From positions 1-62,675 of the forward strand of contig CAISWQ010000118.1 of the NCBI GenBank assembly GCA_903889245.1: a stretch of 62,675 bases of DNA, given 5' to 3'. Positions within the stretch are counted from its first letter, which is position 1, and the number at the start of each line of letters is the position of its first letter. The notes below the pieces were generated by a model. The model was not told the origin of the DNA. It ran no database searches and was given only the letters and a program-made list of their open reading frames with translations. Source of the DNA: an uncultured Lentisphaerota bacterium. Lineage in GTDB: Bacteria > Verrucomicrobiota > Kiritimatiellia > CAIQIC01. This document shows, piece by piece, positions 1-62,675 of this stretch. Both the position numbers and the translations under genes were made by a program.

Positions 1-200
1 GCGCGCCGGATGCGCAGCGGGTCATCGAGCATCGAGACACTGTGGAAATAGCCCGCCTCGCTCAACAACTCGCGGCCCCAGTGGAGCATCGGCTCGACGA
101 ACGCGTAGCCCAGCTCCGCGGCCTTGGCGACGCCCCACTCGAAGGGTTTGTCGTCGTGCCGGACGAACTCCATGTTGATGCCGAGTTTGATCTTGCTCAT
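1..200 (-). CDS. Sugar phosphate isomerase/epimerase family protein, partial (N-terminus only)
   Basis: The complement reads an ATG at 200 preceded by a good ribosome site (GGAAAGG) and stays open to the window edge, giving 66 residues that begin MSKIKLGINMEFVRHDDKPF. The first strand (KLGINMEF) and the AAELGYAFVEPM stretch resemble strand 1 and helix 1/strand 2 of the TIM-barrel AP_endonuc_2 family, which includes sugar and inositol isomerases/epimerases. The gene is divergent from the AraC regulator, a common pairing of a sugar gene with its controller. The substrate cannot be told from this fragment. Confidence 0.7.
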   Translation of the reverse strand, partial: MSKIKLGINMEFVRHDDKPFEWGVAKAAELGYAFVEPMLHWGRELLSEAGYFHSVSMLDDPLRIRR

Positions 201-340
201 CGTCTTTCCTTTCCCGTTGGCCGCGCCGGTGCGGACTTGCCAAAGCCCCGGCGTTTTTTTATCAAGATAGGCGCGCGGCGGCCCGGTGTCGTGCGCGATA
301 TGTTTGTGAAAATTATTGAACAACCCAGCACGGGGCGCCC
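201..340. promoter_or_regulatory. Divergent intergenic region between the isomerase gene and the AraC gene
   Basis: These 140 bases must hold the promoters for both divergent genes. A more AT-rich stretch at about 300-325 (TTTGTGAAAATTATTGAACAA) lies just upstream of the AraC start. I could not identify a clear operator. Confidence 0.35.
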
Positions 341-1363
341 ATGCTGATCCCGATCTATCAGGAGCAGGGCCAGACGTTCCAGGCGGATGCCTGCGGGCCG
401 CTGATCGCGGCGGCGCGACGCGGGCGCGTCGAGTTCGCCGCGCTGGCGCGCGGCCACTATCCCGGCCGCAAGCTCGGCCCGCGCGCCCTGCCCGGCATCA
501 AGTCGCTCGGCTTTTGGGACGCGCGCTTTGCGCAGGACTGGGGCCTCACGTGGCACCGCAACGAGGGCATCGAGTTGACGTTTCTCGAACGCGGCAGCCT
601 CGCCTTCGCCGTGGATCGTCGCCTCTGCCAGCTCAAGCCCGGCGACCTGACGCTCACGCGCCCTTGGCAACCGCACCGCGTCGGCAACCCGGAGGTCGGC
701 GCGGGCCGCCTGCACTGGCTCATCCTCGACGTCGGCGTGCGGCGGCCGCATCAGCCGTGGCGCTGGCCGGCGTGGCTCGTGTTGACGAAATCCGACTTGC
801 AGGAATTGACGCACATCCTGCGGCACACCGAGCGGCCCGTCTGGCGCGCCACCGCCGAACTTCGCCATTGCTTCCAACGCATCGCACAGGCGGTCGAAGG
901 TGACCGCGGCGGCAGCCATCTTTCGCGCTTGGCCGCCTACCTGAACGAGCTTTTCGTGCTCGTGCTCGACATGTGCCGGCAACGTGCCGTGCCGCTCGAC
1001 GAATCGCTCTCCACCACGCAGCGCACCGTCACACTGTTCTGGGACGACTTGCGCCAGCATCCGGCCCAACTTGCCAAAACGTGGACCGTGGACGGCATGG
1101 CATGGCAGTGCGGGCTGGGCGTGACGCACTTCATCCACCACACCAAGCAGATCACCAACGTCACGCCGATCCAGCACCTGAACCGGCTGCGCCTGGAACT
1201 CGCCGCCGAGCAGTTGCGCGCACAGCCAGAGCGCAGCGTGCTGGATATCGCGCTCGACTGCGGCTTCGCCTCCAGCCAGTACTTTGCCACGCTCTTCAAC
1301 CGGCACTTCGGCTGCGCCCCGCGTGCCCACCGCTCTCAAAGGACACCCGACAAGCAGCCTTGA
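341..1363 (+). CDS. AraC family transcriptional regulator
   Basis: A 340-residue protein with the two-part AraC layout. Residues about 55-140 form a cupin-like sensor ([22 protein letters not shown], then [18 protein letters not shown]). Residues about 235-330 carry two helix-turn-helix motifs ([19 protein letters not shown] and [21 protein letters not shown]) ending in the usual F-x-x-x-x-G-x-P-type region (FGCAPRAHR). It probably senses a sugar and regulates the divergent isomerase gene; that target is inferred only from position. The ATG at 341 follows a weak GGGGCG ribosome site. Confidence 0.88.
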
Positions 1364-1410
1364 CAGTCATCCGGTTGCCGACAATCATCACCCAACGTTT
1401 GGAGGCTAAT

Positions 1411-2943
1411 GTGCTGGCCAAAGTATTTGCGGGGGCGGTGTTTGGCGTAGATGCCTACGAGGTCGAAATCGAGGTCAACGCGGGTCACGGATCGCCAGAA
1501 ACCGTACTGGTGGGCTTGCCTGACGCCGCGGTCAAGGAGAGCAAGGATCGCGTCAACACGGCGCTGCTCAATTCCGGCTTCGGCCTGCCAATGGGCCGCA
1601 CCACCATCAACCTCGCGCCGGCCGACATCAAGAAGGAAGGCCCCAGCTTCGATCTACCCATCGCGCTCGGCACCATCGCGGCGCAGGGCGATCTGGAGGA
1701 GGAGAAGTTTTCCGGCTTTACCATGGTCGGCGAACTCGCCTTGAGCGGGCAGGTCCGGCGAGTACGCGGCGTGCTGCCGATTGCCGTGATGAGCCGCGCT
1801 GCCGGTCGCGCGCTGCTGGTACCGGAGGAAAACGCCGACGAGGCCGCCGTCGTCGAGGGCTTGCGCGTCGTGCCGATCAAGACGCTGCGGCAGGCGGCTG
1901 ACTTCCTCGCGGGCAAGCTGGCGCTCGAGCCCTACCACATTGACGTGGCCAGGGTTTTCGAGGCGAACAGCCTCTACGAGGATGATTTCTGCGACGTCAA
2001 GGGCCAGGAATCGGCGAAGCGCGCGATCGAGGTCGCCGTCGCGGGCGGGCACAACCTGCTGGCGATCGGGCCGCCGGGCACGGGCAAGACGATGCTCGCC
2101 AAGCGCGTACCCTCAATCCTGCCGCCGATGTCGCTGGAGGAGGCGCTGGAGACGACGAAGATTCACAGCATCGCCGGCATCCTCGCGCCGCATCAGGCGC
2201 TCGTGGCGCGCCGCCCCTTCCGCTCGCCGCATCACACCGTGTCCGACGCCGGCCTGCTTGGCGGCGGCTCGCATCCCGTGCCCGGCGAGGTCAGCCTCTC
2301 GCACAATGGCGTGCTGTTCCTCGACGAACTGCCGGAGTTCAACCGCAGCGCGCTCGAGGTGCTGCGCCAGCCGCTGGAGGATGCGGTTGTCACCGTCGCG
2401 CGTGTCGCCGCGAGCCTGACGTTCCCCTGCCAGTTCATGCTCGTCGCCGCGATGAACCCGTGTCCGTGCGGCTACTTCGGCGACCCGAAGCACGAGTGCC
2501 GCTGCACGCCGCAGAACATCCAGCGCTACCGCAACCGCATCTCCGGCCCGCTGCTCGACCGCATTGATATCCACGTCGAGGTGCCCGCCGTCCGCTACCA
2601 GGAACTGTCCTCGGCGACGCCCGGCGAACACTCCAACGTCATCCGCGAACGCGTGATTGCCGCGCGCCGCCTCCAGCAGGAACGCTTCCGCGGCAGTCCG
2701 CGTGTCCACTGCAACGCCGCGATGCGCGCCAAGGACCTCCACAAGCACTGCGCGCTCGGCGCCGACGCGCAGGAGTTGCTGCGCATGGCGATCAGCGACC
2801 TCAACTTCAGCGCGCGCGCCTACGACCGCATCCTGAAGGTCGCGCGCACCATCGCCGACCTCGCCGCCGCGCCGCAGGTCGAGGTCGCGCACATCGCCGA
2901 GGCCATCCAGTACCGCTCGCTCGACCGCCAATACTGGGGCTGA
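1411..2943 (+). CDS. comM: YifB/ComM family Mg-chelatase-like AAA+ ATPase
   Basis: A 510-residue protein with the three parts of the ComM family. The N-terminal ChlI-like domain ([20 protein letters not shown]-type region, [17 protein letters not shown]) is followed by an AAA+ domain with Walker A GPPGTGKT at residues 220-227, Walker B-type LFLDELPEF near 303-311 and the family cysteine patch CPCGYFGD, and then a C-terminal helical domain. ComM is a hexameric branch-migration helicase that helps integrate DNA taken up by transformation. The start is the GTG at 1411, which has a GGAGG ribosome site at 1401-1405 and begins [14 protein letters not shown], the normal family N-terminus; longer open frames upstream run through the AraC gene and are not real. 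Convergent with the ACT gene. Confidence 0.93.
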
Positions 2944-2994
2944 TTTCCCAGGGCTTGGAAGCCGGCATCAGCGCTTTTTCCAAACCTTGGAAAA
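2944..2994. repeat. Phased palindrome array 1 (2 units)
   Basis: Two copies of the 19-bp palindrome lie between the convergent comM and ACT genes. Centres are at 2953 (degenerate) and 2985 (near perfect), 32 bp apart. The second unit abuts the ACT stop codon, so on the minus strand its T-tract directly follows the coding sequence. Confidence 0.9.
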
Positions 2995-3426
2995 TTACAG
3001 GCTGGCGAGGTCGGCCTGATGGACGACGCTGATGTGGTGCGCGGTGAGCACGCGCTGGGCCTTCTCGGTATCCTCGAAGCGGAAGACGACCAGCGCCTTG
3101 TCGGTGCGTTTCTCGACGAAGGCGTACATGTACTCGACGTTGAGGTCGTCCTGGTTCAGCAGATGCAGAACGTCGGCGAGGCCGCCCGGCTGGTCGCTGA
3201 CCTCGACGACGATGACCTCGGTCTGGCTGGCTACGAAGCCGCCGTCGTGCAGCACCTGCTTGGCAGCGTCGGGTTTGTCCACGACCATGCGCAGGACGCC
3301 GAAGTCGGTGGCCTCGGCGATGTTCAGCGCGCGGATGCTGATGCCGTGCTGGCCGAGCAGGCGGCAGACTTCATAGAGCCGGCCTTTGCGGTTTTCGAGG
3401 AAGACGGAGATTTGGGTCAGCTTCAT
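2995..3426 (-). CDS. Tandem ACT domain protein
   Basis: 143 residues made of two ACT domains: residues 1-70 (MKLTQISVFLENRKGRLYEV, with LLGQHGISIRALNIAE) and about 70-140 (VIVVEVSDQPGGLADVLHLL, NVEYMYAFV). ACT domains bind amino acids and control the enzymes or genes they accompany. Proteins of this type commonly follow paaK/ior genes, as here. It is probably an aromatic amino acid sensor for this operon; no catalytic domain is present. It is the last gene of the leftward iorA-iorB-paaK-ACT unit, 12 bases after paaK. Confidence 0.88.
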   Translation of the reverse strand: MKLTQISVFLENRKGRLYEVCRLLGQHGISIRALNIAEATDFGVLRMVVDKPDAAKQVLHDGGFVASQTEVIVVEVSDQPGGLADVLHLLNQDDLNVEYMYAFVEKRTDKALVVFRFEDTEKAQRVLTAHHISVVHQADLASL

Positions 3427-3438
3427 CGCGGTCTCCTT

Positions 3439-4740
3439 TCACAGCGTACGTTTGTCGATCACGCGCCTGGCCTTGCCCTCGCTGCGCTGGATGGTCTTGG
3501 GCTCGACGAGCTTGACCTTGGCGGCGATGCCGAGGACCGCCTCCATCTCGCGGTGGATCTTGGCCTCGAGCTCTTGCAGCACCTTGATCTCGTCGGAGAA
3601 GAACTTCTCGTCCACCTCCACCTGCACCTCCAGGTCGTCGAGCCAGTTGGCCTTGCGGTCTACGATGATCTGGTAGTGCGGCTGGACGCCCTCGATCTTG
3701 AGCAGGACGTGCTCGATCTGCGAGGGGAAGACGTTGATGCCGCGGATGATCAGCATGTCGTCGGTGCGGCCGTGGAATTTGCTGACGCGCGGGCAGGTGC
3801 GGCCGCACGCGCAGGTTTCATAGGTGATCTTGGTGATGTCGCGCGTGCGGTAGCGGATCAGCGGCATGCCCTGCTTGGTGAGCGTGGTGAAGACAAGTTC
3901 GCCCCACTGGCCGTCGGGCACGGCCTTGCCGGTGGCGGGATCGAGCACCTCGGGCAGGAAGACGTCGTGGAAGACATGCAGGCCGCTCTTGTGCTCGCAC
4001 TCCTGCGCGACGCCGGGGCCGATGATCTCGGAGAGGCCGTAGATGTCGGTCGCGCGCATGTTCCATGTGTTTTCGATCTCGGCGCGCATCGAGTCGCTCC
4101 ACGGCTCGGCGCCGAAGAGGCCGATCTCCCAACTGCTCGTGCGCGGGTCGAGGCCCATCGCGCGGGCGTCATCAACCATGAACAGCGCGTAGCTCGGCGT
4201 GCACGCGAGGATGCGCGGCTTGAAGTCGGTCATCAGCTTGAGCTGGCGCTTGGTCTGGCCCGACGAGGTCGGCAGTGCGGTGAGGCCCGCCTTGAGCGTG
4301 CCGTAGTGGAGGCCAAGGCCGCCAGTGAACAGGCCGTAGCCGTAGGCCACCTGCACCATGTCGCCGGGGCACGCGCCGGCGCAATAGAGGCAACGCGCGA
4401 CGACCTCGCCCCAGAGGTCGAGGTCGGCCTGTGTGTAGCCGACGACCGTCGGGTTGCCGGTGGTGCCGCTGGAGACGTGCACCTCGCGGATCTCGGAGCG
4501 CGGGACGCAGAAGAGGCCGAAGGGATAGTTGTCGCGCAAATCTTCCTTCGTGGTGAACGGCAGCTTTTCGAGATCCTCGACGCCGCGGATGTCGCCGGGC
4601 TTGAGCCCGGCCTTGTCGAGCTTCGCGCGGTAGACCGGCGAGCGCTCGTGGAGATAGGCGACGAGCTTGCTCAGGCGCTCCGACTGCAGACTGCGCGCCT
4701 CGTCGCGCGACAGGCATTCCATCGCTTGATTGAAGATCAT
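3439..4740 (-). CDS. paaK: Phenylacetate-CoA ligase
   Basis: A 433-residue adenylate-forming enzyme of the PaaK branch (shorter than general acyl-CoA synthetases). It has the phosphate-binding loop SSGTTGNPTVVGYT, the adenine-region motifs YGLSEIIGPG and RYRTRDITK, and a C-terminal region with RGINVFPSQIEH and the lysine-containing end SEGKARRV. It makes phenylacetyl-CoA (or the hydroxy or indole analogue) from the acid, ATP and CoA. The ATG at 4740 overlaps the iorB stop by 4 bases, so the two are translationally coupled. Together with the indolepyruvate oxidoreductase it can link aryl acids to aryl-pyruvates, either for amino acid breakdown or, in anaerobes, for reductive synthesis of aromatic amino acids. 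Confidence 0.95.
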   Translation of the reverse strand: MIFNQAMECLSRDEARSLQSERLSKLVAYLHERSPVYRAKLDKAGLKPGDIRGVEDLEKLPFTTKEDLRDNYPFGLFCVPRSEIREVHVSSGTTGNPTVVGYTQADLDLWGEVVARCLYCAGACPGDMVQVAYGYGLFTGGLGLHYGTLKAGLTALPTSSGQTKRQLKLMTDFKPRILACTPSYALFMVDDARAMGLDPRTSSWEIGLFGAEPWSDSMRAEIENTWNMRATDIYGLSEIIGPGVAQECEHKSGLHVFHDVFLPEVLDPATGKAVPDGQWGELVFTTLTKQGMPLIRYRTRDITKITYETCACGRTCPRVSKFHGRTDDMLIIRGINVFPSQIEHVLLKIEGVQPHYQIIVDRKANWLDDLEVQVEVDEKFFSDEIKVLQELEAKIHREMEAVLGIAAKVKLVEPKTIQRSEGKARRVIDKRTL

Positions 4741-5228
4741 GTCCCGTCTCCCAATTCCGTTTCGGCCCCGAGCAAAAAGATGCGGCGGTTTTCGGCCTGC
4801 GCGCGCGTGAAGCCCTGCGCGAGCGCCGCCAGCCAGACCTCGCGGGCGAGCGGCAGGAAGCGCGAGAGCACGCCGAGGAAGAAGGTGTTCTCGAAACGCG
4901 GATCGATGCCGTGCTTGCGCAACAGCGGCAGGTACTTGTTGAAGTGCATGCCGCCGGGCTTGAGCATGTCGCGGAATTTCTCGCCCTCGGTGCGGTCGAA
5001 GCTGACGACGAAGTCCGCCTGCCCCGCCGGGATCAGCGGCGCGAAGACCTCCGCGCCGAAACGCAGATGACTTTCCACCGAGCCGCCGCGCTGGCTCATG
5101 CCGTGGACCTCGGCCTTGCGGACCTGCTGGCCGGCGCGCAGCGCCGCGAGCCCGCAAATTTCCGCCGCCTTGAGGACGCCCTGCCCGCCGACGCCGCAGA
5201 AAAGAATGTTAGAGGTGCGCGTTTCCAT
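4737..5228 (-). CDS. iorB: Indolepyruvate:ferredoxin oxidoreductase, beta subunit
   Basis: 163 residues, somewhat shorter than the usual 190 or so. It has the gamma-type domain seen in 2-oxoacid oxidoreductases: the N-terminal NILFCGVGGQGVLKAAEI and the following VHGMSQRGGSVESHLRFG are diagnostic of IorB. It pairs with the IorA subunit encoded 3 bases upstream to convert aryl-pyruvates plus CoA to aryl-acetyl-CoA, CO2 and reduced ferredoxin. The start at 5228 has only a weak ribosome site, consistent with coupling to iorA. Confidence 0.93.
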   Translation of the reverse strand: METRTSNILFCGVGGQGVLKAAEICGLAALRAGQQVRKAEVHGMSQRGGSVESHLRFGAEVFAPLIPAGQADFVVSFDRTEGEKFRDMLKPGGMHFNKYLPLLRKHGIDPRFENTFFLGVLSRFLPLAREVWLAALAQGFTRAQAENRRIFLLGAETELGDGT

Positions 5229-5231
5229 GGA

Positions 5232-7004
5232 TCACCCGCACGTCCCCGGACAGCCATCCGCATCGGGCTCCTCGCGCTGCGGGATCAGCGCCTCGTAGGC
5301 GCAACGGTCCACGCACAGGTTGCAGCCGGTGCAACGCGCAGGATCGATTTGGATCATGCCGTCCTCGGTCTTGGACAGTGCGGGACAGTCGATCTCCAGG
5401 CACTCGTAGCACTGCTGGCACTGCTTGCGCTTGAACTCCGGCATCGCGTGGCGCGTTCGTACGAGCTGCCAGCACGGACTGCGCGCGATGATCACCGTCA
5501 GCGCATCCTCCGCCAGCCGCTGTTCGAGCGTGCGGCGGAACGCGCCGATGTCTTTGGCATCCACCACATCCACGTTGTCGGCGCCGCACGCGAGGCACAA
5601 ATCTTCGAGCACCAGCTTCGTCGTCGGCTCCTCGCGGATCGTCTTGCCGGTCGCCGGGTGGTGCTGCGCGCCGGTCATCGCCGTCGTGCCGTTGTCGAGG
5701 ATCAGCAACACGCCCTTCACGCCGTTATAGACCGCGTTGATCAGCCCGGTGACGCCGGAGTGGACGAACGTCGAGTCGCCCACCACGCCGACGACGCGGC
5801 CAGCGTGGGCGTGCGCGCGGCGGAAACCTTCATGCACCGTGACGCCCGCGCCCATGCACAGGCACGTGTGGACCGAGGCCAGCGGCGGCGCGGCGCCGAG
5901 CGTATAGCAGCCGATGTCGCCGGCGACCGCGAGCTTGAGATCGCGCAGCACGGTAAAGACCGAGCGGTGCGAGCAGCCGGGGCACAGCACCGGCTTGCGC
6001 GCGGGGAACGGCTTCGCCTGCTTCTCCTCGCCGCGGACGATGGCGGTGATATGCTCCGGCCGCAGCTCGCCGATCTGAAACGAGGGCTGCTTCGCGCGCA
6101 GCTTCAGGCCGAGCGCGCGCAGGTGCGTCTCGACGAACGGATCGAGTTCCTCGACGACGACCAGTGCTTCGACGTCCCTGGCGAATGCGCGGATTTTGTC
6201 ATCGCAGAACGGATAGGAGAACCCGAGCTTGAGCACAGAGGCCTCCGGGAACATTTCGCGGATGTAGAGATAGGAGACGCCGGAGGTGACAAAGCCCAGC
6301 TTGCGGTCGCGCAACTCGACGCGGTTCAGCGGCGACTGCTCCGCCAGCTCGCGCAGTTTTGCCAGGCGCGCCTCGACCACCGCATGGCGCGGGCCGGCGT
6401 TGCGCGGCACCATCACATACTTCGCGGCATCCACGCGGAACGCCTTGTGCGGGCCCAGCACGCGCTCACCCGTGGCGACATCCTGCTTCGAGTGCGCGAC
6501 GCGCGTCGTCAAGCGCAGCAGCACGGGCGTATCGAACTGCTCGCTCAGCTCGAACGCGAACTTGGTGAACGCCAGCGCCTCGGCGGGATCGGCCGGCTCC
6601 AGCAGCGGCAGCTTGCCGTAGAGCGCCACCCAGCGCGTGTCCTGCTCGTTCTGCGAGGAGTGCAGGCCGGGATCATCGGCGACGACCACGACCAGCCCGG
6701 CGTTGATGCCCGTATAGGCCGAGGTCATCAGCGGGTCCATCGCCACGTTCAGCCCCACGTGCTTGCACGCGGTCAGGGAACGCACGCCGCCGATGGCCGC
6801 GCCGTAGGCCACCTCGTAGGCGACCTTCTCGTTGACCGACCACTGCGCGTCGACGTCGGGATATTTCGCGATGGTTTCGAGGATTTCGGTGGAGGGCGTG
6901 CCCGGATAGGCGGCGGCGACCTTCAGCCCCGCCTCCCACGCGCCGCGCGCGACAGCCTCATCACCGGACAGCAATTTTTTTTCACGCCTGGGTGTGGTGC
7001 TCAT
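5232..7004 (-). CDS. iorA: Indolepyruvate:ferredoxin oxidoreductase, alpha subunit
   Basis: About 590 residues. The order is a pyrimidine-binding domain (LSGDEAVARGAWEAGLKVAAAYPGTPSTEI), a central transketolase-like domain, a thiamine-diphosphate-binding domain (GDIGCYTLGAAPP, VGDSTFVHSGVTGLINAVYN, DNGTTAMTGAQHHP), and a C-terminal ferredoxin domain with two 4Fe-4S motifs (CQQCYECLEIDCP and CTGCNLCVDRC). The enzyme oxidatively decarboxylates indole-, phenyl- or hydroxyphenyl-pyruvate, or runs in reverse. Its presence suggests ferredoxin-based anaerobic or microaerobic metabolism. I chose the ATG at 7004 because homology starts there, but no strong ribosome site is visible and an in-frame ATG at 7094 exists. 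Confidence 0.94.
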   Translation of the reverse strand: MSTTPRREKKLLSGDEAVARGAWEAGLKVAAAYPGTPSTEILETIAKYPDVDAQWSVNEKVAYEVAYGAAIGGVRSLTACKHVGLNVAMDPLMTSAYTGINAGLVVVVADDPGLHSSQNEQDTRWVALYGKLPLLEPADPAEALAFTKFAFELSEQFDTPVLLRLTTRVAHSKQDVATGERVLGPHKAFRVDAAKYVMVPRNAGPRHAVVEARLAKLRELAEQSPLNRVELRDRKLGFVTSGVSYLYIREMFPEASVLKLGFSYPFCDDKIRAFARDVEALVVVEELDPFVETHLRALGLKLRAKQPSFQIGELRPEHITAIVRGEEKQAKPFPARKPVLCPGCSHRSVFTVLRDLKLAVAGDIGCYTLGAAPPLASVHTCLCMGAGVTVHEGFRRAHAHAGRVVGVVGDSTFVHSGVTGLINAVYNGVKGVLLILDNGTTAMTGAQHHPATGKTIREEPTTKLVLEDLCLACGADNVDVVDAKDIGAFRRTLEQRLAEDALTVIIARSPCWQLVRTRHAMPEFKRKQCQQCYECLEIDCPALSKTEDGMIQIDPARCTGCNLCVDRCAYEALIPQREEPDADGCPGTCG

Positions 7005-7149
7005 GAAAATAAACGCCGTGCGGTGTATCACGGCGTCGCGAAAAAATCCAGCGTGCGTGCTTGCCCGTACCGGGCGGGTAGCCGCAATCGTCACTTCAGC
7101 CGGTGTAATTGATATTGAAATGCGCGGCGCAATGGCCTATCGGTTGCGC

Positions 7150-7650
7150 ATGAAATCCAAGCCGTATCTCATCCGCAACGCCGGGTTCCACGATGTCTCC
7201 GGCATCTACAAGCTGATCAAGGGCAATCCCAACGAGCTCGTGCCGCGCTCGATGAACGACATCGCGCAGAACACCGACCGTTTCCTGATCGCCGAGATCA
7301 AGGGCGCGCTGGCGGGCATCGTGTCGTGGGCGATCCTGCCAGAGATCGGCAAGGCGGAGCATCCCTCGGTGGAAATCAAGTCGCTGTGCGTGAGCAAGGA
7401 GGCGCGGGGCCTGGGCCTGGGCAAGGCGCTGGTGCAGGCGGTCATCAAGCGTATCCGCGCGATGCAGCCGGAGGAAATCATCGTCCTGACCTTCACGCCG
7501 GAGTTCTTCGGCAAGCTCGGCTTCACCGCCGTCCCGAAGGAGACGCTGATGCACAAGCTCTACACCGGCTGCCTGAACTGCTCGAAGTATGACTCGCCGT
7601 TCACCTGCCCGGAAGTCGCCATGATCATGGACCTGAAGAAGAATGGTTGA
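7150..7650 (+). CDS. GNAT N-acetyltransferase, probably single-domain N-acetylglutamate synthase
   Basis: About 166 residues with one GNAT fold. The acetyl-CoA loop is VSKEARGLGLGKALVQAV. The C-terminal half (FTPEFFGKLGFTAVPKETL, then HKLYTGCLNCSKY and CPEVAMIMDL) closely matches the short ArgA-type acetyltransferases that make N-acetylglutamate, the first step of arginine synthesis. The cysteines in GCLNCSKYDSPFTC are typical of that group. No other arginine genes are in the window. In-frame ATGs at 7120 and 7132 are alternative starts; none has a clear ribosome site, and I took 7150 because family homology begins at KPYLIRNAGFHDV. Divergent from iorA. Confidence 0.8.
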   Translation: MKSKPYLIRNAGFHDVSGIYKLIKGNPNELVPRSMNDIAQNTDRFLIAEIKGALAGIVSWAILPEIGKAEHPSVEIKSLCVSKEARGLGLGKALVQAVIKRIRAMQPEEIIVLTFTPEFFGKLGFTAVPKETLMHKLYTGCLNCSKYDSPFTCPEVAMIMDLKKNG

Positions 7651-7720
7651 TGGTTAAGGGCTGATGGTAGATGAAAAAGAACGCCCGCCATCTTCCCTTA
7701 CCCATCCACCCTTAACCATC
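7649..7720. repeat. Foldback element of GATGG-like words
   Basis: Left arm GATGGTTAAGGG (7649-7660) and right arm CCCTTAACCATC (7709-7720) are a perfect 12-bp inverted repeat. Further degenerate GATGG/CCATC words extend inside the loop. The left arm starts within the stop codon of the acetyltransferase gene and the right arm ends 4 bases before the MFS start. Same family as the elements at 11086, 22368 and 23967. Confidence 0.8.
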
Positions 7721-7724
7721 GGCC

Positions 7725-8918
7725 ATGTCTTCGCCCTCCCATAACTGGCGGCGCAACGTCCTGACGGTCGGGCTTTCGCAGTTCCTCTCCATCGCCGGCT
7801 TCTCGTTCGCGATCCCGTTCGCGCCATTCTTCATGCAGGAGCAGCTCGGCGTCAGCGATCCGGTCCATCTCCGGCTGTGGGTCTCCGCGTTCAACGCCGC
7901 CGTGCCGCTGACGATGATGTTCTTCGCGCCCATCTGGGGCGCGGCGGCCGACCGCTATGGACGCCGCATGATGCTGCTGCGCGCCAACTTCGCCGCGTGG
8001 ATCGTGCTGACGCTGATGGGCTTCTCGCGCAACGTCGAGATGCTCGTGCTGCTGCGCGCCTTGCAGGGCGCGTTCACCGGCACGATCACCGCCGCGCAGG
8101 CGATGGTCGCCGCCGACGTGCCGCCGGAGCGCAGCGGCCGCGCGCTGGGTGGGCTGACCGCCGCGATTTTTTCCGGCAGCCTCGCCGGCGTCGCACTCGG
8201 CGGCGTCTGCGCCGAGTGGTTCGGCTATCGCGTCGCCTTCTATATCTCCGGCACGCTGTTGCTCGCCGCCGCGCTGCTGGTGCTGTTCGGCACGCGCGAA
8301 CCGATCACCCACGTGTCCGAGGAGGACTTCGGCGGCGCACCGGAACACGCCGGCCGTTTACACGGTGTATGGCCGATTCTCGGCTTGATTCTGGCCATCA
8401 GCTTCGTGCGCTCGTTTGATGGCGCATGGGTGCCGCTACTCGTGCAGGAGGTCCATGGCAGCCTCGAGGGCGCGTCACTCTGGACGGGCCTGCTCGCGGC
8501 GGGCGGCGGTGTGGCGGGCATGGCCGCGGGGATCATCCTGGGTAACCTCGCCGACCGCGTGCCGCCGCCGCGGATCGGGAAATATTCCTCGCTCTTCGCC
8601 GGCCTGCTGATGATCCCACAGGCGCTGGCGCAGAGCTTCGGTCTGCTGTTCGCGACGCGTTTCGGCGCGATGTTCTGCGCCGGCGGGCTCGATCCGGTGT
8701 TCCAGATCTGGTTGAGCAAGCGGACGCCGGCGCACAAGCGCGGCTCGATCTTCGGCTGGGCCAGCAGCGCCCGCAGCCTCGGTTGGATGCTGGCGGCCTT
8801 GAGCGGCGGCGTGGTCGCCGCGTGGTTCAACATCCGTACCACCTTCCTGATCGGCGCCGCGCTGTACCTGCTGCTGATCCCCGCGATCACCATCGGCGTC
8901 CGCCGATTGACCCGTTGA
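7725..8918 (+). CDS. MFS transporter
   Basis: 397 residues with about 12 hydrophobic segments, the standard length of a major facilitator. The loop after helix 2 carries the motif A-like AAADRYGRRMMLLRANF, and helix 4 has RALQGAFTGTITAAQAMVA, typical of multidrug/proton antiporters of the DHA1 type. A second-half equivalent (GNLADRVPPPRIGKYSS) is present. It acts in the inner membrane; the substrate is unknown. The start ATG at 7725 directly follows the foldback element and has no clear ribosome site. Confidence 0.88.
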   Translation: MSSPSHNWRRNVLTVGLSQFLSIAGFSFAIPFAPFFMQEQLGVSDPVHLRLWVSAFNAAVPLTMMFFAPIWGAAADRYGRRMMLLRANFAAWIVLTLMGFSRNVEMLVLLRALQGAFTGTITAAQAMVAADVPPERSGRALGGLTAAIFSGSLAGVALGGVCAEWFGYRVAFYISGTLLLAAALLVLFGTREPITHVSEEDFGGAPEHAGRLHGVWPILGLILAISFVRSFDGAWVPLLVQEVHGSLEGASLWTGLLAAGGGVAGMAAGIILGNLADRVPPPRIGKYSSLFAGLLMIPQALAQSFGLLFATRFGAMFCAGGLDPVFQIWLSKRTPAHKRGSIFGWASSARSLGWMLAALSGGVVAAWFNIRTTFLIGAALYLLLIPAITIGVRRLTR

Positions 8919-8951
8919 TGTACAGTCCGAAGCTTGCCGGCAGGCACGCGG

Positions 8952-9034
8952 TTTTGCCAGGGCTTGGAAATTTCGCTGGTGTTTTTTCCCGGGTTTGGAA
9001 ATAGTACGCCGTCGTTTTTCCAAGGCTTGGAAAA
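8952..9034. repeat. Phased palindrome array 2 (3 units)
   Basis: Unit centres are at 8962, 8993 and 9025 (intervals 31 and 32). The first two are degenerate and the third is a perfect TTTTCCAAGGCTTGGAAAA. The last unit ends just before the ribosome site of the FadL-like gene, so the array lies in its leader or promoter. Confidence 0.9.
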
Positions 9035-9050
9035 GCAGAAAGGATGCAAC

Positions 9051-10250
9051 ATGAACAGGGTTGTCCGTGGTGGTATCGCGGTCGTACTGGCGGTAGCGGT
9101 TCTCGCACCGGTGGCGCAGGGCGCGGGGTTCGGCCTCTATGAGGGTAGCGCGCGCGGCAATGCGTTGGGCGGAACGTTGACGGCGCGCGCCGATGATCCC
9201 TCGGCGCTCTTCTATAATCCGGCCGGCATCACACAACTGCCGGGCGACCAGTTCATGGTGGGCGTCACGCTCATCCGGCCGCAGACCGATGTGACGATCG
9301 GCGGCGTGAAGACCAGCACGGAGCAGAACTGGTGGTATCCGCCGCACGCCTACTACACGCACGGCTTCAACGACACGCTGTGGGCAGGCATGGGCATCTA
9401 TTCGCGCTTCGGGCTCGGCACGGAGTTCCCCTCCACGTGGCCGGGCCGCTACAACAGCTATGAGGCGAAAATCCAGAGCCTGACGCTCAATCCGAACCTG
9501 GCCTACAAACTCTCCGACAAGCTCTCGGTCGCGGCCGGCTTTGATGCGGTCTGGTTCGACATGAATCTCAAGCGCATGGCGTTGGTGGGTGGAGCGGATG
9601 TGCCTGTCGAGATGAAGGGCGACGCCTGGGGTTATGGGTTCAACCTCGCGGCCCGCTATGCACTCTCCGAGACTGTGGCCATCGGCGCCACCTATGTCAG
9701 CAAGGTCAAGGAGGACATCAGCGGTACGGCGACGGCGGGCGCGGCCAGTACCGGCGCGTCCGGCGGCATCGAGTTGCCGCAGGAAGGAACGGTCGCCTTG
9801 GCGTTCAAGCCGATGGATAAACTTTCCGTCGAAGTCGGCGTCACGGTCACCGGTTGGAAATCCTACGACACCTTGAACGTGAAGTTCGACAATCCGGCGA
9901 TCCTGGGACCGGAAGTCACCTCCGCCAAAGACTGGAACAACGCCTTTCGTTATCAGGCGGGTGTGGAATACGAGGCGACCCGCGCGCTCGTGTTGCGCGC
10001 CGGTTATGTCTATGACGAGGAGCCGATCCCGCTCCAGACCGCCGATTACCTCGTGCCAGGCAACGACCGTCATCTGTTCAGCGCGGGCTTCGGCTACCGC
10101 TGGCAGAGCTGGGTGCTGGACCTCTCCTACACCTACCTGATGATCCTGGATCGCCACATCCCGGCGCGGCCGGCGGAAGGCGTCTTCGAGTCCGATTTCA
10201 GCGGCGGCAACGCGCACATGCTCGGCATCAGCTTGAGCACGAAGCTCTGA
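9051..10250 (+). CDS. OmpP1/FadL family outer membrane transporter
   Basis: 399 residues. A signal peptide (residues 1 to about 27, VLAVAVLAPVAQG) is followed by the family signature GFGLYEGSARGNALGG and ADDPSALFYNPAGITQLPGD, the N-terminal plug region of FadL. The rest is alternating amphipathic strand, giving a 14-strand barrel in this family, and it ends SLSTKL. FadL proteins import long-chain fatty acids or other hydrophobic compounds such as aromatics. The start is the ATG at 9051 with an AGAAAGGA ribosome site; longer open frames through the palindrome array are not real. Confidence 0.92.
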   Translation: MNRVVRGGIAVVLAVAVLAPVAQGAGFGLYEGSARGNALGGTLTARADDPSALFYNPAGITQLPGDQFMVGVTLIRPQTDVTIGGVKTSTEQNWWYPPHAYYTHGFNDTLWAGMGIYSRFGLGTEFPSTWPGRYNSYEAKIQSLTLNPNLAYKLSDKLSVAAGFDAVWFDMNLKRMALVGGADVPVEMKGDAWGYGFNLAARYALSETVAIGATYVSKVKEDISGTATAGAASTGASGGIELPQEGTVALAFKPMDKLSVEVGVTVTGWKSYDTLNVKFDNPAILGPEVTSAKDWNNAFRYQAGVEYEATRALVLRAGYVYDEEPIPLQTADYLVPGNDRHLFSAGFGYRWQSWVLDLSYTYLMILDRHIPARPAEGVFESDFSGGNAHMLGISLSTKL

Positions 10251-10274
10251 CCTGAAAATCAGGAGTTGATGGTG

Positions 10275-10307
10275 GAAGCCCGGCTTGGCAGCCGGGCTTC
10301 TGTTCTT
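10275..10307 (+). terminator. Intrinsic terminator after the FadL-like gene
   Basis: Perfect 10-bp stem GAAGCCCGGC / GCCGGGCTTC (10275-10284 and 10291-10300) with a 6-base loop, followed by TGTTCTT. It lies 25 bases after the stop codon. Confidence 0.75.
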
Positions 10308-10323
10308 GTATGGTCTGCCCGCG

Positions 10324-11085
10324 ATGTTGCCCCGAAATCCAGAGGCGTGGCTGGCGGAAGTTTTCTGCTCGGTGCAAGGCGAAGGCCCGTTGGCCGGCGT
10401 GCGGCAGGTGTTCGTCCGCTTCGCCGGCTGCCACCGCCGCTGCCGCTTCTGCGATACGTCGGCGGCCCTGCTGACGCGGCCCAAAACCTGGATGCTCGAA
10501 ACCGCGACCGGTCGCGATCGGCATGAGACAAATCCCGTGGCAGGGGAGCGGCTGGTGAAAATTTTGTCGGCGTTGTCCGGCGGTCCCTTCCACTCTATCG
10601 CGCTCACCGGCGGGGAGCCGTTGCTGCAAGCGGAATTCCTGCAAGCGGCCTTGCCCCGTCTGCGCCGCGTTGGATGGAAAATTTATTTGGAAACCGCCGG
10701 CGACCGCTGGCGCGAGCTTCAACAGATCCTGCCGCATCTGGATTACATCGCCATGGACATCAAGCTGCCGGGCGTCACCGGACAGCCGGGCTCTTGGCAG
10801 GCACACCGGAAATTTCTGGAGGTGGCGACGGCCTCGCGCGCCTCAACGTTCGTCAAAATCGTCGCCAGCCACGCCACGGTGGCTGCCCAACTCCGCCGCG
10901 CCGCGCGGTTGGTGGCTGCTGTTGCGCCGCTGATGCCGGTGATCCTGCAACCGGCGACGCCGCACGCCGGCGTGTGCGCGCCTACCGCGCCGCAGCTCTG
11001 GCGCTGGCAACAACTCATGCTGGCTGCTGGACTTCGTGATGTCCGTGTGCTACCGCAGATGCACGTGGCGATGAAGCTACGCTGA
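10324..11085 (+). CDS. queE: 7-carboxy-7-deazaguanine synthase (radical SAM)
   Basis: 253 residues. The N-terminal EVFCSVQGEGPLAGVRQVFVR is the QueE signature, followed by the radical-SAM cluster motif CHRRCRFC (C36, C40, C43; CX3CX2C) and the SAM-binding TGGEPLLQ. QueE converts 6-carboxy-tetrahydropterin to 7-carboxy-7-deazaguanine in the pathway to preQ0/preQ1 and queuosine. It is followed by queC and queD. I chose the ATG at 10324; an earlier in-frame ATG lies inside the terminator hairpin. Confidence 0.93.
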   Translation: MLPRNPEAWLAEVFCSVQGEGPLAGVRQVFVRFAGCHRRCRFCDTSAALLTRPKTWMLETATGRDRHETNPVAGERLVKILSALSGGPFHSIALTGGEPLLQAEFLQAALPRLRRVGWKIYLETAGDRWRELQQILPHLDYIAMDIKLPGVTGQPGSWQAHRKFLEVATASRASTFVKIVASHATVAAQLRRAARLVAAVAPLMPVILQPATPHAGVCAPTAPQLWRWQQLMLAAGLRDVRVLPQMHVAMKLR

Positions 11086-11210
11086 TGGCTGATGGGAAAG
11101 GGCTGATGACCTATACACGATCGGTTGGAGTAGTGGAGTATGGGAGTATTGGGAAGAACCAGCCGGGGCACGCCTTCTTTCCATGACTCCACCACTCCAG
11201 TACTCCAGTT
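11086..11210. repeat. Foldback element with GATGG-like and GGAGTA-like words
   Basis: Starts right after the queE stop. First come degenerate GCTGATGG words (11086-11110), then GGAGTAGTGGAGTATGGGAG (from about 11126). The complementary arm is ACTCCACCACTCCAGTACTC (11188-11207). The GGAGTA family recurs at 44761-44925, where the right arm is also preceded by a TTTCC/CCATG stretch. Confidence 0.7.
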
Positions 11211-11238
11211 CGCCAGACTCGATAGGGGTGTTGATTCC

Positions 11239-11937
11239 ATGACTACGCCCGGACGCAAAGCCGTGGTGCTCTTGAGCGGCGGCGTGGATTCGACCACGAC
11301 GCTGCACATCGCGAAGAGCGAGGGGTTTGAAGTTTATGCGTTGAGCTTTCGCTACGGCCAGCGGCATGTGCATGAACTCGACTGCGCCGCATGTGTCGCC
11401 CGCGCCGCCGGCGTCGTGCGGCACGAGGTGCTGGACGTGAACCTGCGCGCGTTCGGCGGCTCGGCGCTGACCGCGGACATCGCCGTGCCCAAGCACCGTG
11501 ACCTCGCCACCATCGGGGCCGACATTCCGCCGACCTATGTGCCGGCGCGCAACACGGTCTTCCTCGCGCTGGCGCTGGCGTGGGCCGAGGCGCTGGGTGT
11601 GGCGGATATTTTCATCGGCGTCAACGCGCTCGATTATTCCGGCTACCCGGATTGCCGGCCGGAGTTCATCGCCGCGTTTGAGCACCTCGCCAACCTTGCG
11701 ACCAAGGCGGGCGTCGAGGGTCAGGCGCGTTTCCGCATCCACACGCCGCTGATCCACCTGACCAAGGCGCAGATCATCCGCAAGGGGCTCGACCTTGGCG
11801 TGGATTTTGGCCTGACGAGTAGTTGCTATGATCCGCGACCCGACGGCAGTCCCTGCGGCGAATGCGACTCCTGCGAGTTGCGCCTGCAAGGGTTTGCCGA
11901 CCTCGGCCTGCACGATCCGCTGGAGAAGCGTCCGTGA
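11239..11937 (+). CDS. queC: 7-cyano-7-deazaguanine (preQ0) synthase
   Basis: 232 residues. The PP-loop ATPase motif SGGVDS is at residues 13-18, and the C-terminus has the zinc-binding cysteines SSCYDP...[27 protein letters not shown] and [16 protein letters not shown] are QueC family signatures. The enzyme turns 7-carboxy-7-deazaguanine into preQ0 using ammonia and ATP. The ATG at 11239 follows an AGGGGTG ribosome site and a foldback element that separates it from queE. Confidence 0.96.
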
Positions 11938-11960
11938 AATCTGTGGAGGAAAAGGACAAC

Positions 11961-12320
11961 ATGGAAATTTTCAAAATCGTTCACTTCGAGGCGGCGCACT
12001 GGCTGCCGTTTGTGCCCGCGACGCATCCGTGCCGCCGCATGCACGGCCACGGCTACAAGTTGGAGATTCACGTCACCGGCCCGCTGGACCCGCAGCAGGG
12101 GTGGGTCATGGATTTCGGCGATATCCGCCAGGCGCTGCAGCCGCTTCTGGAACAACTTGACCATCGCTGCCTGAACGACATCGCCGGTTTGGAGAATCCG
12201 ACGAGCGAAAATCTCGCGCGCTGGATCTGGCAGCGGCTCAAACCCGTGCTGCCGCAGCTCTGCCGGCTGGTCATCCGCGAAACGGAAACCAGCGGCTGCG
12301 TGTACGACGGCCGCGCTTAG
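11961..12320 (+). CDS. queD: 6-carboxy-5,6,7,8-tetrahydropterin synthase
   Basis: 119 residues, the size of bacterial QueD. Zinc ligands H13, H28 and H30 (FEAAHW, MHGHGY), catalytic Cys24 (HPCRRMHGHGY) and the later LDHRCLND and ETETSG motifs are all present. It makes carboxytetrahydropterin from dihydroneopterin triphosphate. The ribosome site GGAGGAAAAGGA is very strong. Its stop codon overlaps that of the convergent queF. Confidence 0.95.
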   Translation: MEIFKIVHFEAAHWLPFVPATHPCRRMHGHGYKLEIHVTGPLDPQQGWVMDFGDIRQALQPLLEQLDHRCLNDIAGLENPTSENLARWIWQRLKPVLPQLCRLVIRETETSGCVYDGRA

Positions 12321-12730
12321 GTGGGGAAACTCGCCGTGACGCGGATGGCGATGCCGCCGCGCGGCGAGAAATCGCCGGTGACGGTGGCGCGGCGCGGCTG
12401 GCAGGCGCGCACCACGGCGTCGAGAATCTCGTTCACAATCGTCTCTGCGAATGCGCCGTGGTTGCGGTAGCTGAAGAGGTGGAGCTTGAGCGACTTGCTT
12501 TCCACGCAAAATTTATCCGGCACATAGTCCAGCACAATGTGACCAAAATCCGGCTGGCCGGTCACCGGGCAGATCGAGGTGAATTCCGGGCAATCGAAAC
12601 GGATCACGTAGTCGCGCTTCGGTTCCGGGTTGGGGAAAACTTCCAGCCGCGCCGCGGCCGGCGTCGTCGGATACGGCTGCCGGCTGCGCCCCAGCAGCGT
12701 CAAACCGCGAAATTCTTTTTTCTTTTTCAT
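12317..12730 (-). CDS. queF: NADPH-dependent preQ0 reductase (short QueF type)
   Basis: 137 residues, the unimodular short form. Catalytic Cys54 and Asp61 sit in EFTSICPVTGQPDFG, and the substrate-binding ESKSLKLHLFSYRNHG is intact. It reduces preQ0 to preQ1. The TAA stop (12317-12319, minus strand) overlaps the queD TAG (12318-12320), so the two convergent genes share no intergenic DNA. With queE, queC and queD this gives a preQ1 route from dihydroneopterin triphosphate; folE, tgt and later queuosine genes are not in the window. Confidence 0.96.
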   Translation of the reverse strand: MKKKKEFRGLTLLGRSRQPYPTTPAAARLEVFPNPEPKRDYVIRFDCPEFTSICPVTGQPDFGHIVLDYVPDKFCVESKSLKLHLFSYRNHGAFAETIVNEILDAVVRACQPRRATVTGDFSPRGGIAIRVTASFPT

Positions 12731-12790
12731 AGCGGCTCCGGCGGAGAGATAGCAGACCGGCGACGCAACGTCAGGCGGAATCTTCCTTGT

Positions 12791-14005
12791 TCAGCCCTCC
12801 TGCACCGGCTCCAGCCGCGGGTTCGCGCGGAACCAGCGGCCAACCTTGGCGCAGGGCCGGCCATCCTTGAGGACGATGTCGGCGGTAAAGTCGAAACAGC
12901 CTTGGAGCAGATAGCTGCCGACGCCGTAGGCCTCCACCGGCGCGCCGGCCTGCTCGAAAAGCGCGACCTTCTCCGGCGTGAAGCCGCCGGAGACGATGAT
13001 CTTCACGTGTTGGAAATTTTCGCGGTCGAGCGCTGCGCGCAGCTTGAACGCCATCTGCGGCACGACGCCCGTCGGCTTGAAATCGCCCATCGCGTCCACG
13101 ACCGACTTGTCCACCAGGTTTTCCGAGGTGTCCAGCCGCACGCCCCACAACTTCTGGCCGAGCGCGCGGGCGCACTGGAGCGAGGTCGCCACGCAATCAT
13201 TCTCGAAGTCCACCAGCGCCACGAGCCGGACCTCGGGATAGGTCTCGCCGAAAATCTGCACCGCCTGCACGCTATCGCCGCCGACCGCGGCGATCAGCGC
13301 ATGTGGCACCGTGCCGGAAGCCGCCGCGCCCCACCACTCGCCCTGCGCATCGGTGGAGACGCCGGCCGCGCCGCCGATGTGCGCCGCATAACCATCGCCA
13401 CCCTGCACCGCCCAGTGGTCGAAGCGGGCCGGGAAATAGAGCACCGTCTTGCCGCGCGCCGCGCGGCAGATGGCGCGCACGTTTGTCGCCACGCGCGTCC
13501 GCCGCGCCAGCACACCGAGGTAGATCGTCTCCAGGTGCGCGAACAGCGCGTAGTCGCCGGTGATGTGCAACACGCTTTCCCACGGCGCGATCTCGTCGCC
13601 ATCGTGCAGCGCGGAGAGCTGCAACGCCGCAAAGCCGTCCTCCCAGAGCGTGTCCAGTTCCGCCGAGATGTCGAGCCGCTGGCGGACGATATCGAGGTAG
13701 CGCGCGCGGTCGCTCATGTAATGCTCGCGCGCCTGCCGCTTCAGTTCGATGAACCGGTCGAACAGCTTGCAGGCGTGGTCATAGTCGCGCCACCGACCGC
13801 TGGCGAGCTTGAGGATGGCGAGGGCCTCGTCCACGCCGCCGAGCACCGCGTGGTTTTTCTGGAAGACCTGCATCGTCACCTGCGGGTGCAGGCCGTGGCG
13901 CTCCAACGCGATTTTCGAGCGCCAGAAATAGATGTCGCTGCGGTAGCCCCGCCGCAGTTCCTGCACCGGCAGATCGAACAGATGGCTGCGCAAGCGTATT
14001 TTCAT
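12791..14005 (-). CDS. pncB: Nicotinate phosphoribosyltransferase
   Basis: 404 residues. Family features include the N-terminal RRGYRSDIYFWRSK, the mid-region HWAVQGGDGYAAHIGGAAGVSTD, and the phosphate-binding C-terminal part KIIVSGGFTPEKVALFEQAG with VEAYGVGSYLLQG. The enzyme salvages nicotinate to nicotinate mononucleotide for NAD. The start at 14005 has a GGAGCG ribosome site; an in-frame upstream extension is not conserved. Confidence 0.9.
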   Translation of the reverse strand: MKIRLRSHLFDLPVQELRRGYRSDIYFWRSKIALERHGLHPQVTMQVFQKNHAVLGGVDEALAILKLASGRWRDYDHACKLFDRFIELKRQAREHYMSDRARYLDIVRQRLDISAELDTLWEDGFAALQLSALHDGDEIAPWESVLHITGDYALFAHLETIYLGVLARRTRVATNVRAICRAARGKTVLYFPARFDHWAVQGGDGYAAHIGGAAGVSTDAQGEWWGAAASGTVPHALIAAVGGDSVQAVQIFGETYPEVRLVALVDFENDCVATSLQCARALGQKLWGVRLDTSENLVDKSVVDAMGDFKPTGVVPQMAFKLRAALDRENFQHVKIIVSGGFTPEKVALFEQAGAPVEAYGVGSYLLQGCFDFTADIVLKDGRPCAKVGRWFRANPRLEPVQEG

Positions 14006-14067
14006 GGTTCGCTCCACGCCCAGTTTCGCGCCGCCACACAGCGGTGTCAACGCTACGCCCACTCGTG

Positions 14068-14108
14068 GCCCTTGTCACCGGCCATGGGTTTGACGGCGGG
14101 ACAAGGGC
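14068..14108. promoter_or_regulatory. Inverted repeat in a divergent promoter region
   Basis: GCCCTTGTC (14068-14076) and GACAAGGGC (14100-14108) are a perfect 9-bp inverted repeat with centres 32 bp apart. It lies between the divergent pncB and ABC permease genes and ends 18 bases before the permease ATG. It could be an operator for a dimeric regulator or a leader hairpin. Confidence 0.4.
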
Positions 14109-14126
14109 AGGCTACAAAGTGGCGTG

Positions 14127-15833
14127 ATGCGGCGTTCCACAGCTTGGTTGCTCTTCGGCCTGACGGCGGGCGTGCTGTTCGCGCTATTCGTCGTGCCGCT
14201 GGGCGCGGTGCTCAAGGGCGGCGTGTTCGTCGGCGGTCACTTCACACTCCGCTATCTGTTCGAGGTTTTCCAAAATCCCGTCTACGCCGAGGGGTTGTTC
14301 AACAGCGTCTGTATCGCGTTGACGACGACTGCGCTCGCGATGCTGATTGCGATTCCGCTCGCGCTGATTGCCAGCCGCTGGGACTTTCGCGGCGCGCGCC
14401 TCGCCGGCACGCTGTTGCTGGCGCCGCTGGTCCTGCCGCCGTTCGTCGGCGCCATCGGTTTCCAACAGATCTTCGGCGCCTACGGTGTGCTCAATACCGC
14501 GCTCGGCCTCGGCCCGATTGACTGGCTCGGCCGCGCGCAATTCGCCGGCGTCGTCGGCTTGCAGGCGCTCGCGCTCTACCCGATCCTCTACCTCAATGTC
14601 CTCGCGGCGCTGGCGAACATTGACCCCGCGATGGAGGAGGCCGCCGCGAATCTCGGTGCCGGTCCATGGCGGCGGCTGTGGCTCGTCACGCTGCCGTTGG
14701 CCGCGCCCGGCCTGTTTGCCGGCGGTGCGCTGGTCTTCATCTGGAGCTTCACGGAACTGGGCACGCCGCTGATGCTCAATTACACCCGCTGCGCGCCTGT
14801 TCAGATTTTCGACGCGCTCAAGGAAGTCGGCGATAGCCCCTTCCCGCACGCGCTCGTGCTCGTCATGCTGACCGCGAGTGTGCTGCTCTATTCGGGGGCG
14901 CACCATTTCTTCGGCCGCCGCGCGTGGGCGATGCAGGGCAAGGCGACCACCCAGGCCGCGCCGCGCCGGCTCCGCGGCTGGCGCGCCGCGCTCGCGGCCG
15001 CGCCGTTCATCGTCATCATCGCGCTCGCCGTGCTGCCGCACCTCGCCGTCATCCTGACCAGCCTCACGCAGCCGGGCAGTTGGTATCGCAGCGTGCTGCC
15101 GGACGCCCTCACGCTCGACCACTTCCGCGCCGCGCTCGGCAGCGACCTCGCACTCGGCAGTTTGCGCAACAGCGCGAGCTACGCGCTGCTCGCCGTCGTC
15201 GCCAATATCGCCATCGGCATCACCATCGCACTCGTCGTCGTCCGTTCCGACCTGCGCCTGCGTGGCTGGCTCGATAACCTCGCGATGCTGCCGATGGCCG
15301 TGCCCGGCCTCGTCATGGCCTTCGGCTACCTCGCGGTCAGCGCGACGCTTGCCAACCAACCGTGGGTCAAGGAGAGCGAGTTCTGGCGCGCGCTGCTCGA
15401 CGTGCGGACCAACCCCACCCTGTTCCTCGCCATCGCCTACAGCATCCGGCGGCTGCCCTACATGGTGCGCGCCGCGGTCGCCGGCCTGCGCCAGACCTCG
15501 GTCGTATTCGAAGAGGCCGCGGCGAACCTCGGCGCGGGCGCGTGGCAGCGCTTCCGCCGCATCACCTTCCCGCTGATCACCGCCAACCTCGTCGCCGGCG
15601 CGCTGCTGACCTTCGCCTTCAGCATGCTGGAAGTGTCCGACAGCCTGATCCTCGCGCAGCGGCAGGACTTCTATCCCGTGACCAAGGCGATCTACGAATT
15701 GTTCCAGCTCATCGGCACCGGCAAATATCTCGCCGCCGCACTCGGCGTCTGGGCGATGACGCTGCTCGCGCTGGCGCTGGCCGGCAGCAACCGCTTGCTC
15801 GGCAAAAAGCTCGGCGCGCTCTTCCGCGCGTGA
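14127..15833 (+). CDS. ABC transporter permease with two fused permease domains (iron type)
   Basis: About 568 residues with roughly 12 membrane segments in two similar halves, as in FbpB-type permeases for ferric iron (or thiamine/2-aminoethylphosphonate systems). Each half carries the ATPase-contact loop: EEAAANLGAGPWRRLWLVTL and EEAAANLGAGAWQRFRRITF. Neither a binding protein nor an ATPase gene is adjacent, so partners must lie elsewhere. A GTG at 14124 directly precedes the ATG at 14127 and could serve instead. It ends before a convergent repeat-rich region. Confidence 0.88.
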   Translation: MRRSTAWLLFGLTAGVLFALFVVPLGAVLKGGVFVGGHFTLRYLFEVFQNPVYAEGLFNSVCIALTTTALAMLIAIPLALIASRWDFRGARLAGTLLLAPLVLPPFVGAIGFQQIFGAYGVLNTALGLGPIDWLGRAQFAGVVGLQALALYPILYLNVLAALANIDPAMEEAAANLGAGPWRRLWLVTLPLAAPGLFAGGALVFIWSFTELGTPLMLNYTRCAPVQIFDALKEVGDSPFPHALVLVMLTASVLLYSGAHHFFGRRAWAMQGKATTQAAPRRLRGWRAALAAAPFIVIIALAVLPHLAVILTSLTQPGSWYRSVLPDALTLDHFRAALGSDLALGSLRNSASYALLAVVANIAIGITIALVVVRSDLRLRGWLDNLAMLPMAVPGLVMAFGYLAVSATLANQPWVKESEFWRALLDVRTNPTLFLAIAYSIRRLPYMVRAAVAGLRQTSVVFEEAAANLGAGAWQRFRRITFPLITANLVAGALLTFAFSMLEVSDSLILAQRQDFYPVTKAIYELFQLIGTGKYLAAALGVWAMTLLALALAGSNRLLGKKLGALFRA

Positions 15834-15836
15834 GCG

Positions 15837-16013
15837 CGGCGCGACGAGGGGCGGGGGACGAGGGGCGGAGGCCCCTCCAAACGCTGGAAAATTCCGCCGG
15901 ATTTTCCCAAACCGTGGAAATTTTTCTACCGTTTTCCCCAAGGCTCGGAAAAACCTGCGCGCGCTTTTCCAAGGCCTGGAAAATCGGCTGATTTAATTTC
16001 CAATCCCTGGAAG
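15837..16013. repeat. Short GC repeat and phased palindrome array 3 (5 units)
   Basis: Directly after the permease stop comes a GC-rich tandem motif (GACGAGGGGCGGG, about 15843-15868) that folds with GGCCCCTC. Five palindrome units follow with centres at 15882, 15912, 15943, 15974 and 16005 (intervals 30, 31, 31, 31). All five are imperfect, with mismatches mostly in the inner CCAA/TTGG arms. The array sits between convergent genes. Confidence 0.88.
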
Positions 16014-16047
16014 ATCCACCACGTCGGTCACGCGGCCTGCAGCGGCG

Positions 16048-16085
16048 AACGTTAACGTTTTTGAAGGCCGGGTCTCTGACCCGGC
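16048..16085. repeat. 12-bp palindrome and REP-like hairpin
   Basis: AACGTTAACGTT (16048-16059) is a perfect palindrome. Next to it GCCGGGTC TCT GACCCGGC (16067-16085) is a hairpin with 8-bp arms nearly identical to the one at 20323-20341. This suggests a dispersed REP-like family. It lies between convergent genes. Confidence 0.75.
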
Positions 16086-16110
16086 GAGCGTAACCATCAA
16101 AGCAACTATA

Positions 16111-16323
16111 TCACGCGCTTTTCTCGCCGAGTTTCACCTTGCGCCAGAGCAGGAAGGCGAAGGGTGTGAGCAGCGGGCAGAGCAGGAACGCGGCGGCCCA
16201 GAGAATCTTGTCGTGGCGGCCGGGCAGGATGGCGTCCTGCAACGACATCAGGAAGACGAACTGGAGAATCCACAGCACCGCCAGCGCGAGCATCAGAACC
16301 GGCATTGCATAGAACGCGATCAT
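16111..16323 (-). CDS. Small two-helix membrane protein (PLD-nuclease N-terminal-like)
   Basis: 70 residues: a first membrane segment (residues about 4-28), a short polar stretch (QDAILPGRHDKILWA), and a second segment (about 42-60) ending WRKVKLGEKSA. This layout resembles the PLDc_N/DUF2852-type small membrane domain found alone in many bacteria. The GGAAGGAG ribosome site before the ATG at 16323 supports it being real. Function unknown. Confidence 0.7.
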   Translation of the reverse strand: MIAFYAMPVLMLALAVLWILQFVFLMSLQDAILPGRHDKILWAAAFLLCPLLTPFAFLLWRKVKLGEKSA

Positions 16324-16490
16324 AACGGCTCCTTCCGGCCCAGCGGGCCTTGAACACGCTGGCAGTCTAAGGCCGGCGCGCTGGCCGTCAAGCGTTGCTT
16401 GCCATCTTATGACTGATTGCTCACATGCGCCCCAGCTCCCTCGCGCTTGCTTCCGGCGGGCGTTCCGCTATCGTGCCGCCGGAGACCACC

Positions 16491-17177
16491 ATGAGAAAAC
16501 AAATCCTGCTGTTGTCGCTCGCGTTGCTGACCAGCCGCGCGTTCGCCGCCGAGGCGCTGCCGCCGAAGGCCCACCCGGATTCCGCCAGGTGGGAGAACCT
16601 GTTCATGCCGGACCTCTCCGACGCTGTTTTCCCCAAGGGCATCTGGTTCCTGGAGGATGGCGCGATGACCGCGAGCAAGGATGAGGCAATCTGGACGGCG
16701 AAGGACTACGAAAACTTCGCGCTCGATCTCGAATTCAAGTGCGGGCCAGACGCCAACAGCGGCGTGCTGCTCTACGTCAGCGACACCAAGAACTGGATTC
16801 CCAATTCGGTCGAGGTCCAGATTCTTGACGACGCCGGCGCCAAGTGGCAGAAGGCCGACCCGACGTGGAAGTGCGCCGGTATCTTCGGGCGGCTCGCGCC
16901 GGCGAAGTCCGTCGTGAAACCCGCAGGCGAGTGGAACCGCATGACCGTCTGGGCCAAGGGCCAGATGCTCTACGTGATGCTCAACGGCGAACTCCTCACA
17001 CAGTGCGACATGCGCAAGTGGACCGACCCCAAGAAAAATCCCGACGGCAGCGGCATCCCGGCGTGGCTTTCCAAGCCGCTGGCCCAGCTCCCCACCAAGG
17101 GCAAGATTGGCCTGCAGGGCAAGCACGGCGGCGCGCCCATCTACTTCCGCAACGTGAAGATCAAGCAGCTCGACTAA
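16491..17177 (+). CDS. Exported DUF1080 (3-keto-glycoside hydrolase type) protein
   Basis: 228 residues with a signal peptide (about 1-18, LLLSLALLTSRAFA). The body has the concanavalin-like DUF1080 features FALDLEFKCGPDANSGVLLYV, SVEVQILDDAGAKW, PAGEWNRMTVWAKGQMLYVMLNGE and GKIGLQGKHGGAPIYFRNVKI. Characterised relatives act on 3-keto-glycosides made by Gfo/Idh-type oxidoreductases, which are encoded 6 kb further on. The ATG at 16491 has a GGAG ribosome site; an earlier in-frame ATG gives no signal peptide at the N-terminus. Confidence 0.9.
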   Translation: MRKQILLLSLALLTSRAFAAEALPPKAHPDSARWENLFMPDLSDAVFPKGIWFLEDGAMTASKDEAIWTAKDYENFALDLEFKCGPDANSGVLLYVSDTKNWIPNSVEVQILDDAGAKWQKADPTWKCAGIFGRLAPAKSVVKPAGEWNRMTVWAKGQMLYVMLNGELLTQCDMRKWTDPKKNPDGSGIPAWLSKPLAQLPTKGKIGLQGKHGGAPIYFRNVKIKQLD

Positions 17178-17203
17178 GCCGCGCGCGCGGCAGGAGGACG
17201 GCG

Positions 17204-17419
17204 ATGCAAAAGCTCGTGACGGTCTATCTGGATAACAGCGCCTATGCGCAGGGGAAATTGATGGTCGGCAGCTTTGCCGACAAGCACGGACTGGTTGAGG
17301 AGCACCTGCAACAATACTTGGCGGATGGCTGGTCGATCGCACAGGTGCACGGCTTTGGCGGCAACTCCGAGAGCCTGATGGTCCGCGGCTGGATCACGGT
17401 CGTCATCGAGAAGAGATAA
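17204..17419 (+). CDS. Small conserved-looking protein, unknown function
   Basis: 71 residues starting at an ATG with a perfect AGGAGG ribosome site, 26 bases after the DUF1080 gene and before a terminator. The sequence (MQKLVTVYLDNSAYAQGKLM, then VEEHLQQYLADGWSIAQVHG) looks like a small alpha/beta fold, similar in feel to DUF4177-type proteins where a strand-helix segment precedes a 'GW.I..V..FG' stretch. No signal peptide. Likely cotranscribed with the DUF1080 gene. Confidence 0.72.
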   Translation: MQKLVTVYLDNSAYAQGKLMVGSFADKHGLVEEHLQQYLADGWSIAQVHGFGGNSESLMVRGWITVVIEKR

Positions 17420-17439
17420 GACGTCCGCCCAACCAATAA

Positions 17440-17475
17440 AACGGGCGCGGCCTGATGAGCAGCGCCCGTTCTGTT
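17440..17475 (+). terminator. Terminator between convergent genes
   Basis: Stem ACGGGCGC / GCGCCCGT (17441-17448, 17462-17469) with a 13-base loop, followed by TCTGTTTC. It lies after the 71-residue gene and before the convergent HEAT gene. Confidence 0.65.
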
Positions 17476-17491
17476 TCGCCTTGATTGGCGC

Positions 17492-19510
17492 TTATTTCTT
17501 TTTCGCTTCCTTCGGCGGCGTGACCTTCTTGAGGGCGGCGTCGACGGCGGCCTTGAGCTTCTTGTCCTTGACCAGCGGCTGGACTTTCTTGAGCGCGGCG
17601 GCGGCCTCGGCGTCGTGTTTGTCCGGCAGCGTACCGGCGAGCTGCGCGAGCGTATTGGCGGCGGCCTCGTTCAGCTTCTTGTTATCGCCCAGGCAGGTCG
17701 CCGCGAGCTTGAACGCCTCGGCGGTCTTGACGCCGGAGAGGCCGGCGAGCACGAGCATCTTCTCCTCCGGCCGCGCGGCGAGTTCCATCGCATCCTTGAA
17801 GAGCGCGAGCGACTCGGCGGCGGGCCGCTGCGAGGGCAGGCCGGCAAGCTGGATATAGCCGCGCAGCGCGAGAATCTTCGCATTACCATCGGCATCGCCT
17901 TTGGCGGTGGCGAGCAGATCGCCCAGCGGGGCGGCGTCGCGCCAGTCGGCGAGCGCGCGGATCGCGGCCTTGCGCGTCTCGACGTTCGCGCCCTTGAGCT
18001 GGCCCTGTACGGCGGCGAGCGCCTGCGCGCCGCTCAAGCGGCCGAAGACCGGCAGCAGGTCCTGCTTGATCTCATCGTTGGCAGAATTGAGCGCGCCGGT
18101 CAGCAACGCGGCGACGGCGGCGGCCTCGGTGCTGCGCTCGACCGCGGCGGCAAGCGCGGGCTGGATGCGCTGGCGGTCGGCGGCACCGGCGCTGCCGGTC
18201 AGCATTTCGAGCAACGGCTTGATCTCGGCCGGGCCGGCGAGCGCGCGCAGCGCCTTGAACGCGGCGGACTTCGCCTTGGCGTCGCTGTCCTTACCGGCGG
18301 TGAGCAGCGCAGCGGCGGCTTCCTTCGCGTCGCGCGCGGCGAGCGCATTGAGCGCGGCCACGCGGATGCCGGCCTCGGCATCGCCCACGGCCTTGAGCAG
18401 CGCGGCGTTGACGTCCTTGCCGCGCAGCTTTTCGAGACTGGCGACAGCGGCCGCGCCCGTATCGCCGCCGGCGGCGGCGAGCTTGAGCAGTTGTGCCGCC
18501 TGATCGGCGCCGCCGATTTCGCCGAGCGTCGTGGCGGCGGCGGTGGCGACCTCGGCGCTCGCGCCGGAGGCAAGCTGGACGACCGCCGGCAACGCGACGT
18601 CGTCACCGCGGCCCGCGAGGTTGCGCAGCAGAATTACCTGCACGGTCGGCGTGGCCGAAGGCAATTGTGCGGCGATGAGCTTGGAGATTTTCTTGCCGGG
18701 CTGCTCGGCGAGCAGTTGCGCGGCGGCGACGGCGACCGTCGGGTCGGCATCCTTGAGCAACGCGGGCAGATCGGCCGCGACATCGGAGTCCACGGCGATC
18801 AAACCGCGCAGCGCGGCCATCTTGGCGACCGGCTTGGTGGCGGCGGCGTAGGCGGCGCGGAGCAGCTTCTGCGCGGTCTTCTTTTCCTTCTGTGCCACGA
18901 GGCGCTCGCCGGCGTTGACCACGGCGATGCCCCACGCGCCGGCAAGCGCGCCCTGCGGCTTGAGCGCGAGCAGCGCCTCGGCGGCTGCCGGCGTACCGAT
19001 GCGGCCGAGCGCGAGGATGGCCGCCTCCGACGTGGGCGCGAGCTTGGCGAGCGGCTCGACGGCCTTGGCGTCGGCGCGCATGCCGATGGAATTGATGACG
19101 CCGATCTGGAGATCGCCGCTGGTTTTGGCGAGTGCGGCGCGGAAGACCTCGTCCACTTTCGGGCTCGGATTGCTCTGGAGCGCGTAGCGCGCCATGTGCG
19201 AGAGCTTCTCATCGGTCAGCAGCGCGGCGACCGGCTCGACGCACGCCTCGCCGCCGATCAGCCGCAGCATACGGCAGGCGAACTGCTTGGCGGCATAGCT
19301 GGCCTTCGCGTCAGCGAGCACGGCGAGCATGTCCTTCTCGACCGCGGCGCGCTTGGCGGGTTCGGTCAGGCGCGCGGCGTCTTCGACCGCGGCGAGCGGC
19401 GCGCGCGGCTTGTCGAAATCGTAGGCAAGCACGTCGGCGAGGTTGTAGTCGGCGGCACGGACGAGTCCGGCCGCGGCCAGCGTGGCGATCAACAACAGTC
19501 TGCTCTTCAT
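17492..19510 (-). CDS. Exported HEAT-repeat protein
   Basis: 672 residues. A signal peptide (residues 1 to about 18, LLLIATLAAAGLVRA) precedes many 30-35-residue helical HEAT/PBS-lyase-type repeats (examples: SEAAILALGRIGTPAAAEAL; AEVATAAATTLGEIGGADQA; AGIRVAALNALAARDAKEAA). The protein is very rich in Ala and Lys and ends with a basic tail. HEAT solenoids act as protein-binding scaffolds; here probably periplasmic. It follows the second DUF1080 gene by 19 bases in the same unit. Ribosome site AAGGAGCAACT before the ATG at 19510. Confidence 0.88.
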   Translation of the reverse strand: MKSRLLLIATLAAAGLVRAADYNLADVLAYDFDKPRAPLAAVEDAARLTEPAKRAAVEKDMLAVLADAKASYAAKQFACRMLRLIGGEACVEPVAALLTDEKLSHMARYALQSNPSPKVDEVFRAALAKTSGDLQIGVINSIGMRADAKAVEPLAKLAPTSEAAILALGRIGTPAAAEALLALKPQGALAGAWGIAVVNAGERLVAQKEKKTAQKLLRAAYAAATKPVAKMAALRGLIAVDSDVAADLPALLKDADPTVAVAAAQLLAEQPGKKISKLIAAQLPSATPTVQVILLRNLAGRGDDVALPAVVQLASGASAEVATAAATTLGEIGGADQAAQLLKLAAAGGDTGAAAVASLEKLRGKDVNAALLKAVGDAEAGIRVAALNALAARDAKEAAAALLTAGKDSDAKAKSAAFKALRALAGPAEIKPLLEMLTGSAGAADRQRIQPALAAAVERSTEAAAVAALLTGALNSANDEIKQDLLPVFGRLSGAQALAAVQGQLKGANVETRKAAIRALADWRDAAPLGDLLATAKGDADGNAKILALRGYIQLAGLPSQRPAAESLALFKDAMELAARPEEKMLVLAGLSGVKTAEAFKLAATCLGDNKKLNEAAANTLAQLAGTLPDKHDAEAAAALKKVQPLVKDKKLKAAVDAALKKVTPPKEAKKK

Positions 19511-19529
19511 AGTTGCTCCTTTTCCACAT

Positions 19530-20243
19530 TCACTGCGCGGCCAGCGGCCGCACCGCAAGGTTCCGGTAGGCCACCGGCCCGTGGTCGCCTTGCAGCATCA
19601 GCGGCCCGGTCGCGCGTTCGTCGTCATAGTGCGCCGCGCGGGTCGGCCCGGTCAACTCCACATTCTCATGTACGACCTGCCCGTTGTGCATCACCTTCAA
19701 GAACGCAGCCGACGCGATTTTCTTGCCCGCGGCGTCGAAGCGCGGCGCGCGGAAGGTGATGTCGAAGCTCTGCCACTCGCCCGCCGGCTTGCTTGCGTTG
19801 ACGCGCGGCGAGTGCCCCTCGAAGCCCTTGCCGTTCACCCAGCGCTGGTAGATGCCGCCACACTCGATGCCGGCATACTGGCCCTTCGCGCCGAAGCTGT
19901 CGAAGACCTGGACCTCGTAGCGGCCCATCAGGTAAACGCCGGAGTTCGACTTCGGCGGAATCAGAAATTCCACGTGAACTTCCGCGTCGCCGAATTCCTG
20001 CTGCGAGAGCAGGTTCTTGGTGCGGCCGGTGGCGCCATTGATGATCAGGCCCTGGCCCGGCTGGGCCGCGAGCAATTTGGGATTGGCGGCATTGGTCGTC
20101 GCGCTGGTGGCGGTGAACCAGTCGCCGCGCGGCTCGCGCCACTGCGCGAGATCGTCCTTGCCGCCGACGAGCCGGACCTCGGCCGCGCCGGCGACGACGC
20201 CGAGCGCGCAAACTGCCGCTGCCAAGTTCACATTCATCTTCAT
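19530..20243 (-). CDS. Exported DUF1080 (3-keto-glycoside hydrolase type) protein
   Basis: 237 residues with a short signal peptide (MKMNVNLAAAVCALGVVAGA). DUF1080 features: GDAEVHVEFLIPPKSNSGVY, GRYEVQVFDSFG, GIYQRWV, PAGEWQSFDITFRAPRFD and GPLMLQGDHGPVAYRNL. Only distantly similar to the DUF1080 protein at 16491. It is probably periplasmic and acts on keto-sugars. The start could be the ATG at 20243 (weak GATGAGA site) or 20252. Confidence 0.9.
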   Translation of the reverse strand: MKMNVNLAAAVCALGVVAGAAEVRLVGGKDDLAQWREPRGDWFTATSATTNAANPKLLAAQPGQGLIINGATGRTKNLLSQQEFGDAEVHVEFLIPPKSNSGVYLMGRYEVQVFDSFGAKGQYAGIECGGIYQRWVNGKGFEGHSPRVNASKPAGEWQSFDITFRAPRFDAAGKKIASAAFLKVMHNGQVVHENVELTGPTRAAHYDDERATGPLMLQGDHGPVAYRNLAVRPLAAQ

Positions 20244-20265
20244 GTGTCTCATCTGTACGGCAAAC

Positions 20266-20341
20266 GCCGCGTGAGGTCACGCGGCCTACAACACTTCTGG
20301 CCACCGCTCTTTTCTGCTGTAGGCCGGGTCACCGACCCGGC
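20266..20341. repeat. REPIN-like pair of inverted TGTAGG hairpins
   Basis: Two hairpin units in opposite orientation. The minus-strand unit begins TGTAGG at 20290 and has perfect 9-bp arms GCCGCGTGA/TCACGCGGC (20266-20274, 20277-20285). The plus-strand unit begins TGTAGG at 20318 and has 8-bp arms GCCGGGTC/GACCCGGC (20323-20330, 20334-20341). The conserved heads face each other across 27 bases. This is the structure of REP doublets mobilised by RAYT transposases; no such transposase is in the window. Confidence 0.75.
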
Positions 20342-20360
20342 GGAACAAACTGCCACCTGA

Positions 20361-20441
20361 TTTTCCAAGCCTTGGAAAAATCAGGCCCGGTTTTTCCAAG
20401 CCTTGGAAAAAATCGCGGGAAAATTTCCAAGGTCTGGAAAA
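20361..20441. repeat. Phased palindrome array 4 (3 units)
   Basis: Centres at 20370, 20401 and 20432 (intervals 31, 31). The first two units are perfect 19-mers and the third has one inner mismatch. The array lies between the ThuA gene and the downstream DUF1080 gene, right beside the REPIN-like pair. Confidence 0.92.
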
Positions 20442-20452
20442 ACGGCCGCGAT

Positions 20453-21418
20453 TTATTTCTTCGCGGTCGGGGTGTCGTCCACCTTCAGGTCGCCGAGCGC
20501 GTACTGGATGCCGGCGAGGTAGTGCGCGACGATCGCCGGGGTCCAGAAGATTTCGTTGTTGTGGCCGAGCGAGCAGTAGAAGACGCGGCCCCGGCCGGTC
20601 TGCTTGAGCCACGCGACGGCGAAATCGTTGTCCTTGCGCTTGAGGCCCTTCTTGTCCACGCCGCCGGTGCGCTCATCGCTCATATCGAGGCTCAAGAGCA
20701 CGCGGTGCGTGTCGCGGGAATACGGCCCCTTGATCTGGTAAATCTCGTCCTTGGCTTTGAAGCCCTTGCCGCCGAAGCTGGCGTTGACCGGGTGCGCGGG
20801 ATCATCGAGTTTGAACGCCCACGTGCCGCCGGCGCCCCACGGGTGGCCATCGAACTGGCCGCCGAGCAACGCGACGCCGGCGGGCCAGTCGCCGAAGCAG
20901 TCAGTCGCGGCGTGGATGCCGATCAGGCCCTTGCCGTTGTTGACGAAGTCGAGCAGCGCCTGCCTCTGTTCCGGCGTGAATTTCAGGCCGGTGGTGTTGT
21001 TGAGGATGATGCCGTCATATTGCTTGAGGTTTTCAGTGGTAAACACCGACTTGTCCTTGCACAACGTTCCAAAGAACGCGCCGGTCTTCTCGGCCATGAT
21101 CTCCAGCATCTTGTTGCACCACGGAATACAGCCGTGCGGGAAGCCTTCGCAGAGCCAGAAGACGAGCACCTTGCGCGGTTGCTTCGGCGTCGCCGGGGCC
21201 TTCTCGGGTATGGCCTTGGTGATCTTCTCGATATCGCCCGGCGGCACAGTGGCCCAGCCATCCTTCGGCTCTGAACCACGTATGAGCGCATTAGTCAAAA
21301 TGGTCCACGCAGGAGTTTTCACCAACACCTTTTCCAGTTTTGGCGTTTGGCAGCCGACCTGCATCATGGCGATCACGGCCACGATACCCGCGGTAATTAC
21401 AGTCAGTGCGGTCTTCAT
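20453..21418 (-). CDS. ThuA domain lipoprotein
   Basis: 321 residues. The signal peptide ends in a lipobox (MMQVGCQTP, Cys about 23). The ThuA fold, a class I glutamine amidotransferase-like domain, covers about 80-315: KVLVFWLCEGFPHGCIPWC, YDGIILNNTTGLKFTPEQR, NNGKGLIGIHAATDCFGDWP, and the late GRGRVFYCSLGHNNEIFW. ThuA proteins occur in trehalose/keto-sugar utilisation clusters and their chemistry is poorly defined. Ribosome site AAGGAAGCAAC. Followed upstream by the DUF6807 gene with an 18-base gap, so likely one operon. Confidence 0.9.
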   Translation of the reverse strand: MKTALTVITAGIVAVIAMMQVGCQTPKLEKVLVKTPAWTILTNALIRGSEPKDGWATVPPGDIEKITKAIPEKAPATPKQPRKVLVFWLCEGFPHGCIPWCNKMLEIMAEKTGAFFGTLCKDKSVFTTENLKQYDGIILNNTTGLKFTPEQRQALLDFVNNGKGLIGIHAATDCFGDWPAGVALLGGQFDGHPWGAGGTWAFKLDDPAHPVNASFGGKGFKAKDEIYQIKGPYSRDTHRVLLSLDMSDERTGGVDKKGLKRKDNDFAVAWLKQTGRGRVFYCSLGHNNEIFWTPAIVAHYLAGIQYALGDLKVDDTPTAKK

Positions 21419-21436
21419 GTTGCTTCCTTGGGTTGT

Positions 21437-22351
21437 TTATCTGGAAAATTCCTGAAACGCCGCGCCAAGCTTGGCGGCGTCGCCCGCGCCCGGATGGACG
21501 AGAATGCGGTAAAGCAGCTTGAGCTCCTCGCCTGTCTTGAGCGAGAGCGGCGCGGAGTAGATGAGCGCCGGCGTGAAGAACGGATGGCTTTGGTTCAGAT
21601 ACCAGTTGTTCGGATGGCGGATGTTCGCCGGATGATCGAAGATGGCGATGCCGGCGGTGGTGCCGTCGGCGGCGGGGCCGGAAAAGTCCACCCATGTGAG
21701 CTTCTCGCCGTTGGCCTCGGCGGCCACGCTCTTGCCATTGCTCGTCAGGAATTTCCACGTCGGGACAAACGCGCGCGGGAAGCGCAGCGAGAGGCCCGCG
21801 TAACCGCCGGAGGTCTTCTTTGGCGGCGTACGCTCGAGTTCGACGTCCTGCAACATCTTGAACGTCGCCGTCCAGTCGAGCGTGTACGCGCCATCGGCGG
21901 CGGGCGCGGAAAAGTTCAGGACGCGCTGCTCGGTCATCACCGGCGGCTGGCCGGGCAGACGGTAGGCGAGGTCCAGTTCAACGCGGCCGGAAAAATCCTT
22001 CTGCGGCGCAGCCTGCGCCTTCACGATCTCGGTGCGGCCGGCGGAGAGGCCGGTCTTCTTGTCCTCTTCCCAATAGTTGGTGTGGTTGATGTACTTCCAT
22101 GCGAACCACAGGCCGCGATGCCAGAGGTGGTCGGCGGGACTGCGGACGGTCAGCTCCGCGCCATTGATGGTGGACAGCGGATGCACGAAAGACTTTGGCA
22201 GCGCGGGGTCGAAGACCGCCTGCCAGACGATCTTGCCGTGGTTGAGCAACGCGAGGTTGGTCGCGCTCTGCTGCCACGCGAAGTCCGGCGCGGCGGCGCG
22301 CGCCGCCAAACCTGTTCCCAGCATAACCAACGCGAGGGCGAAGCTCTTCAT
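21437..22351 (-). CDS. Exported DUF6807 (PmoA-like) protein
   Basis: 304 residues with a signal peptide (about 1-20, LALVMLGTGLAARAA). The core motifs HPLSTINGAELTV, DHLWHRGLWFAWKYIN and IAIFDHPANIRHPNNWYL are those of the DUF6807 family once named after methane oxygenase PmoA, with which it shares no activity. These proteins are common in sugar-degradation loci beside Gfo/Idh oxidoreductases. Ribosome site GGGAGTTGGC before the ATG at 22351; open frame further upstream overlaps the neighbouring gene and is not used. Confidence 0.88.
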   Translation of the reverse strand: MKSFALALVMLGTGLAARAAAPDFAWQQSATNLALLNHGKIVWQAVFDPALPKSFVHPLSTINGAELTVRSPADHLWHRGLWFAWKYINHTNYWEEDKKTGLSAGRTEIVKAQAAPQKDFSGRVELDLAYRLPGQPPVMTEQRVLNFSAPAADGAYTLDWTATFKMLQDVELERTPPKKTSGGYAGLSLRFPRAFVPTWKFLTSNGKSVAAEANGEKLTWVDFSGPAADGTTAGIAIFDHPANIRHPNNWYLNQSHPFFTPALIYSAPLSLKTGEELKLLYRILVHPGAGDAAKLGAAFQEFSR

Positions 22352-22367
22352 GCCAACTCCCGTGAAA

Positions 22368-22460
22368 GATGGTGAATGGCTAATGGTGGATGGTTGATGG
22401 AAGAAAACCGGACAGAGGGTCACATCCATCAACCATTTCCCATCCGCCATCCACCATTTC
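22368..22460. repeat. Foldback element of GATGG-like words
   Basis: Left arm of degenerate GGATGGTTGATGG words (22368-22400), right arm CCATCAACCATTTCCCATCC and further CCATC words (22426-22460). It fills nearly all of the gap between the DUF6807 gene and the first tandem Gfo/Idh gene. Confidence 0.78.
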
Positions 22461-22464
22461 TTGT

Positions 22465-23922
22465 TCAGCACTTCCAGCCCGCGCGGTACGGCGGGTTGAC
22501 GAACTGCGCCGCTTCCGGCGTGTTCGGCGAACGCATGTTCGGGCCGTCCCACTGGATTTTCTTGCCGGGCAGGCGCAGGGCGATGCAGCCGACGAGGATG
22601 ATCTCGGTGAGGTAGGCGGCGATCTCGAAGCGCGAATATGGCGCCTTGGGATCGTTGGCGTAGCAGGCGTCCACCCACTCCTTGTAGTTGCCGCCCTTGG
22701 AGCGCGGCAGCGTCTCCGGCACCGGCACGCAGGCCTCGTGCTTCTGGATGGCGCGGAGCTTGGGCTCGTCGTTCAGGCGCATGAAGTTCTGGTCGCCGTA
22801 GTCGCTGCGGGAGAAGAAGCGGCCCTTCTCGCCGATAAAGTAGCAGCCGGCGATCGGCAGTTGCGCGGGCGTCTCCTTGCCGTTCTTGTCGCGGCCCGGG
22901 CCGGTGAACTCGATGATGTCCTTGCACAGGTCGTCGCCCGGCTTCCAGCCGCCCTCATACCAGAAGAAGGTGACGGGCGGCAGCATCTCGCCGGGTTTCG
23001 CCGGATTCGGGCGCGCCGGGAACTGGAAGCGGACCTTCGCGTGCAGCGGGAACGTCTCCGAGGTCGCGCCCTCGGTCACGGCCTCGACCTCGGTCGCGTA
23101 GCCGAGGTTGAGCGCGCGGACGGCGAGGTTGCAGGTGTGGCAGGCCATGTCGCCGAGCGCGCCGGTGCCGAAGTCATACCAACCGCGCCACGCGAATGGA
23201 TGATAACCCTTGGCGTAGGGGCGTTGCGGCGCGACGCCGAGCCAGAGGTTCCAGTCGAGCGTCGGCGGAACCGGCTCCTCTTTCGGGCGCTCGATGCCCT
23301 GCGGCCAGATCGGGCGGTTCGTCCAGACGTGGACTTCCTTGACCTGCCCGATGACGCCGGCCTGGATGACCTCGACGCCGCGGCGGAGGCCGTCGGTCGC
23401 GCTGCCCTGGTTGCCCATCTGCGTGACGACGCCGGTCGTGCGCGCGAGGTCGCGGAGGCGGCGCGCCTCCCAGATCGTATGCGTCAGCGGCTTCTGGACA
23501 TAGACGTGCTTGCCGAGCTGCATCGCCATCGCGGCGGCAGGGGCGTGCATGTGGTCGGGCGTGGAGATCGTGCAGGCGTCAATCAGCGGCTCCTTCGCCA
23601 GCATCTCGCGGAAGTCGCGGTAGAGGCGGACGTTCGGGTTGACCTCCTTGCGAATCTTCTCGGCCTTGGAGTTAAGCGTCTTCTCATCCACATCGCAGAG
23701 CGCGATGACGTTCATGCCGGCCTTGACCATCTCGCTGATGTCGGAGTCGCCCTTGCCGCCGGCGCCGATGCCGGCGAGGTTGAGCTTCTCGCCCGGCTGG
23801 AGCACGCGCGGCTTGGGCGTGCGGAGCGTGGCGCAGCCGCCGAGCGCGAACGCGCCCGCGGTCAGCATGGCGCCGCGCAGAAAATCGCGGCGCGAGGAAC
23901 TGAAATAACCATTCGGATTCAT
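22465..23922 (-). CDS. Gfo/Idh/MocA family oxidoreductase, Tat-exported (tandem copy 1)
   Basis: 485 residues. Twin-arginine signal SRRDFLRG at residues 10-17, followed by ALGGC with Cys30 in lipobox context, so possibly a Tat lipoprotein. The NAD(P)-binding fold starts near 48 (GIGAGGKGDSDISEM). The family lysine motif is QKPLTHTIWEARRL, and the C-terminal domain has GDMACHTCNLAVRAL. In this group the enzymes oxidise or reduce sugar hydroxyls, for example C3 of glycosides. Closely similar to the next gene upstream, so a tandem duplication. Confidence 0.93.
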   Translation of the reverse strand: MNPNGYFSSSRRDFLRGAMLTAGAFALGGCATLRTPKPRVLQPGEKLNLAGIGAGGKGDSDISEMVKAGMNVIALCDVDEKTLNSKAEKIRKEVNPNVRLYRDFREMLAKEPLIDACTISTPDHMHAPAAAMAMQLGKHVYVQKPLTHTIWEARRLRDLARTTGVVTQMGNQGSATDGLRRGVEVIQAGVIGQVKEVHVWTNRPIWPQGIERPKEEPVPPTLDWNLWLGVAPQRPYAKGYHPFAWRGWYDFGTGALGDMACHTCNLAVRALNLGYATEVEAVTEGATSETFPLHAKVRFQFPARPNPAKPGEMLPPVTFFWYEGGWKPGDDLCKDIIEFTGPGRDKNGKETPAQLPIAGCYFIGEKGRFFSRSDYGDQNFMRLNDEPKLRAIQKHEACVPVPETLPRSKGGNYKEWVDACYANDPKAPYSRFEIAAYLTEIILVGCIALRLPGKKIQWDGPNMRSPNTPEAAQFVNPPYRAGWKC

Positions 23923-23966
23923 CTATTTTTTTCCTTTCTTCAATTCATGTTGGACCAAGGAGGAAC

Positions 23967-24033
23967 ATGGTGGATGGCTGATGAACAAACCATCAACCAT
24001 CTCCCATTCACCAGTTCATCAACCATCATCCAT
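23967..24033. repeat. Foldback element of GATGG-like words
   Basis: Arms ATGGTGGATGGCTGATGAAC (23967-23986) and GTTCATCAACCATCATCCAT (24014-24033) pair imperfectly across a loop that itself holds CCATCAACCATC. It lies between the two tandem Gfo/Idh genes. Confidence 0.75.
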
Positions 24034-24037
24034 TTCT

Positions 24038-25603
24038 TCAGACCGTCCAACCCGGCCGGTAGGCGCCCTTGACGAGCGCCTCGACCTCCGGCGTATTCGG
24101 CGACTTCATGTTGGGGCCGTCCCACAGGATCTTCTTGCCGGGCATCCGCAACGCGAAGCAGCCGACGAGGATGATCTCGGTGAGATACGCCGCGATTTCA
24201 AAACGCGAATACGGATCGTTCGGCTTGTTGGCGACGCACGCATCCACCCACTCGCGGTAGTTGTTGCCGCTGCGCGGCAGCCGCTCCGGCACTGCGACCG
24301 CGGCCTCGTGCTTGGTGATGCCGCGGAGCTTGGGCTCCTCGTTCATCCGCATGATATTCCCGCCGCCGTAGTCGCCGCCCGAGAAGAAGCGGCCCTTCTC
24401 GCCGACGAAGTAGCAACCGGCGATGGGCAGCTTGGCCGGCGTCTCCTTGCCGTCCTTGTCGCGGCCGGGGCCGCTGAACTCGATGACGTCCTTGCACAGG
24501 TCGTCGCCCGGCTTCCAGCCGCCTTCATACCAGAAGAACGTGACGGGCGGCAGCAGCTCGCCGGGCTTGACCGGGTTCGGCCGCGCCGGGAACTCGAAGC
24601 GGACCTTGCCGCGCTTCGGATAGCTTTCCTGCGTGCCGCCCTCGGCCTGCGCCTCGACGGAGGTCGCGTAACCGAGGTTCAGCGAACGGAACGCGAGGTT
24701 GCAGGTATGGCACGCCATGTCGCCGAGCGCGCCCGTGCCGAAGTCGTGCCAGCCGCGCCAAGCGAACGGGTGATAGACCGCGCCCTTGCGGTCGTTGCTC
24801 TTGCCCTTCGTGGCGGCGGCGGCCTCGGAGCCCTCGCTCCATTTCGCCTTGAAAGGCCGCTGCGGCGCGACGCCGAGCCAGAGGTTCCAGTCGAGATTCG
24901 CCGGTACCGGGTCCTCGCCCGCGGGCCGCACGACACCCTGTGGCCAGATCGGGCGGTTCGTCCAGACGTGGACTTCCTTGATCGCGCCGATGACGCCGGC
25001 CTGCAACACCTCGACGCCGCGGCGCAGCTCATCGGAGGCACTGCCCTGGTTGCCCATCTGCGTCACGACGCCGGTGGTCTTCGCCAGCTCGCGCAGGCGG
25101 CGGGCCTCCCAGATCGTGTGCGTCAGCGGCTTCTGGACATAGACATGCTTGCCCATCTGCATCGCCATCGCCGCGGCGGGCGCGTGCATGTGGTCGGGCG
25201 TGGAGACGGTGACCGCGTGGATGCGGTCCTTTTCCTTGAGGAGCATGTCGCGGAAGTCGCGATAGAGGCGGACGTCGGGGAATTTCTTGCGGACTTCCTC
25301 GGCCTTCCGGTTCAGCGCGTTCTCGTCCACATCGCACAGCGCGCCGACGCTCATGCCGGCCTCCATCATCTCGCTGATATCGCCGCCGCCCTTGCCGCCG
25401 CAACCGACTGCGGCGAGGAACAGCTTCGCGGCGCCGGGATTCGGCGGCCGCGCGGTCTTCTTGGCCTTGGCGGGCTTGGCGTCCTGCTTCGGTTTGGCTT
25501 TCTGCTCCGCGGCGTGGCTGGTGAAGGCCAGCGCGCCCGCGCCCAGCAGCGAGCCGCGCAGAAAATCACGGCGTGAATAACCCGGCTTCAACTCGCGTTC
25601 CAT
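24038..25603 (-). CDS. Gfo/Idh/MocA family oxidoreductase, Tat-exported (tandem copy 2)
   Basis: 521 residues. Tat signal SRRDFLRG at 10-17, then a Lys/Ala/Pro linker (about 32-54) absent from copy 1. NAD(P) fold VGCGGKGGGDISEM, lysine motif QKPLTHTIWEARRL, and GDMACHTCNLAFRSL. By eye well over half of the positions match copy 1, with an extra 20-residue insertion near SEGSEAAAATKGKSNDRK. The ATG at 25603 has an AGAGGAGCC ribosome site; a longer open frame runs up through palindrome array 5 and should be discarded. Confidence 0.93.
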   Translation of the reverse strand: MERELKPGYSRRDFLRGSLLGAGALAFTSHAAEQKAKPKQDAKPAKAKKTARPPNPGAAKLFLAAVGCGGKGGGDISEMMEAGMSVGALCDVDENALNRKAEEVRKKFPDVRLYRDFRDMLLKEKDRIHAVTVSTPDHMHAPAAAMAMQMGKHVYVQKPLTHTIWEARRLRELAKTTGVVTQMGNQGSASDELRRGVEVLQAGVIGAIKEVHVWTNRPIWPQGVVRPAGEDPVPANLDWNLWLGVAPQRPFKAKWSEGSEAAAATKGKSNDRKGAVYHPFAWRGWHDFGTGALGDMACHTCNLAFRSLNLGYATSVEAQAEGGTQESYPKRGKVRFEFPARPNPVKPGELLPPVTFFWYEGGWKPGDDLCKDVIEFSGPGRDKDGKETPAKLPIAGCYFVGEKGRFFSGGDYGGGNIMRMNEEPKLRGITKHEAAVAVPERLPRSGNNYREWVDACVANKPNDPYSRFEIAAYLTEIILVGCFALRMPGKKILWDGPNMKSPNTPEVEALVKGAYRPGWTV

Positions 25604-25620
25604 GTTGGCTCCTCTCACGG

Positions 25621-25703
25621 TCTTCCAGGCATTGGAAAACCCAAGCTGTGTTTTTTCCAAGGCTTGGAACTTTTCACCGCTGTTTTTCCAAGCCTTGGAA
25701 AAA
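25621..25703. repeat. Phased palindrome array 5 (3 units)
   Basis: Centres at 25630, 25662 and 25693 (intervals 32, 31). The third unit is perfect. The array ends 18 bases before the Gfo/Idh copy 2 start, and on its other side abuts a GC hairpin. Confidence 0.92.
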
Positions 25704-25724
25704 CCGCGCGGCACACCGCGCGGT
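25698..25724 (-). terminator. GC hairpin using the palindrome's T-tract
   Basis: ACCGCGCGG CACA CCGCGCGGT (25703-25724) has perfect 9-bp arms. Read on the minus strand, it is followed at once by TTTTT, which belongs to the third palindrome unit of array 5. It would terminate the leftward discoidin-like gene. Confidence 0.6.
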
Positions 25725-25739
25725 CATCCAGAAAAACTT

Positions 25740-25822
25740 CAACGCAAAGACGCCAAGTTCAACGGAAGGCGCAAAGTGGTTGCACTTTGCGCCTTGCCTC
25801 CGGTCTTTGCGTCTTTGCGTTG
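25740..25822. repeat. Nested foldback of GCAAAGACG-type words
   Basis: Outer arms CAACGCAAAGACG (25740-25752) and CGTCTTTGCGTTG (25810-25822) are a perfect 13-bp inverted repeat. Inside, AAGGCGCAAAGTG (25766-25778) and CACTTTGCGCCTT (25783-25795) form another perfect 13-bp stem with a 4-base loop. It lies downstream of the discoidin-like gene. Confidence 0.85.
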
Positions 25823-25868
25823 TTCCCAAAACATGACGCTCACTTCGGAGCGCTACCAGCCGCCGCCC

Positions 25869-26540
25869 TTACTTCGCAGCCTTGCCCCATGCTTCCACTT
25901 CGATGTAGTGGTTCATGTTGTTGCTGGTGTTGCCGTTCGAATAAAGACGGACGTAGCGGCCCTTGACGCCCTTCATGTCAATGAGCTGGCCCTGGTAGTT
26001 CTCGATGAAGCCGAGGTCCTTGCCGACGCCGAGGCCGTGCGCGTTCTCACGGTCGGTGTTGTAGACGGTCTTCACGTCCTTGATGAAGTCGGCATCGTCG
26101 CTGACCTGCACGACGACGGAGTGATAGACGCGCTTCTGGGAGTGGAAGCGCCACACGAGCAGGGCGTAGAGCTCGCTCGACTGGCCGAGGTCCAGTTGGA
26201 TCCACTGCTTGCCGGCGGCGAGTTCCACATAGGAACCTTCCTCGGCGCTCTTGTCCTCATCGGTGACCAGCGTCAGCTCGCCGACGACGGGCTCCTTGTC
26301 GCTGCCGGTGACCTTCTTGCCCTTGGCGAGGTTGGAGCAGCCGGCGGGGACCATGAAATCCGGGCGCTTGTTGATGAGTTCGGGCTCGACCGGGACGGAC
26401 GCCGGAATCGGCTTGGGGGTGCCGGCCAGCATGGGCTTCGGCAACTCGGTCTTGAGCGGGACCTTCTCATCGGCCGCGCGAACGACACTGCAAACCACCG
26501 CGGCCGCGACGGCCACGCCAACGATCATACGAATCTTCAT
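25869..26540 (-). CDS. Exported discoidin-like (F5/8 type C) domain protein
   Basis: 223 residues. A signal peptide (about 1-21) and a Pro/Lys-rich stretch precede a discoidin-like beta-sandwich at about 75-220: SYVELAAGKQWIQLDLGQSS, YALLVWRFHSQKRVYHSVVV, GRYVRLYSNGNTSNNMNHYI and ending EVEAWG. Such domains bind sugars or cell-surface glycans. The ATG at 26540 has an AAGGA ribosome site at correct spacing, while the ATG at 26546 is too close to it. Confidence 0.82.
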   Translation of the reverse strand: MKIRMIVGVAVAAAVVCSVVRAADEKVPLKTELPKPMLAGTPKPIPASVPVEPELINKRPDFMVPAGCSNLAKGKKVTGSDKEPVVGELTLVTDEDKSAEEGSYVELAAGKQWIQLDLGQSSELYALLVWRFHSQKRVYHSVVVQVSDDADFIKDVKTVYNTDRENAHGLGVGKDLGFIENYQGQLIDMKGVKGRYVRLYSNGNTSNNMNHYIEVEAWGKAAK

Positions 26541-26757
26541 CTGCATCTTCCTTTTTGTTGCGTTGTTGTTGTGCTGTTGTGCGAACGCAGAACGCTTGTA
26601 ACACATCGTTATTGTGTCCGACAAGACCGCACTTCGGCGCGGCACATTGAAACCTCATCTGGAAACGGCGCCAGCGAAACCGCAGCCCATCGAACACGGA
26701 ACCGCGGAAGGCCGAAGCTCCTGCTGACGCAAGGTTGCGGGCCTGTTCCAGGAGACC

Positions 26758-26777
26758 GGCCACGACGGAGCGTGGCC
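26758..26777. repeat. REP-like GGCCACG hairpin
   Basis: GGCCACG ACGGAG CGTGGCC, 7-bp perfect arms with a 6-base loop, followed by CTCCACGTGGGTGG. Different from the TGTAGG family at 16067 and 20266. Only one copy in the window. Confidence 0.5.
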
Positions 26778-26799
26778 CTCCACGTGGGTGGTCCGACCC

Positions 26800-26847
26800 A
26801 AAAAAATCGCGGCGCGAAAACCGGTTGACTCCAGTTTCGCGCCGCGG
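26800..26847 (-). terminator. Strong intrinsic terminator after Gfo/Idh (26875-28239)
   Basis: CGCGGCGCGAAA (26808-26819) and TTTCGCGCCGCG (26835-26846) form a perfect 12-bp stem. On the minus strand the stem is followed by ATTTTTTT. It lies 28 bases after the stop codon. Confidence 0.88.
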
Positions 26848-26874
26848 GCTTGCGCCGGTGAGCCGGCGCGGCGG

Positions 26875-28239
26875 TCACGCCTCGTAATCGGCGGGCGTGA
26901 TCTCCAGCGTCTTGCGGGCGGCGATGGCCTCGGAGGCCTTGTGGATCACCGACTCGCTGCGGAACGCCTCGTCGGCCGGGCAGTTGAGCTTGGCCTTGCC
27001 GCGGATGGCGTCGAAGAAGTTCTCGAGATGCGGCTGGTGGATGGCCTTGTTGAAGGTCACCGGCAGCGCGTAGGTCTCGAGCACCTTGCTTTCGCGCACG
27101 TCCACCTTGACGTCGGCCTCGGCGGCCGCGGGCGACTTCTTCAGCATCACGTAATTCTTCTGGATGAACTCCGCCCAGTCCGGCGCGTTGGCTTCGCGGA
27201 ACAACTGGGTGATCGAGGGGTTCTCGGAGAGCTTGATCGAACCCTGATCGCCCATGAAGTACTCGAAGTAGCCGCCGCCGGCGCTGGTCGTGGTCTGCAC
27301 CTGGTAGAACGCGCGCGCGGTGTACGGCTGGTTGTCCGGGGACGTCAGCTTGTACTCATAGATGCACATCGCGTTGTCGAACCACTCGTGCTCCTTGTAA
27401 TAGTCCACGCCGCCGGACGCCGTCACGCTGACCGGCATCACGTCGAAGAACCAGTTGAAGATGTCAATCTGGTGCGCGCCGAGGTCGGAGAGCGGGCCGC
27501 CGCCATACTTCTTGAACCAGCGCCAGTTGCGGAACTTGTACATGTCCTCGTAGCCGTACTTGGCGAGCAGGTCGGGCTTCATGCTGATCGCCTTGGCGGC
27601 GCCGCGGTCCGGCGTCACCGCGCGGTTCCACTGGGCGTTCGCCGCGGTCAGGCGGCCGAACAGCTTGAGGTCGTGCAGGAGGTAGTTCAGGACGAAGCGG
27701 TAGCGGGGGTTGCTGCGCCGCTGGTGGCCGATCTGCAGCAGCTTGCCCGTTTCCTTCATCGCCTTGACCATCGAGCGCGCGCCGTCCATCGTGTTCGACA
27801 TCATCTTCTCGCAATAGACGTGCAGGCCGTGCTTGAGGCAGGTGTTCGAGTGCGGCGCGTGCCAGAAGTCCGGCGACGCCACGATGGCGGCCTGGAGATC
27901 CTTCTCCTTGGCCAGCAGCTCCTCGAAGTCCTCGTAGGCGTTCACCTCGATGTTGTTGTTCTTCTTGAGGCCCTTCTGCACGCGGTCGCGGGCGTATTTC
28001 CAGATGTCGCAGATGGCGACGATCTCGATGCCCTCGATGCGCAGGAGCGCGTCGAGCAGCACGTTGCCTTCCTCGCCGCAGCCGATCAAGGCGTACCGGA
28101 TGCGGTTGGAGGGCGGTGTCGTGGCCGGAGCGGCGGCGGGCGCGGTCTCGGCCCGCGCGCTTTGCAGCGCGAGGCCGGCGCCCGCGGCCATCGCCGTGGT
28201 CAAAAAGCCCCGGCGGGAAAAATCAAGTTCGGAAGCCAT
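26875..28239 (-). CDS. Gfo/Idh/MocA family oxidoreductase, Tat-exported
   Basis: 454 residues. Tat signal SRRGFLTT near residues 8-15. NAD(P)-binding fold from about 47 (RYALIGCGEEGNVLLDALL), lysine motif CEKMMSNTMDGARSM and C-terminal GGGPLSDLGAHQIDIFNWFF. It belongs to a different branch of the family from the tandem pair at 22465-25603. The ATG at 28239 has a GAGGGACC ribosome site. It follows the DoxX gene by 8 bases and ends at a strong terminator, so the two form a unit. Confidence 0.93.
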   Translation of the reverse strand: MASELDFSRRGFLTTAMAAGAGLALQSARAETAPAAAPATTPPSNRIRYALIGCGEEGNVLLDALLRIEGIEIVAICDIWKYARDRVQKGLKKNNNIEVNAYEDFEELLAKEKDLQAAIVASPDFWHAPHSNTCLKHGLHVYCEKMMSNTMDGARSMVKAMKETGKLLQIGHQRRSNPRYRFVLNYLLHDLKLFGRLTAANAQWNRAVTPDRGAAKAISMKPDLLAKYGYEDMYKFRNWRWFKKYGGGPLSDLGAHQIDIFNWFFDVMPVSVTASGGVDYYKEHEWFDNAMCIYEYKLTSPDNQPYTARAFYQVQTTTSAGGGYFEYFMGDQGSIKLSENPSITQLFREANAPDWAEFIQKNYVMLKKSPAAAEADVKVDVRESKVLETYALPVTFNKAIHQPHLENFFDAIRGKAKLNCPADEAFRSESVIHKASEAIAARKTLEITPADYEA

Positions 28240-28247
28240 GAGGTCCC

Positions 28248-28781
28248 TCACCATTTCTTCAGGACGGCGAACTGGTTGTACTTCGCCAGCGTCAGGGCGT
28301 AGGCGATCAGCACGACGTGGATCGCCAGCCAGGCCACGCCGTCATCGGCCTTGATCATGATCAGGCCGGCGGTCAGCCCGATGTAGAGCAGGCCCTGCAG
28401 GAACAGCGAGACGCGCGTGCCGATGCCGAGCCAGAGCATGAGGCCGAGGATGATCAGCGCCGGACCGAGCACCGCGTAGAAGATCTTCAGCATGAACGCC
28501 GGGAGCAGCGGCTCGGCGGCGAACTTGTCCTGCATGGACTGCGGGATGGCCGCGTAGTTGCCGAGACCGTAGACCTTCTGGGTCGCCTCGACCATCGCGC
28601 CGCCGGCATCCACCTGGCCCGTCTTCGGGTCCACCCACGGCTTCATCACCTTGCCCATCGCCGCGTACTTCTCCAGCCCTGTCATCACCGCGCGCAGACC
28701 CAGCCAGCCGCGCAGCAGCCAAAACGCCAGTGTGGCGTCCCAATTTTTCGGCGTTGCCGCCGTTTCGTTTTGCTCGCTCAT
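28248..28781 (-). CDS. DoxX-like membrane protein
   Basis: 177 residues. Four hydrophobic segments (about 18-36, 95-120, 125-143, 150-168) with LRGWLGLRAVMTGLEKY near the start, as in the DoxX/TQO small-subunit superfamily. These proteins often pair with exported oxidoreductases and may feed electrons to or from quinones, which would suit the Gfo/Idh enzyme encoded 8 bases downstream. Ribosome site AAAGGAAGG before the ATG at 28781; longer upstream open frame runs through array 6. Confidence 0.78.
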   Translation of the reverse strand: MSEQNETAATPKNWDATLAFWLLRGWLGLRAVMTGLEKYAAMGKVMKPWVDPKTGQVDAGGAMVEATQKVYGLGNYAAIPQSMQDKFAAEPLLPAFMLKIFYAVLGPALIILGLMLWLGIGTRVSLFLQGLLYIGLTAGLIMIKADDGVAWLAIHVVLIAYALTLAKYNQFAVLKKW

Positions 28782-28912
28782 CACATGCCTTCCTTTCGTG
28801 GCGCCGTTCTTACTAAAAAACCCCGTGCAGCGTCCAGCGTCTTCGCGGATTTTTTTTCGCCAGCGCGAGGCGCCCTCAATAACGCAGACCCATCCTGCGT
28901 ATTGCAGGCCAG

Positions 28913-28962
28913 CTTTTCCAAGGCCGGGAAAAGCGCCACCCGCTTTTCCCAAGCCTTGGAAC
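28913..28962. repeat. Phased palindrome array 6 (2 units)
   Basis: Centres at 28923 and 28954 (interval 31), both imperfect. The only array in a divergent gap (DoxX leftward, FmdB rightward). Confidence 0.85.
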
Positions 28963-29058
28963 AACGCCGGGGCCGCGCCCCTCCTTCGCACGCCGCCTGC
29001 GGGTTTGACAAGGGAGCCGAATCCGCTTATTTGTTGCGCGTTCAACGCGGGATGGTTT

Positions 29059-29364
29059 ATGCCGACGTACGAATATGAATGCGCCAAATGCGGCGAACGG
29101 TTTGAAAAATTTCAGAGCATCACCGCTGTGCCGTTGAAGCAGTGTCCTGAATGCCGCGGCCGCGTGAAGCGGCTGTTGGGCACAGGCGCCGGCTTGCTGT
29201 TCAAAGGCAGCGGTTTCTATATCACGGACTACCGCAGCGAAAGCTACAGGCAGGGTGCCAAGGCCGAGAGCAAGCCACACACGCCCGCACCGGCACCGGA
29301 GAAACATGCGACCGGCACAGAGAAGAAAGCCGCGACCAAGGGCGTCAAAGGAAAGACGGCATGA
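29059..29364 (+). CDS. FmdB family zinc-ribbon protein
   Basis: 101 residues. The FmdB zinc ribbon covers residues 1-45: MPTYEYECAKCGERFEKFQ and KQCPECRGRVKRL, with CxxC pairs at both ends. A Gly-rich GSGFYITDYR segment follows, then a Lys/Ala/Pro tail. FmdB-type proteins are putative regulators of unknown mechanism. The stop overlaps the start of the next gene (ATGA), so they are cotranslated. Confidence 0.9.
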   Translation: MPTYEYECAKCGERFEKFQSITAVPLKQCPECRGRVKRLLGTGAGLLFKGSGFYITDYRSESYRQGAKAESKPHTPAPAPEKHATGTEKKAATKGVKGKTA

Positions 29365-30083
29365 GTCAGGTCATCGAATGTCCGCGGTGCCACCAAGGCA
29401 ACGAACTGGGACGCATGTTCTGCACGCGGTGCGGCACCAAGCTGGACATGGAACAGATGACTCAGCGTGGACGCGGGCCCTTCGATGCAGCGGCGTTCTC
29501 GCGTGGCGCGGTTCAAATTGGCGCGTTCCTGTTCATGTTGCTTGGCGTGCTGCTGCTGATCTGGCCGGCGACGCCGGCCGGCAAGCGGGGCGATGAGGAG
29601 GCGCTGGCGGGACTGCTCGGCCAGCGGGCGGCGGTCAGGAAGGCGCTGCAGCAAGGTCAGGAAGTAAAGTGCGAACTGGCCGAGACGGGGTTGAATGCCT
29701 ATCTGGCCGCCACCCTCAAGGCTGCGCGCAGCAACGAAACCGCGACGGCGTCTTGGAGCATGCAATTGGCGGAACTGAACATCGGCTTGAAGGCGGGCAG
29801 CGTCGTGGTGACCGCGTCGTCGCAGTGGGGACCGTTCAACATCACCTGGCAGATCAGTGGCACACCCAAGGTGACCGACAAGTATTTTCAACTGGACGTC
29901 AAGTCGGGGCGCATCGGGCATATCAGCCTGCCGCGCAGCGGCGCGCAGTGGATGGCCACGCGCATGGCGGTATTGTTCAACCGCTGGGCGGCCGATCGTG
30001 AACTGTTGAACACGCTAGCCAGCCTGACGGCGGAAAGCGGCAGCGTCACCCTGGTGACGCGGGTGGTGGCGGCAAAGGAATAG
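29361..30083 (+). CDS. Zinc-ribbon membrane protein, unknown function
   Basis: 240 residues. An N-terminal double zinc-ribbon (CPRCHQGNELGRMFCTRCG, residues 7-25) faces the cytoplasm. One membrane segment follows (about 50-68, IGAFLFMLLGVLLLIWP), then a C-terminal soluble domain of about 165 residues probably outside the membrane. Similar zinc-ribbon/TM/beta-domain proteins are widespread in PVC bacteria. Coupled by ATGA to the FmdB gene. Confidence 0.78.
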   Translation: MSQVIECPRCHQGNELGRMFCTRCGTKLDMEQMTQRGRGPFDAAAFSRGAVQIGAFLFMLLGVLLLIWPATPAGKRGDEEALAGLLGQRAAVRKALQQGQEVKCELAETGLNAYLAATLKAARSNETATASWSMQLAELNIGLKAGSVVVTASSQWGPFNITWQISGTPKVTDKYFQLDVKSGRIGHISLPRSGAQWMATRMAVLFNRWAADRELLNTLASLTAESGSVTLVTRVVAAKE

Positions 30084-30105
30084 CAGCAAAGAAACGGGGT
30101 AGCTC

Positions 30106-31815
30106 ATGAAGAATAAAGAAGAACTCTACGGCAAGATTGAACAGGTCAACCAGAAGGGTCTGGCCGAACTGCAGCAGTTAATTGGCGACTACGACTTCGC
30201 CCGCTACGTCCTCAAAGTGCTCCGCATCGAGGAGCCGGTGGAGACGCAATTGAGCCTGCTCGTCGTCCGGGTGCCGCAACTCATCGCCGGGTTTCCACAG
30301 AATCTGATCCAGACGCCGGTGGGCCGCACCGCGTTGGAGGATCTGCTGACCCGCAAGGTCGCCGCGGAGATCGAGAAGACCGCCTCCTATGACACCGCCG
30401 GCATCTCCCGGCGCCGCCTCTACTTCACGCAGCCCGGCCAGAAAATCCTGCCGCGCTCCAGCCTGGTGGTCACCGAGGAATATGTCGAGGCGCGCATCTA
30501 CTTCCGCCCGCCCCTGCAGGATGGCCGCATCATGGGCGGCGACCTGAAGGAACTGTTCTTCGGCATGTTGCCGCGCATCGTCAACGCCTCGCTCATCTAT
30601 TGCAACCTGCCCGAAACCGAGGCCGAGCGCTGCGTCAACCTGATGAGCGATGCCGACCACATCCGTCGCCTGTTGCCAACGCGCGGCTGGGTCAGCTTCA
30701 TCGCGGAGCGCGCGCAGTTGTGCCGCTCCACCTGTACCGACAGGCCCGACCCGCATCGCAGCCGGTTGCTGGAGGTGGACAACACCTTTGCCAAATCCCT
30801 TGACCTGCCCAAGGCGGGCGCCGTGCGCGGCTTTGGCGTGCCCTCCGGCCTCACCGTCATCCTCGGCGACGCCTACTCCGGCCGCAGCGAACTGCTGCGC
30901 GCGATGGCCGCAGGCATCTATAACCACGTACGCGGCGACGGCCGCGAGTTGATCATCACCCTACCCGACGCCGTGTACATCAAGGCCGAGCCCGGCCGCA
31001 GTGTCCGGCGCGTGGACTTGAGCGCCTTCCTGCGCGATACCGGCGATGAAAACGGCCCGATCTACAGCAGCCCGCACGCGGACGCCTTCGCTTCGCAGGC
31101 GGCCGCCACCATCGAAGCGCTCGAAGCCGGCGCCCGCGCCTTGATCTTCGACGAGTCCGACTCCTCGCCGGAATTCCTCGCGCGCGACCCGCGCCTGTCC
31201 GGGCTGACGCCGCCGGCGGAGCAACGCATCACACCGCTCTCCGCCCTGGCCCGCCGCATGGTGGACCAACTCGGTGTTTCCATCGTCGTCGCCGGCACCG
31301 TGACCGTCACTGATTTCATCCCGATCGCCGATACCATCCTGCGCATTGCGAACTTCAAGGTCTATGACGTGACCAAGGAGGCCAAGAAGCTCGTCACGGC
31401 CACGCCCGTCACCGGCGCGCCCGCCAACGTCTCTGCCATGGTCGAGCGCCTGCGCTCGATCGTGCCCAGCAGCATTGATCCCAGCGCCGGCCGTAGCGAC
31501 TTCTTCATTGAGGCCGAGGACATCCACCTGCTCCGTTTCGGCCGCGACAAGATTGACCTTTCCGGCATTGAGCAGCTTGCCGACATTGACCAGACCCGCA
31601 CCATCGGGCGCATCCTCTACTACGCCAAGACGCGGTACATGGAGGAAATCCGCCCGATCCGCGAAATCCTCGACTCGATTGACCAGGACTTGAGTTCCGA
31701 GGGCCTCGAAACGTTGACGCGCACCTTGCAGGGCGACCTGGCCCGGCCGCGCCGCTACGAGATCGCCGCCGCGCTCAACCGGCTGCCCTCGCTGCGCATC
31801 GCGCGCCTCGCGTGA
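30106..31815 (+). CDS. ABC-class ATPase family protein with altered P-loop
   Basis: 569 residues of the 'predicted ATPase of the ABC class' family. Family features: RRRLYFTQPGQKILPRSSLV, YVEARIYFRPPLQDGRIMGG, YNHVRGDGRELIITLPDAV, QAAATIEALEAGARALIFDE and IADTILRIANFKVYDVT. The loop where relatives have GxxxxGKST reads GDAYSGRSELL (residues 254-264), with the invariant lysine replaced by Arg260 and the Ser/Thr position followed by Glu262. The Walker B-like ALIFDESDSS is kept. ATP binding may therefore be weak or lost. Function of the family is unknown. 22 bases after the zinc-ribbon gene, probably one operon. Confidence 0.85.
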   Translation: MKNKEELYGKIEQVNQKGLAELQQLIGDYDFARYVLKVLRIEEPVETQLSLLVVRVPQLIAGFPQNLIQTPVGRTALEDLLTRKVAAEIEKTASYDTAGISRRRLYFTQPGQKILPRSSLVVTEEYVEARIYFRPPLQDGRIMGGDLKELFFGMLPRIVNASLIYCNLPETEAERCVNLMSDADHIRRLLPTRGWVSFIAERAQLCRSTCTDRPDPHRSRLLEVDNTFAKSLDLPKAGAVRGFGVPSGLTVILGDAYSGRSELLRAMAAGIYNHVRGDGRELIITLPDAVYIKAEPGRSVRRVDLSAFLRDTGDENGPIYSSPHADAFASQAAATIEALEAGARALIFDESDSSPEFLARDPRLSGLTPPAEQRITPLSALARRMVDQLGVSIVVAGTVTVTDFIPIADTILRIANFKVYDVTKEAKKLVTATPVTGAPANVSAMVERLRSIVPSSIDPSAGRSDFFIEAEDIHLLRFGRDKIDLSGIEQLADIDQTRTIGRILYYAKTRYMEEIRPIREILDSIDQDLSSEGLETLTRTLQGDLARPRRYEIAAALNRLPSLRIARLA

Positions 31816-31837
31816 AGCCAGCTTTCAGTGGTCAGCC

Positions 31838-32293
31838 ATGAAACTTGTGATTCAGCGCGTCCGCCGCGCCGCCGTCCGTGTCGGGGAGGAAACCACCGGA
31901 CAAATTGACCGTGGCCTGCTGGTCCTCGCGGGTGTCGCCACGGACTCCACTTGGGAGGACGCGCAGTGGCTTGCCCGCAAGGTCGCGTTGCTGCGCGTCT
32001 TCGATGACGAGCACGGCAAGCTGAACAAGGCTGTCGGCGAAGTCGGCGGCGCGCTGCTCGTGGTCAGCCAGTTCACGCTCTACGGCGATGGTACCGGCGG
32101 CAACCGCCCCAGTTACACCGCCGCCGCGCCGCCCGCCTACGCCGAGCCGCTGCTCGAAGATTTCGTCCGGCTGCTCCGCGAACTCGGCTGCACCGTCGCC
32201 ACCGGCCGCTTCCGCGCGCTGATGCAGGTCGAGCTTGTCAATGATGGCCCGGTGACCATCCTCATGGAGTCCCGCGCCGGTATCCGCCGCTGA
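31838..32293 (+). CDS. dtd: D-aminoacyl-tRNA deacylase
   Basis: 151 residues, the normal Dtd length. Starts MKLVIQRVRRAAVRVG, has the active-site motif SQFTLYGD and the cross-subunit NDGPVTI (GxPVT) motif. It hydrolyses D-amino acids and glycine from mischarged tRNAs. The usual KGxRPSF segment reads GGNRPSY here. Likely transcribed with the ATPase gene 22 bases upstream. Confidence 0.95.
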   Translation: MKLVIQRVRRAAVRVGEETTGQIDRGLLVLAGVATDSTWEDAQWLARKVALLRVFDDEHGKLNKAVGEVGGALLVVSQFTLYGDGTGGNRPSYTAAAPPAYAEPLLEDFVRLLRELGCTVATGRFRALMQVELVNDGPVTILMESRAGIRR

Positions 32294-32366
32294 CACGGAC
32301 GTCGGGCGGGTGGCGTCACCATCTGCCAGCCCGCACCAGCTCCAAGGCAGAAAAAGTTATCCGCCA

Positions 32367-32416
32367 TTTTCCAAGCCTTGGAAAAAAGCAGCCGGAAATT
32401 TCCAAGCCTTGGAAAA
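32367..32416. repeat. Phased palindrome array 7 (2 units)
   Basis: Two perfect palindromes with centres at 32376 and 32407 (interval 31), between the convergent dtd and glnK genes. Confidence 0.92.
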
Positions 32417-32455
32417 AGAAGACCCCGCGATGGAGGGCGAATCGCACCGCGGGGC
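32412..32455 (-). terminator. Terminator of amtB-glnK using the palindrome's T-tract
   Basis: CCCCGCG (32423-32429) and CGCGGGG (32448-32454) form a 7-bp stem. On the minus strand the stem is followed by TCTTCTTTTT, whose last five T bases belong to the second palindrome of array 7. Confidence 0.65.
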
Positions 32456-32480
32456 CCAGCCTTGCGGCTGAAAATAGGCA

Positions 32481-32822
32481 TCACCCGATGGCGAGGTTGC
32501 CGGTCTCGCCGGTACGGATGCGGATGACTTCGTCGAGGCTTAGAACAAAGATCTTGCCGTCGCCGACTTGGCCGGTGCGGCCGCCCTCGATGATGGCGTC
32601 GAGCGTGGGTTTGACGTAGGTATCGTTGACGGCGATCTCGAGCTTCATCTTCTTGAGCAGCGTGCCGGCCTCCTTGTGGCTGCGGTACACAGTGGCCACG
32701 CCGCGCTGGCGGCCACGACCCATGACGCTGGTGACGGTGACGAGATGAATTTCTTTTTCCTCGAGCCGCTGCATGACTTCCTCAAGACGGTCGGGTTGGA
32801 TCACGGCGATGATGTATTTCAT
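32481..32822 (-). CDS. glnK: PII nitrogen regulatory protein with unusual T-loop
   Basis: 113 residues, standard PII size. The core is intact: GRGRQRG (with the Gln39 equivalent), KLEIAV, GGRTGQVGDGKIFVLSLDEV and RIRTGE. The T-loop reads VATVYRSHKEAGTLLKK, so the tyrosine uridylylated in enteric PII (Tyr51) is Glu here, while Tyr46 is kept. It is 11 bases after amtB, the classic pairing in which GlnK plugs the ammonium channel. Control by uridylylation at position 51 is not possible; ligand binding alone or another modification would be needed. Confidence 0.95.
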   Translation of the reverse strand: MKYIIAVIQPDRLEEVMQRLEEKEIHLVTVTSVMGRGRQRGVATVYRSHKEAGTLLKKMKLEIAVNDTYVKPTLDAIIEGGRTGQVGDGKIFVLSLDEVIRIRTGETGNLAIG

Positions 32823-32833
32823 GGCAGGCTCCT

Positions 32834-34186
32834 TTAATCGAGCACGGTGTAGCCGGTTTCACGATGGTCGGTCAGGTCGAGGCCGATGCGCTCGGCTTGC
32901 GCGTCGGAGCGGAGGCCGACGAGGGCATCCACAAGGCGCAGCAGGATGAACGAGACGACCAACGCATAGACGACCGTCACCACAACCGTGATGCACTGCG
33001 CCTTGAAGAGGTCGAAGCTGCCATAGATGAGACCATCGGCGCCCGCCGGATTGACCGCCTTGGAGGCAAAGACGCCGGTCAGTAACGCACCCAGGATGCC
33101 GCCCACGCCGTGGATGCCGAACGCGTCGAGCGCATCGTCGTAGCCGAGCTTGGGCTTGATGAGGCTGACAAACAGCCACGGGACGATGCCGGCGATCACG
33201 CCGATGGCGATGGCCGCCATCGGGGTGACAAAGCCGGCGGCCTGCGTGATCGTCGCGAGGCCGGCGACGCCACCGGAGATGATGCCAAGCACGGTCGCGC
33301 GCTTGTTGGCGACCAGGTCCATCACGGCCCACGTCAGGCCGCCGGCCGCCGCCGCAAGGTGCGTGGCGACGAACGCCGTGGTGGAAAGCCCGCCGGCGGC
33401 GAGCGCGCTGCCGGCGTTAAAACCGAACCACCCAAACCAGAGCAGGCCGGCGCCCAGCGTGGCAAAGGGCAGATTGTGTGGCGGGCTCATGCGCTCGGGA
33501 TAGCCAAGGCGCTTGCCGATGACGAGGGCGGCGGCGAGGCTGGCGATGCCGGCGTTGATGTGCACGACCGTGCCGCCCGCAAAATCCAGCGCGCCCAGCT
33601 TGGCGAGGAAGCCGCCCTTGCCCCAGACCCAGTGGCAGACGGGGGCATAAACGAACGTCACCCAGAGCAGCGAGAAGATGATGAACGCGGCAAACTTCAT
33701 GCGCTCCGCGAACGCGCCGACGATGAGCGCGGGCGTGATGACCGCGAACATCATCTGGAAAATCATGAAGAGTTGATGCGGGATGGTCGGCGCGTAGGCG
33801 CTCGGCGCGTCCGCGGTGACGTTTTGCAGTCCAGCCCACGAGAGATCACCGATCACGCCCTTGACATCCGGGCCAAAGGCGAGGCTGTAACCAAAGAGCA
33901 CCCATTGCAAGGAGACCAAGCACATCATCATGAAGCACTGCATGAGAACCGAGAGGACGTTTTTCCGGCGAACGAGACCGCCATAAAAGAACGCGAGGCC
34001 GGGGATGGTCATCAGCAGCACCAACCCCGTGCTGATGCTGACCCAGGCGGTATCGCCGGCGCTGATATCCTTGGCCGAGAGCACGACCGGCGCCGCGTTG
34101 GTGGCGGTCTGCTGCGCCGCTGCGCCCATGGACATGGCCAGTACAGCCAAGCCCACCAGTGCTGCGACAACAAAACGCTGCTGCAT
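32834..34186 (-). CDS. amtB: Ammonium transporter
   Basis: 450 residues. A cleavable signal peptide (about 1-22, ALVGLAVLAMSMGAAAQ) precedes 11 membrane segments. Family motifs: LMTIPGLAFFYGGLVRRKN, VCHWVWGKGGFLA, GTVVHINAG, FGWFGFNAGS and DAFGIHGVGGILGALLTG (containing one of the pore histidines). It conducts ammonia/ammonium across the inner membrane and is controlled by the adjacent GlnK. The ATG at 34186 has a GGAGGGCAGG ribosome site; longer upstream frames are not conserved. Confidence 0.95.
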   Translation of the reverse strand: MQQRFVVAALVGLAVLAMSMGAAAQQTATNAAPVVLSAKDISAGDTAWVSISTGLVLLMTIPGLAFFYGGLVRRKNVLSVLMQCFMMMCLVSLQWVLFGYSLAFGPDVKGVIGDLSWAGLQNVTADAPSAYAPTIPHQLFMIFQMMFAVITPALIVGAFAERMKFAAFIIFSLLWVTFVYAPVCHWVWGKGGFLAKLGALDFAGGTVVHINAGIASLAAALVIGKRLGYPERMSPPHNLPFATLGAGLLWFGWFGFNAGSALAAGGLSTTAFVATHLAAAAGGLTWAVMDLVANKRATVLGIISGGVAGLATITQAAGFVTPMAAIAIGVIAGIVPWLFVSLIKPKLGYDDALDAFGIHGVGGILGALLTGVFASKAVNPAGADGLIYGSFDLFKAQCITVVVTVVYALVVSFILLRLVDALVGLRSDAQAERIGLDLTDHRETGYTVLD

Positions 34187-34480
34187 ATAACCTGCCCTCC
34201 GAAGGGTTACTCCGGCGGCCTTAATGTCGCCGGATGGATGGCGTTTAGCAGCCGATATGCCAACGAATCCAGTTGAAACCCAGTCGGCGCGTCTCAATGT
34301 CATTAACACCAATCAGTTGAAACTATTTAATGCGTAAAGCCAATAAGGTTCATTGCGCAGACAATGACTACATATTGGTAATATGAACATATAAACGATG
34401 CATATTTGTATTTTGTAGATTTATTGAAAGGGTGAGATCGCTGCTGCCGGTCGCCGGGAGTCACGGTATGCTCCCGTCCC
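34187..34480. promoter_or_regulatory. AT-rich divergent promoter region with repeats
   Basis: About 294 bases between divergent amtB and the secreted glycosidase-like gene. The stretch 34310-34432 is far richer in A+T than the rest of the window. It contains a direct repeat CAGTTGAAAC (34270-34279 and 34314-34323, 44 bases apart, on the amtB side), an inverted repeat CATATT GGT AATATG (34371-34385), and CATTG/CAATG (34351-34366). These are candidate operators. I could not find a convincing sigma-54 box. Confidence 0.5.
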
Positions 34481-37387
34481 ATGAAAACGATGCTGCAAGC
34501 TGTTGGCCGGGGGCTGGCCGCCGCGACTGCGTTGAGTGTGGGTTCCGTCCTGGCCGTGGAATGCGCCGAATCAACAACCAGTCTCACGGTGACGGGCAGT
34601 GCCTATCGCCTCTCTCTGAACAAAACCGCGTGTGATCTGCGTTTGGCCGTGCGTATAGGCGATGGTGGTTGGATGGAAGTCTTGCAGCCCGCCACCACGC
34701 TGGAATTCGGTATCGCCCGCGGTAGTGAATTGGTAACGACATTAGCGGCACGCACCCAGATGGCCTATCAGCGGGTGGGTGCGGACCTCATCATCGGCGC
34801 CACCATCTTGTTGAATCCTTTGTCGGGCGAGACGGCGCAGCTGCACCTGATCTGTGTCGAGACCGGAGTGCTCGTCCAGTTTCTGCCACAGTCCAGCACG
34901 CCGGCGGAGGGCCTCTGCTGGGCGTTGCCGCGCCTCGGCCTCGACGCCCGTCGCTTTTCCGCCTACACGTTCTGGGCCGGGGACGGGCAGCGGCACGAGG
35001 GACCGCTCGAAAACTTGCACCCGCTGCCGGCGTACGCCGGGGTGAGTACGTGGGGGCGTCAGGGCGACACGGTGGCGCGTCTCTCGCCAGACCTCCCGGC
35101 GGTTATTGCGCGTGATACGCAGACCGGGGCCGGGGTGGGCGTCGTCCTGGTGGATGCGCAGAACGCGTGGCGCGACGGCCTGACTTTTTTGCAACGCTAT
35201 CAAGCCGGTACGCTCTTCTTCTATGCTGGCAATGCGCAAGCGGCCGCCGCCCGGCGCGGCCTCTGGGGCTGGCTGGCGCCGTTCGATGGACGTGATGGCG
35301 GCGCGTGTGAAAAGCAGGTGAAGCAACTGCTCGCGCAGACACCGCGGCTGCTGCGTGACTTCAAGCCCGTGGCACCGGTGATCCCGCCGGCGTGGAATGT
35401 GCCCGCCGATGTGCCTGCCTCGGTGCGCCGTGCGCAACCGGTCAACGACATCAGCGAGGCGATGGTCTTCACGATGAACGAGGAGATCAATTCGCCGTAC
35501 GGGATGGCGCTCGCGCGCAAGACCTGCTCCGATGTTCTGGTGCGCGCCTGGTTCAAATGGCACAACGCGCCCGACTGGTCGGGCTACCGCCAGTTCCCGG
35601 TCGAGGCCCACGCGCTGGGCATGTTGTTCGGCGGCGGCATCACCTGCAGCGCGCTCTATGAGGGTGAGAACGGACTGTCCGCCGCCGAGGTGCGCGACAT
35701 GGCTACGCGCGACCCGGCGGGCCAACTTGTTGATGCATGGAAGTCGCCCGGCTGCCGCCACGGCTCGCTCTCGAATCCGCGCTATCTCGACTATCTCCTG
35801 CGCTGGTGCCGCGCGCAGATTGACCAGGGCGCGGACTACCTCTTCATGGACGAGCACAACGCCGCGCTGCATCCCAACGAGGGCTACGACGATTACGCGC
35901 TGCGCGACTTCCGCGACTGGCTGCGCCAAACGTACTGTGAGCAGCAGGGCTGGAGCGCGACCGATGCGCGCTGGCGGCAACAGTTCGGGCTTGATGTGGC
36001 GGACCGCGCGCTGTGCCCGGATGGCACGCTCACGAGCTTCGACTATCGGGCCTGGCTGCGCCGGAATAATTTCCTGGCCGAACCGCTTGCGGCAAAAAAT
36101 TCTTTCCGCGATGCGTGGCTGAAGTTCCGGCACGTCCGCGACGCGCACGCATGGCAGAAGTTGACCGACGGCATCCGCGCCTACGCGGCCGGTAAGGGCC
36201 GGCGTGTCCTGATCAGCGCCAACGGGCTCGCGCCGCGCGTGGATTTGCAGGTGCTAGGTGTCTGGGGCGAGTGGCGCGTGAACAATAACCGGGTCGAGGT
36301 CGGCGACTCGCAACTCGCGACGTGGGCCGGCACGGTCCGGCGCGGTCACGCGCTCGCCGGCCGCAAGGTGCCGGTGGTGTTCTTCCACGACTGGGGCTTC
36401 GGTGAGCCGCCGTTCCCGTGGCTCGCCGTGCCACCCGCCGATCGCGCGCTGTGGATGCGGGTGCGCGGCGCGGAAATCTACGCCGCCGGCGGCCGCTTCG
36501 CGTTTCCCGTCACCGGCCCGTTCGGTTGCGACGCGCTCAAGGATGGCACGCTCGGTACCATCGCGCAGTTGACCCGCTTCTACCACGAGCATGGCGACCT
36601 CTATCGCCACGCCAAGACCATCGCCACCGATGCGCTGGTGACGGAGCCGGACCTCGGCACCGCACTGGCGCTCCGCGGCACGTCGCCGGCCGTGTTGCTG
36701 CATGTGATCAACCACGCCACGCGCGACCACCAACTCCAGGCACGGCAGAACATCGGCGTGGACTTGCCGCTGACGGTGCAGCCGGACAGCGTGCAGGTGT
36801 TCTCACCCGATGGCACAGGCGCGGCGCGACTGGAGAAGGCCGGCGACCACCTGCGCGTACGGCTGGACAAACTGGAGGCTTACTCCGTCGTCGTGCTGAA
36901 CTACACCACGCTGCCAACGTTGACGACGAATTTCGCGCCGCGCCTCGTGCCGGAGAACCGCTGGGAGAAACCGGCGTGCAACGAGTTCGTGGTTCATCCC
37001 GGTGGCGAGGTGGAGAACGCCCACGAATTGGTCACGCCGCTACAGGGGCGGCTGCATCAGCCCCTGCGTAATCCCCCGGTGTTTATCGTCAATGCGCCGC
37101 GCGGCGGCGAGCTGCTGGTCCGCGTCCGCGCCGTCGCCACCGCCGGCGCGCGGCTCGAACTGCGCGAGGGTGACCGCGTCCTGCAAACCTTCGACCTGCC
37201 CGACCGCGACGGCAAAAACGATGCCGGCGCGCGCGAGTGGGAATGCACACTGACCTTTGCCCTCCCGGCCGGCCAGCATCGTCTGACGCTCGACAACACC
37301 GGCGGCGACTGGGCCGCGCTCGACTGGCTCTGTTTCTCCGGCGACTTCGCCGAGCCGGTTTTCCAAGCCTTGGAAAGACCGCGCTGA
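34481..37387 (+). CDS. Large secreted protein, putative glycoside hydrolase
   Basis: 968 residues with a signal peptide (about 1-28). An N-terminal beta-rich region (about 30-310) is followed by a probable TIM barrel (about 320-700) with acidic strand ends such as DYLFMDEHNA, and GKGRRVLISANG, VPVVFFHDWGFGEPPFPWL and AEIYAAGGRFAFP. The C-terminal 250 residues look like a beta-sandwich (LLVRVRAVATAGARLELREG...). The overall layout resembles large secreted glycosidases of Verrucomicrobia, but I cannot name a CAZy family. The last residues (FQALERPR) are encoded by a copy of the intergenic palindrome, so the original stop may have been lost or replaced by that element. Confidence 0.65.
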   Translation: MKTMLQAVGRGLAAATALSVGSVLAVECAESTTSLTVTGSAYRLSLNKTACDLRLAVRIGDGGWMEVLQPATTLEFGIARGSELVTTLAARTQMAYQRVGADLIIGATILLNPLSGETAQLHLICVETGVLVQFLPQSSTPAEGLCWALPRLGLDARRFSAYTFWAGDGQRHEGPLENLHPLPAYAGVSTWGRQGDTVARLSPDLPAVIARDTQTGAGVGVVLVDAQNAWRDGLTFLQRYQAGTLFFYAGNAQAAAARRGLWGWLAPFDGRDGGACEKQVKQLLAQTPRLLRDFKPVAPVIPPAWNVPADVPASVRRAQPVNDISEAMVFTMNEEINSPYGMALARKTCSDVLVRAWFKWHNAPDWSGYRQFPVEAHALGMLFGGGITCSALYEGENGLSAAEVRDMATRDPAGQLVDAWKSPGCRHGSLSNPRYLDYLLRWCRAQIDQGADYLFMDEHNAALHPNEGYDDYALRDFRDWLRQTYCEQQGWSATDARWRQQFGLDVADRALCPDGTLTSFDYRAWLRRNNFLAEPLAAKNSFRDAWLKFRHVRDAHAWQKLTDGIRAYAAGKGRRVLISANGLAPRVDLQVLGVWGEWRVNNNRVEVGDSQLATWAGTVRRGHALAGRKVPVVFFHDWGFGEPPFPWLAVPPADRALWMRVRGAEIYAAGGRFAFPVTGPFGCDALKDGTLGTIAQLTRFYHEHGDLYRHAKTIATDALVTEPDLGTALALRGTSPAVLLHVINHATRDHQLQARQNIGVDLPLTVQPDSVQVFSPDGTGAARLEKAGDHLRVRLDKLEAYSVVVLNYTTLPTLTTNFAPRLVPENRWEKPACNEFVVHPGGEVENAHELVTPLQGRLHQPLRNPPVFIVNAPRGGELLVRVRAVATAGARLELREGDRVLQTFDLPDRDGKNDAGAREWECTLTFALPAGQHRLTLDNTGGDWAALDWLCFSGDFAEPVFQALERPR

Positions 37388-37472
37388 ATTTTTCCAAGGC
37401 TTGGAAAACGGGACGAGCTGTTTTCCCTGGCTTGGACAGATTAGGCGCAACTTTTTCCGAGGCTCGGAAAAA
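37359..37472. repeat. Phased palindrome array 8 (4 units, first one coding)
   Basis: Centres at 37368, 37399, 37430 and 37462 (intervals 31, 31, 32). Units 1 and 2 are near perfect, 3 and 4 degenerate. Unit 1 lies inside the 3' end of the glycosidase-like gene and encodes VFQALER. Confidence 0.9.
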
Positions 37473-37521
37473 ATTTACGGGCGCATTGAATGGTGTTGCA
37501 AGCGGGGGCGGTTGCGCTAGA

Positions 37522-38265
37522 GTGTCGCGCGTGTCAGCGGGATCCAAATACGCCATTCTCGGCGACATCCACGCGAACCTCGAAGCGTTGCAGGCCGTCA
37601 TGGCCGACGCCGAAGCGCAGGGCGTGACCAAGTATGCCTGCACCGGCGACGTGGTGGGCTACAACGCGAATCCCATCGAGTGCCTGGAAATCATCCGCGG
37701 CCTGAAGTGCCCGACGGTGCGCGGCAATCACGATCACTACTGCTCCTACGACGAGGCGCTGGACGGTTTCCATCCGCTCGCCGCCGATGCCGTGGGGTGG
37801 ACGCGCAAGCAACTCAACGACGAGCAGCGCAAGTGGCTGCACGATCTGCCGCTGGTGGCGAAGACGGAGTCGTTCTGGGTGGTCCACAGCACGCTGGACA
37901 TGCCGGACCGCTGGGGCTACGTGTTCGAGGCGCTGGAAGCGGAGGCGAATTTCACCTATCAATTCACACCGGTCTGTTTCTTCGGGCACACGCATGTGCC
38001 GCTAGCGTTCGAGAAGACCGACTATGTGAAGGGCGGGCTCTACTCGAAGATCAAGGTGCAACTGGGCCGCAAGTATTTCGTGAACGTGGGCAGCGTCGGA
38101 CAGCCGCGCGATGGCGACCCGCGCGCGGCCTATGTCATCTATGACCTCACCAGCAACATGATCGAGCTGCGGCGCGTGGCCTACGACATCCCCGCGACGC
38201 AGGAGAAGATCATCAAGGCCGGGTTGCCGCAACGTATGGCCGCGCGGCTGGCCGTGGGACGTTAA
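37522..38265 (+). CDS. Metallophosphoesterase family protein
   Basis: About 247 residues of the calcineurin-like phosphoesterase fold, with the metal-site motifs in order: GDIHANLEAL, CTGDVVGYNANP, RGNHDHYC, VHSTLD and FFGHTHVPLAF, then NVGSVGQPRDGDPRAAYVIYD, as in YfcE/MJ0936-like phosphodiesterases. Cytoplasmic; substrate unknown. No ATG is near the homology start; GTG at 37522 (after AGCGGGGGCGG) or 37531 is the likely start. Confidence 0.9.
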   Translation: MSRVSAGSKYAILGDIHANLEALQAVMADAEAQGVTKYACTGDVVGYNANPIECLEIIRGLKCPTVRGNHDHYCSYDEALDGFHPLAADAVGWTRKQLNDEQRKWLHDLPLVAKTESFWVVHSTLDMPDRWGYVFEALEAEANFTYQFTPVCFFGHTHVPLAFEKTDYVKGGLYSKIKVQLGRKYFVNVGSVGQPRDGDPRAAYVIYDLTSNMIELRRVAYDIPATQEKIIKAGLPQRMAARLAVGR

Positions 38266-38286
38266 GTGGTCTGCCAGGAGATGCCG

Positions 38287-39120
38287 ATGAATATCCGCCG
38301 TTTACTTGCGCTGCTGCCACTGTTGCTCGCGGTGGCACCTGTCCAGGCCCAGATCGAGGTCCTCTGCCGCCCGATCCATTCCCATTTCCTGATCGGCGAG
38401 GAATCCACGGTGCGTGTCGAGGTGCGCAACCAGACCAGCACCCCCCTGATCATCGCCGGCAGCAACCGCAACGCGAAGGTTTCCTTTGAGCTGACCACGG
38501 AGACCGGTTCCGCGGTGCCCGCCAAGCGCGAGTTGCCGTTTGCGGTCTCGGACATCATTAAGCCGGGCCAGGAGTGGATCCGGGCGGTGGACCTGCAGCC
38601 GTTTTTTGACCTGCGCAACACCGGCCGGCTCAAGCTGCGCGCCGTGGTCGAGTGGGATGGCAACGCCTATCTTTCCGCCAAGAGCTTCTTCAATATCGAG
38701 CGCGGCGTTGAAATCGTAAAGCGGACGGTCTCCAGCGGCACCGGGCCGGAGAAGGTCATGATCAAGTACAGCTTGCGGACGGTGGCGCGCGAGGAGGGCG
38801 AAATCCTGTTTCTCTGCCTGGAACATCCGGACACCCACACCCGGTTTGCCGCAGCCAACCTCGGCACCATGATCCGGCTCTATGTGCCACACCTGCTGCG
38901 CGATAGCGGCGGCCGGATTCATGTGTTGCACCAGTCCGCGCCCAACCGTTTCACCCATAGCGAAATTTCCGCCGCCGGCCGGATGCTCAACCAGGAACAT
39001 TTCTCCAACGACTACCAGATGCCCGAGATGAAGGAACTCGAGGGCACGATCATCGTCCGCGGCCGCCCCTATATCCCCGGCGACGAGCGCCGCATGCCGC
39101 TCGGCCCGGACGTGCGCTGA
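38287..39120 (+). CDS. Exported protein, unknown function
   Basis: 277 residues with a signal peptide (about 1-22, LLALLPLLLAVAPVQA) and a beta-rich body. The first part (HSHFLIGEESTVRVEVRNQT) resembles an Ig-like or BatD-type strand pattern. There are no catalytic motifs that I recognise. The ATG at 38287 has an AGGAG site six bases away. It follows the phosphoesterase by 21 bases. Confidence 0.7.
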   Translation: MNIRRLLALLPLLLAVAPVQAQIEVLCRPIHSHFLIGEESTVRVEVRNQTSTPLIIAGSNRNAKVSFELTTETGSAVPAKRELPFAVSDIIKPGQEWIRAVDLQPFFDLRNTGRLKLRAVVEWDGNAYLSAKSFFNIERGVEIVKRTVSSGTGPEKVMIKYSLRTVAREEGEILFLCLEHPDTHTRFAAANLGTMIRLYVPHLLRDSGGRIHVLHQSAPNRFTHSEISAAGRMLNQEHFSNDYQMPEMKELEGTIIVRGRPYIPGDERRMPLGPDVR

Positions 39121-39130
39121 AGGCACCGCT

Positions 39131-40399
39131 TCAATCCACCTCGAAGGGCAGCCGCTCGATGGACGTTTTCCAGAGGGTCTCCAAGTCGGCAGGTGTGAGT
39201 GCGAGAAAACGGCAGAGCAAGTCCAACGGGGGCGTCCGCCGGATATCCGCCGCGGCTTCCAGGCGGCGCAGGTGCTTGAGGTAGTTGAAAAATTTTTCCT
39301 GCCGCGCCGGCCGCATCAGCAGACGCACCAGTCCCCACGCCTCGGCATAGGCCAGTTCCTGCTTGCGCTCACCCTCATAGAAACCGCGGTTTTTGCGCGG
39401 CTGATAGTTCATCAGTTCCGCCAAGGGGAGCAGCCGGCCCGCTTCCAAAGACGCCTTCAGACGGCCGGTCAGTTCAAAGGAGACTGCGCCGGGCACGCGC
39501 GTCTCGTACCACTGCGCCAACCCCTCGGCCAACCAGCCGGGGGTGGCCCCCTCGGCGAGGATGCCGCTCGCGTGCAAGAGTTGATGGGCACCCTCATGGC
39601 GCAAGATGCGCTGATTGCCGGCCTCGGCCAGTCGCATGGCGCTGCAAGCCTGGAACAGAAAGAACAACCGTTGTTGGGCGGCGGCCTCCTCGGTGCGCGC
39701 CTGCACCTCGGCCTTCTCGCCCTGCCAGGCCAGACGCGACAGGATTTCGTCCATGCCCGCCGTGTAGCGTTGGTCGAACACGGTCAGGCGTTGCTGGGTT
39801 ATTTGATAAAAGCCCATGCTGTCATTCCGTCGCGAAGCCACTTTTTTGCGGTAGGCGCAGAAAGCGTCCTCGTCGGTGAACAGCAACACCTGCACATGAT
39901 CCGGCAAACCCAGACCGCCGGTCAAAGCGCCGAAGTGCGCGACGAAATTGGTATGCAGCTCTTGCAGAAGGCCCAGATAACGTTCCGCCGACAGGGCCGG
40001 TTCATCCGTCAGCAGGGCATAGGGCGGACGACGAATCAGGCGCAGTTCAGGGAACTCCAGTTGAAAGCTCACATCGCAATAATTAAGCGGGGGCGGTTTC
40101 TGCTCCACTACCTGTGCGTGACTCAACGCGCCGCGTTCGAACTGCATCAACCAGCGGCTATCGGCACCGAAGGGTGCCTCCCAGTGCACGAGGCCATTCG
40201 TCTCGCCCTTGAACCAGCCGAGCAGGCCCAGGCCGTTGGTCAGCCACAGCGCGTGCGAGGGCGTGGCCGCCAGCATGCGCTGCTCCAGTTGTTTCCACGC
40301 GGTACGCTCCGCCGGCGTCAGGCGCGGATCGTCGGGGCCCGCCAAGACTGCAAGGCTGCCTAGCAGCGCGAGCCAGAGACTGGACCATGGATTTCGCAT
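39131..40399 (-). CDS. Exported DUF1570-like protein with HExxH peptidase motif
   Basis: 422 residues with a signal peptide (about 1-20, LWLALLGSLAVLAG). The gluzincin-type zinc motif HEGAH is near residue 268 (ILRHEGAHQLLH), followed about 20 residues later by PGWLAEGLAQWYE, which supplies the third-ligand glutamate. This matches the DUF1570/peptidase MA-like group common in PVC bacteria. Probably a periplasmic or outer-membrane metallopeptidase. Convergent with the exported protein gene. The ATG at 40399 is followed by the signal peptide; an open frame further upstream crosses array 9. Confidence 0.8.
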   Translation of the reverse strand: MRNPWSSLWLALLGSLAVLAGPDDPRLTPAERTAWKQLEQRMLAATPSHALWLTNGLGLLGWFKGETNGLVHWEAPFGADSRWLMQFERGALSHAQVVEQKPPPLNYCDVSFQLEFPELRLIRRPPYALLTDEPALSAERYLGLLQELHTNFVAHFGALTGGLGLPDHVQVLLFTDEDAFCAYRKKVASRRNDSMGFYQITQQRLTVFDQRYTAGMDEILSRLAWQGEKAEVQARTEEAAAQQRLFFLFQACSAMRLAEAGNQRILRHEGAHQLLHASGILAEGATPGWLAEGLAQWYETRVPGAVSFELTGRLKASLEAGRLLPLAELMNYQPRKNRGFYEGERKQELAYAEAWGLVRLLMRPARQEKFFNYLKHLRRLEAAADIRRTPPLDLLCRFLALTPADLETLWKTSIERLPFEVD

Positions 40400-40435
40400 G
40401 TGAGGGTGCGCGAAGCCTACCGCGCCCCACCCCCT

Positions 40436-40512
40436 TTCCCCAACCTTGGAAAAACCCCGCGGAAAATTTCCAAGCCCTGGAAAAAACAGTGAATAATTTT
40501 CCAAGGCTTGGG
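40436..40512. repeat. Phased palindrome array 9 (3 units)
   Basis: Centres at 40444, 40475 and 40506 (intervals 31, 31), all with one or two mismatches. It lies between infC and the DUF1570-like gene, both leftward. Confidence 0.9.
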
Positions 40513-40525
40513 ACTGCTGGGCTCC

Positions 40526-41167
40526 TCAGCGGGGCAGATTGCCGGCGGAGGCGAGGGCCTGGGCCAGCGCCGAGGGCGGCGCGCCGGGCGCGGGCCGTGG
40601 GGCGGCGGGCGCCGGGCGCGGCGTACCCTGCGGCGCGGGCGCGTGGCCGCCTTTGCCCTTGGTGCGCGGAATCAGCATCATCAGGATGTTGCGGCCCATC
40701 AGGCGCGGCAGTTGTTCCGCCTGCGCGATGTCCTGCACCTCGCGGATGACCCGGTTCATCACCTCGAAGCCGATTTCCTGGTGCGCGCTCTCGCGCCCGC
40801 GGAAGAACAGGATGACCTTGACGCGGTGGCCGTGGGTGATGAAGTCGCGGAGGTGGCGCACCTTGGTTTCGAGGTCGTGGTCGCCGACGTTGGGGTGCAG
40901 TTGGATTTCCTTCACCTTGGTCGCCGAGGAGTGCTGGCGCGACTGCTTGTCGCGCTTTTCCTGCTCATATTTGAACTTGCCGTAGTCCATGATGCGGCAG
41001 ACGGGCGGCTGGGCGGTGGGCGAAATCTCCACCAGGTCCAGGTTGGCGGTCTGCGCCCTCATCAGGGCCTCGCGGGTGGGGACGATGCCGACCTGCTCAC
41101 CATCCACCCCGATCAAGCGGACCTCGGGAACCCGGATCCGCATGTTGATGCGTACTTGTGTTTGTAT
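40526..41167 (-). CDS. infC: Translation initiation factor IF-3, probable AUA start
   Basis: About 213 residues. N-terminal domain: VRINMRIRVPEVRLIGVDGEQ, then VEISPTAQPPVCRIMDYGKF. C-terminal domain: KVKEIQLHPNVGDHDLETK and RVKVILFFRGRESAHQEIG. A Pro/Ala tail of about 45 residues is extra. IF-3 homology (RINxxIR) begins upstream of the first ATG (41143). In that frame there is an ATA codon at 41167 directly after GGAGAAGAAG, so the real start is probably AUA. Rare starts such as AUU are known for infC, where IF-3 represses its own translation. It follows thrS, the usual order. Confidence 0.9.
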   Translation of the reverse strand: MQTQVRINMRIRVPEVRLIGVDGEQVGIVPTREALMRAQTANLDLVEISPTAQPPVCRIMDYGKFKYEQEKRDKQSRQHSSATKVKEIQLHPNVGDHDLETKVRHLRDFITHGHRVKVILFFRGRESAHQEIGFEVMNRVIREVQDIAQAEQLPRLMGRNILMMLIPRTKGKGGHAPAPQGTPRPAPAAPRPAPGAPPSALAQALASAGNLPR

Positions 41168-41215
41168 GGCTTCTTCTCCGCTTGGGCCGCGCGCGTGGGC
41201 TGGCGCGCCGCCGGT

Positions 41216-42982
<1,767 letters not shown>

Positions 42983-43006
42983 CCGAAAGCTTTGCAAACC
43001 TTTCCA

Positions 43007-43027
43007 ACGCGCCGTGCTGTGGCGCGT
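43007..43027 (-). promoter_or_regulatory. thrS leader hairpin that copies a coding segment
   Basis: ACGCGCC and GGCGCGT (43007-43013, 43021-43027) form a 7-bp stem with a 7-base loop, 25 bases upstream of the thrS start. The 17-base core GCGCCGTGCTGTGGCGC is identical to 42931-42947 within thrS, where it encodes the active-site segment RHSTA. A leader hairpin could be a site for autogenous control. Confidence 0.45.
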
Positions 43028-43158
43028 GCAACGGGGACGCAGTGTAGTGATTTCGGGCGGCGCGTCAAACGAATTTCCGCCTGTTTTTCGCTGTTTTCCG
43101 CGTTCTCCCGTCTTGCCGGGGCGCGGCGTTTGGGCTACGTTGCGGCGGCAGGAAAACC

Positions 43159-44754
43159 ATGAGCCCCAAGGACACAACCGAGGCCCTCAAGACCGCCACC
43201 CGGCCCGTCGCGGTGATTGACGTGGGCACGCTGGCGATCCGCATGCAACTGGCCGAGATCGGCGCCGATGGCACAGTGCGCCTGCTCGACCTGCTCCAGA
43301 AGCCGGTGGCGCTGGGCAAGGATAGCTTCACGCGCGGCCGCCTCCAGCAGCCGACGATTGAGCAATGCGTCGCGATCTTCACCGGCTTCCACCAGGTCAT
43401 GCAGGAGCACGGCATCACGCGGCCTGACCAGGTGCTCGCCGTCGCCACCAGCGCCGTGCGCGAGGCGCTCAACCGCGATACGCTCCTCGACCGCATCTAC
43501 ACTGCGACCGGCCTCACCATCCGCGTGATTGACGAGGCCGAGGAAAACCGCCTGATGTACCTCGCGTTCGAGACGCTTGCCGCGGCCGATGCCGACCTCA
43601 AGAACGGCGACGCGCTGCTGATCGAGATCGGCGGCGGCAGCACGGAGGTTCTCCTGGTCCAGCAGGAACGCGTGGCGTTCGCCGAGACCTACAAACTCGG
43701 CTCGCTGCGCATGCACGAGACGCTGGAAGCCTGCCGCGCGCCGGCTGAGCGCGCGCGGGCGATCCTGACGCAGCACATCGAGCGCACGATCGAGTCCATC
43801 CGCCGCAGTGTGCCGGCGACGAAGAGCCTGCGCTTCATCGCCATGAGCGGCGACGCGCGGTTTGCCGCGGCCCAGCTCGGCGCGAAGCTGGCCGAGGCGC
43901 CGTGCGCGCGGCTGGACCTCAAGACCTTCGCCGCGTTTGCCGAGAAGACGATGGGCAGCACGCCGGAACGGCTGGTCAAACGCCACAAGTTGCCGTTCCA
44001 GGAGGCGGAGACGGTCGGCCCCTCGCTGCTCGCCTACGTCCTGCTCGCCCGCGCCTTCAAGGTTGAGCAGCTCATCGTCCCGCGCATCTCGCTGCGCGAT
44101 GGCCTGCTGCGCGAGATGGCCACACGCGACATCTGGAGCGGCGCGTTCGGCGAGCAGGTCCTGCACGCCGCCTGGCTGCTGGCCCGGCGCTACCAGATCG
44201 AGGAAGATCACGCCAAGCATGTCGCCGAGCTGTGCGCCAAGCTGTTCAACGAACTGCAGCCGGAACACCGCATGGGCCGCCGGCACTTCTTCCTGTTGCA
44301 GGCCGCGGCGATCATGCACGAGGTCGGCGGCTACGTCAGCAACCGCAGCCATCACAAGCATTCGATGTATCTGATCGCGAACAGCGACCTCTTTGGCCTG
44401 ACGCGCGAAGACCTCGCGATCATCGCGCTGGTCGCGCGCTATCACCGGCGCGCCGTGCCCAGCGCCACGCACCTGGAATACGCCGCGCTCGACCGCGACA
44501 GCCGCATCGCCGTCTCCAAGATGGCTGCGCTGCTGCGCGTCGCCGACGCGCTCGACCGCGGGCACATCCAGCAGGTGCGCGACTTCACCTGTGCCCGCGA
44601 GCCGGGCCGGTTCGTGTTGACCGTGCCGCAGGCCGAGGACCTGACGCTGGAACGCCTCGCCGTCCGCGAGAAAGGAAACCTGTTCGAGGAGATGTTCGGC
44701 ATGACCATCGTGCTGCGCGAGGGGCGCGCCACCACCGCGGAGGCCCCGGCGTGA
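43159..44754 (+). CDS. ppx: Exopolyphosphatase (Ppx/GppA) with C-terminal HD domain
   Basis: 531 residues. The Ppx/GppA domain has VIDVGTLAIRMQLAE (phosphate loop 1), DEAEENRLMYLA with the catalytic glutamate region, and LIEIGGGSTEVLLV (loop 2), followed by an HD-type domain (HAKHVAELCAKLF, AAAIMHEVGGYVSNRSHHKH). It removes phosphate from polyphosphate or (p)ppGpp. Loop 1 deviates from the usual GSNS (GTLA here). A CAGGAAAACC ribosome site precedes the ATG at 43159. It starts a polyphosphate cluster with ppk1 and the CHAD gene; divergent from thrS. Confidence 0.93.
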   Translation: MSPKDTTEALKTATRPVAVIDVGTLAIRMQLAEIGADGTVRLLDLLQKPVALGKDSFTRGRLQQPTIEQCVAIFTGFHQVMQEHGITRPDQVLAVATSAVREALNRDTLLDRIYTATGLTIRVIDEAEENRLMYLAFETLAAADADLKNGDALLIEIGGGSTEVLLVQQERVAFAETYKLGSLRMHETLEACRAPAERARAILTQHIERTIESIRRSVPATKSLRFIAMSGDARFAAAQLGAKLAEAPCARLDLKTFAAFAEKTMGSTPERLVKRHKLPFQEAETVGPSLLAYVLLARAFKVEQLIVPRISLRDGLLREMATRDIWSGAFGEQVLHAAWLLARRYQIEEDHAKHVAELCAKLFNELQPEHRMGRRHFFLLQAAAIMHEVGGYVSNRSHHKHSMYLIANSDLFGLTREDLAIIALVARYHRRAVPSATHLEYAALDRDSRIAVSKMAALLRVADALDRGHIQQVRDFTCAREPGRFVLTVPQAEDLTLERLAVREKGNLFEEMFGMTIVLREGRATTAEAPA

Positions 44755-44760
44755 CAGGGC

Positions 44761-44925
44761 GTGGAGTGATGGAGTGGTGGAGGAATGGAGTGCTGCCCCA
44801 CGCTCGCGCTCAAAGAATCTCCACCTCCAGCACACCTGTGGGCTTGCGCCCACCCGCCCGCCTGGCGTTGTTCCATGGCTTTCCCAACACTCCAATACTC
44901 CATCACTCCAACACTCCAGCTTGCC
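44761..44925. repeat. Long foldback element of GGAGTA-like words
   Basis: Left arm of GGAGTGATGGAGTGGTGGAG words (44763-44795), right arm CACTCCAATACTCCATCACT and more (44886-44920), separated by about 90 bases that include a smaller hairpin (GTGGGC/GCCCAC, near 44840-44855). It fills the ppx-ppk1 gap and ends just before the ppk1 start. Same family as 11126-11207. Confidence 0.8.
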
Positions 44926-44929
44926 TCCC

Positions 44930-47053
44930 ATGAGCAAAAAATCATCCAACTATTTCAATCGCGAGTTGAGCTGGCTGGCGTTCAACCAACGCGTGCTCGA
45001 CGAGGCCGCCAATGCGGAGCGCCCGCTGCTGACGCGCCTGAAGTTCATCGCCATCACCGGCTCGAACCTTGATGAGTTCATGATGGTGCGCGTCGGCGGC
45101 CTGCAAGGGCAGCCGGCCAACGCCGAGCCCGATCCCGCCGGGCTGACGCCGGCCGAGCAGCTCGCGCGTATCAGCGAGGTCGCGCACGCGCTCGTCGCCA
45201 CGCAATACGAGCTTCTGCTCAAGGACCTGGAGCCGGGGCTGGCCGAGGCCGGCATCCGGCGCCGGACCTGCGCGGAGCTTTCGCCCGAGCAGATGCTTTA
45301 CATCGAGCGGCTCTTCGATCACGAAATCTATCCGGTGGTCACGCCGATGGCGCTGGAGCCGGATACGGATTTCCCGCTGCTGCCGGGCCTGACGGTCAAC
45401 CTGCTCGTGCGGCTCGCGCCCGACAAAAAAGCCCGGACCGGCGAGCGGTTCGCGGTGGTCGCGTTGCCGCGTTCCGTGCCCCGCTTCTTCACCGTGCCCG
45501 ACACCGGACGCGGCTATCACTATCTGCTGCTGGAGGACATCGTCGCGCAGTTTCTGCCAAAGTTGTTCGCCGGCGAAACGATCCTGGACAGCGCGGCGCT
45601 GCGCCTGACGCGCAATGCCGACCTGACGCTGCGCGAGGACCTCGCCGGCGACCTGCTTGAGGACATGAAGGAAATCCTGACCGAGCGGCGGCAGAGCGAC
45701 TGCATCCGGCTGGAGGTCAGCGCAAACGCGAGCGCCAAGCTGCTCACCTATCTCAAGGGCGCGCTGGACGTGGCCGACCGCGATGTCTATGCCGTGCCCG
45801 GCCCGCTGGGTCTCGCCGCGTTCTTCCGCATCGCCTCGACGCCGAATTTTCCGACGTTACAGGAGGAGGAGTGGCCGCCACAACCCCCGCCCGCGCTGCT
45901 GCCCGGCGAAGCCCTCTTTGACGCCATCGCGCGGCAGGACATCCTGCTGTTCCATCCTTACGAATGTTTCGATCCGGTTGTCCGGTTGGTGACCGAGGCC
46001 GCCGACGATCCGAACGTGCTCGCGATCAAGCAGATTCTCTACCGCGCGAGCGAGAACAGCCAGATCGTCGCCGCGCTCGCGCGCGCGGCGGAGCACGACA
46101 AGCACGTGACCGTGCTCGTGGAACTCAAGGCGCGCTTCGACGAGGCGCGCAACATCGGCTGGGCCCAGAGCCTCGAGCGCGCCGGTGCGCAGGTGATCTA
46201 CGGGCTGCGCGGGCTGAAGGTCCATGCCAAGGCCTGCCTCGTCGTGCGCCGCGAGGCGACGGGCCTGCGCCGCTACGTCCACTTCGGTACCGGCAACTAC
46301 AACGAGAAGACCGCGCGCCTCTATTCCGATGTGAGCCTGCTGACGTGCAACGAGGATTTCGGCGCCGATGCCTCCGCGTTGTTCAACACGATCACCGGCT
46401 ATGCGCAGCCAACGCCCTACCGCAAACTCGAGGCTGCGCCGTTGACGCTGCGTGACCGGCTGTTCGAACTGATTCAGAACGAGACCGAGCGCAGCCGGCA
46501 GGGCCAGAAGTCACGGATCATCGTGAAGCTCAACTCGCTGGTGGACGTGGCGATGATAGATGCGCTTTATGAAGCGTCGCAGGCCGGCGTGCAGGTGCAA
46601 CTCAACATCCGCGGCATCTGCTGCCTGCGGCCCGGCGTGCCCGGCTTGAGCGAGAACATCTCGGTCGTCAGCATCATTGACCGCTATCTGGAACACGCAC
46701 GCATCCTGTTCTTCGAGAACGGCGGCGAGCCGCTGGTCTTCATCTCCAGCGCCGACTGGATGCCGCGCAACCTTGACCGGCGCGTCGAACTGCTGACACC
46801 GGTGGAGGAACCGGCGGCCATCGCGCGGCTGGTGCACATCCTGGAGACGTGCCTCGCCGATACGGTGCAAGGGCGCCGTCTGCAAGCCGATGGTACATGG
46901 GAACGCAACGCACCGGCCGCCAAACGCAAGGCAGTGCATGCGCAGGAACTTTTCTATAAGCAGGCCCGCGACGCCGCCAGGGCGACCAGCGCTCGCCAGC
47001 AGGAAGTGGTCTTTGAGCCGGTACGCCCGGCCAAATCCGACGCCCAGCCATGA
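44930..47053 (+). CDS. ppk1: Polyphosphate kinase 1
   Basis: 707 residues, normal PPK1 length. N domain YFNRELSWLAFNQRVLDEA and NLDEFMMVRVGGL; the head domain; the two catalytic C domains with KQILYRAS, GLKVHAKACLVVRRE (phospho-acceptor His region), HFGTGNYNEKTARLYSDVSL and the second-His region EHARILFFENGG. It polymerises ATP gamma-phosphate into polyphosphate. The ATG at 44930 directly follows the foldback element. The stop overlaps the CHAD gene start by four bases. Confidence 0.97.
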   Translation: MSKKSSNYFNRELSWLAFNQRVLDEAANAERPLLTRLKFIAITGSNLDEFMMVRVGGLQGQPANAEPDPAGLTPAEQLARISEVAHALVATQYELLLKDLEPGLAEAGIRRRTCAELSPEQMLYIERLFDHEIYPVVTPMALEPDTDFPLLPGLTVNLLVRLAPDKKARTGERFAVVALPRSVPRFFTVPDTGRGYHYLLLEDIVAQFLPKLFAGETILDSAALRLTRNADLTLREDLAGDLLEDMKEILTERRQSDCIRLEVSANASAKLLTYLKGALDVADRDVYAVPGPLGLAAFFRIASTPNFPTLQEEEWPPQPPPALLPGEALFDAIARQDILLFHPYECFDPVVRLVTEAADDPNVLAIKQILYRASENSQIVAALARAAEHDKHVTVLVELKARFDEARNIGWAQSLERAGAQVIYGLRGLKVHAKACLVVRREATGLRRYVHFGTGNYNEKTARLYSDVSLLTCNEDFGADASALFNTITGYAQPTPYRKLEAAPLTLRDRLFELIQNETERSRQGQKSRIIVKLNSLVDVAMIDALYEASQAGVQVQLNIRGICCLRPGVPGLSENISVVSIIDRYLEHARILFFENGGEPLVFISSADWMPRNLDRRVELLTPVEEPAAIARLVHILETCLADTVQGRRLQADGTWERNAPAAKRKAVHAQELFYKQARDAARATSARQQEVVFEPVRPAKSDAQP

Positions 47054-47880
47054 AGGCGCGGTTCCAGTTGGCCAACCCCGCCGCCCGTTGCCGCGCCGAA
47101 CTGCAACGGCAGTTTGCGCTGATCCAAGGCTTGGAAAAAGCCACCGCCACCGGCAAGGTCGAGGCCCTGCATGATCTGCGCGTCGCGTTGCGCCGTCTGC
47201 GCGTCTTGTTACGCGCCTTGGCCGGCTTGTTGGAGCATACCGGGGCCGAAGAGATCGAGCGCCGCTGGCAAAGTTTCGCCGACGACTTGAGCCCGTTGCG
47301 CGATGCCGACGTCTGGCGCGGCCTGCTGCGCGAGTTACCGGGTGTGACACCCGCGTTCCGCCATCGTGTCCACACGCGCCTGCGACGGGAGCGCGGCCGG
47401 CCGGCAGCGGTCTTACGGTTGCCAGCGTGGTCGCGTCTGAAGCGCGCGACAAAGGCGCTGCTGGCCAGGCAACTGCCTGCCGCGCTTATCAAGGCGGGGG
47501 AAAAACAAATCACGAGTGAACTGCAACGCGCTTGGAAACAAGCCAGCGCACGCGCCGCCAAACTCGCGCGCAACCGCCAGCTCGCCAAGGTCGAGCCGGC
47601 GCACAAGCTACGCATCGCCTGCCGCCGCGTCCGTTACCTGGCGGAGTTCCTGGCGCTTGCTGTCGAGGGCAAGAAGAACCGCCAGGCGTGGCAGCTTCTA
47701 GCCGGGGATTATCGCGCCTTGCAGAACGCACTCGGCCGGACGCACGATGCCGATGTGCTGCTGGAGTTTTTGCATGAGGCGCGTCTGCGTCCACCCGCCG
47801 CGTTGGTCCGCGAGCTGCGCCACCGCCGCGTCAACGGCGTGCGGCAGTTCAAGAAGCTATGGCGGGGGCTGGGGACTTAG
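47050..47880 (+). CDS. CHAD domain protein (polyphosphate binding)
   Basis: 276 residues, almost entirely helical and very rich in Arg and Ala. The CHAD pattern of conserved histidines and basic residues is present: EALHDLRVALRRLRVLLRAL near residues 39-58, SPLRDADVWRGLL, and AHKLRIACRRVRYLAEFLAL with LGRTHDADVLLEFL. CHAD proteins bind polyphosphate granules. ATGA overlap with ppk1 shows cotranslation. A partial copy of the intergenic palindrome (centre 47129) lies within the gene and encodes IQGLEK in an N-terminal helix. Confidence 0.93.
   Translation: MKARFQLANPAARCRAELQRQFALIQGLEKATATGKVEALHDLRVALRRLRVLLRALAGLLEHTGAEEIERRWQSFADDLSPLRDADVWRGLLRELPGVTPAFRHRVHTRLRRERGRPAAVLRLPAWSRLKRATKALLARQLPAALIKAGEKQITSELQRAWKQASARAAKLARNRQLAKVEPAHKLRIACRRVRYLAEFLALAVEGKKNRQAWQLLAGDYRALQNALGRTHDADVLLEFLHEARLRPPAALVRELRHRRVNGVRQFKKLWRGLGT
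47121..47140. repeat. Single palindrome unit inside the CHAD gene
   Basis: CCAAGGCTTGGAAAAAG with centre at 47129. The right half is complete and the left T-tract is degenerate (GCTGAT). Read in frame as IQGLEK. Confidence 0.55.
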
Positions 47881-47950
47881 CCGCCATTTCTCCGTTTGCT
47901 TTTCCCGCCGTGACGCCCTATGTTCGCCGCGCTGTTCTTTGCCAATTTAT

Positions 47951-48302
47951 GGGGGCGCACCGGTTTCGACGGGCATGTTGGAGCCGATGTGGCGCGCCGA
48001 GGACCCCGGTTGGCCTCGTTAAACATCCGGGAACAAACATAAAAGCCAACGAAGAGCTGGCCCTCGCGGCCTAAGGCCGTGACGTTCCGCCGCTGACACC
48101 TGCTAGGTGGAGGGAACGATGCAGCAGGCTGGTTCCGACTCCGGGTGGCCGGGAGAAGGAGCGAGAAAATTTCGTGGCCGCTGGTCCGGCGGATGGCCCG
48201 TTCACCGACAGTCCGCCGGATGAGATTTAATGGTGAAACACGCGCGTAGAAGCATCGGAGACTCATGTTCGGACGCGGGTTCAATTCCCGCCGCCTCCAC
48301 CA
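47951..48302 (+). ncRNA. ssrA: Transfer-messenger RNA (tmRNA)
   Basis: 352 bases. The 5' end GGGGGCGCACCGGTTTCGAC and the 3' end with GGGTTCAATTCCCGCCGCCT and an encoded CCA fold into the tRNA-like domain: acceptor GGGGGCG pairs with CGCCTCC (one G-U). The tag reading frame ends ANEELALAA before TAA at 48072-48074. The resume codon is most likely GGA at 48030, giving the tag (A)GTNIKANEELALAA. tmRNA rescues stalled ribosomes together with SmpB. The permuted two-piece form is not seen here. Confidence 0.96.
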
Positions 48303-48320
48303 CCTTGAAATAGCGGCCTA

Positions 48321-48352
48321 GCCCCGCCGGCCAGTCACTTCGGCGGCGGGGC
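48321..48352. terminator. Possible bidirectional terminator after tmRNA
   Basis: GCCCCGCCG (48321-48329) and CGGCGGGGC (48344-48352), a perfect 9-bp stem, 18 bases after the tmRNA end. It overlaps the last codons of the convergent coiled-coil gene. There is no T-run on either side, so its role is uncertain. Confidence 0.35.
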
Positions 48353-49042
48353 CTCGGCGAGCAGTTCCTTCATCCGGCTTTCGATGATCGCCTCGCGCTC
48401 GGTCTTGCGCTTCTCGGCATCCTTCTTGAGCTTGGTCAACTGGCCTTCCATGCGCTGGATATTTTCCTGCCGCGCCTTCTCGCGCAACTCGAAGGTTTCG
48501 CTGACGTTCTTCTTCAGGACGCCGCGCAACTTCTTCTGCTCCTCGGGCGCGGCTTTCTTATAGGCGGCGACCAGCTTGCGGATCTCCTGCTCCGCCTTGG
48601 AAAGATTGGTGTTGTGCCGGGTCCACTCTTCGCGCACCTTGCCGCCGCCCTCGCGCAGGCGCTTGAGCAACTGCTCGCGTTCCTCGGTGGGCAGTTTCTC
48701 CAGGAACGCCTTGACGTGCGGCAGGTCTTCCAGCTTGCCCTCGCGCGCCTTGGCCAGCCGTTCCTTGAGTACCTTCTGGAACTGCTCCGGGTTTTCCGTG
48801 CGCAGCCGGCTCATCCGCTCGAACTCTTCGGGATTACGCTCCTGCATGCGCTTCAGCCAGGCTTCCACCGCGCTGGCCTGGTTGGAAACCGGCCCGCCCA
48901 AGTGCTGGGCCTCCACCAGCACCTTCCCGCTGGCCGCGGGTGTGACGGCGGTCTTGCTGGCGGGCAATTCAAGCTGGGACTCGGCCGCCCGGCACACGCC
49001 CAGCATCAGTAGCACCACGAGCAGCCGTTGCGGCGCACGCAT
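48335..49042 (-). CDS. Exported coiled-coil protein, third gene of a sigma/anti-sigma module
   Basis: 235 residues. A signal peptide (about 1-19) is followed by a mostly helical, highly charged body (NPEEFERMSRLRTENPEQFQ, LPTEEREQLLKRLREGG, and QLTKLKKDAEKRKTEREAI). The Leu-Pro-x-Glu-Glu-Arg-Glu repeats are reminiscent of Spy/CpxP-like or DUF3106 periplasmic proteins that sense or chaperone misfolded proteins. It starts 3 bases after the anti-sigma gene, so probably feeds into the same regulatory circuit. Confidence 0.78.
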   Translation of the reverse strand: MRAPQRLLVVLLMLGVCRAAESQLELPASKTAVTPAASGKVLVEAQHLGGPVSNQASAVEAWLKRMQERNPEEFERMSRLRTENPEQFQKVLKERLAKAREGKLEDLPHVKAFLEKLPTEEREQLLKRLREGGGKVREEWTRHNTNLSKAEQEIRKLVAAYKKAAPEEQKKLRGVLKKNVSETFELREKARQENIQRMEGQLTKLKKDAEKRKTEREAIIESRMKELLAEAPPPK

Positions 49043-49045
49043 GGA

Positions 49046-49558
49046 TCAGCCCTCAACCTCCAGCAACTCGCACGCGATGTTCTCCAGATCGTTCGCATTG
49101 GCGTGCGGCAGGTCATCGGCGGAGAGCGCCGCGAGAGAATCCTGCAAACGCTCAATCTGCTGGTCCACGTCATCATTCCAGGCGGTCAGCATGCTGGGCT
49201 GGCGGACGAGCAGCGCGCCACCCACCAGCACGGCGACGACCGCCGCCGTGGCGAGCGCGGGACGCAGCGCCGGGATTTCCAAGGTTTGGAAAAAATCGAA
49301 AAGCCGCGTGCCCAGGCTGGGAACTCCGCGCTGCGCGCTGACGCGCTGCGCTTCGCCCAGCAGCATCCGCATGGCAAACGCGTCCACCGCCGGCTGCGGT
49401 TCCATGCGCGTCGCCTCGGCCAGTTGCCGCAGGTCGGCGCGATAGTGACGGCAAGCGGCGCACGCGCCCAGATGCCGTTCGAGCACGCGCGTCTGCCAGG
49501 AACCCAGTTCACCGGCGTCGGCGCGCAGAATCTTCAGTTTGGCCTGTTCGCACTTCAT
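49046..49558 (-). CDS. Anti-sigma factor with zinc-finger domain
   Basis: 170 residues. The N-terminal zf-HC2 zinc-binding motif is HLGACAACRHY (HxxxCxxC), near residues 29-39. One membrane segment lies at about 103-118 (ATAAVVAVLVGGALLV), followed by a periplasmic tail. It would hold the ECF sigma factor inactive. The ATG overlaps the sigma stop by 4 bases. The linker between the zinc finger and the membrane segment contains a copy of the palindrome, encoding FFQTLEI. Confidence 0.9.
   Translation of the reverse strand: MKCEQAKLKILRADAGELGSWQTRVLERHLGACAACRHYRADLRQLAEATRMEPQPAVDAFAMRMLLGEAQRVSAQRGVPSLGTRLFDFFQTLEIPALRPALATAAVVAVLVGGALLVRQPSMLTAWNDDVDQQIERLQDSLAALSADDLPHANANDLENIACELLEVEG
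49275..49295. repeat. Single palindrome unit inside the anti-sigma gene
   Basis: ATTTCCAAGGTTTGGAAAAAA with centre at 49284, nearly complete on both sides. On the gene's strand it reads FFQTLEI, in the non-conserved linker of the anti-sigma factor. Confidence 0.75.
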
Positions 49559-50145
49559 GTTCGTATCCCCGATAAATCCGCGTAATCGCTTTTCAAGTCC
49601 TGTCTCAATTTGTTCAGCGCGTACTGCATCCGCGCCAGCGCGGTGTTGATCGAAACCTTCTGGATGCGGGCGATTTCCTTGAAGGGCAGATCACCCTCCA
49701 TCCGCATCAAGAACACCTCGCGCTGCTCGACCGGGAGCTTGGCGACCGCCGCCTTGATCCGCGGCCCCACGTCGCGCATCGCAATCTGACGGTCCGGCGC
49801 GGCGCTGGTCGTGTCCGGGATCCGGTCTTCCCAGCGCGTCGCCGTCGTCGTGAACGGCGTCTGCGGGAAATGCACCACCGGCTTCTGCCGGCGCACGCGG
49901 TCAATCACCAGGTTGTGCGCGATGCGGAACAGCCAGCTCAAGAAATTCTTCTCGTGATAGCTGTCTATGTGCCGGATCGCGCGCAGCCAGACTTCCTGGA
50001 ACACGTCCTCCGCGTCCGCCGACGACTCCGTCATCCTGACAATGAACCCGTAGAGCGGACGGCGGAAATGCTCCACAAGGTGGGCGAGCGACTCCACCTT
50101 TCCTTTGCGGTACTCCGCAATCCACTTACGTTCCGGATGGTCCAT
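49555..50145 (-). CDS. ECF RNA polymerase sigma factor
   Basis: 196 residues. Sigma region 2: DAEDVFQEVWLRAIRHIDSY, NFLSWLFRIAHNLVIDRVRR. Region 4: LPVEQREVFLMRMEGDLPFK, EIARIQKVSINTALARMQYALNKLR. It directs RNA polymerase to a stress or envelope regulon and is probably kept inactive by the next gene's product. The ATG at 50145 is taken because homology starts there; an upstream extension is open but unlike sigma factors. Confidence 0.93.
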   Translation of the reverse strand: MDHPERKWIAEYRKGKVESLAHLVEHFRRPLYGFIVRMTESSADAEDVFQEVWLRAIRHIDSYHEKNFLSWLFRIAHNLVIDRVRRQKPVVHFPQTPFTTTATRWEDRIPDTTSAAPDRQIAMRDVGPRIKAAVAKLPVEQREVFLMRMEGDLPFKEIARIQKVSINTALARMQYALNKLRQDLKSDYADLSGIRT

Positions 50146-50245
50146 GCTGACATGGCCGCTCGCTCCATCCGTGCGTGATAACGAAGCGGCGGCGGGAATA
50201 TTGTATCCGCTGGCGGCGGCAGCGCAACCACGCTGAACAGCGGCC

Positions 50246-50641
50246 TTAATCAAGGCGTCGCGCCTCCAACTCCGACTCGTTCAGGCCGAGAAAATGCCCC
50301 AGTTCGTGCAACACCGTCTTGCGCACCTCGCGGCGGAAAACCTCCGCGTCGGCCTCCGCGAAGTCCCAGAGATTGCCGATGAACAAAATGATCTGCGTCG
50401 GTAGCGCGTCGCCGCCCGACCAGCCGTGCGCGTAGTCGTCGCCCACGAACAGGCCGAGCGTGTCCGGAGCGATACCGTCCGCGACCATCGCCGGCGTGGG
50501 CTCGCTCTCGAACGTCACCGGGATCGCGCGCGCCTGCTCGCGCAGGTCCGGCGGCAGCCTCGCCAGCAGCCGCTCGACTTCCTGCGCGGCCAGTTCCTCC
50601 GGCGTCTCCCGCCGGTTCCTGCGCTGTAATCGCTTGCTCAT
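50246..50641 (-). CDS. Small zinicin-like metallopeptidase
   Basis: 131 residues. The C-terminal HELGHFLGLNE (H112) has the HExxHxxGxxE form of the minimal zinc metallopeptidases of the PF06262 type, with an upstream TIILFIGNLWDF-like strand (TQIILFIGNLWDFA). The family is present in many bacteria and its substrate is unknown. Leftward, 101 bases upstream of the sigma gene. Confidence 0.88.
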   Translation of the reverse strand: MSKRLQRRNRRETPEELAAQEVERLLARLPPDLREQARAIPVTFESEPTPAMVADGIAPDTLGLFVGDDYAHGWSGGDALPTQIILFIGNLWDFAEADAEVFRREVRKTVLHELGHFLGLNESELEARRLD

Positions 50642-50650
50642 CTCGAAAAC

Positions 50651-50763
50651 TTTTCCAAGGATGGGAAACGCTCAAGCATGCTTTTTCCAGGGATTGGAAA
50701 AGCCCGTGGAATTTTTTCCAAGCCTTGGAAAAGTCAGCCTGCTTTTTTCCAAGCCTTGGAAAC
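50651..50763. repeat. Phased palindrome array 10 (4 units)
   Basis: Centres at 50660, 50692, 50723 and 50754 (intervals 32, 31, 31). Units 3 and 4 are perfect, 1 and 2 carry inner mismatches. Between the NYN-LOTUS gene (whose stop it abuts) and the metallopeptidase gene, both leftward. Confidence 0.92.
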
Positions 50764-51546
50764 TCACCGCGCCCGCTTTCGCGTCGCGCCGAGCTCGGAG
50801 CCGAACTTGGCGACGATGTAGGTCCGGTCGGCCGCGTCGCGGCCGAGCTCGATCAGGCCCGCGCGCTCGGCATCCTCGAGCAGGCGGCTGAAGCTCTTGT
50901 ACCCATAGGCGGCCTCGTTGAACGACGGGCGCTTGCGCTTGATGGTGGTCTTGATCAGGCTCGACCAGAGCACGTCGCGGTTCTCGCGGCGCAGCGCCTG
51001 CAAGGATTCGAGCAGCAGCCGGAACGCCTCGCGCTGCTTGTCGTCGGCGGCGTGGACGGGCGCTTCCTCGGCGGACTCGGCCTCGAGGTCCTCGTAGAAG
51101 ATGAACTCGTCGCAGTTGTCGCGCAGCAGGGCGGAGGTGGACTCCTTCATGCCAAGGCCGATCACCTGCTTGTTGTTCTCGCGCAGCTTGGCGACGAGCG
51201 GCGAGAAGTCGCTATCGCCAGAGACGACGACGAAGGTGTCTATGTGCGGCTTGGAATAACTCATGTCCATCGCGTCCACGCATAGCCGCATGTCGGCGGA
51301 GTTTTTGCCGGTCAGCCGGCGCGCGGGGATTTCGATCAGCTCGATGCCGGCCTCGTGCAGCTCGGCGGTGAACTCGCTGTAGCGTTTCCAGTCGGCGTAG
51401 GCGCGCTTGACGACGATGTTGCCCTTCTCCACCAGCCGCGCGAGCACGCGGCCAATCTCGAACCGGCCGCGCCGGTCCTTGAAGCCGAGCGCGAGGTTCT
51501 CGAAGTCCACGAACACCGCCAGAATATGTTGTGTGACATCTTTCAT
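50764..51546 (-). CDS. NYN domain ribonuclease-like protein with LOTUS/OST-HTH domain
   Basis: 260 residues. The N-terminal NYN (PIN-like) domain covers about 8-150 with acidic residues in AVFVDFENLALG, GKNSADMRLCVDAMDM and VVVSGDSDFSPLVAKL. An OST-HTH/LOTUS-type domain follows at about 172-245 (FRLLLESLQALRRENRDVLW, YGYKSFSRLLEDAERAGLIE). This LabA-like arrangement is widespread in bacteria and is thought to act on RNA. Ribosome site AGGAGCAACC before the ATG at 51546. Confidence 0.92.
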   Translation of the reverse strand: MKDVTQHILAVFVDFENLALGFKDRRGRFEIGRVLARLVEKGNIVVKRAYADWKRYSEFTAELHEAGIELIEIPARRLTGKNSADMRLCVDAMDMSYSKPHIDTFVVVSGDSDFSPLVAKLRENNKQVIGLGMKESTSALLRDNCDEFIFYEDLEAESAEEAPVHAADDKQREAFRLLLESLQALRRENRDVLWSSLIKTTIKRKRPSFNEAAYGYKSFSRLLEDAERAGLIELGRDAADRTYIVAKFGSELGATRKRAR

Positions 51547-51683
51547 GGTTGCTCCTGTTGCGCCGGCATCATAGCCGCCCGCCCCCCGCCGTGTCCATCC
51601 GCCAAGTCTCTGGCGGATGCAGTATTTCGCGCGGTCGGTTCCGGACCTGACCGGGGTTTGGGCTTTTCTTTAGGGGGAGAATC
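51547..51683. promoter_or_regulatory. Divergent intergenic region with hairpins
   Basis: Between the leftward NYN gene and the rightward envelope operon. It holds ATCCGCCA/TGGCGGAT (51597-51604, 51611-51618), a perfect 8-bp inverted repeat, and an imperfect palindrome GGTCGGTTCCGGACCTGACC (about 51637-51656). Both are candidate operators for the operon; no promoter could be defined. Confidence 0.4.
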
Positions 51684-53927
51684 GTGTACCTCTCGTGCCC
51701 ACTTTTCAGGCTCACGATGCCGACGGAAATCATCTATGAACATGCGGCGCCGATCAGCGCGATTCTCGCGTCCATCGGCATCATCCTCGCGCTGGGCGTC
51801 CTTTTTTTCTGGAAGTTCCTCCCCGGCGAAATGGCCGCCTTCTATCTCTGGCCGATCCGCGCCTTCTTCTTCCTCCTGCTCGGCTGGTGCCTGCTGATGC
51901 CGACGCAGAAGAAGGCGCTGACGGAAGTCATCCGCTCGCGCTTCCTGATCGCCTTGGACACCTCAGGCAGCATGGGCTTGAGCCCGAACGCCAGCGTGCC
52001 GACGCGCTGGAAGACGGCGCGCGAAACGCTGGCGCAACCGTGGGTCACCGAGGTCGAGAAGCAGTGCGACATCGAGGTCTATCCGTTCGCCACCGAGCTC
52101 GGCCAGCCGGAGACCGTGGCGGCGGCGCTGGGGGTGTCAGCGCCAACCGGCACGTCGTCGCTCGTGCGCGAGGCGCTGCGCGGGCTGGCGGATCGCTACC
52201 GCGGCCAACCGGTCGGCGGGCTGCTGCTGCTTTCCGACGGGCTCGACACGCGTGAGGCGCGGTCGGAGTGGGCGGCGGCGACGTGGCCGTGTCCGATTTA
52301 TACGGTGCGGCTGGAGCCGGCGGGCGTGTGGAAGGCGGAGCCGGACGTGCGGGTGGATTTGATTGATACGCCGCGGCGCGTGGTCGTGGGGTGGGATTCG
52401 GAGCTGAAGGCGGTGATTGATGGCCAGGCCGCCGGGCAGCCGGTGCGGGTCCAGCTCTATGAGAACGGCGGGCTGCTCGAGGAGGTGCCGACGCAACTGC
52501 CGGACGAGGGCGGCCGACGCGAGGTGAAATTCACGCTCAAGCATCCCCTGATCGGCATCTTCAACTACGAGGTGCGCGTCCCCCACCTCAAGGGCGAGAG
52601 CCACACCAACGACAACACCCAGAAGATCACCGTGCAGGTCAACGACGCGAAGAACCGCCTGCTCTTCCTGGAGGACGTGCCGCGCAACGAGGCGAAATTC
52701 CTCAACCGCGTGCTGGCGGACAACCAGAACGTCTCGTCGCTCTCGTTCAACCGCATCGGCAAGCGGTGGATCACCTTCGGCCGCGAGCAGGCAAACACGA
52801 CCGACTGGACGCAACTGCCGCTCTCGACCTACAAGATCATCATCCTCGGCGACCTTGAGGAACACATGCTGCCGGTCGCGCAATATGAGGCGCTGGTGCA
52901 ATACGTCGAGGCCGGCGGCAGCCTGGTGCTGATGGGCGGCGAGCGCGCGTGGGGCACGAAGGGTTTCGACGCCAGCCCGCTGAAGAAGATCATGCCGATC
53001 AGCCGCGCGGGCCACCGGCCGATCATCGAGGGCAAGTTCCGCGTCACGATCACACCCGACGGCCTCGTGCATCCGGCCTTCCAGCGGAAGGAGGAGGGCG
53101 AGTTCATCATGCCGCCGGTGCTCTCGGTCTATCCCGGCAGCAAGCCGACCGCGGGCGCGCAGGTGCTGGTGACAGCGGCGACGCCGGAGGGCGTGCTGCC
53201 GCTGGTGATCCAGCAGCGCTACGGACAGGGCCGCGTGGTCGTCGTGCTCTCCGACTCGCTCTGGCGCTGGCAGCTTGACCCGAATCCGCTGATGAGCAAA
53301 TCCTACACGCGCTTCTGGAGCCAGCTCATCCAGGCGCTCGTGCCGGAGCAGCAGGAGCTGGATCGTTTCTCGATCGAGCTCTATGCCAACACCGACCATC
53401 CCTATCTCGGCGACGCGCTCCAGTTCAGCGCGCGCCTGCTCGCGCGCGGCAACGAGACCGTGGGCGACCTGCCGATGACCTGCGAGATCACGACGCCGGC
53501 CGGCCGCAAACTGCCGTTCACGATGAAGGCGCAAAACATCACCACCAGCGCGGGCAAGCAACTGCCGGGCTATATGACCGAAATGCGCGCCGAGGAACCG
53601 GGACTGTACCAGGTGGTGGCGCGGACGGAGATCACCGGCACCAAGGTGGAGTCGGCGCCCTACCCCGTGTACGTCCGCCCCTACACGCCGGAGACGATGC
53701 CGAAGGCGGCGGACATCGTCGCGCTGCAGACACTGGCGCGCAGCAGCGGCGGCAAATTCTGCGAGCCCACCGAGCTGAACAACCTCCTCTCCAGCCTGAA
53801 GTTTGCGCAGCAGGAGGAGCAACGCGTGATCTACCAGACGCTCTGGAATAACTGGGTAATTCTCGCTGCGCTGGTGAGTTTGCTTGTGGTAGAGTGGGCC
53901 TTGCGACGCTGGCGGAACCTGGCTTGA
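51684..53927 (+). CDS. Membrane-anchored VWA and glutamine-amidotransferase-like protein
   Basis: 747 residues. Two N-terminal membrane segments (about 24-45 and 52-72). A von Willebrand A domain from about 85 has the metal-ion site LIALDTSGSMG, APTGTSSLV and LLLSDGLDT. A beta-rich middle follows, then a class I glutamine amidotransferase-like domain at about 390-560 (YKIIILGDLEEHM, GGSLVLMGGERAWG) without catalytic Cys. A C-terminal membrane helix is at about 720-740. Related proteins sit in Bat/MoxR-type envelope operons. The GTG at 51684 has a strong AGGGGGAG site; ATG at 51717 is the alternative. Confidence 0.85.
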   Translation: MYLSCPLFRLTMPTEIIYEHAAPISAILASIGIILALGVLFFWKFLPGEMAAFYLWPIRAFFFLLLGWCLLMPTQKKALTEVIRSRFLIALDTSGSMGLSPNASVPTRWKTARETLAQPWVTEVEKQCDIEVYPFATELGQPETVAAALGVSAPTGTSSLVREALRGLADRYRGQPVGGLLLLSDGLDTREARSEWAAATWPCPIYTVRLEPAGVWKAEPDVRVDLIDTPRRVVVGWDSELKAVIDGQAAGQPVRVQLYENGGLLEEVPTQLPDEGGRREVKFTLKHPLIGIFNYEVRVPHLKGESHTNDNTQKITVQVNDAKNRLLFLEDVPRNEAKFLNRVLADNQNVSSLSFNRIGKRWITFGREQANTTDWTQLPLSTYKIIILGDLEEHMLPVAQYEALVQYVEAGGSLVLMGGERAWGTKGFDASPLKKIMPISRAGHRPIIEGKFRVTITPDGLVHPAFQRKEEGEFIMPPVLSVYPGSKPTAGAQVLVTAATPEGVLPLVIQQRYGQGRVVVVLSDSLWRWQLDPNPLMSKSYTRFWSQLIQALVPEQQELDRFSIELYANTDHPYLGDALQFSARLLARGNETVGDLPMTCEITTPAGRKLPFTMKAQNITTSAGKQLPGYMTEMRAEEPGLYQVVARTEITGTKVESAPYPVYVRPYTPETMPKAADIVALQTLARSSGGKFCEPTELNNLLSSLKFAQQEEQRVIYQTLWNNWVILAALVSLLVVEWALRRWRNLA

Positions 53928-53949
53928 TTTCAGCCGTGTGTGATTGCCT

Positions 53950-55422
53950 ATGCAAAGCATAAAACAGAACCAAGGGCTGGCGTTGGCCGGCAGTCTGCTG
54001 GCCGCGTTGCTGCTCGCGCCGGTCGCCGCGCAACAGCCGCCGCCGGCCGCCCCGGCCAAACCCGCGCCGGCCTACGCGCCGATGGGCAGCGGCTTCTTCA
54101 TCACCTCCAACGGCTACTTCGTCACCTGCTGCCGCGTCATCAAGAACGCGGAGGAACTCGCCATCCAGTACGCGGGCCGCGTCGTGAACGCGAAGGTGGC
54201 GGCCTTCGATGTCGAGTCCGATGTCGCCGTGCTCAAGGCCGAGGGCGGGCCGTTCGCCTGCCTGCCCATCGAGGACCCGCAGAATCTGGTCGTCGGCGAC
54301 GCGATCTACGCGGCGGGCTTCCCCACCCTCGCCAGCACCGGCGCCGCGCCGGGTTTTGCCGCCGGGACGCTCAAGGGACTGACCGGCCCCCGCGACGACC
54401 CGCGTTTCCTCGCCGTGAACGTGGCGGTACAGGGCGGACAGTATGGCGGGCCGCTGCTGGATAAGAACGGCAACGTGGTCGGCATCGTCGGCCTGGCCAA
54501 CGCCGCCACCCATTATCCGGTCAAGTCGCTCTTCATTGATCCGCTGTTCGACACCATGGCCGATGCCCGCAACGGTTTTCTACCGAAGCGCGAAGCGCAG
54601 CAGCCCAGCAAGCAGATCGAGCAACATGCCGTGGCCGCCGTCGGGCTGGTAATGCTGCCGATCAAGATCGTGCCGCGCCCGGTCGCGGTCGCCGGTTACT
54701 CGCCGGAACACTCCGCCGGTTTCAAGGAGCCGCCCTTTACCTATAAGTATTACGAGGGCGGAAACCTGCTCTTCAACGGCAGCTTCTCCAACGGGCTCGA
54801 TGGCTGGCGCTACAAGTATGACCTCGATGGCGAGAGCTGGTACACCAACAACCACAACCACGTCCAGGTGATCACCGACGAGACCACGCGCCAGACGATG
54901 CTCAAGCTTTCCGGCACGCACAAGGAACTGCAGGTGCCGGGCCAGGGCGTCAAGGTGGATGCCTTCCCGATCCCGGTCAAGTCCACCGACAAGTTCAAGC
55001 TCTCGTGCTGGGCCAAGACCACCGGCCCGGACTGCCGCATCCTCGCCTATGGCTACAAGTGGAAGCCCGGCATCAAGCCCCACCCCAAGCCCATCCTGCC
55101 GGAACTGCGCGAGTGCTATCACAGCGTGCAGCTCTATTTCTCCGCGGCCAAGCTCTGGCGCGAGGGGCCGGCGCAATATTCCACGCAGATCGGCGGCGGC
55201 GATTTCGGCGGCGTCAAGCGCGAGTGGAAACAGGCCACCGTGATCTTCCCCGACCGGAGCAAGTGGAAGGCGACGACCACCAGCGATATGACCGGCCGTA
55301 AAATTTCCATCGGCGAGGAAAAGTGGAACTCGGTCGAGTTCCTCTCCATCCACCTGGTGGCCATCGGGGGCAGCCCCGGCGACCTGTTGGTGCGGGATTT
55401 GCGGATTGAAAAAGTGCAGTGA
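53950..55422 (+). CDS. Exported trypsin-like pseudoprotease with C-terminal beta-sandwich domain
   Basis: 490 residues. Signal peptide (about 1-27), Pro-rich linker, then a HtrA-like serine protease fold (about 45-210): GSGFFITSNGYFVTC, ESDVAVLKAEGG, VGDAIYAAGFPT and GGQYGGPLLDKNGNVVGIVG. The catalytic His is Arg62 (FVTCCRVI), Asp91 is retained, and the Ser of the usual GNSGGPL is Tyr165. It therefore cannot be an active serine protease. The C-terminal half (about 255-490) starts NLLFNGSFSNGLDGW, like carbohydrate-binding or jelly-roll domains. A binding or scaffolding role in the envelope is likely. Confidence 0.85.
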   Translation: MQSIKQNQGLALAGSLLAALLLAPVAAQQPPPAAPAKPAPAYAPMGSGFFITSNGYFVTCCRVIKNAEELAIQYAGRVVNAKVAAFDVESDVAVLKAEGGPFACLPIEDPQNLVVGDAIYAAGFPTLASTGAAPGFAAGTLKGLTGPRDDPRFLAVNVAVQGGQYGGPLLDKNGNVVGIVGLANAATHYPVKSLFIDPLFDTMADARNGFLPKREAQQPSKQIEQHAVAAVGLVMLPIKIVPRPVAVAGYSPEHSAGFKEPPFTYKYYEGGNLLFNGSFSNGLDGWRYKYDLDGESWYTNNHNHVQVITDETTRQTMLKLSGTHKELQVPGQGVKVDAFPIPVKSTDKFKLSCWAKTTGPDCRILAYGYKWKPGIKPHPKPILPELRECYHSVQLYFSAAKLWREGPAQYSTQIGGGDFGGVKREWKQATVIFPDRSKWKATTTSDMTGRKISIGEEKWNSVEFLSIHLVAIGGSPGDLLVRDLRIEKVQ

Positions 55423-55455
55423 AGGCCGGACGTTTCGCGTGAGCGGAGAACGACT

Positions 55456-58400
55456 ATGACAGCGCAGGAAATCTATCGGCGGTTGGACGAGGTCGGTCAG
55501 AAGATCGGCCTGCGGCAGGCGGGCATCCGCCTGGCCATCGCGGGCGCCGCGGCGCTCGCGCTCCTCTGGCTGCTGGCGATGTCCGATATGCTGCTGCATT
55601 TCCAGCGCATCGGGCGCGTCATCGGCGGCGTGTTGCTGTTCGCGGCCCTCGGCGCGGCGGTCTGGCTGATCAGCAAGGCCCTGGGCAAGCGGCGGACGCG
55701 CGAGGCCGTCGCCGTCAGCGTCGAGCGCATGTTCCCGGAACTCGATAACCACCTGATCAACTACCTCCAGTTCAGCCGCTCCGGCGAGACGCGCGACGCG
55801 ATGATCTCCGCCTATCTCGCCAACGACATTCCCGCGTGGGGCGCGATTGACGGCAAAAAGTGGCAGGACCGCAAGCTCTGGCAGCGTTGCTGGGCGGCCT
55901 TCGGCGTCGTCGCGCTCATCGTCGCCGGCACGGCGGCCTGGTCCGGCCCCGGCTGGTTCAACGCCGCCGCGCGCATCCTCAATCCGTTCTCCGCGCGCCC
56001 GCCGGCGACCTTCGCCCGCATCATCGAGGTCAAGCCCGGCGATGGCTACGTGATGATCGGCGCGCCGCTGACGCTCAACCTCAAGACCGATGGCAAGTCG
56101 GGCCAGAAGGTCTTCCTCGACCTCTGGCCGCAGGACGACAAGAAGAGCTCCCTCCAACTCGGCAAGCTGCGCGGCGGCGAGCAGGAATTCGCCTACACCC
56201 TGCCCCGCGTCACCACCGGCCTCAAGTACCGCTTCCGCGCCGGCGACGCCGAGAGCGACAAGTTCGACATCAAGGCGGTGACGCCGCTCGCGTTCAAGAA
56301 GGTGGATGTGACCATCACGCCGCCGGCGTTCACCAAGCTGCCGGTGCGCCAGTTCGCCGCGCTCGCCGCGCCGGTGATCGTGCCGGAAGGCTCGCAGATG
56401 CGCGTCATCGTCGAGGCCAACCGCGCGATGAAGAGCGCCGTGCTGCTGAACGGCACCAACGAAATCAAGCTGGTCGAGAAGGTCGGCGAGGCGCTCGGCG
56501 GCACGCTGACCCTGACCGAGGGCGAAAGCCTGCGGCTGGTCGGCGATGATAGCTACGGCGGCCACGCCGAGTCGCTGCTCAACCTCGAAATCCTCCGCGA
56601 CAAGTCGCCGGACATCCGCGTCATCCAGCCCGCCGGCAAGGCGCTGCTCGGCCTCAACGGCACGCCGCGCATCGAGTTCGAGGTGAACGACGATTACGCG
56701 CTCGACCGCGTCACGCTCGAACGCATCGTCACCGAGGGCCGCGAGGCCAAGGCCGAGCCGGTCGCCGACTTCCCGCAGGAGGGCGGCAAGAAATTCGCCA
56801 AGAGCTGGGTGGCGGAGAATTTCACCTTCCCCGCCGGTGCGAACACGGTCACCTACCGCCTCGTCGCGACCGACCGCGTGGCGCCGGGCCTCAAGCAACA
56901 CACGGCGCGGTCCTCCGCCATCGTCTTCGAGCTGCTCTCCGCGGCCGCGGCGGCGACCCAGGGGGAGCAACGCTCCGTGAGCGAGGTCGCCCACAACCTG
57001 CACAAGCTGGTCGAGCTGCAGGCGGCCAACGTCGAGCGCACGACGCGGCTCGACGCGGAAAAGCAATACACCGACCCGAAGCTCTGGGGCGCCATCTTCG
57101 ATGTGCAGAGCGACATCCGCCGCCTCGCCGGCGCGCTGCTCTCCGATCCACGCAAGCCGCTCGGCGGGATGACGCTGATGATGCGCGACCTGCACGGCGG
57201 CCCGATGAACACGGCGGTCGTCACGCTGCAACGCTTCCAGCAAAGCCCGGCCGCCGGCAAGCCGGACCTCGCCCAGAAGGCGCTGGGCCTCGAACGCCAG
57301 ATTCTGCGGGTGCTCACCATGACCAGCGAGAGCATCAGCAAGGTGGAGCAGAACCGCGAGATCACCGGCCTGCTCGCGCTGATCGAGGCGCTCGTCATCG
57401 GCCAGCAGCAGACGCTCGACCTCACCGGCGTCAGCCTGCGCAAGTCCGAGAAGATTGCCCCGACGCTCGTGGACAAGCAGGACCGCCTCTCGCAGGACAC
57501 GACCGAGTTCTTCAAGCAGTGCCGCACCGAGTCCACCAAGCTCGCGCAGAACGACAAGGAGTTCTCCGGCATCCTCACCAAGATCGCCGACCTCGGCGAG
57601 AAGGATGACAAGGTCGCCGCCATCATGCTCAAGGCCGCGGAGCAGCTCGAACAGAACAAAGCCGCCGACGCGCAGCCGCTCCAGACTACCGCGCTCACCA
57701 AGCTCAAGGACTACCAGAAGGTCCTCAACGAGTGGCGCACCGCCGACGCCAAGGAGAAGATGGCCGAGCTGCAGCAGACCGTGGATAAGGTCGCCGCCGA
57801 ACTGAAGAAGATGGCCGAGCTGCAAAAAGAAATCGTCAAGAACATCCGCCAGACGCTCCAGCAACCCGACAAGTCCGATAAGAAGGTGGACGAGCTGCTC
57901 CAGGACGTGATGGACGTCAAGGCCAATATGGCGGAGGCCGCGCTCCAGATCGCCAAGGACCTCCAGATCTTCCCCGAACTGCCCGTCAGCAACGAGCTCG
58001 TCTCCGACGTCAACCAGATCTACGAGGAAATCCAGCAGGTCGCCGGCAGCGAGTCCAACCCGACGACCGAGCTGGGCCTGCAAAAAGAGGACTTCGTACT
58101 CGGCCTGCTCGAAGCCGCCGGCAAGCGCGCCGACGATCTCGAAATGTGGCTGATGAGTCAGCCCGACAACACGAAGCGCGACACCGAGGCGTTCGACAAG
58201 CAGGAACTGCCGCAGATTCCGCTGATTACCCTGCCGAGCGAATTCAACGATATCATCGGCGACCTGCTCGACCAGGAGAAGAAGGAAGAGGAGAAGGCCG
58301 ACGACTCCGCGACCAACCAGGGCAGCGCGCAGAACAACCTCAACGGCTGGGGCATCGCCGAGGGCGAATACGTCAACTATGCCGCGCAGGGCAAGTCCGG

Positions 58401-59040
58401 CAACGAGCGCCCCGACCACAAGGAGCAGGACGGCAAATCGCTCGTCGGCCGCCAGGGCATGTCCAACGGCGAGACCGCCGCCGGCTCCGGCAAGATCAAC
58501 GAGGGCGATGAGAACATCGAGAAGCGCATGACCCAGGACTCGATGCAGAGCGGCCAGGTCCAGGAGGAAGGCCACGCGGAGGCCAAGGCCACCGGCGGCG
58601 GCAAGATGGGCGGCTACAGCGACGAGCTCGGCATGGCCGGCACCGGCCCGCGCCGCGACGCCGCCGTCAACCAGGGCGGCGACGCCGGCTGGCAGGCGAT
58701 GCTGCGCCGCAACGCCGACGCGCTCTTCGCCAAGGCCTCCTTGAGCCACCTGCGCACCGGCTCGCTCGACGAGGCCGCCCGCTACATGCGCGAGGCCGAG
58801 GTCGCCATCCAGAAGGGCCTGCCCATCCGCGAAGTCCGCGAGTTCCAGCGCAAGGCCGTCGCCGCGCTCAAGCGCACGCAGGCCGAGTTGCAGGCCGGCA
58901 ACGCCACCCAGCTTCACACCGGCGGCAGCCAGCAGAACACCGGCGACCAGATGGCCGCGGCCGCCGACGATTCGCCGCCCGCCTACCGCGATCTGGTGTC
59001 CGAATACTTCAAGTCCTTGAGCGAGGCCCCGCAACCCTGA
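55456..59040 (+). CDS. Large DUF4175-like membrane protein with coiled coils
   Basis: 1194 residues. Two membrane segments near the N-terminus (about 24-43 and 55-75) and a third at about 145-165. A large Ig-like or beta-rich region follows (about 180-480), then long helical and coiled-coil stretches (about 500-960: KMAELQQTVDKVAAELKKMA, and so on), and a Gly/Gln/Asn-rich low-complexity region (about 960-1080). Members of this kind occur in PVC VWA operons and are thought to sit in the inner membrane. The ATG at 55456 has a GGAGAACGACT site. Confidence 0.82.
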   Translation: MTAQEIYRRLDEVGQKIGLRQAGIRLAIAGAAALALLWLLAMSDMLLHFQRIGRVIGGVLLFAALGAAVWLISKALGKRRTREAVAVSVERMFPELDNHLINYLQFSRSGETRDAMISAYLANDIPAWGAIDGKKWQDRKLWQRCWAAFGVVALIVAGTAAWSGPGWFNAAARILNPFSARPPATFARIIEVKPGDGYVMIGAPLTLNLKTDGKSGQKVFLDLWPQDDKKSSLQLGKLRGGEQEFAYTLPRVTTGLKYRFRAGDAESDKFDIKAVTPLAFKKVDVTITPPAFTKLPVRQFAALAAPVIVPEGSQMRVIVEANRAMKSAVLLNGTNEIKLVEKVGEALGGTLTLTEGESLRLVGDDSYGGHAESLLNLEILRDKSPDIRVIQPAGKALLGLNGTPRIEFEVNDDYALDRVTLERIVTEGREAKAEPVADFPQEGGKKFAKSWVAENFTFPAGANTVTYRLVATDRVAPGLKQHTARSSAIVFELLSAAAAATQGEQRSVSEVAHNLHKLVELQAANVERTTRLDAEKQYTDPKLWGAIFDVQSDIRRLAGALLSDPRKPLGGMTLMMRDLHGGPMNTAVVTLQRFQQSPAAGKPDLAQKALGLERQILRVLTMTSESISKVEQNREITGLLALIEALVIGQQQTLDLTGVSLRKSEKIAPTLVDKQDRLSQDTTEFFKQCRTESTKLAQNDKEFSGILTKIADLGEKDDKVAAIMLKAAEQLEQNKAADAQPLQTTALTKLKDYQKVLNEWRTADAKEKMAELQQTVDKVAAELKKMAELQKEIVKNIRQTLQQPDKSDKKVDELLQDVMDVKANMAEAALQIAKDLQIFPELPVSNELVSDVNQIYEEIQQVAGSESNPTTELGLQKEDFVLGLLEAAGKRADDLEMWLMSQPDNTKRDTEAFDKQELPQIPLITLPSEFNDIIGDLLDQEKKEEEKADDSATNQGSAQNNLNGWGIAEGEYVNYAAQGKSGNERPDHKEQDGKSLVGRQGMSNGETAAGSGKINEGDENIEKRMTQDSMQSGQVQEEGHAEAKATGGGKMGGYSDELGMAGTGPRRDAAVNQGGDAGWQAMLRRNADALFAKASLSHLRTGSLDEAARYMREAEVAIQKGLPIREVREFQRKAVAALKRTQAELQAGNATQLHTGGSQQNTGDQMAAAADDSPPAYRDLVSEYFKSLSEAPQP

Positions 59041-59066
59041 TGCTCACCGTCCCCCACCCTTCCGGC

Positions 59067-59208
59067 TTCCAAGCCTTGGAAAAATTGCCGCGCTGTTTTC
59101 CAGGCCTCGGAAATATTCGTGCGCTGTTTTCCAAGCCTTGGAAAACCGCGCGCCGAAAGCTTCCAATGCTTGGAAAAAACACCGGTTCCCTTTTCCAATC
59201 TCTGGAAG
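59067..59208. repeat. Phased palindrome array 11 (5 units)
   Basis: Centres at 59074, 59105, 59136, 59168 and 59200 (intervals 31, 31, 32, 32). Unit 3 is perfect, the outer ones less so. This is inside the envelope operon, between the DUF4175-like and PA14-like genes. Confidence 0.92.
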
Positions 59209-59212
59209 CAGT

Positions 59213-59320
59213 GTCGAGGGTCGAGGGGCGGGTGACGGGTGGCGCTTATTCGATGTTCGATGTTCGCCGCTCGCCTCTCTCCGGTTTCAAGTTTCAGGTT
59301 TCAAGTTTCAAGTTTCTCTT
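59213..59320. repeat. Cluster of short tandem words extending into a coding region
   Basis: GTCGAGG twice (59213-59226), GATGTTC twice (59252-59265), then TTTCAAG-type words five times (59283-59317). The last set lies inside the next gene and encodes FKFQVSSFKF in its signal peptide. Confidence 0.75.
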
Positions 59321-61571
59321 CGCCGCCGCTGCGGCGGCGCTGGCGTTGCTGTTGCCGGCGACGCAGGCGGCGGGCGACTGGGCGGTCGAGGGCGCGACGA
59401 TCCGCTTCGAGGTGCAGATGGCGGGCTCGCCGAACGAGCCGGAGGCGGGCGTCATCGCGATCATCCCCGATGGCGGGCTGCTGCCGCGCTCCGCGCCGGA
59501 CCCGACCGTGGTGGACCGGAGCGGCAAGACGCTGAAGAGCGAGGTGCTCTGGTATAACCCGCGCGACGGTATCGCGGTGGTCTTCGAGCAGCCGTCGCAG
59601 GGCGTCGCCACGATCTACTTCAAACCTTCGAGCACCTTCTCGCGGGTGGGCAACAAGCCGACCTCGCAGTTCAAGCCGGGCCTGCTGCTCTACGGCCGGA
59701 CCGGCCGCGCGACGATGGCGACCGCGCTGTCGCTGGCGACGGAAGCCATCGGCGGCTCGGCACGGTTCGGGTTCGTGCCCTACATCGGGCAGCGCGAAAA
59801 CCAGCTCGGCCCGAACGAGGATTTCAGTTGCTATTACACCGGCTGGCTGCGGATGCCGCAGAAAACCAAGGTCTATTTCTGCACGATCTCCAGCGATGGT
59901 TCGCAGGCGTTCGTGGATGGCAAGAGCGTCGCCAACTGGCCGGGCATCCACAAGCGCACCGAGGGCGGCAGCGGCAAGTTCGGCTCGTGGGTCGAGCTCG
60001 CCGCCGGCCCGCACCGCATGGAATATTTCTATTTCAAAAAAGAAAACGAGGGCGCCGAGGCCAACTTCTGCTGGAAGCTGCCGACCGACAAGCTGCCGCG
60101 CACGATCAGCGCGAAGGACTATTTCCACTCCGGCCAGGCGCGGCCGTTCAAGTGCGAGCTGGCCGATGGGTCGCAGCCCGCCGCGCTCCGCTGGACCTGT
60201 TCGAGCTATCTCTGGCTGCGCACGTGGCCGTGGTGCAATTTCTCCCTGCGCGCGCTCAATACCGAGAACGTGCCGACCAACACGGTCTTCACGTGGGAGC
60301 CGGAGCCGGGCTTCAAGGTCAACGGCGCCGAACTCAACTGGCTGTTCGCCGGCCAAGGCGAGCACCACGTGGGCCTGACCGTGACGCAGGGTAAGAACGT
60401 CAGCAAGAGCGCGCGCACGGTCTATTTTGCGCGGGCGCCGGCGCGCGCCACGATCAACTCGCCCACCGACCGCGTCGAGTACCGCAAGGCGCTGCTCGCG
60501 CGCTGCCAGGCGGTGCCCGCCGGCCAGCGGCCCTGCGCCACGTGGGATGACGAGCTCTGGACGATCTTCCACGACACCATCGAGCCGCTCGCCGGCCTGG
60601 CGGTGATGACCGAGGTCTTCGAGCGTTCGTGGAGCGACGTGCAGAAGCGGCCGCCCGCGGAACGCTACCGCATGGAAGACATCTATTTCGAGTTGATGCG
60701 CTACAGCGACAAGAAGCTCGCCGAGGGCTGGCTGCCGAAGTTCGAGAGCGCCGACGGCACCAACCGCGAGCGCCGGCTGATGTGGCAGATGACCAAGGTG
60801 GATTTCACGCTCAACGAGTTGAACCAGCCCGACGAGGCGCGCAAGCTCGCCGCCGCGCTCAAGGGCCAGGCCACGCTCTCCAATGACATCGCCCGCGTGA
60901 TGATCCGGCAGGGCGACGTCGAGCGCTTCGCCGGCCAGGCCGAGGAAGCCGCCAAGTTCTACAGCGGCGCGCAGGACATCCTCGGCAAGAAGGCGGGCAC
61001 GGTGGCCACGACCGGCCTGATCGGCAACCCGGCGCAGAAGGGTAAACCGACGAAGGAAGATAAAGGCTTCGCGTGGCGGCAGCGCGGCGGCGGCAAGGGC
61101 GAGCGCATGTTCGCCATCGCGCCCTCGGTGGATGACTGGCGCAAGCAGGCGGTGCGCGAGGCCGCCTATTACGAGACCCTGCACTCACAGCTCAAGGCGC
61201 ACGACATCGAGGAGGCGCGCAAGACACTCGCGCAATGGGAGCTGGAGTTCCCGTTGAGCAAGCTCGCCGGCGATTATCCCATTGGCGAGGGCGAGTTCTA
61301 CACCTCGATCGGCGACTATACCCGCGCGCTGCGCGTGCTTTCCGCCTACCGCAAGAACGTGGAGATTTCCAACTATTTGCCACAGGCGATGGCCCTTGAA
61401 AGCCGCTGCCTGCACGCGCTCCGGCGCATGGAGGAATTCAAGACGCTCGCTGCCGAACTCATCAAGCGTTTCCCCGGCCACCCGGCGGCGGCGGAGATGC
61501 AGACCGAACTGGACATCGCGCAAGGCCGCCGCTCGGCCACGCCGGGGCTGCGCCTGGAGGATTACCAATGA
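59253..61571 (+). CDS. Exported PA14-like and helical-repeat protein
   Basis: 772 residues from the ATG at 59253. The signal peptide has an odd N-region encoded by TTTCAAG repeats (FKFQVSSFKFLF) and then AAAAAALALLLPATQA. A beta-rich domain at about 30-170 is followed by a PA14-like domain (about 185-290: CYYTGWLRMPQKTKVYFCTI, SDGSQAFVDGKSV, GSWVELAAGPHRMEYFYFKK). An immunoglobulin/PKD-like part and a helical TPR-type C-terminal third (about 600-750) follow. Probably an envelope protein that binds glycans or other proteins. Homology offers no support for the longer open frame that runs from 59040 through array 11. ATGA overlap with the next gene. Confidence 0.8.
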   Translation: MFDVRRSPLSGFKFQVSSFKFLFAAAAAALALLLPATQAAGDWAVEGATIRFEVQMAGSPNEPEAGVIAIIPDGGLLPRSAPDPTVVDRSGKTLKSEVLWYNPRDGIAVVFEQPSQGVATIYFKPSSTFSRVGNKPTSQFKPGLLLYGRTGRATMATALSLATEAIGGSARFGFVPYIGQRENQLGPNEDFSCYYTGWLRMPQKTKVYFCTISSDGSQAFVDGKSVANWPGIHKRTEGGSGKFGSWVELAAGPHRMEYFYFKKENEGAEANFCWKLPTDKLPRTISAKDYFHSGQARPFKCELADGSQPAALRWTCSSYLWLRTWPWCNFSLRALNTENVPTNTVFTWEPEPGFKVNGAELNWLFAGQGEHHVGLTVTQGKNVSKSARTVYFARAPARATINSPTDRVEYRKALLARCQAVPAGQRPCATWDDELWTIFHDTIEPLAGLAVMTEVFERSWSDVQKRPPAERYRMEDIYFELMRYSDKKLAEGWLPKFESADGTNRERRLMWQMTKVDFTLNELNQPDEARKLAAALKGQATLSNDIARVMIRQGDVERFAGQAEEAAKFYSGAQDILGKKAGTVATTGLIGNPAQKGKPTKEDKGFAWRQRGGGKGERMFAIAPSVDDWRKQAVREAAYYETLHSQLKAHDIEEARKTLAQWELEFPLSKLAGDYPIGEGEFYTSIGDYTRALRVLSAYRKNVEISNYLPQAMALESRCLHALRRMEEFKTLAAELIKRFPGHPAAAEMQTELDIAQGRRSATPGLRLEDYQ

Positions 61572-62311
61572 GCACACGTTGGCTGGTGCTGGCCGCCCTC
61601 GTCACCGCGCTGGGCCTCGCGCAGGCCGCGGAAAAAAAGGAAGGGCACACCGGCACCAAGCAATCCTCCCGGCTCTACACCGCGCCCGACGCCAGCGACT
61701 CCGGCGGACTGCGCGGCCGCATCGCCTTCCCGCCCGACCCGCTGGTCGCCGCCTTCGCCGTTCCCAACAGTGAGCTCGCGCGCTGCTACATGGCGACCAT
61801 CTCCAAGGACGGCCGCGCCTTCGAGTTCAACAACCTGCCGACCGCCAAGTATGACCTGCTGCTCGTGTTCCCGGACATGTACTACGAGGGCTTCACGCTC
61901 AACCGCAGCGCCGGCAACCTGAAGACCAACGAGTGGAAAAGCATCCTCGCCATCCTCAACAAGTCGGAGCCGTTCTACGAGATCAAGCGCATCGAGCGCC
62001 TCGATGGCATCGCCGGCGAGGCCGGCTGGGCGCAGGCGGTCTTCCAGCAACTGCGCGCGCGGCCCGTCACCCTGCAAAGCGCCGAGGTGCGGTCCGACAT
62101 CCAGATCCGCACCCTCAAGCTCGCGCGCTTCGAGAACGTCGGCCCCGCCTGGCAACTGCTGGTCACGCGCGAACTGCTCCGGCAGGAAATCGCCGGCAAG
62201 GAACGCAAGGGCCTCCTGCCCCACTACTATGCGCCCGACAAACTCGGCAGCCTGCGCGTCGTGGATAGCGTGAAGGACCTGGGCGAACTGCACTTACCCG
62301 AACCCAAGTAA
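61568..62311 (+). CDS. Exported protein of the envelope operon, unknown function
   Basis: 247 residues with a signal peptide (about 1-20, LVLAALVTALGLAQA). The body is probably beta-rich (PPDPLVAAFAVPNSELARCY, RAFEFNNLPTAKYDLLLVFP, like a prealbumin/carboxypeptidase-regulatory type fold in the first part). It starts by ATGA overlap with the PA14-like gene and is followed 22 bases later by the FHA gene, so it belongs to the same operon. Confidence 0.78.
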   Translation: MSTRWLVLAALVTALGLAQAAEKKEGHTGTKQSSRLYTAPDASDSGGLRGRIAFPPDPLVAAFAVPNSELARCYMATISKDGRAFEFNNLPTAKYDLLLVFPDMYYEGFTLNRSAGNLKTNEWKSILAILNKSEPFYEIKRIERLDGIAGEAGWAQAVFQQLRARPVTLQSAEVRSDIQIRTLKLARFENVGPAWQLLVTRELLRQEIAGKERKGLLPHYYAPDKLGSLRVVDSVKDLGELHLPEPK

Positions 62312-62333
62312 CGAACATAAAGGAGCAACCATC

Positions 62334-62675
62334 ATGGCAAAATTGATCTTCCAATCCGGGCCGCTGGCCGGCCAGGACGTGGACCTGCCCGCCGGGGACT
62401 TTCTCATCGGCCGCAAGGACGAATGCGACCTGCAAATCCCCAATCCCGTCGTCTCCTCCAAGCACGCGCTGATCGCGCCGCAGGGCGGCAACTGGATCAT
62501 CACCGATCTCGATAGCGCGAACGGCACGCTGGTCAACGGCCTGCGGATTCAAGGCACGGTGCCGCTCAAGCATGGCGACACGGTTGAAATCGGCGGCATC
62601 CGCATGGGCGCGATCCTGCTCGAACGCGGCGCGCCCGCGCCGGCCCCGGCGGCGCCCCCGCCCCCGTTGGCAGCC
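62334..62675 (+). CDS. FHA domain protein, partial
   Basis: 114 residues before the window ends. FHA domain at about 1-95: DFLIGRKDECDLQIPNPVVS, SSKHALIAPQG (the Ser-x-x-His phosphopeptide-binding motif) and DLDSANGTLVNGLRI, followed by a Pro/Ala linker. FHA domains bind phosphothreonine. In this operon it could bring Ser/Thr kinase signalling to the envelope complex. Ribosome site AGGAGCAACC before the ATG at 62334. The rest of the protein lies outside the window. Confidence 0.93.
   Translation, partial: MAKLIFQSGPLAGQDVDLPAGDFLIGRKDECDLQIPNPVVSSKHALIAPQGGNWIITDLDSANGTLVNGLRIQGTVPLKHGDTVEIGGIRMGAILLERGAPAPAPAAPPPPLAA

Follow-up and report, generated by a model that had tools for sequence, protein, structure and literature searches.

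The C118 locus

The window, that is the whole stretch of DNA analysed here, is the entire contig C118 of genome G000 (62675 bases), and its right edge is the contig end. From position 51684 to that edge there are six ORFs in the same direction, named A, B, C, D, E and FHA (Table 1); in this genome the gene 5' of A is on the opposite strand. A was called from GTG 51684 and B from TTG 53944, and better starts for them are ATG 51717 and ATG 53950. With the better starts the spacing is 22 nt between A and B (from ATG 53950), 33 nt between B and C, and 22 nt between E and FHA, while D and E overlap by 4 nt (ATGA), which bears out the first-pass annotation of a co-directional set of six with gaps of 22-33 bases or ATGA overlap. 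A scan for promoters and terminators gave counts equal to those in shuffles. Elsewhere in the window, the genes for polyphosphate kinase 1 and, after it, a CHAD-domain protein overlap by 4 nt (44774-47880).

Gene D requires a larger correction. As called from 59040 it overlaps C by 1 nt and is over-extended, its residues 1-71 being translated across the repeat array at the C/D junction. Orthologue similarity starts near residue 112 of that call and a signal-peptide-like segment follows ATG 59253, which is probably the true start. Many other ORFs of the window and the genome begin with translated fragments resembling the repeat (FSKPWK, FQGLEK, FPSLGK), and fragments of this kind also start the D frames of same-genus relatives.

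Table 1. Features of the MoxR/VWA system in G000 and of its surroundings (window coordinates unless a contig is named)
Feature	Position	Strand	Description	Basis
A	51717..53927	+	Inner-membrane protein, MIDAS motif DTSGSM, PF07090 domain	ORF call, Pfam, TM scan
B	53950..55422	+	Exported; pseudoprotease and CBM4/16-like parts	Pfam, alignments, model, Foldseek
C	55456..59040	+	1194 aa, membrane-anchored, marker gene	Alignment, 77 loci, conservation profile, TM scan
Repeat array	59067..59191	.	Four ~31-nt copies, palindrome-bearing (TTCCAAGCCTTGGAA), C/D junction	
D	59253..61571	+	Exported; weak PA14, PKD-like and TPR/YbgF-like parts	Start inferred, was 59040
E	61568..62311	+	Small exported beta-rich protein, no known family	
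FHA-MoxR, N-terminal half	62334..62675	+	FHA domain and start of Pro/Ala linker; cut by contig end	
FHA-MoxR, MoxR half	Contig C84, L010:14655-15752	reverse	Open frame 2 bases from C84 end	
U-DUF58-BatA trio	Contig C28, L068:3611-7566		Orthologous to in-operon copies	
Ser/Thr kinase gene	L068:7878-10385, after the C28 trio		Kinase domain	PF00069, E=3e-41

A probable FHA-MoxR fusion divided between two contigs

The last ORF has an FHA domain (Pfam, E=8e-22) and is incomplete, its frame running open off the end of C118 from within a Pro/Ala linker (APAPAPAAPPPPLAA). One of the four strong MoxR genes of the genome has a frame that begins at the end of contig C84 in a Pro/Ala linker of the same composition (APAPAPAPAAPPPPAPAPARPAPKRPQ). 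This C84 half matches PF07726 (AAA_3) at 212 bits, contains the motifs GMPGMAKT and ADEINR, and has intact Walker motifs. Two members of the same genus, G003 and G001, encode FHA and MoxR together in one ORF (478 and 469 aa) that comes straight after A-B-C-D-E, and the C84 MoxR is 93-94% identical to these fused MoxR proteins, vs 47-52% to the other MoxR proteins of its own genome. In a third member of the genus, G002, the contig ends inside the FHA gene at the same place in the linker as C118, as expected if a GC-rich stretch breaks assemblies.

By these comparisons, the FHA protein of the window is the front half of an FHA-MoxR AAA+ fusion whose ATPase half is at the end of C84. The C118 and C84 ends share no bases, so we infer the join, from relatives and from the matching open frames rather than from overlapping sequence or reads. 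That lack of common bases would also suit a separate short FHA protein and an unrelated MoxR half on C84. Yet both frames open into a Pro/Ala linker of like composition, the relatives have a single ORF, and of the four strong matches in the genome none but the C84 gene corresponds closely to the fused MoxR, all of which makes two separate proteins extremely improbable. The first-pass advice to seek a MoxR gene past the right edge proved correct. The gene just beyond MoxR on C84 (L010:12472-14478) encodes receiver domains and GGDEF, and is not beside the cluster in relatives.

In nearly all orthologues the fusion keeps both the FHA pocket residues Arg, Ser and Asn (GR...S..HA...NG[T/S]) and the MoxR Walker A motif GxPGxAKT. 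The linker between them is long, flexible-looking, rich in Pro and Ala, and poorly conserved, and the alignment of orthologues has no conserved Thr within it.

A conserved nine-gene unit

We used C as the marker for finding loci. Among genomes of the same class, 13 relatives carry C, most with the same neighbours. Scanning of genome contigs with the C alignment gave 77 loci, labelled Lentisphaerae, Kiritimatiellae, Verrucomicrobia, Spartobacteria, PVC group, unnamed bacteria and a few other verrucomicrobial groups, and gene order at these was read with profiles built from relatives. Full-length C occurs in about 38 of the 289 genomes of the phylum surveyed, so the system is widespread but patchy. 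The family order is U-DUF58-BatA-A-B-C-D-E-FHA/MoxR, with exactly these nine in that order at 12 loci; many of the remaining loci are cut by contig ends. Median gaps between neighbouring cluster genes range from -4 to 26 nt.

FHA and MoxR are in one frame at all 40 of the 77 loci that have a MoxR match, and MoxR without FHA was found at none. Most of the fused ORFs measure 439-555 aa; three are cut by contig ends and one is over-called to 740 aa. Some Spartobacteria-type loci end in C, and all ten such genomes tested have an FHA + MoxR frame elsewhere, with a stop codon inside the FHA/MoxR match in one (G318).

In most relatives U, DUF58 and the BatA-type VWA gene stand directly before A, with DUF58 and BatA adjacent within the unit in the class relatives, but not so in the genus of G000. 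A detached U-DUF58-BatA trio was found in all four genus members (G000, G001, G002 and G003); the G000 trio, on C28, shares 65% (DUF58) and 43% (BatA) identity with the copies that G047 has within its operon, and it matches PF01882 (DUF58, 157 bits) and PF07584 (BatA N-terminal domain, 54 bits). As judged from gene order across the loci, the ancestral cluster is one of nine genes: U, DUF58, BatA-type VWA, A, B, C, D, E and FHA-MoxR. These comparisons show the six genes of the window, the C84 MoxR half and the C28 trio to be parts of one conserved nine-gene MoxR/VWA system. The first-pass annotation had described a six-gene operon ending in an FHA protein; this has to be redrawn, as the last gene runs on into FHA-MoxR and the relocated U-DUF58-BatA genes also belong. 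Conservation of the neighbourhood, on which that annotation had staked its own proposal, was found both across relatives and in the wider loci.

We also note two variant arrangements: (i) Directly after FHA-MoxR, G053 has another D homologue, 28% identical (L049:2494-4656, reverse strand). (ii) At the Spartobacteria-type loci L146, L153, L159, L161, L166 and L167, the opposite strand carries a D homologue upstream of U, and FHA-MoxR is located in another part of the genome.

Proteins of the unit

Topology throughout was taken from hydropathy and charge. A has two N-terminal TM segments and one at the C-terminus. The first-pass reading of A as a VWA/amidotransferase-like protein stands for its amidotransferase-like part, which matches PF07090 just over the cut-off (E=1.9e-6, 28.1 bits vs 27); no VWA match was found in A by Pfam at E<=1, and the VWA reading is carried by the MIDAS motif DTSGSM, whose DxSxS is kept in 42 of 47 orthologues. 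MIDAS is likewise kept in BatA (36 of 37 orthologues) and DUF58 (32 of 34), that is, in three separate VWA proteins of the system. BatA has a TM layout like that of A, and DUF58, with its own MIDAS, has no TM segment in the hydropathy scan. In BatA, positively charged residues follow TM1 and also mark the C-terminus, so that under the positive-inside rule its VWA segment is probably periplasmic; the VWA segment of A may, by analogy, be so too. U has no recognised fold.

B begins with a trypsin-like domain (PF13365, E=2e-26). The three genus members that have the domain all carry Arg in place of the catalytic His and Tyr in place of the catalytic Ser, in agreement with the first-pass call of a pseudoprotease; the His-Asp-Ser triad of HtrA/trypsin-like proteases is not intact in B. 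The pseudoprotease is fused ahead of B only in G000, G002 and G003, and B in the wider family is an exported CBM4/16-like beta-sandwich of roughly 200 residues, so that by its distribution the pseudoprotease is a genus-level add-on to a conserved CBM4/16-like protein. The B model has pLDDT of about 90 over most of residues 271-490, and Foldseek relates its beta-sandwich to CBM4-2/CBM16 (prob 1.00, TMt 0.65-0.73); the pseudoprotease half modelled poorly, and the structural claim is limited to the beta-sandwich half.

C has three N-terminal TM segments and a long helical-looking region. It is best conserved in a Gly-rich hydrophilic stretch at about residues 950-1050 (profile peaks 951-1050). 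We tried C as a DUF4175 protein, and PF13779 gave no match at E<=1. In D, the PA14 likeness seen in the first pass persists only in weak form, with a Pfam match below cut-off (E=0.008), alongside weak PKD and a YbgF/TPR-type tail. E has no Pfam or NCBIfam match; its AF2 model is beta-rich (mean pLDDT 88.6) and the fold has no PDB match at E<=0.001. A DUF3823 assignment for E (3e-3 with TM about 0.2) was not accepted. Sequence searches of the PDB gave no useful matches for A, B or E.

Relation to known MoxR systems

The cmdABCD operon of Rhizobium leguminosarum (RL3499-RL3502, with a MoxR of the MRP subfamily) has MoxR, DUF58, a BatA-type VWA protein and an amidotransferase-like membrane protein in common with the present system. 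There the amidotransferase-like membrane protein carries PF07090, the BatA-type protein carries a DUF4159 domain, and MoxR is the first gene and is unfused to FHA, whereas here MoxR is last and fused to FHA. We know of no B, C, D, E or U in the cmdABCD operon. Two BatA-type proteins of the present system, searched for DUF4159, gave no match at E<=0.1. The Bat (Bacteroides aerotolerance) operon similarly shares MoxR, DUF58, BatA-family VWA proteins and exported partners, but is without the amidotransferase-like A, the large C and FHA.

G000 has four MoxR systems: FHA-MoxR, C119, C54 and a Bat-like cluster of its own on C28 (L009). The MoxR proteins of the FHA-MoxR system and the Bat-like cluster are 47% identical. 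The paralogous clusters on C119 (L008/L069) and C54 (L011) have the order MoxR-DUF58-BatA/VWA-A-like, as here, but with MoxR first and without FHA; orthologues of B, D and E were not detected in them, and the C119 cluster also has a distant C-like N-terminal region.

The bifidobacterial PFNA cluster comprises pkb2, fn3, aaa-atp, duf58, tgm, prpC, a hypothetical gene and fha, and its MoxR is a kinase substrate (PMC8430577). Like the present system it groups a MoxR-family AAA+ with DUF58, FHA and a large exported protein; unlike it, FHA and MoxR are separate genes, and there are a kinase and a transglutaminase, both absent from the present cluster. By analogy, the FHA-MoxR fusion reads like two separate PFNA genes joined. 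The MoxR-vWA ternary conflict systems (PMC7159879) share the pairing of MoxR and VWA, and their effector or conflict-type variable domains are not in the present system.

By the gene features tested, the system belongs to the MoxR-DUF58-BatA (MRP/Bat) kind; the first-pass annotation had found no system that it could name, and a name can now be given, for a kind with envelope phenotypes elsewhere. In gene content and order it differs from that kind by the fusion of FHA to MoxR, the last position of MoxR and the B/C/D/E/U set. Elsewhere MoxR proteins act, with VWA cofactors, as chaperones for protein complexes, and mutants of the MRP operon of R. leguminosarum have defects of envelope integrity and of morphology (PMC3893208, PMC5700661).

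Kinases

The Ser/Thr kinase gene after the C28 trio is the first in a series of kinase genes on C28. It is beside the trio in G000 only, and absent there in G001-G003. We rejected it as a tenth member because the adjacency is lost in those three relatives and the gene is one of many on C28. About eleven Ser/Thr kinase genes form a run at G000:C28:74076-115897, and G000 has 30 kinase matches vs 2-12 in the 13 relatives searched. No co-directional gene with a kinase-profile match was found in the 77 loci, which held two stray minus-strand matches. A Ser/Thr kinase gene, which the first-pass annotation had also advised looking for past the right edge, is not linked to the cluster in any conserved way, in the 77 loci or in the three same-genus relatives. 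Each of 14 system-bearing genomes searched encodes Ser/Thr kinases, so that phosphorylation could occur in trans, and the intact FHA pocket makes kinase regulation plausible. A survey of conserved Thr residues gave as leads BatA T35, in a presumed cytosolic loop, and DUF58 T279.

A proposed mechanism and its alternatives

We propose, with a probability of roughly 60%, that FHA-MoxR is a MoxR machine guided by its FHA domains to a threonine-phosphorylated partner, and that it works on an envelope complex via DUF58, BatA, A and C. The AAA+ ring would lie in the cytoplasm and be docked by the FHA domains on the phosphorylated partner, which would confine ATP-driven remodelling to the places and times at which the target bears the mark of a Ser/Thr kinase. 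The direct client would most likely be the cytosolic DUF58 protein, a VWA protein with MIDAS, and from DUF58 the action would be handed on to BatA, A and C in the membrane, such that the effect crosses the inner membrane; C is predicted to reach about 1000 residues into the periplasm. The exported B, D and E, with glycan-binding-type and TPR-type folds, may tie the complex to cell-wall or other envelope polymers. In this way an envelope complex would be assembled or repaired.

Recruitment need not be the role of the FHA domain, which could instead act in self-assembly or autoinhibition. Chief among the rivals is a switch in cis, in which MoxR or the linker would be phosphorylated by a Ser/Thr kinase and FHA would bind in cis or between subunits, setting the ATPase on or off without recruitment (compare OdhI-type switches). 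In bifidobacteria the PFNA kinase Pkb2 phosphorylates the MoxR ATPase itself, with FHA a separate gene of the cluster (PMC8430577), and the long flexible-looking linker that joins the FHA and MoxR parts here would suit such a switch; against it, conservation of that linker is poor and the alignment has no Thr kept within it. We regard a cis switch as less likely than recruitment. Far less probable is a conflict or defence module of the MoxR-vWA ternary type in place of an envelope machine: such systems are known in Verrucomicrobia and planctomycetes (PMC7159879), and there is a weak match to bpMoxR (PF20030), but this reaches 42 bits vs 212 bits for AAA_3, effector domains were not seen, exported and membrane proteins make up most of the system, and gene order is stable over wide divergence.

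Novelty and meaning

No description of an FHA-MoxR fusion or of this cluster was found in the open-access literature, and subscription journals or database domain architectures may have one; both the fusion and its B/C/D/E partners appear to be new. From its gene content, the system looks like a phosphorylation-controlled variant of the MoxR/VWA envelope-assembly machines. More tentatively, and at somewhat under even odds, it may represent an undescribed class of MoxR of Verrucomicrobiota-type lineages, with a phosphothreonine reader on each AAA+ subunit, in which kinase signalling would target the ATPase to a trans-envelope complex of VWA and glycan-binding proteins.

It has long been asked by what means MoxR ATPases recognise their clients and what purpose the widespread MoxR-DUF58-BatA operons serve. 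With B, C, D, E and U the nine-gene set offers new candidate partners without annotation. That MoxR occurs naturally fused to a phosphothreonine reader may hint at the kind of signal in control, and the FHA ligand, once found, would give either the client or the switch.
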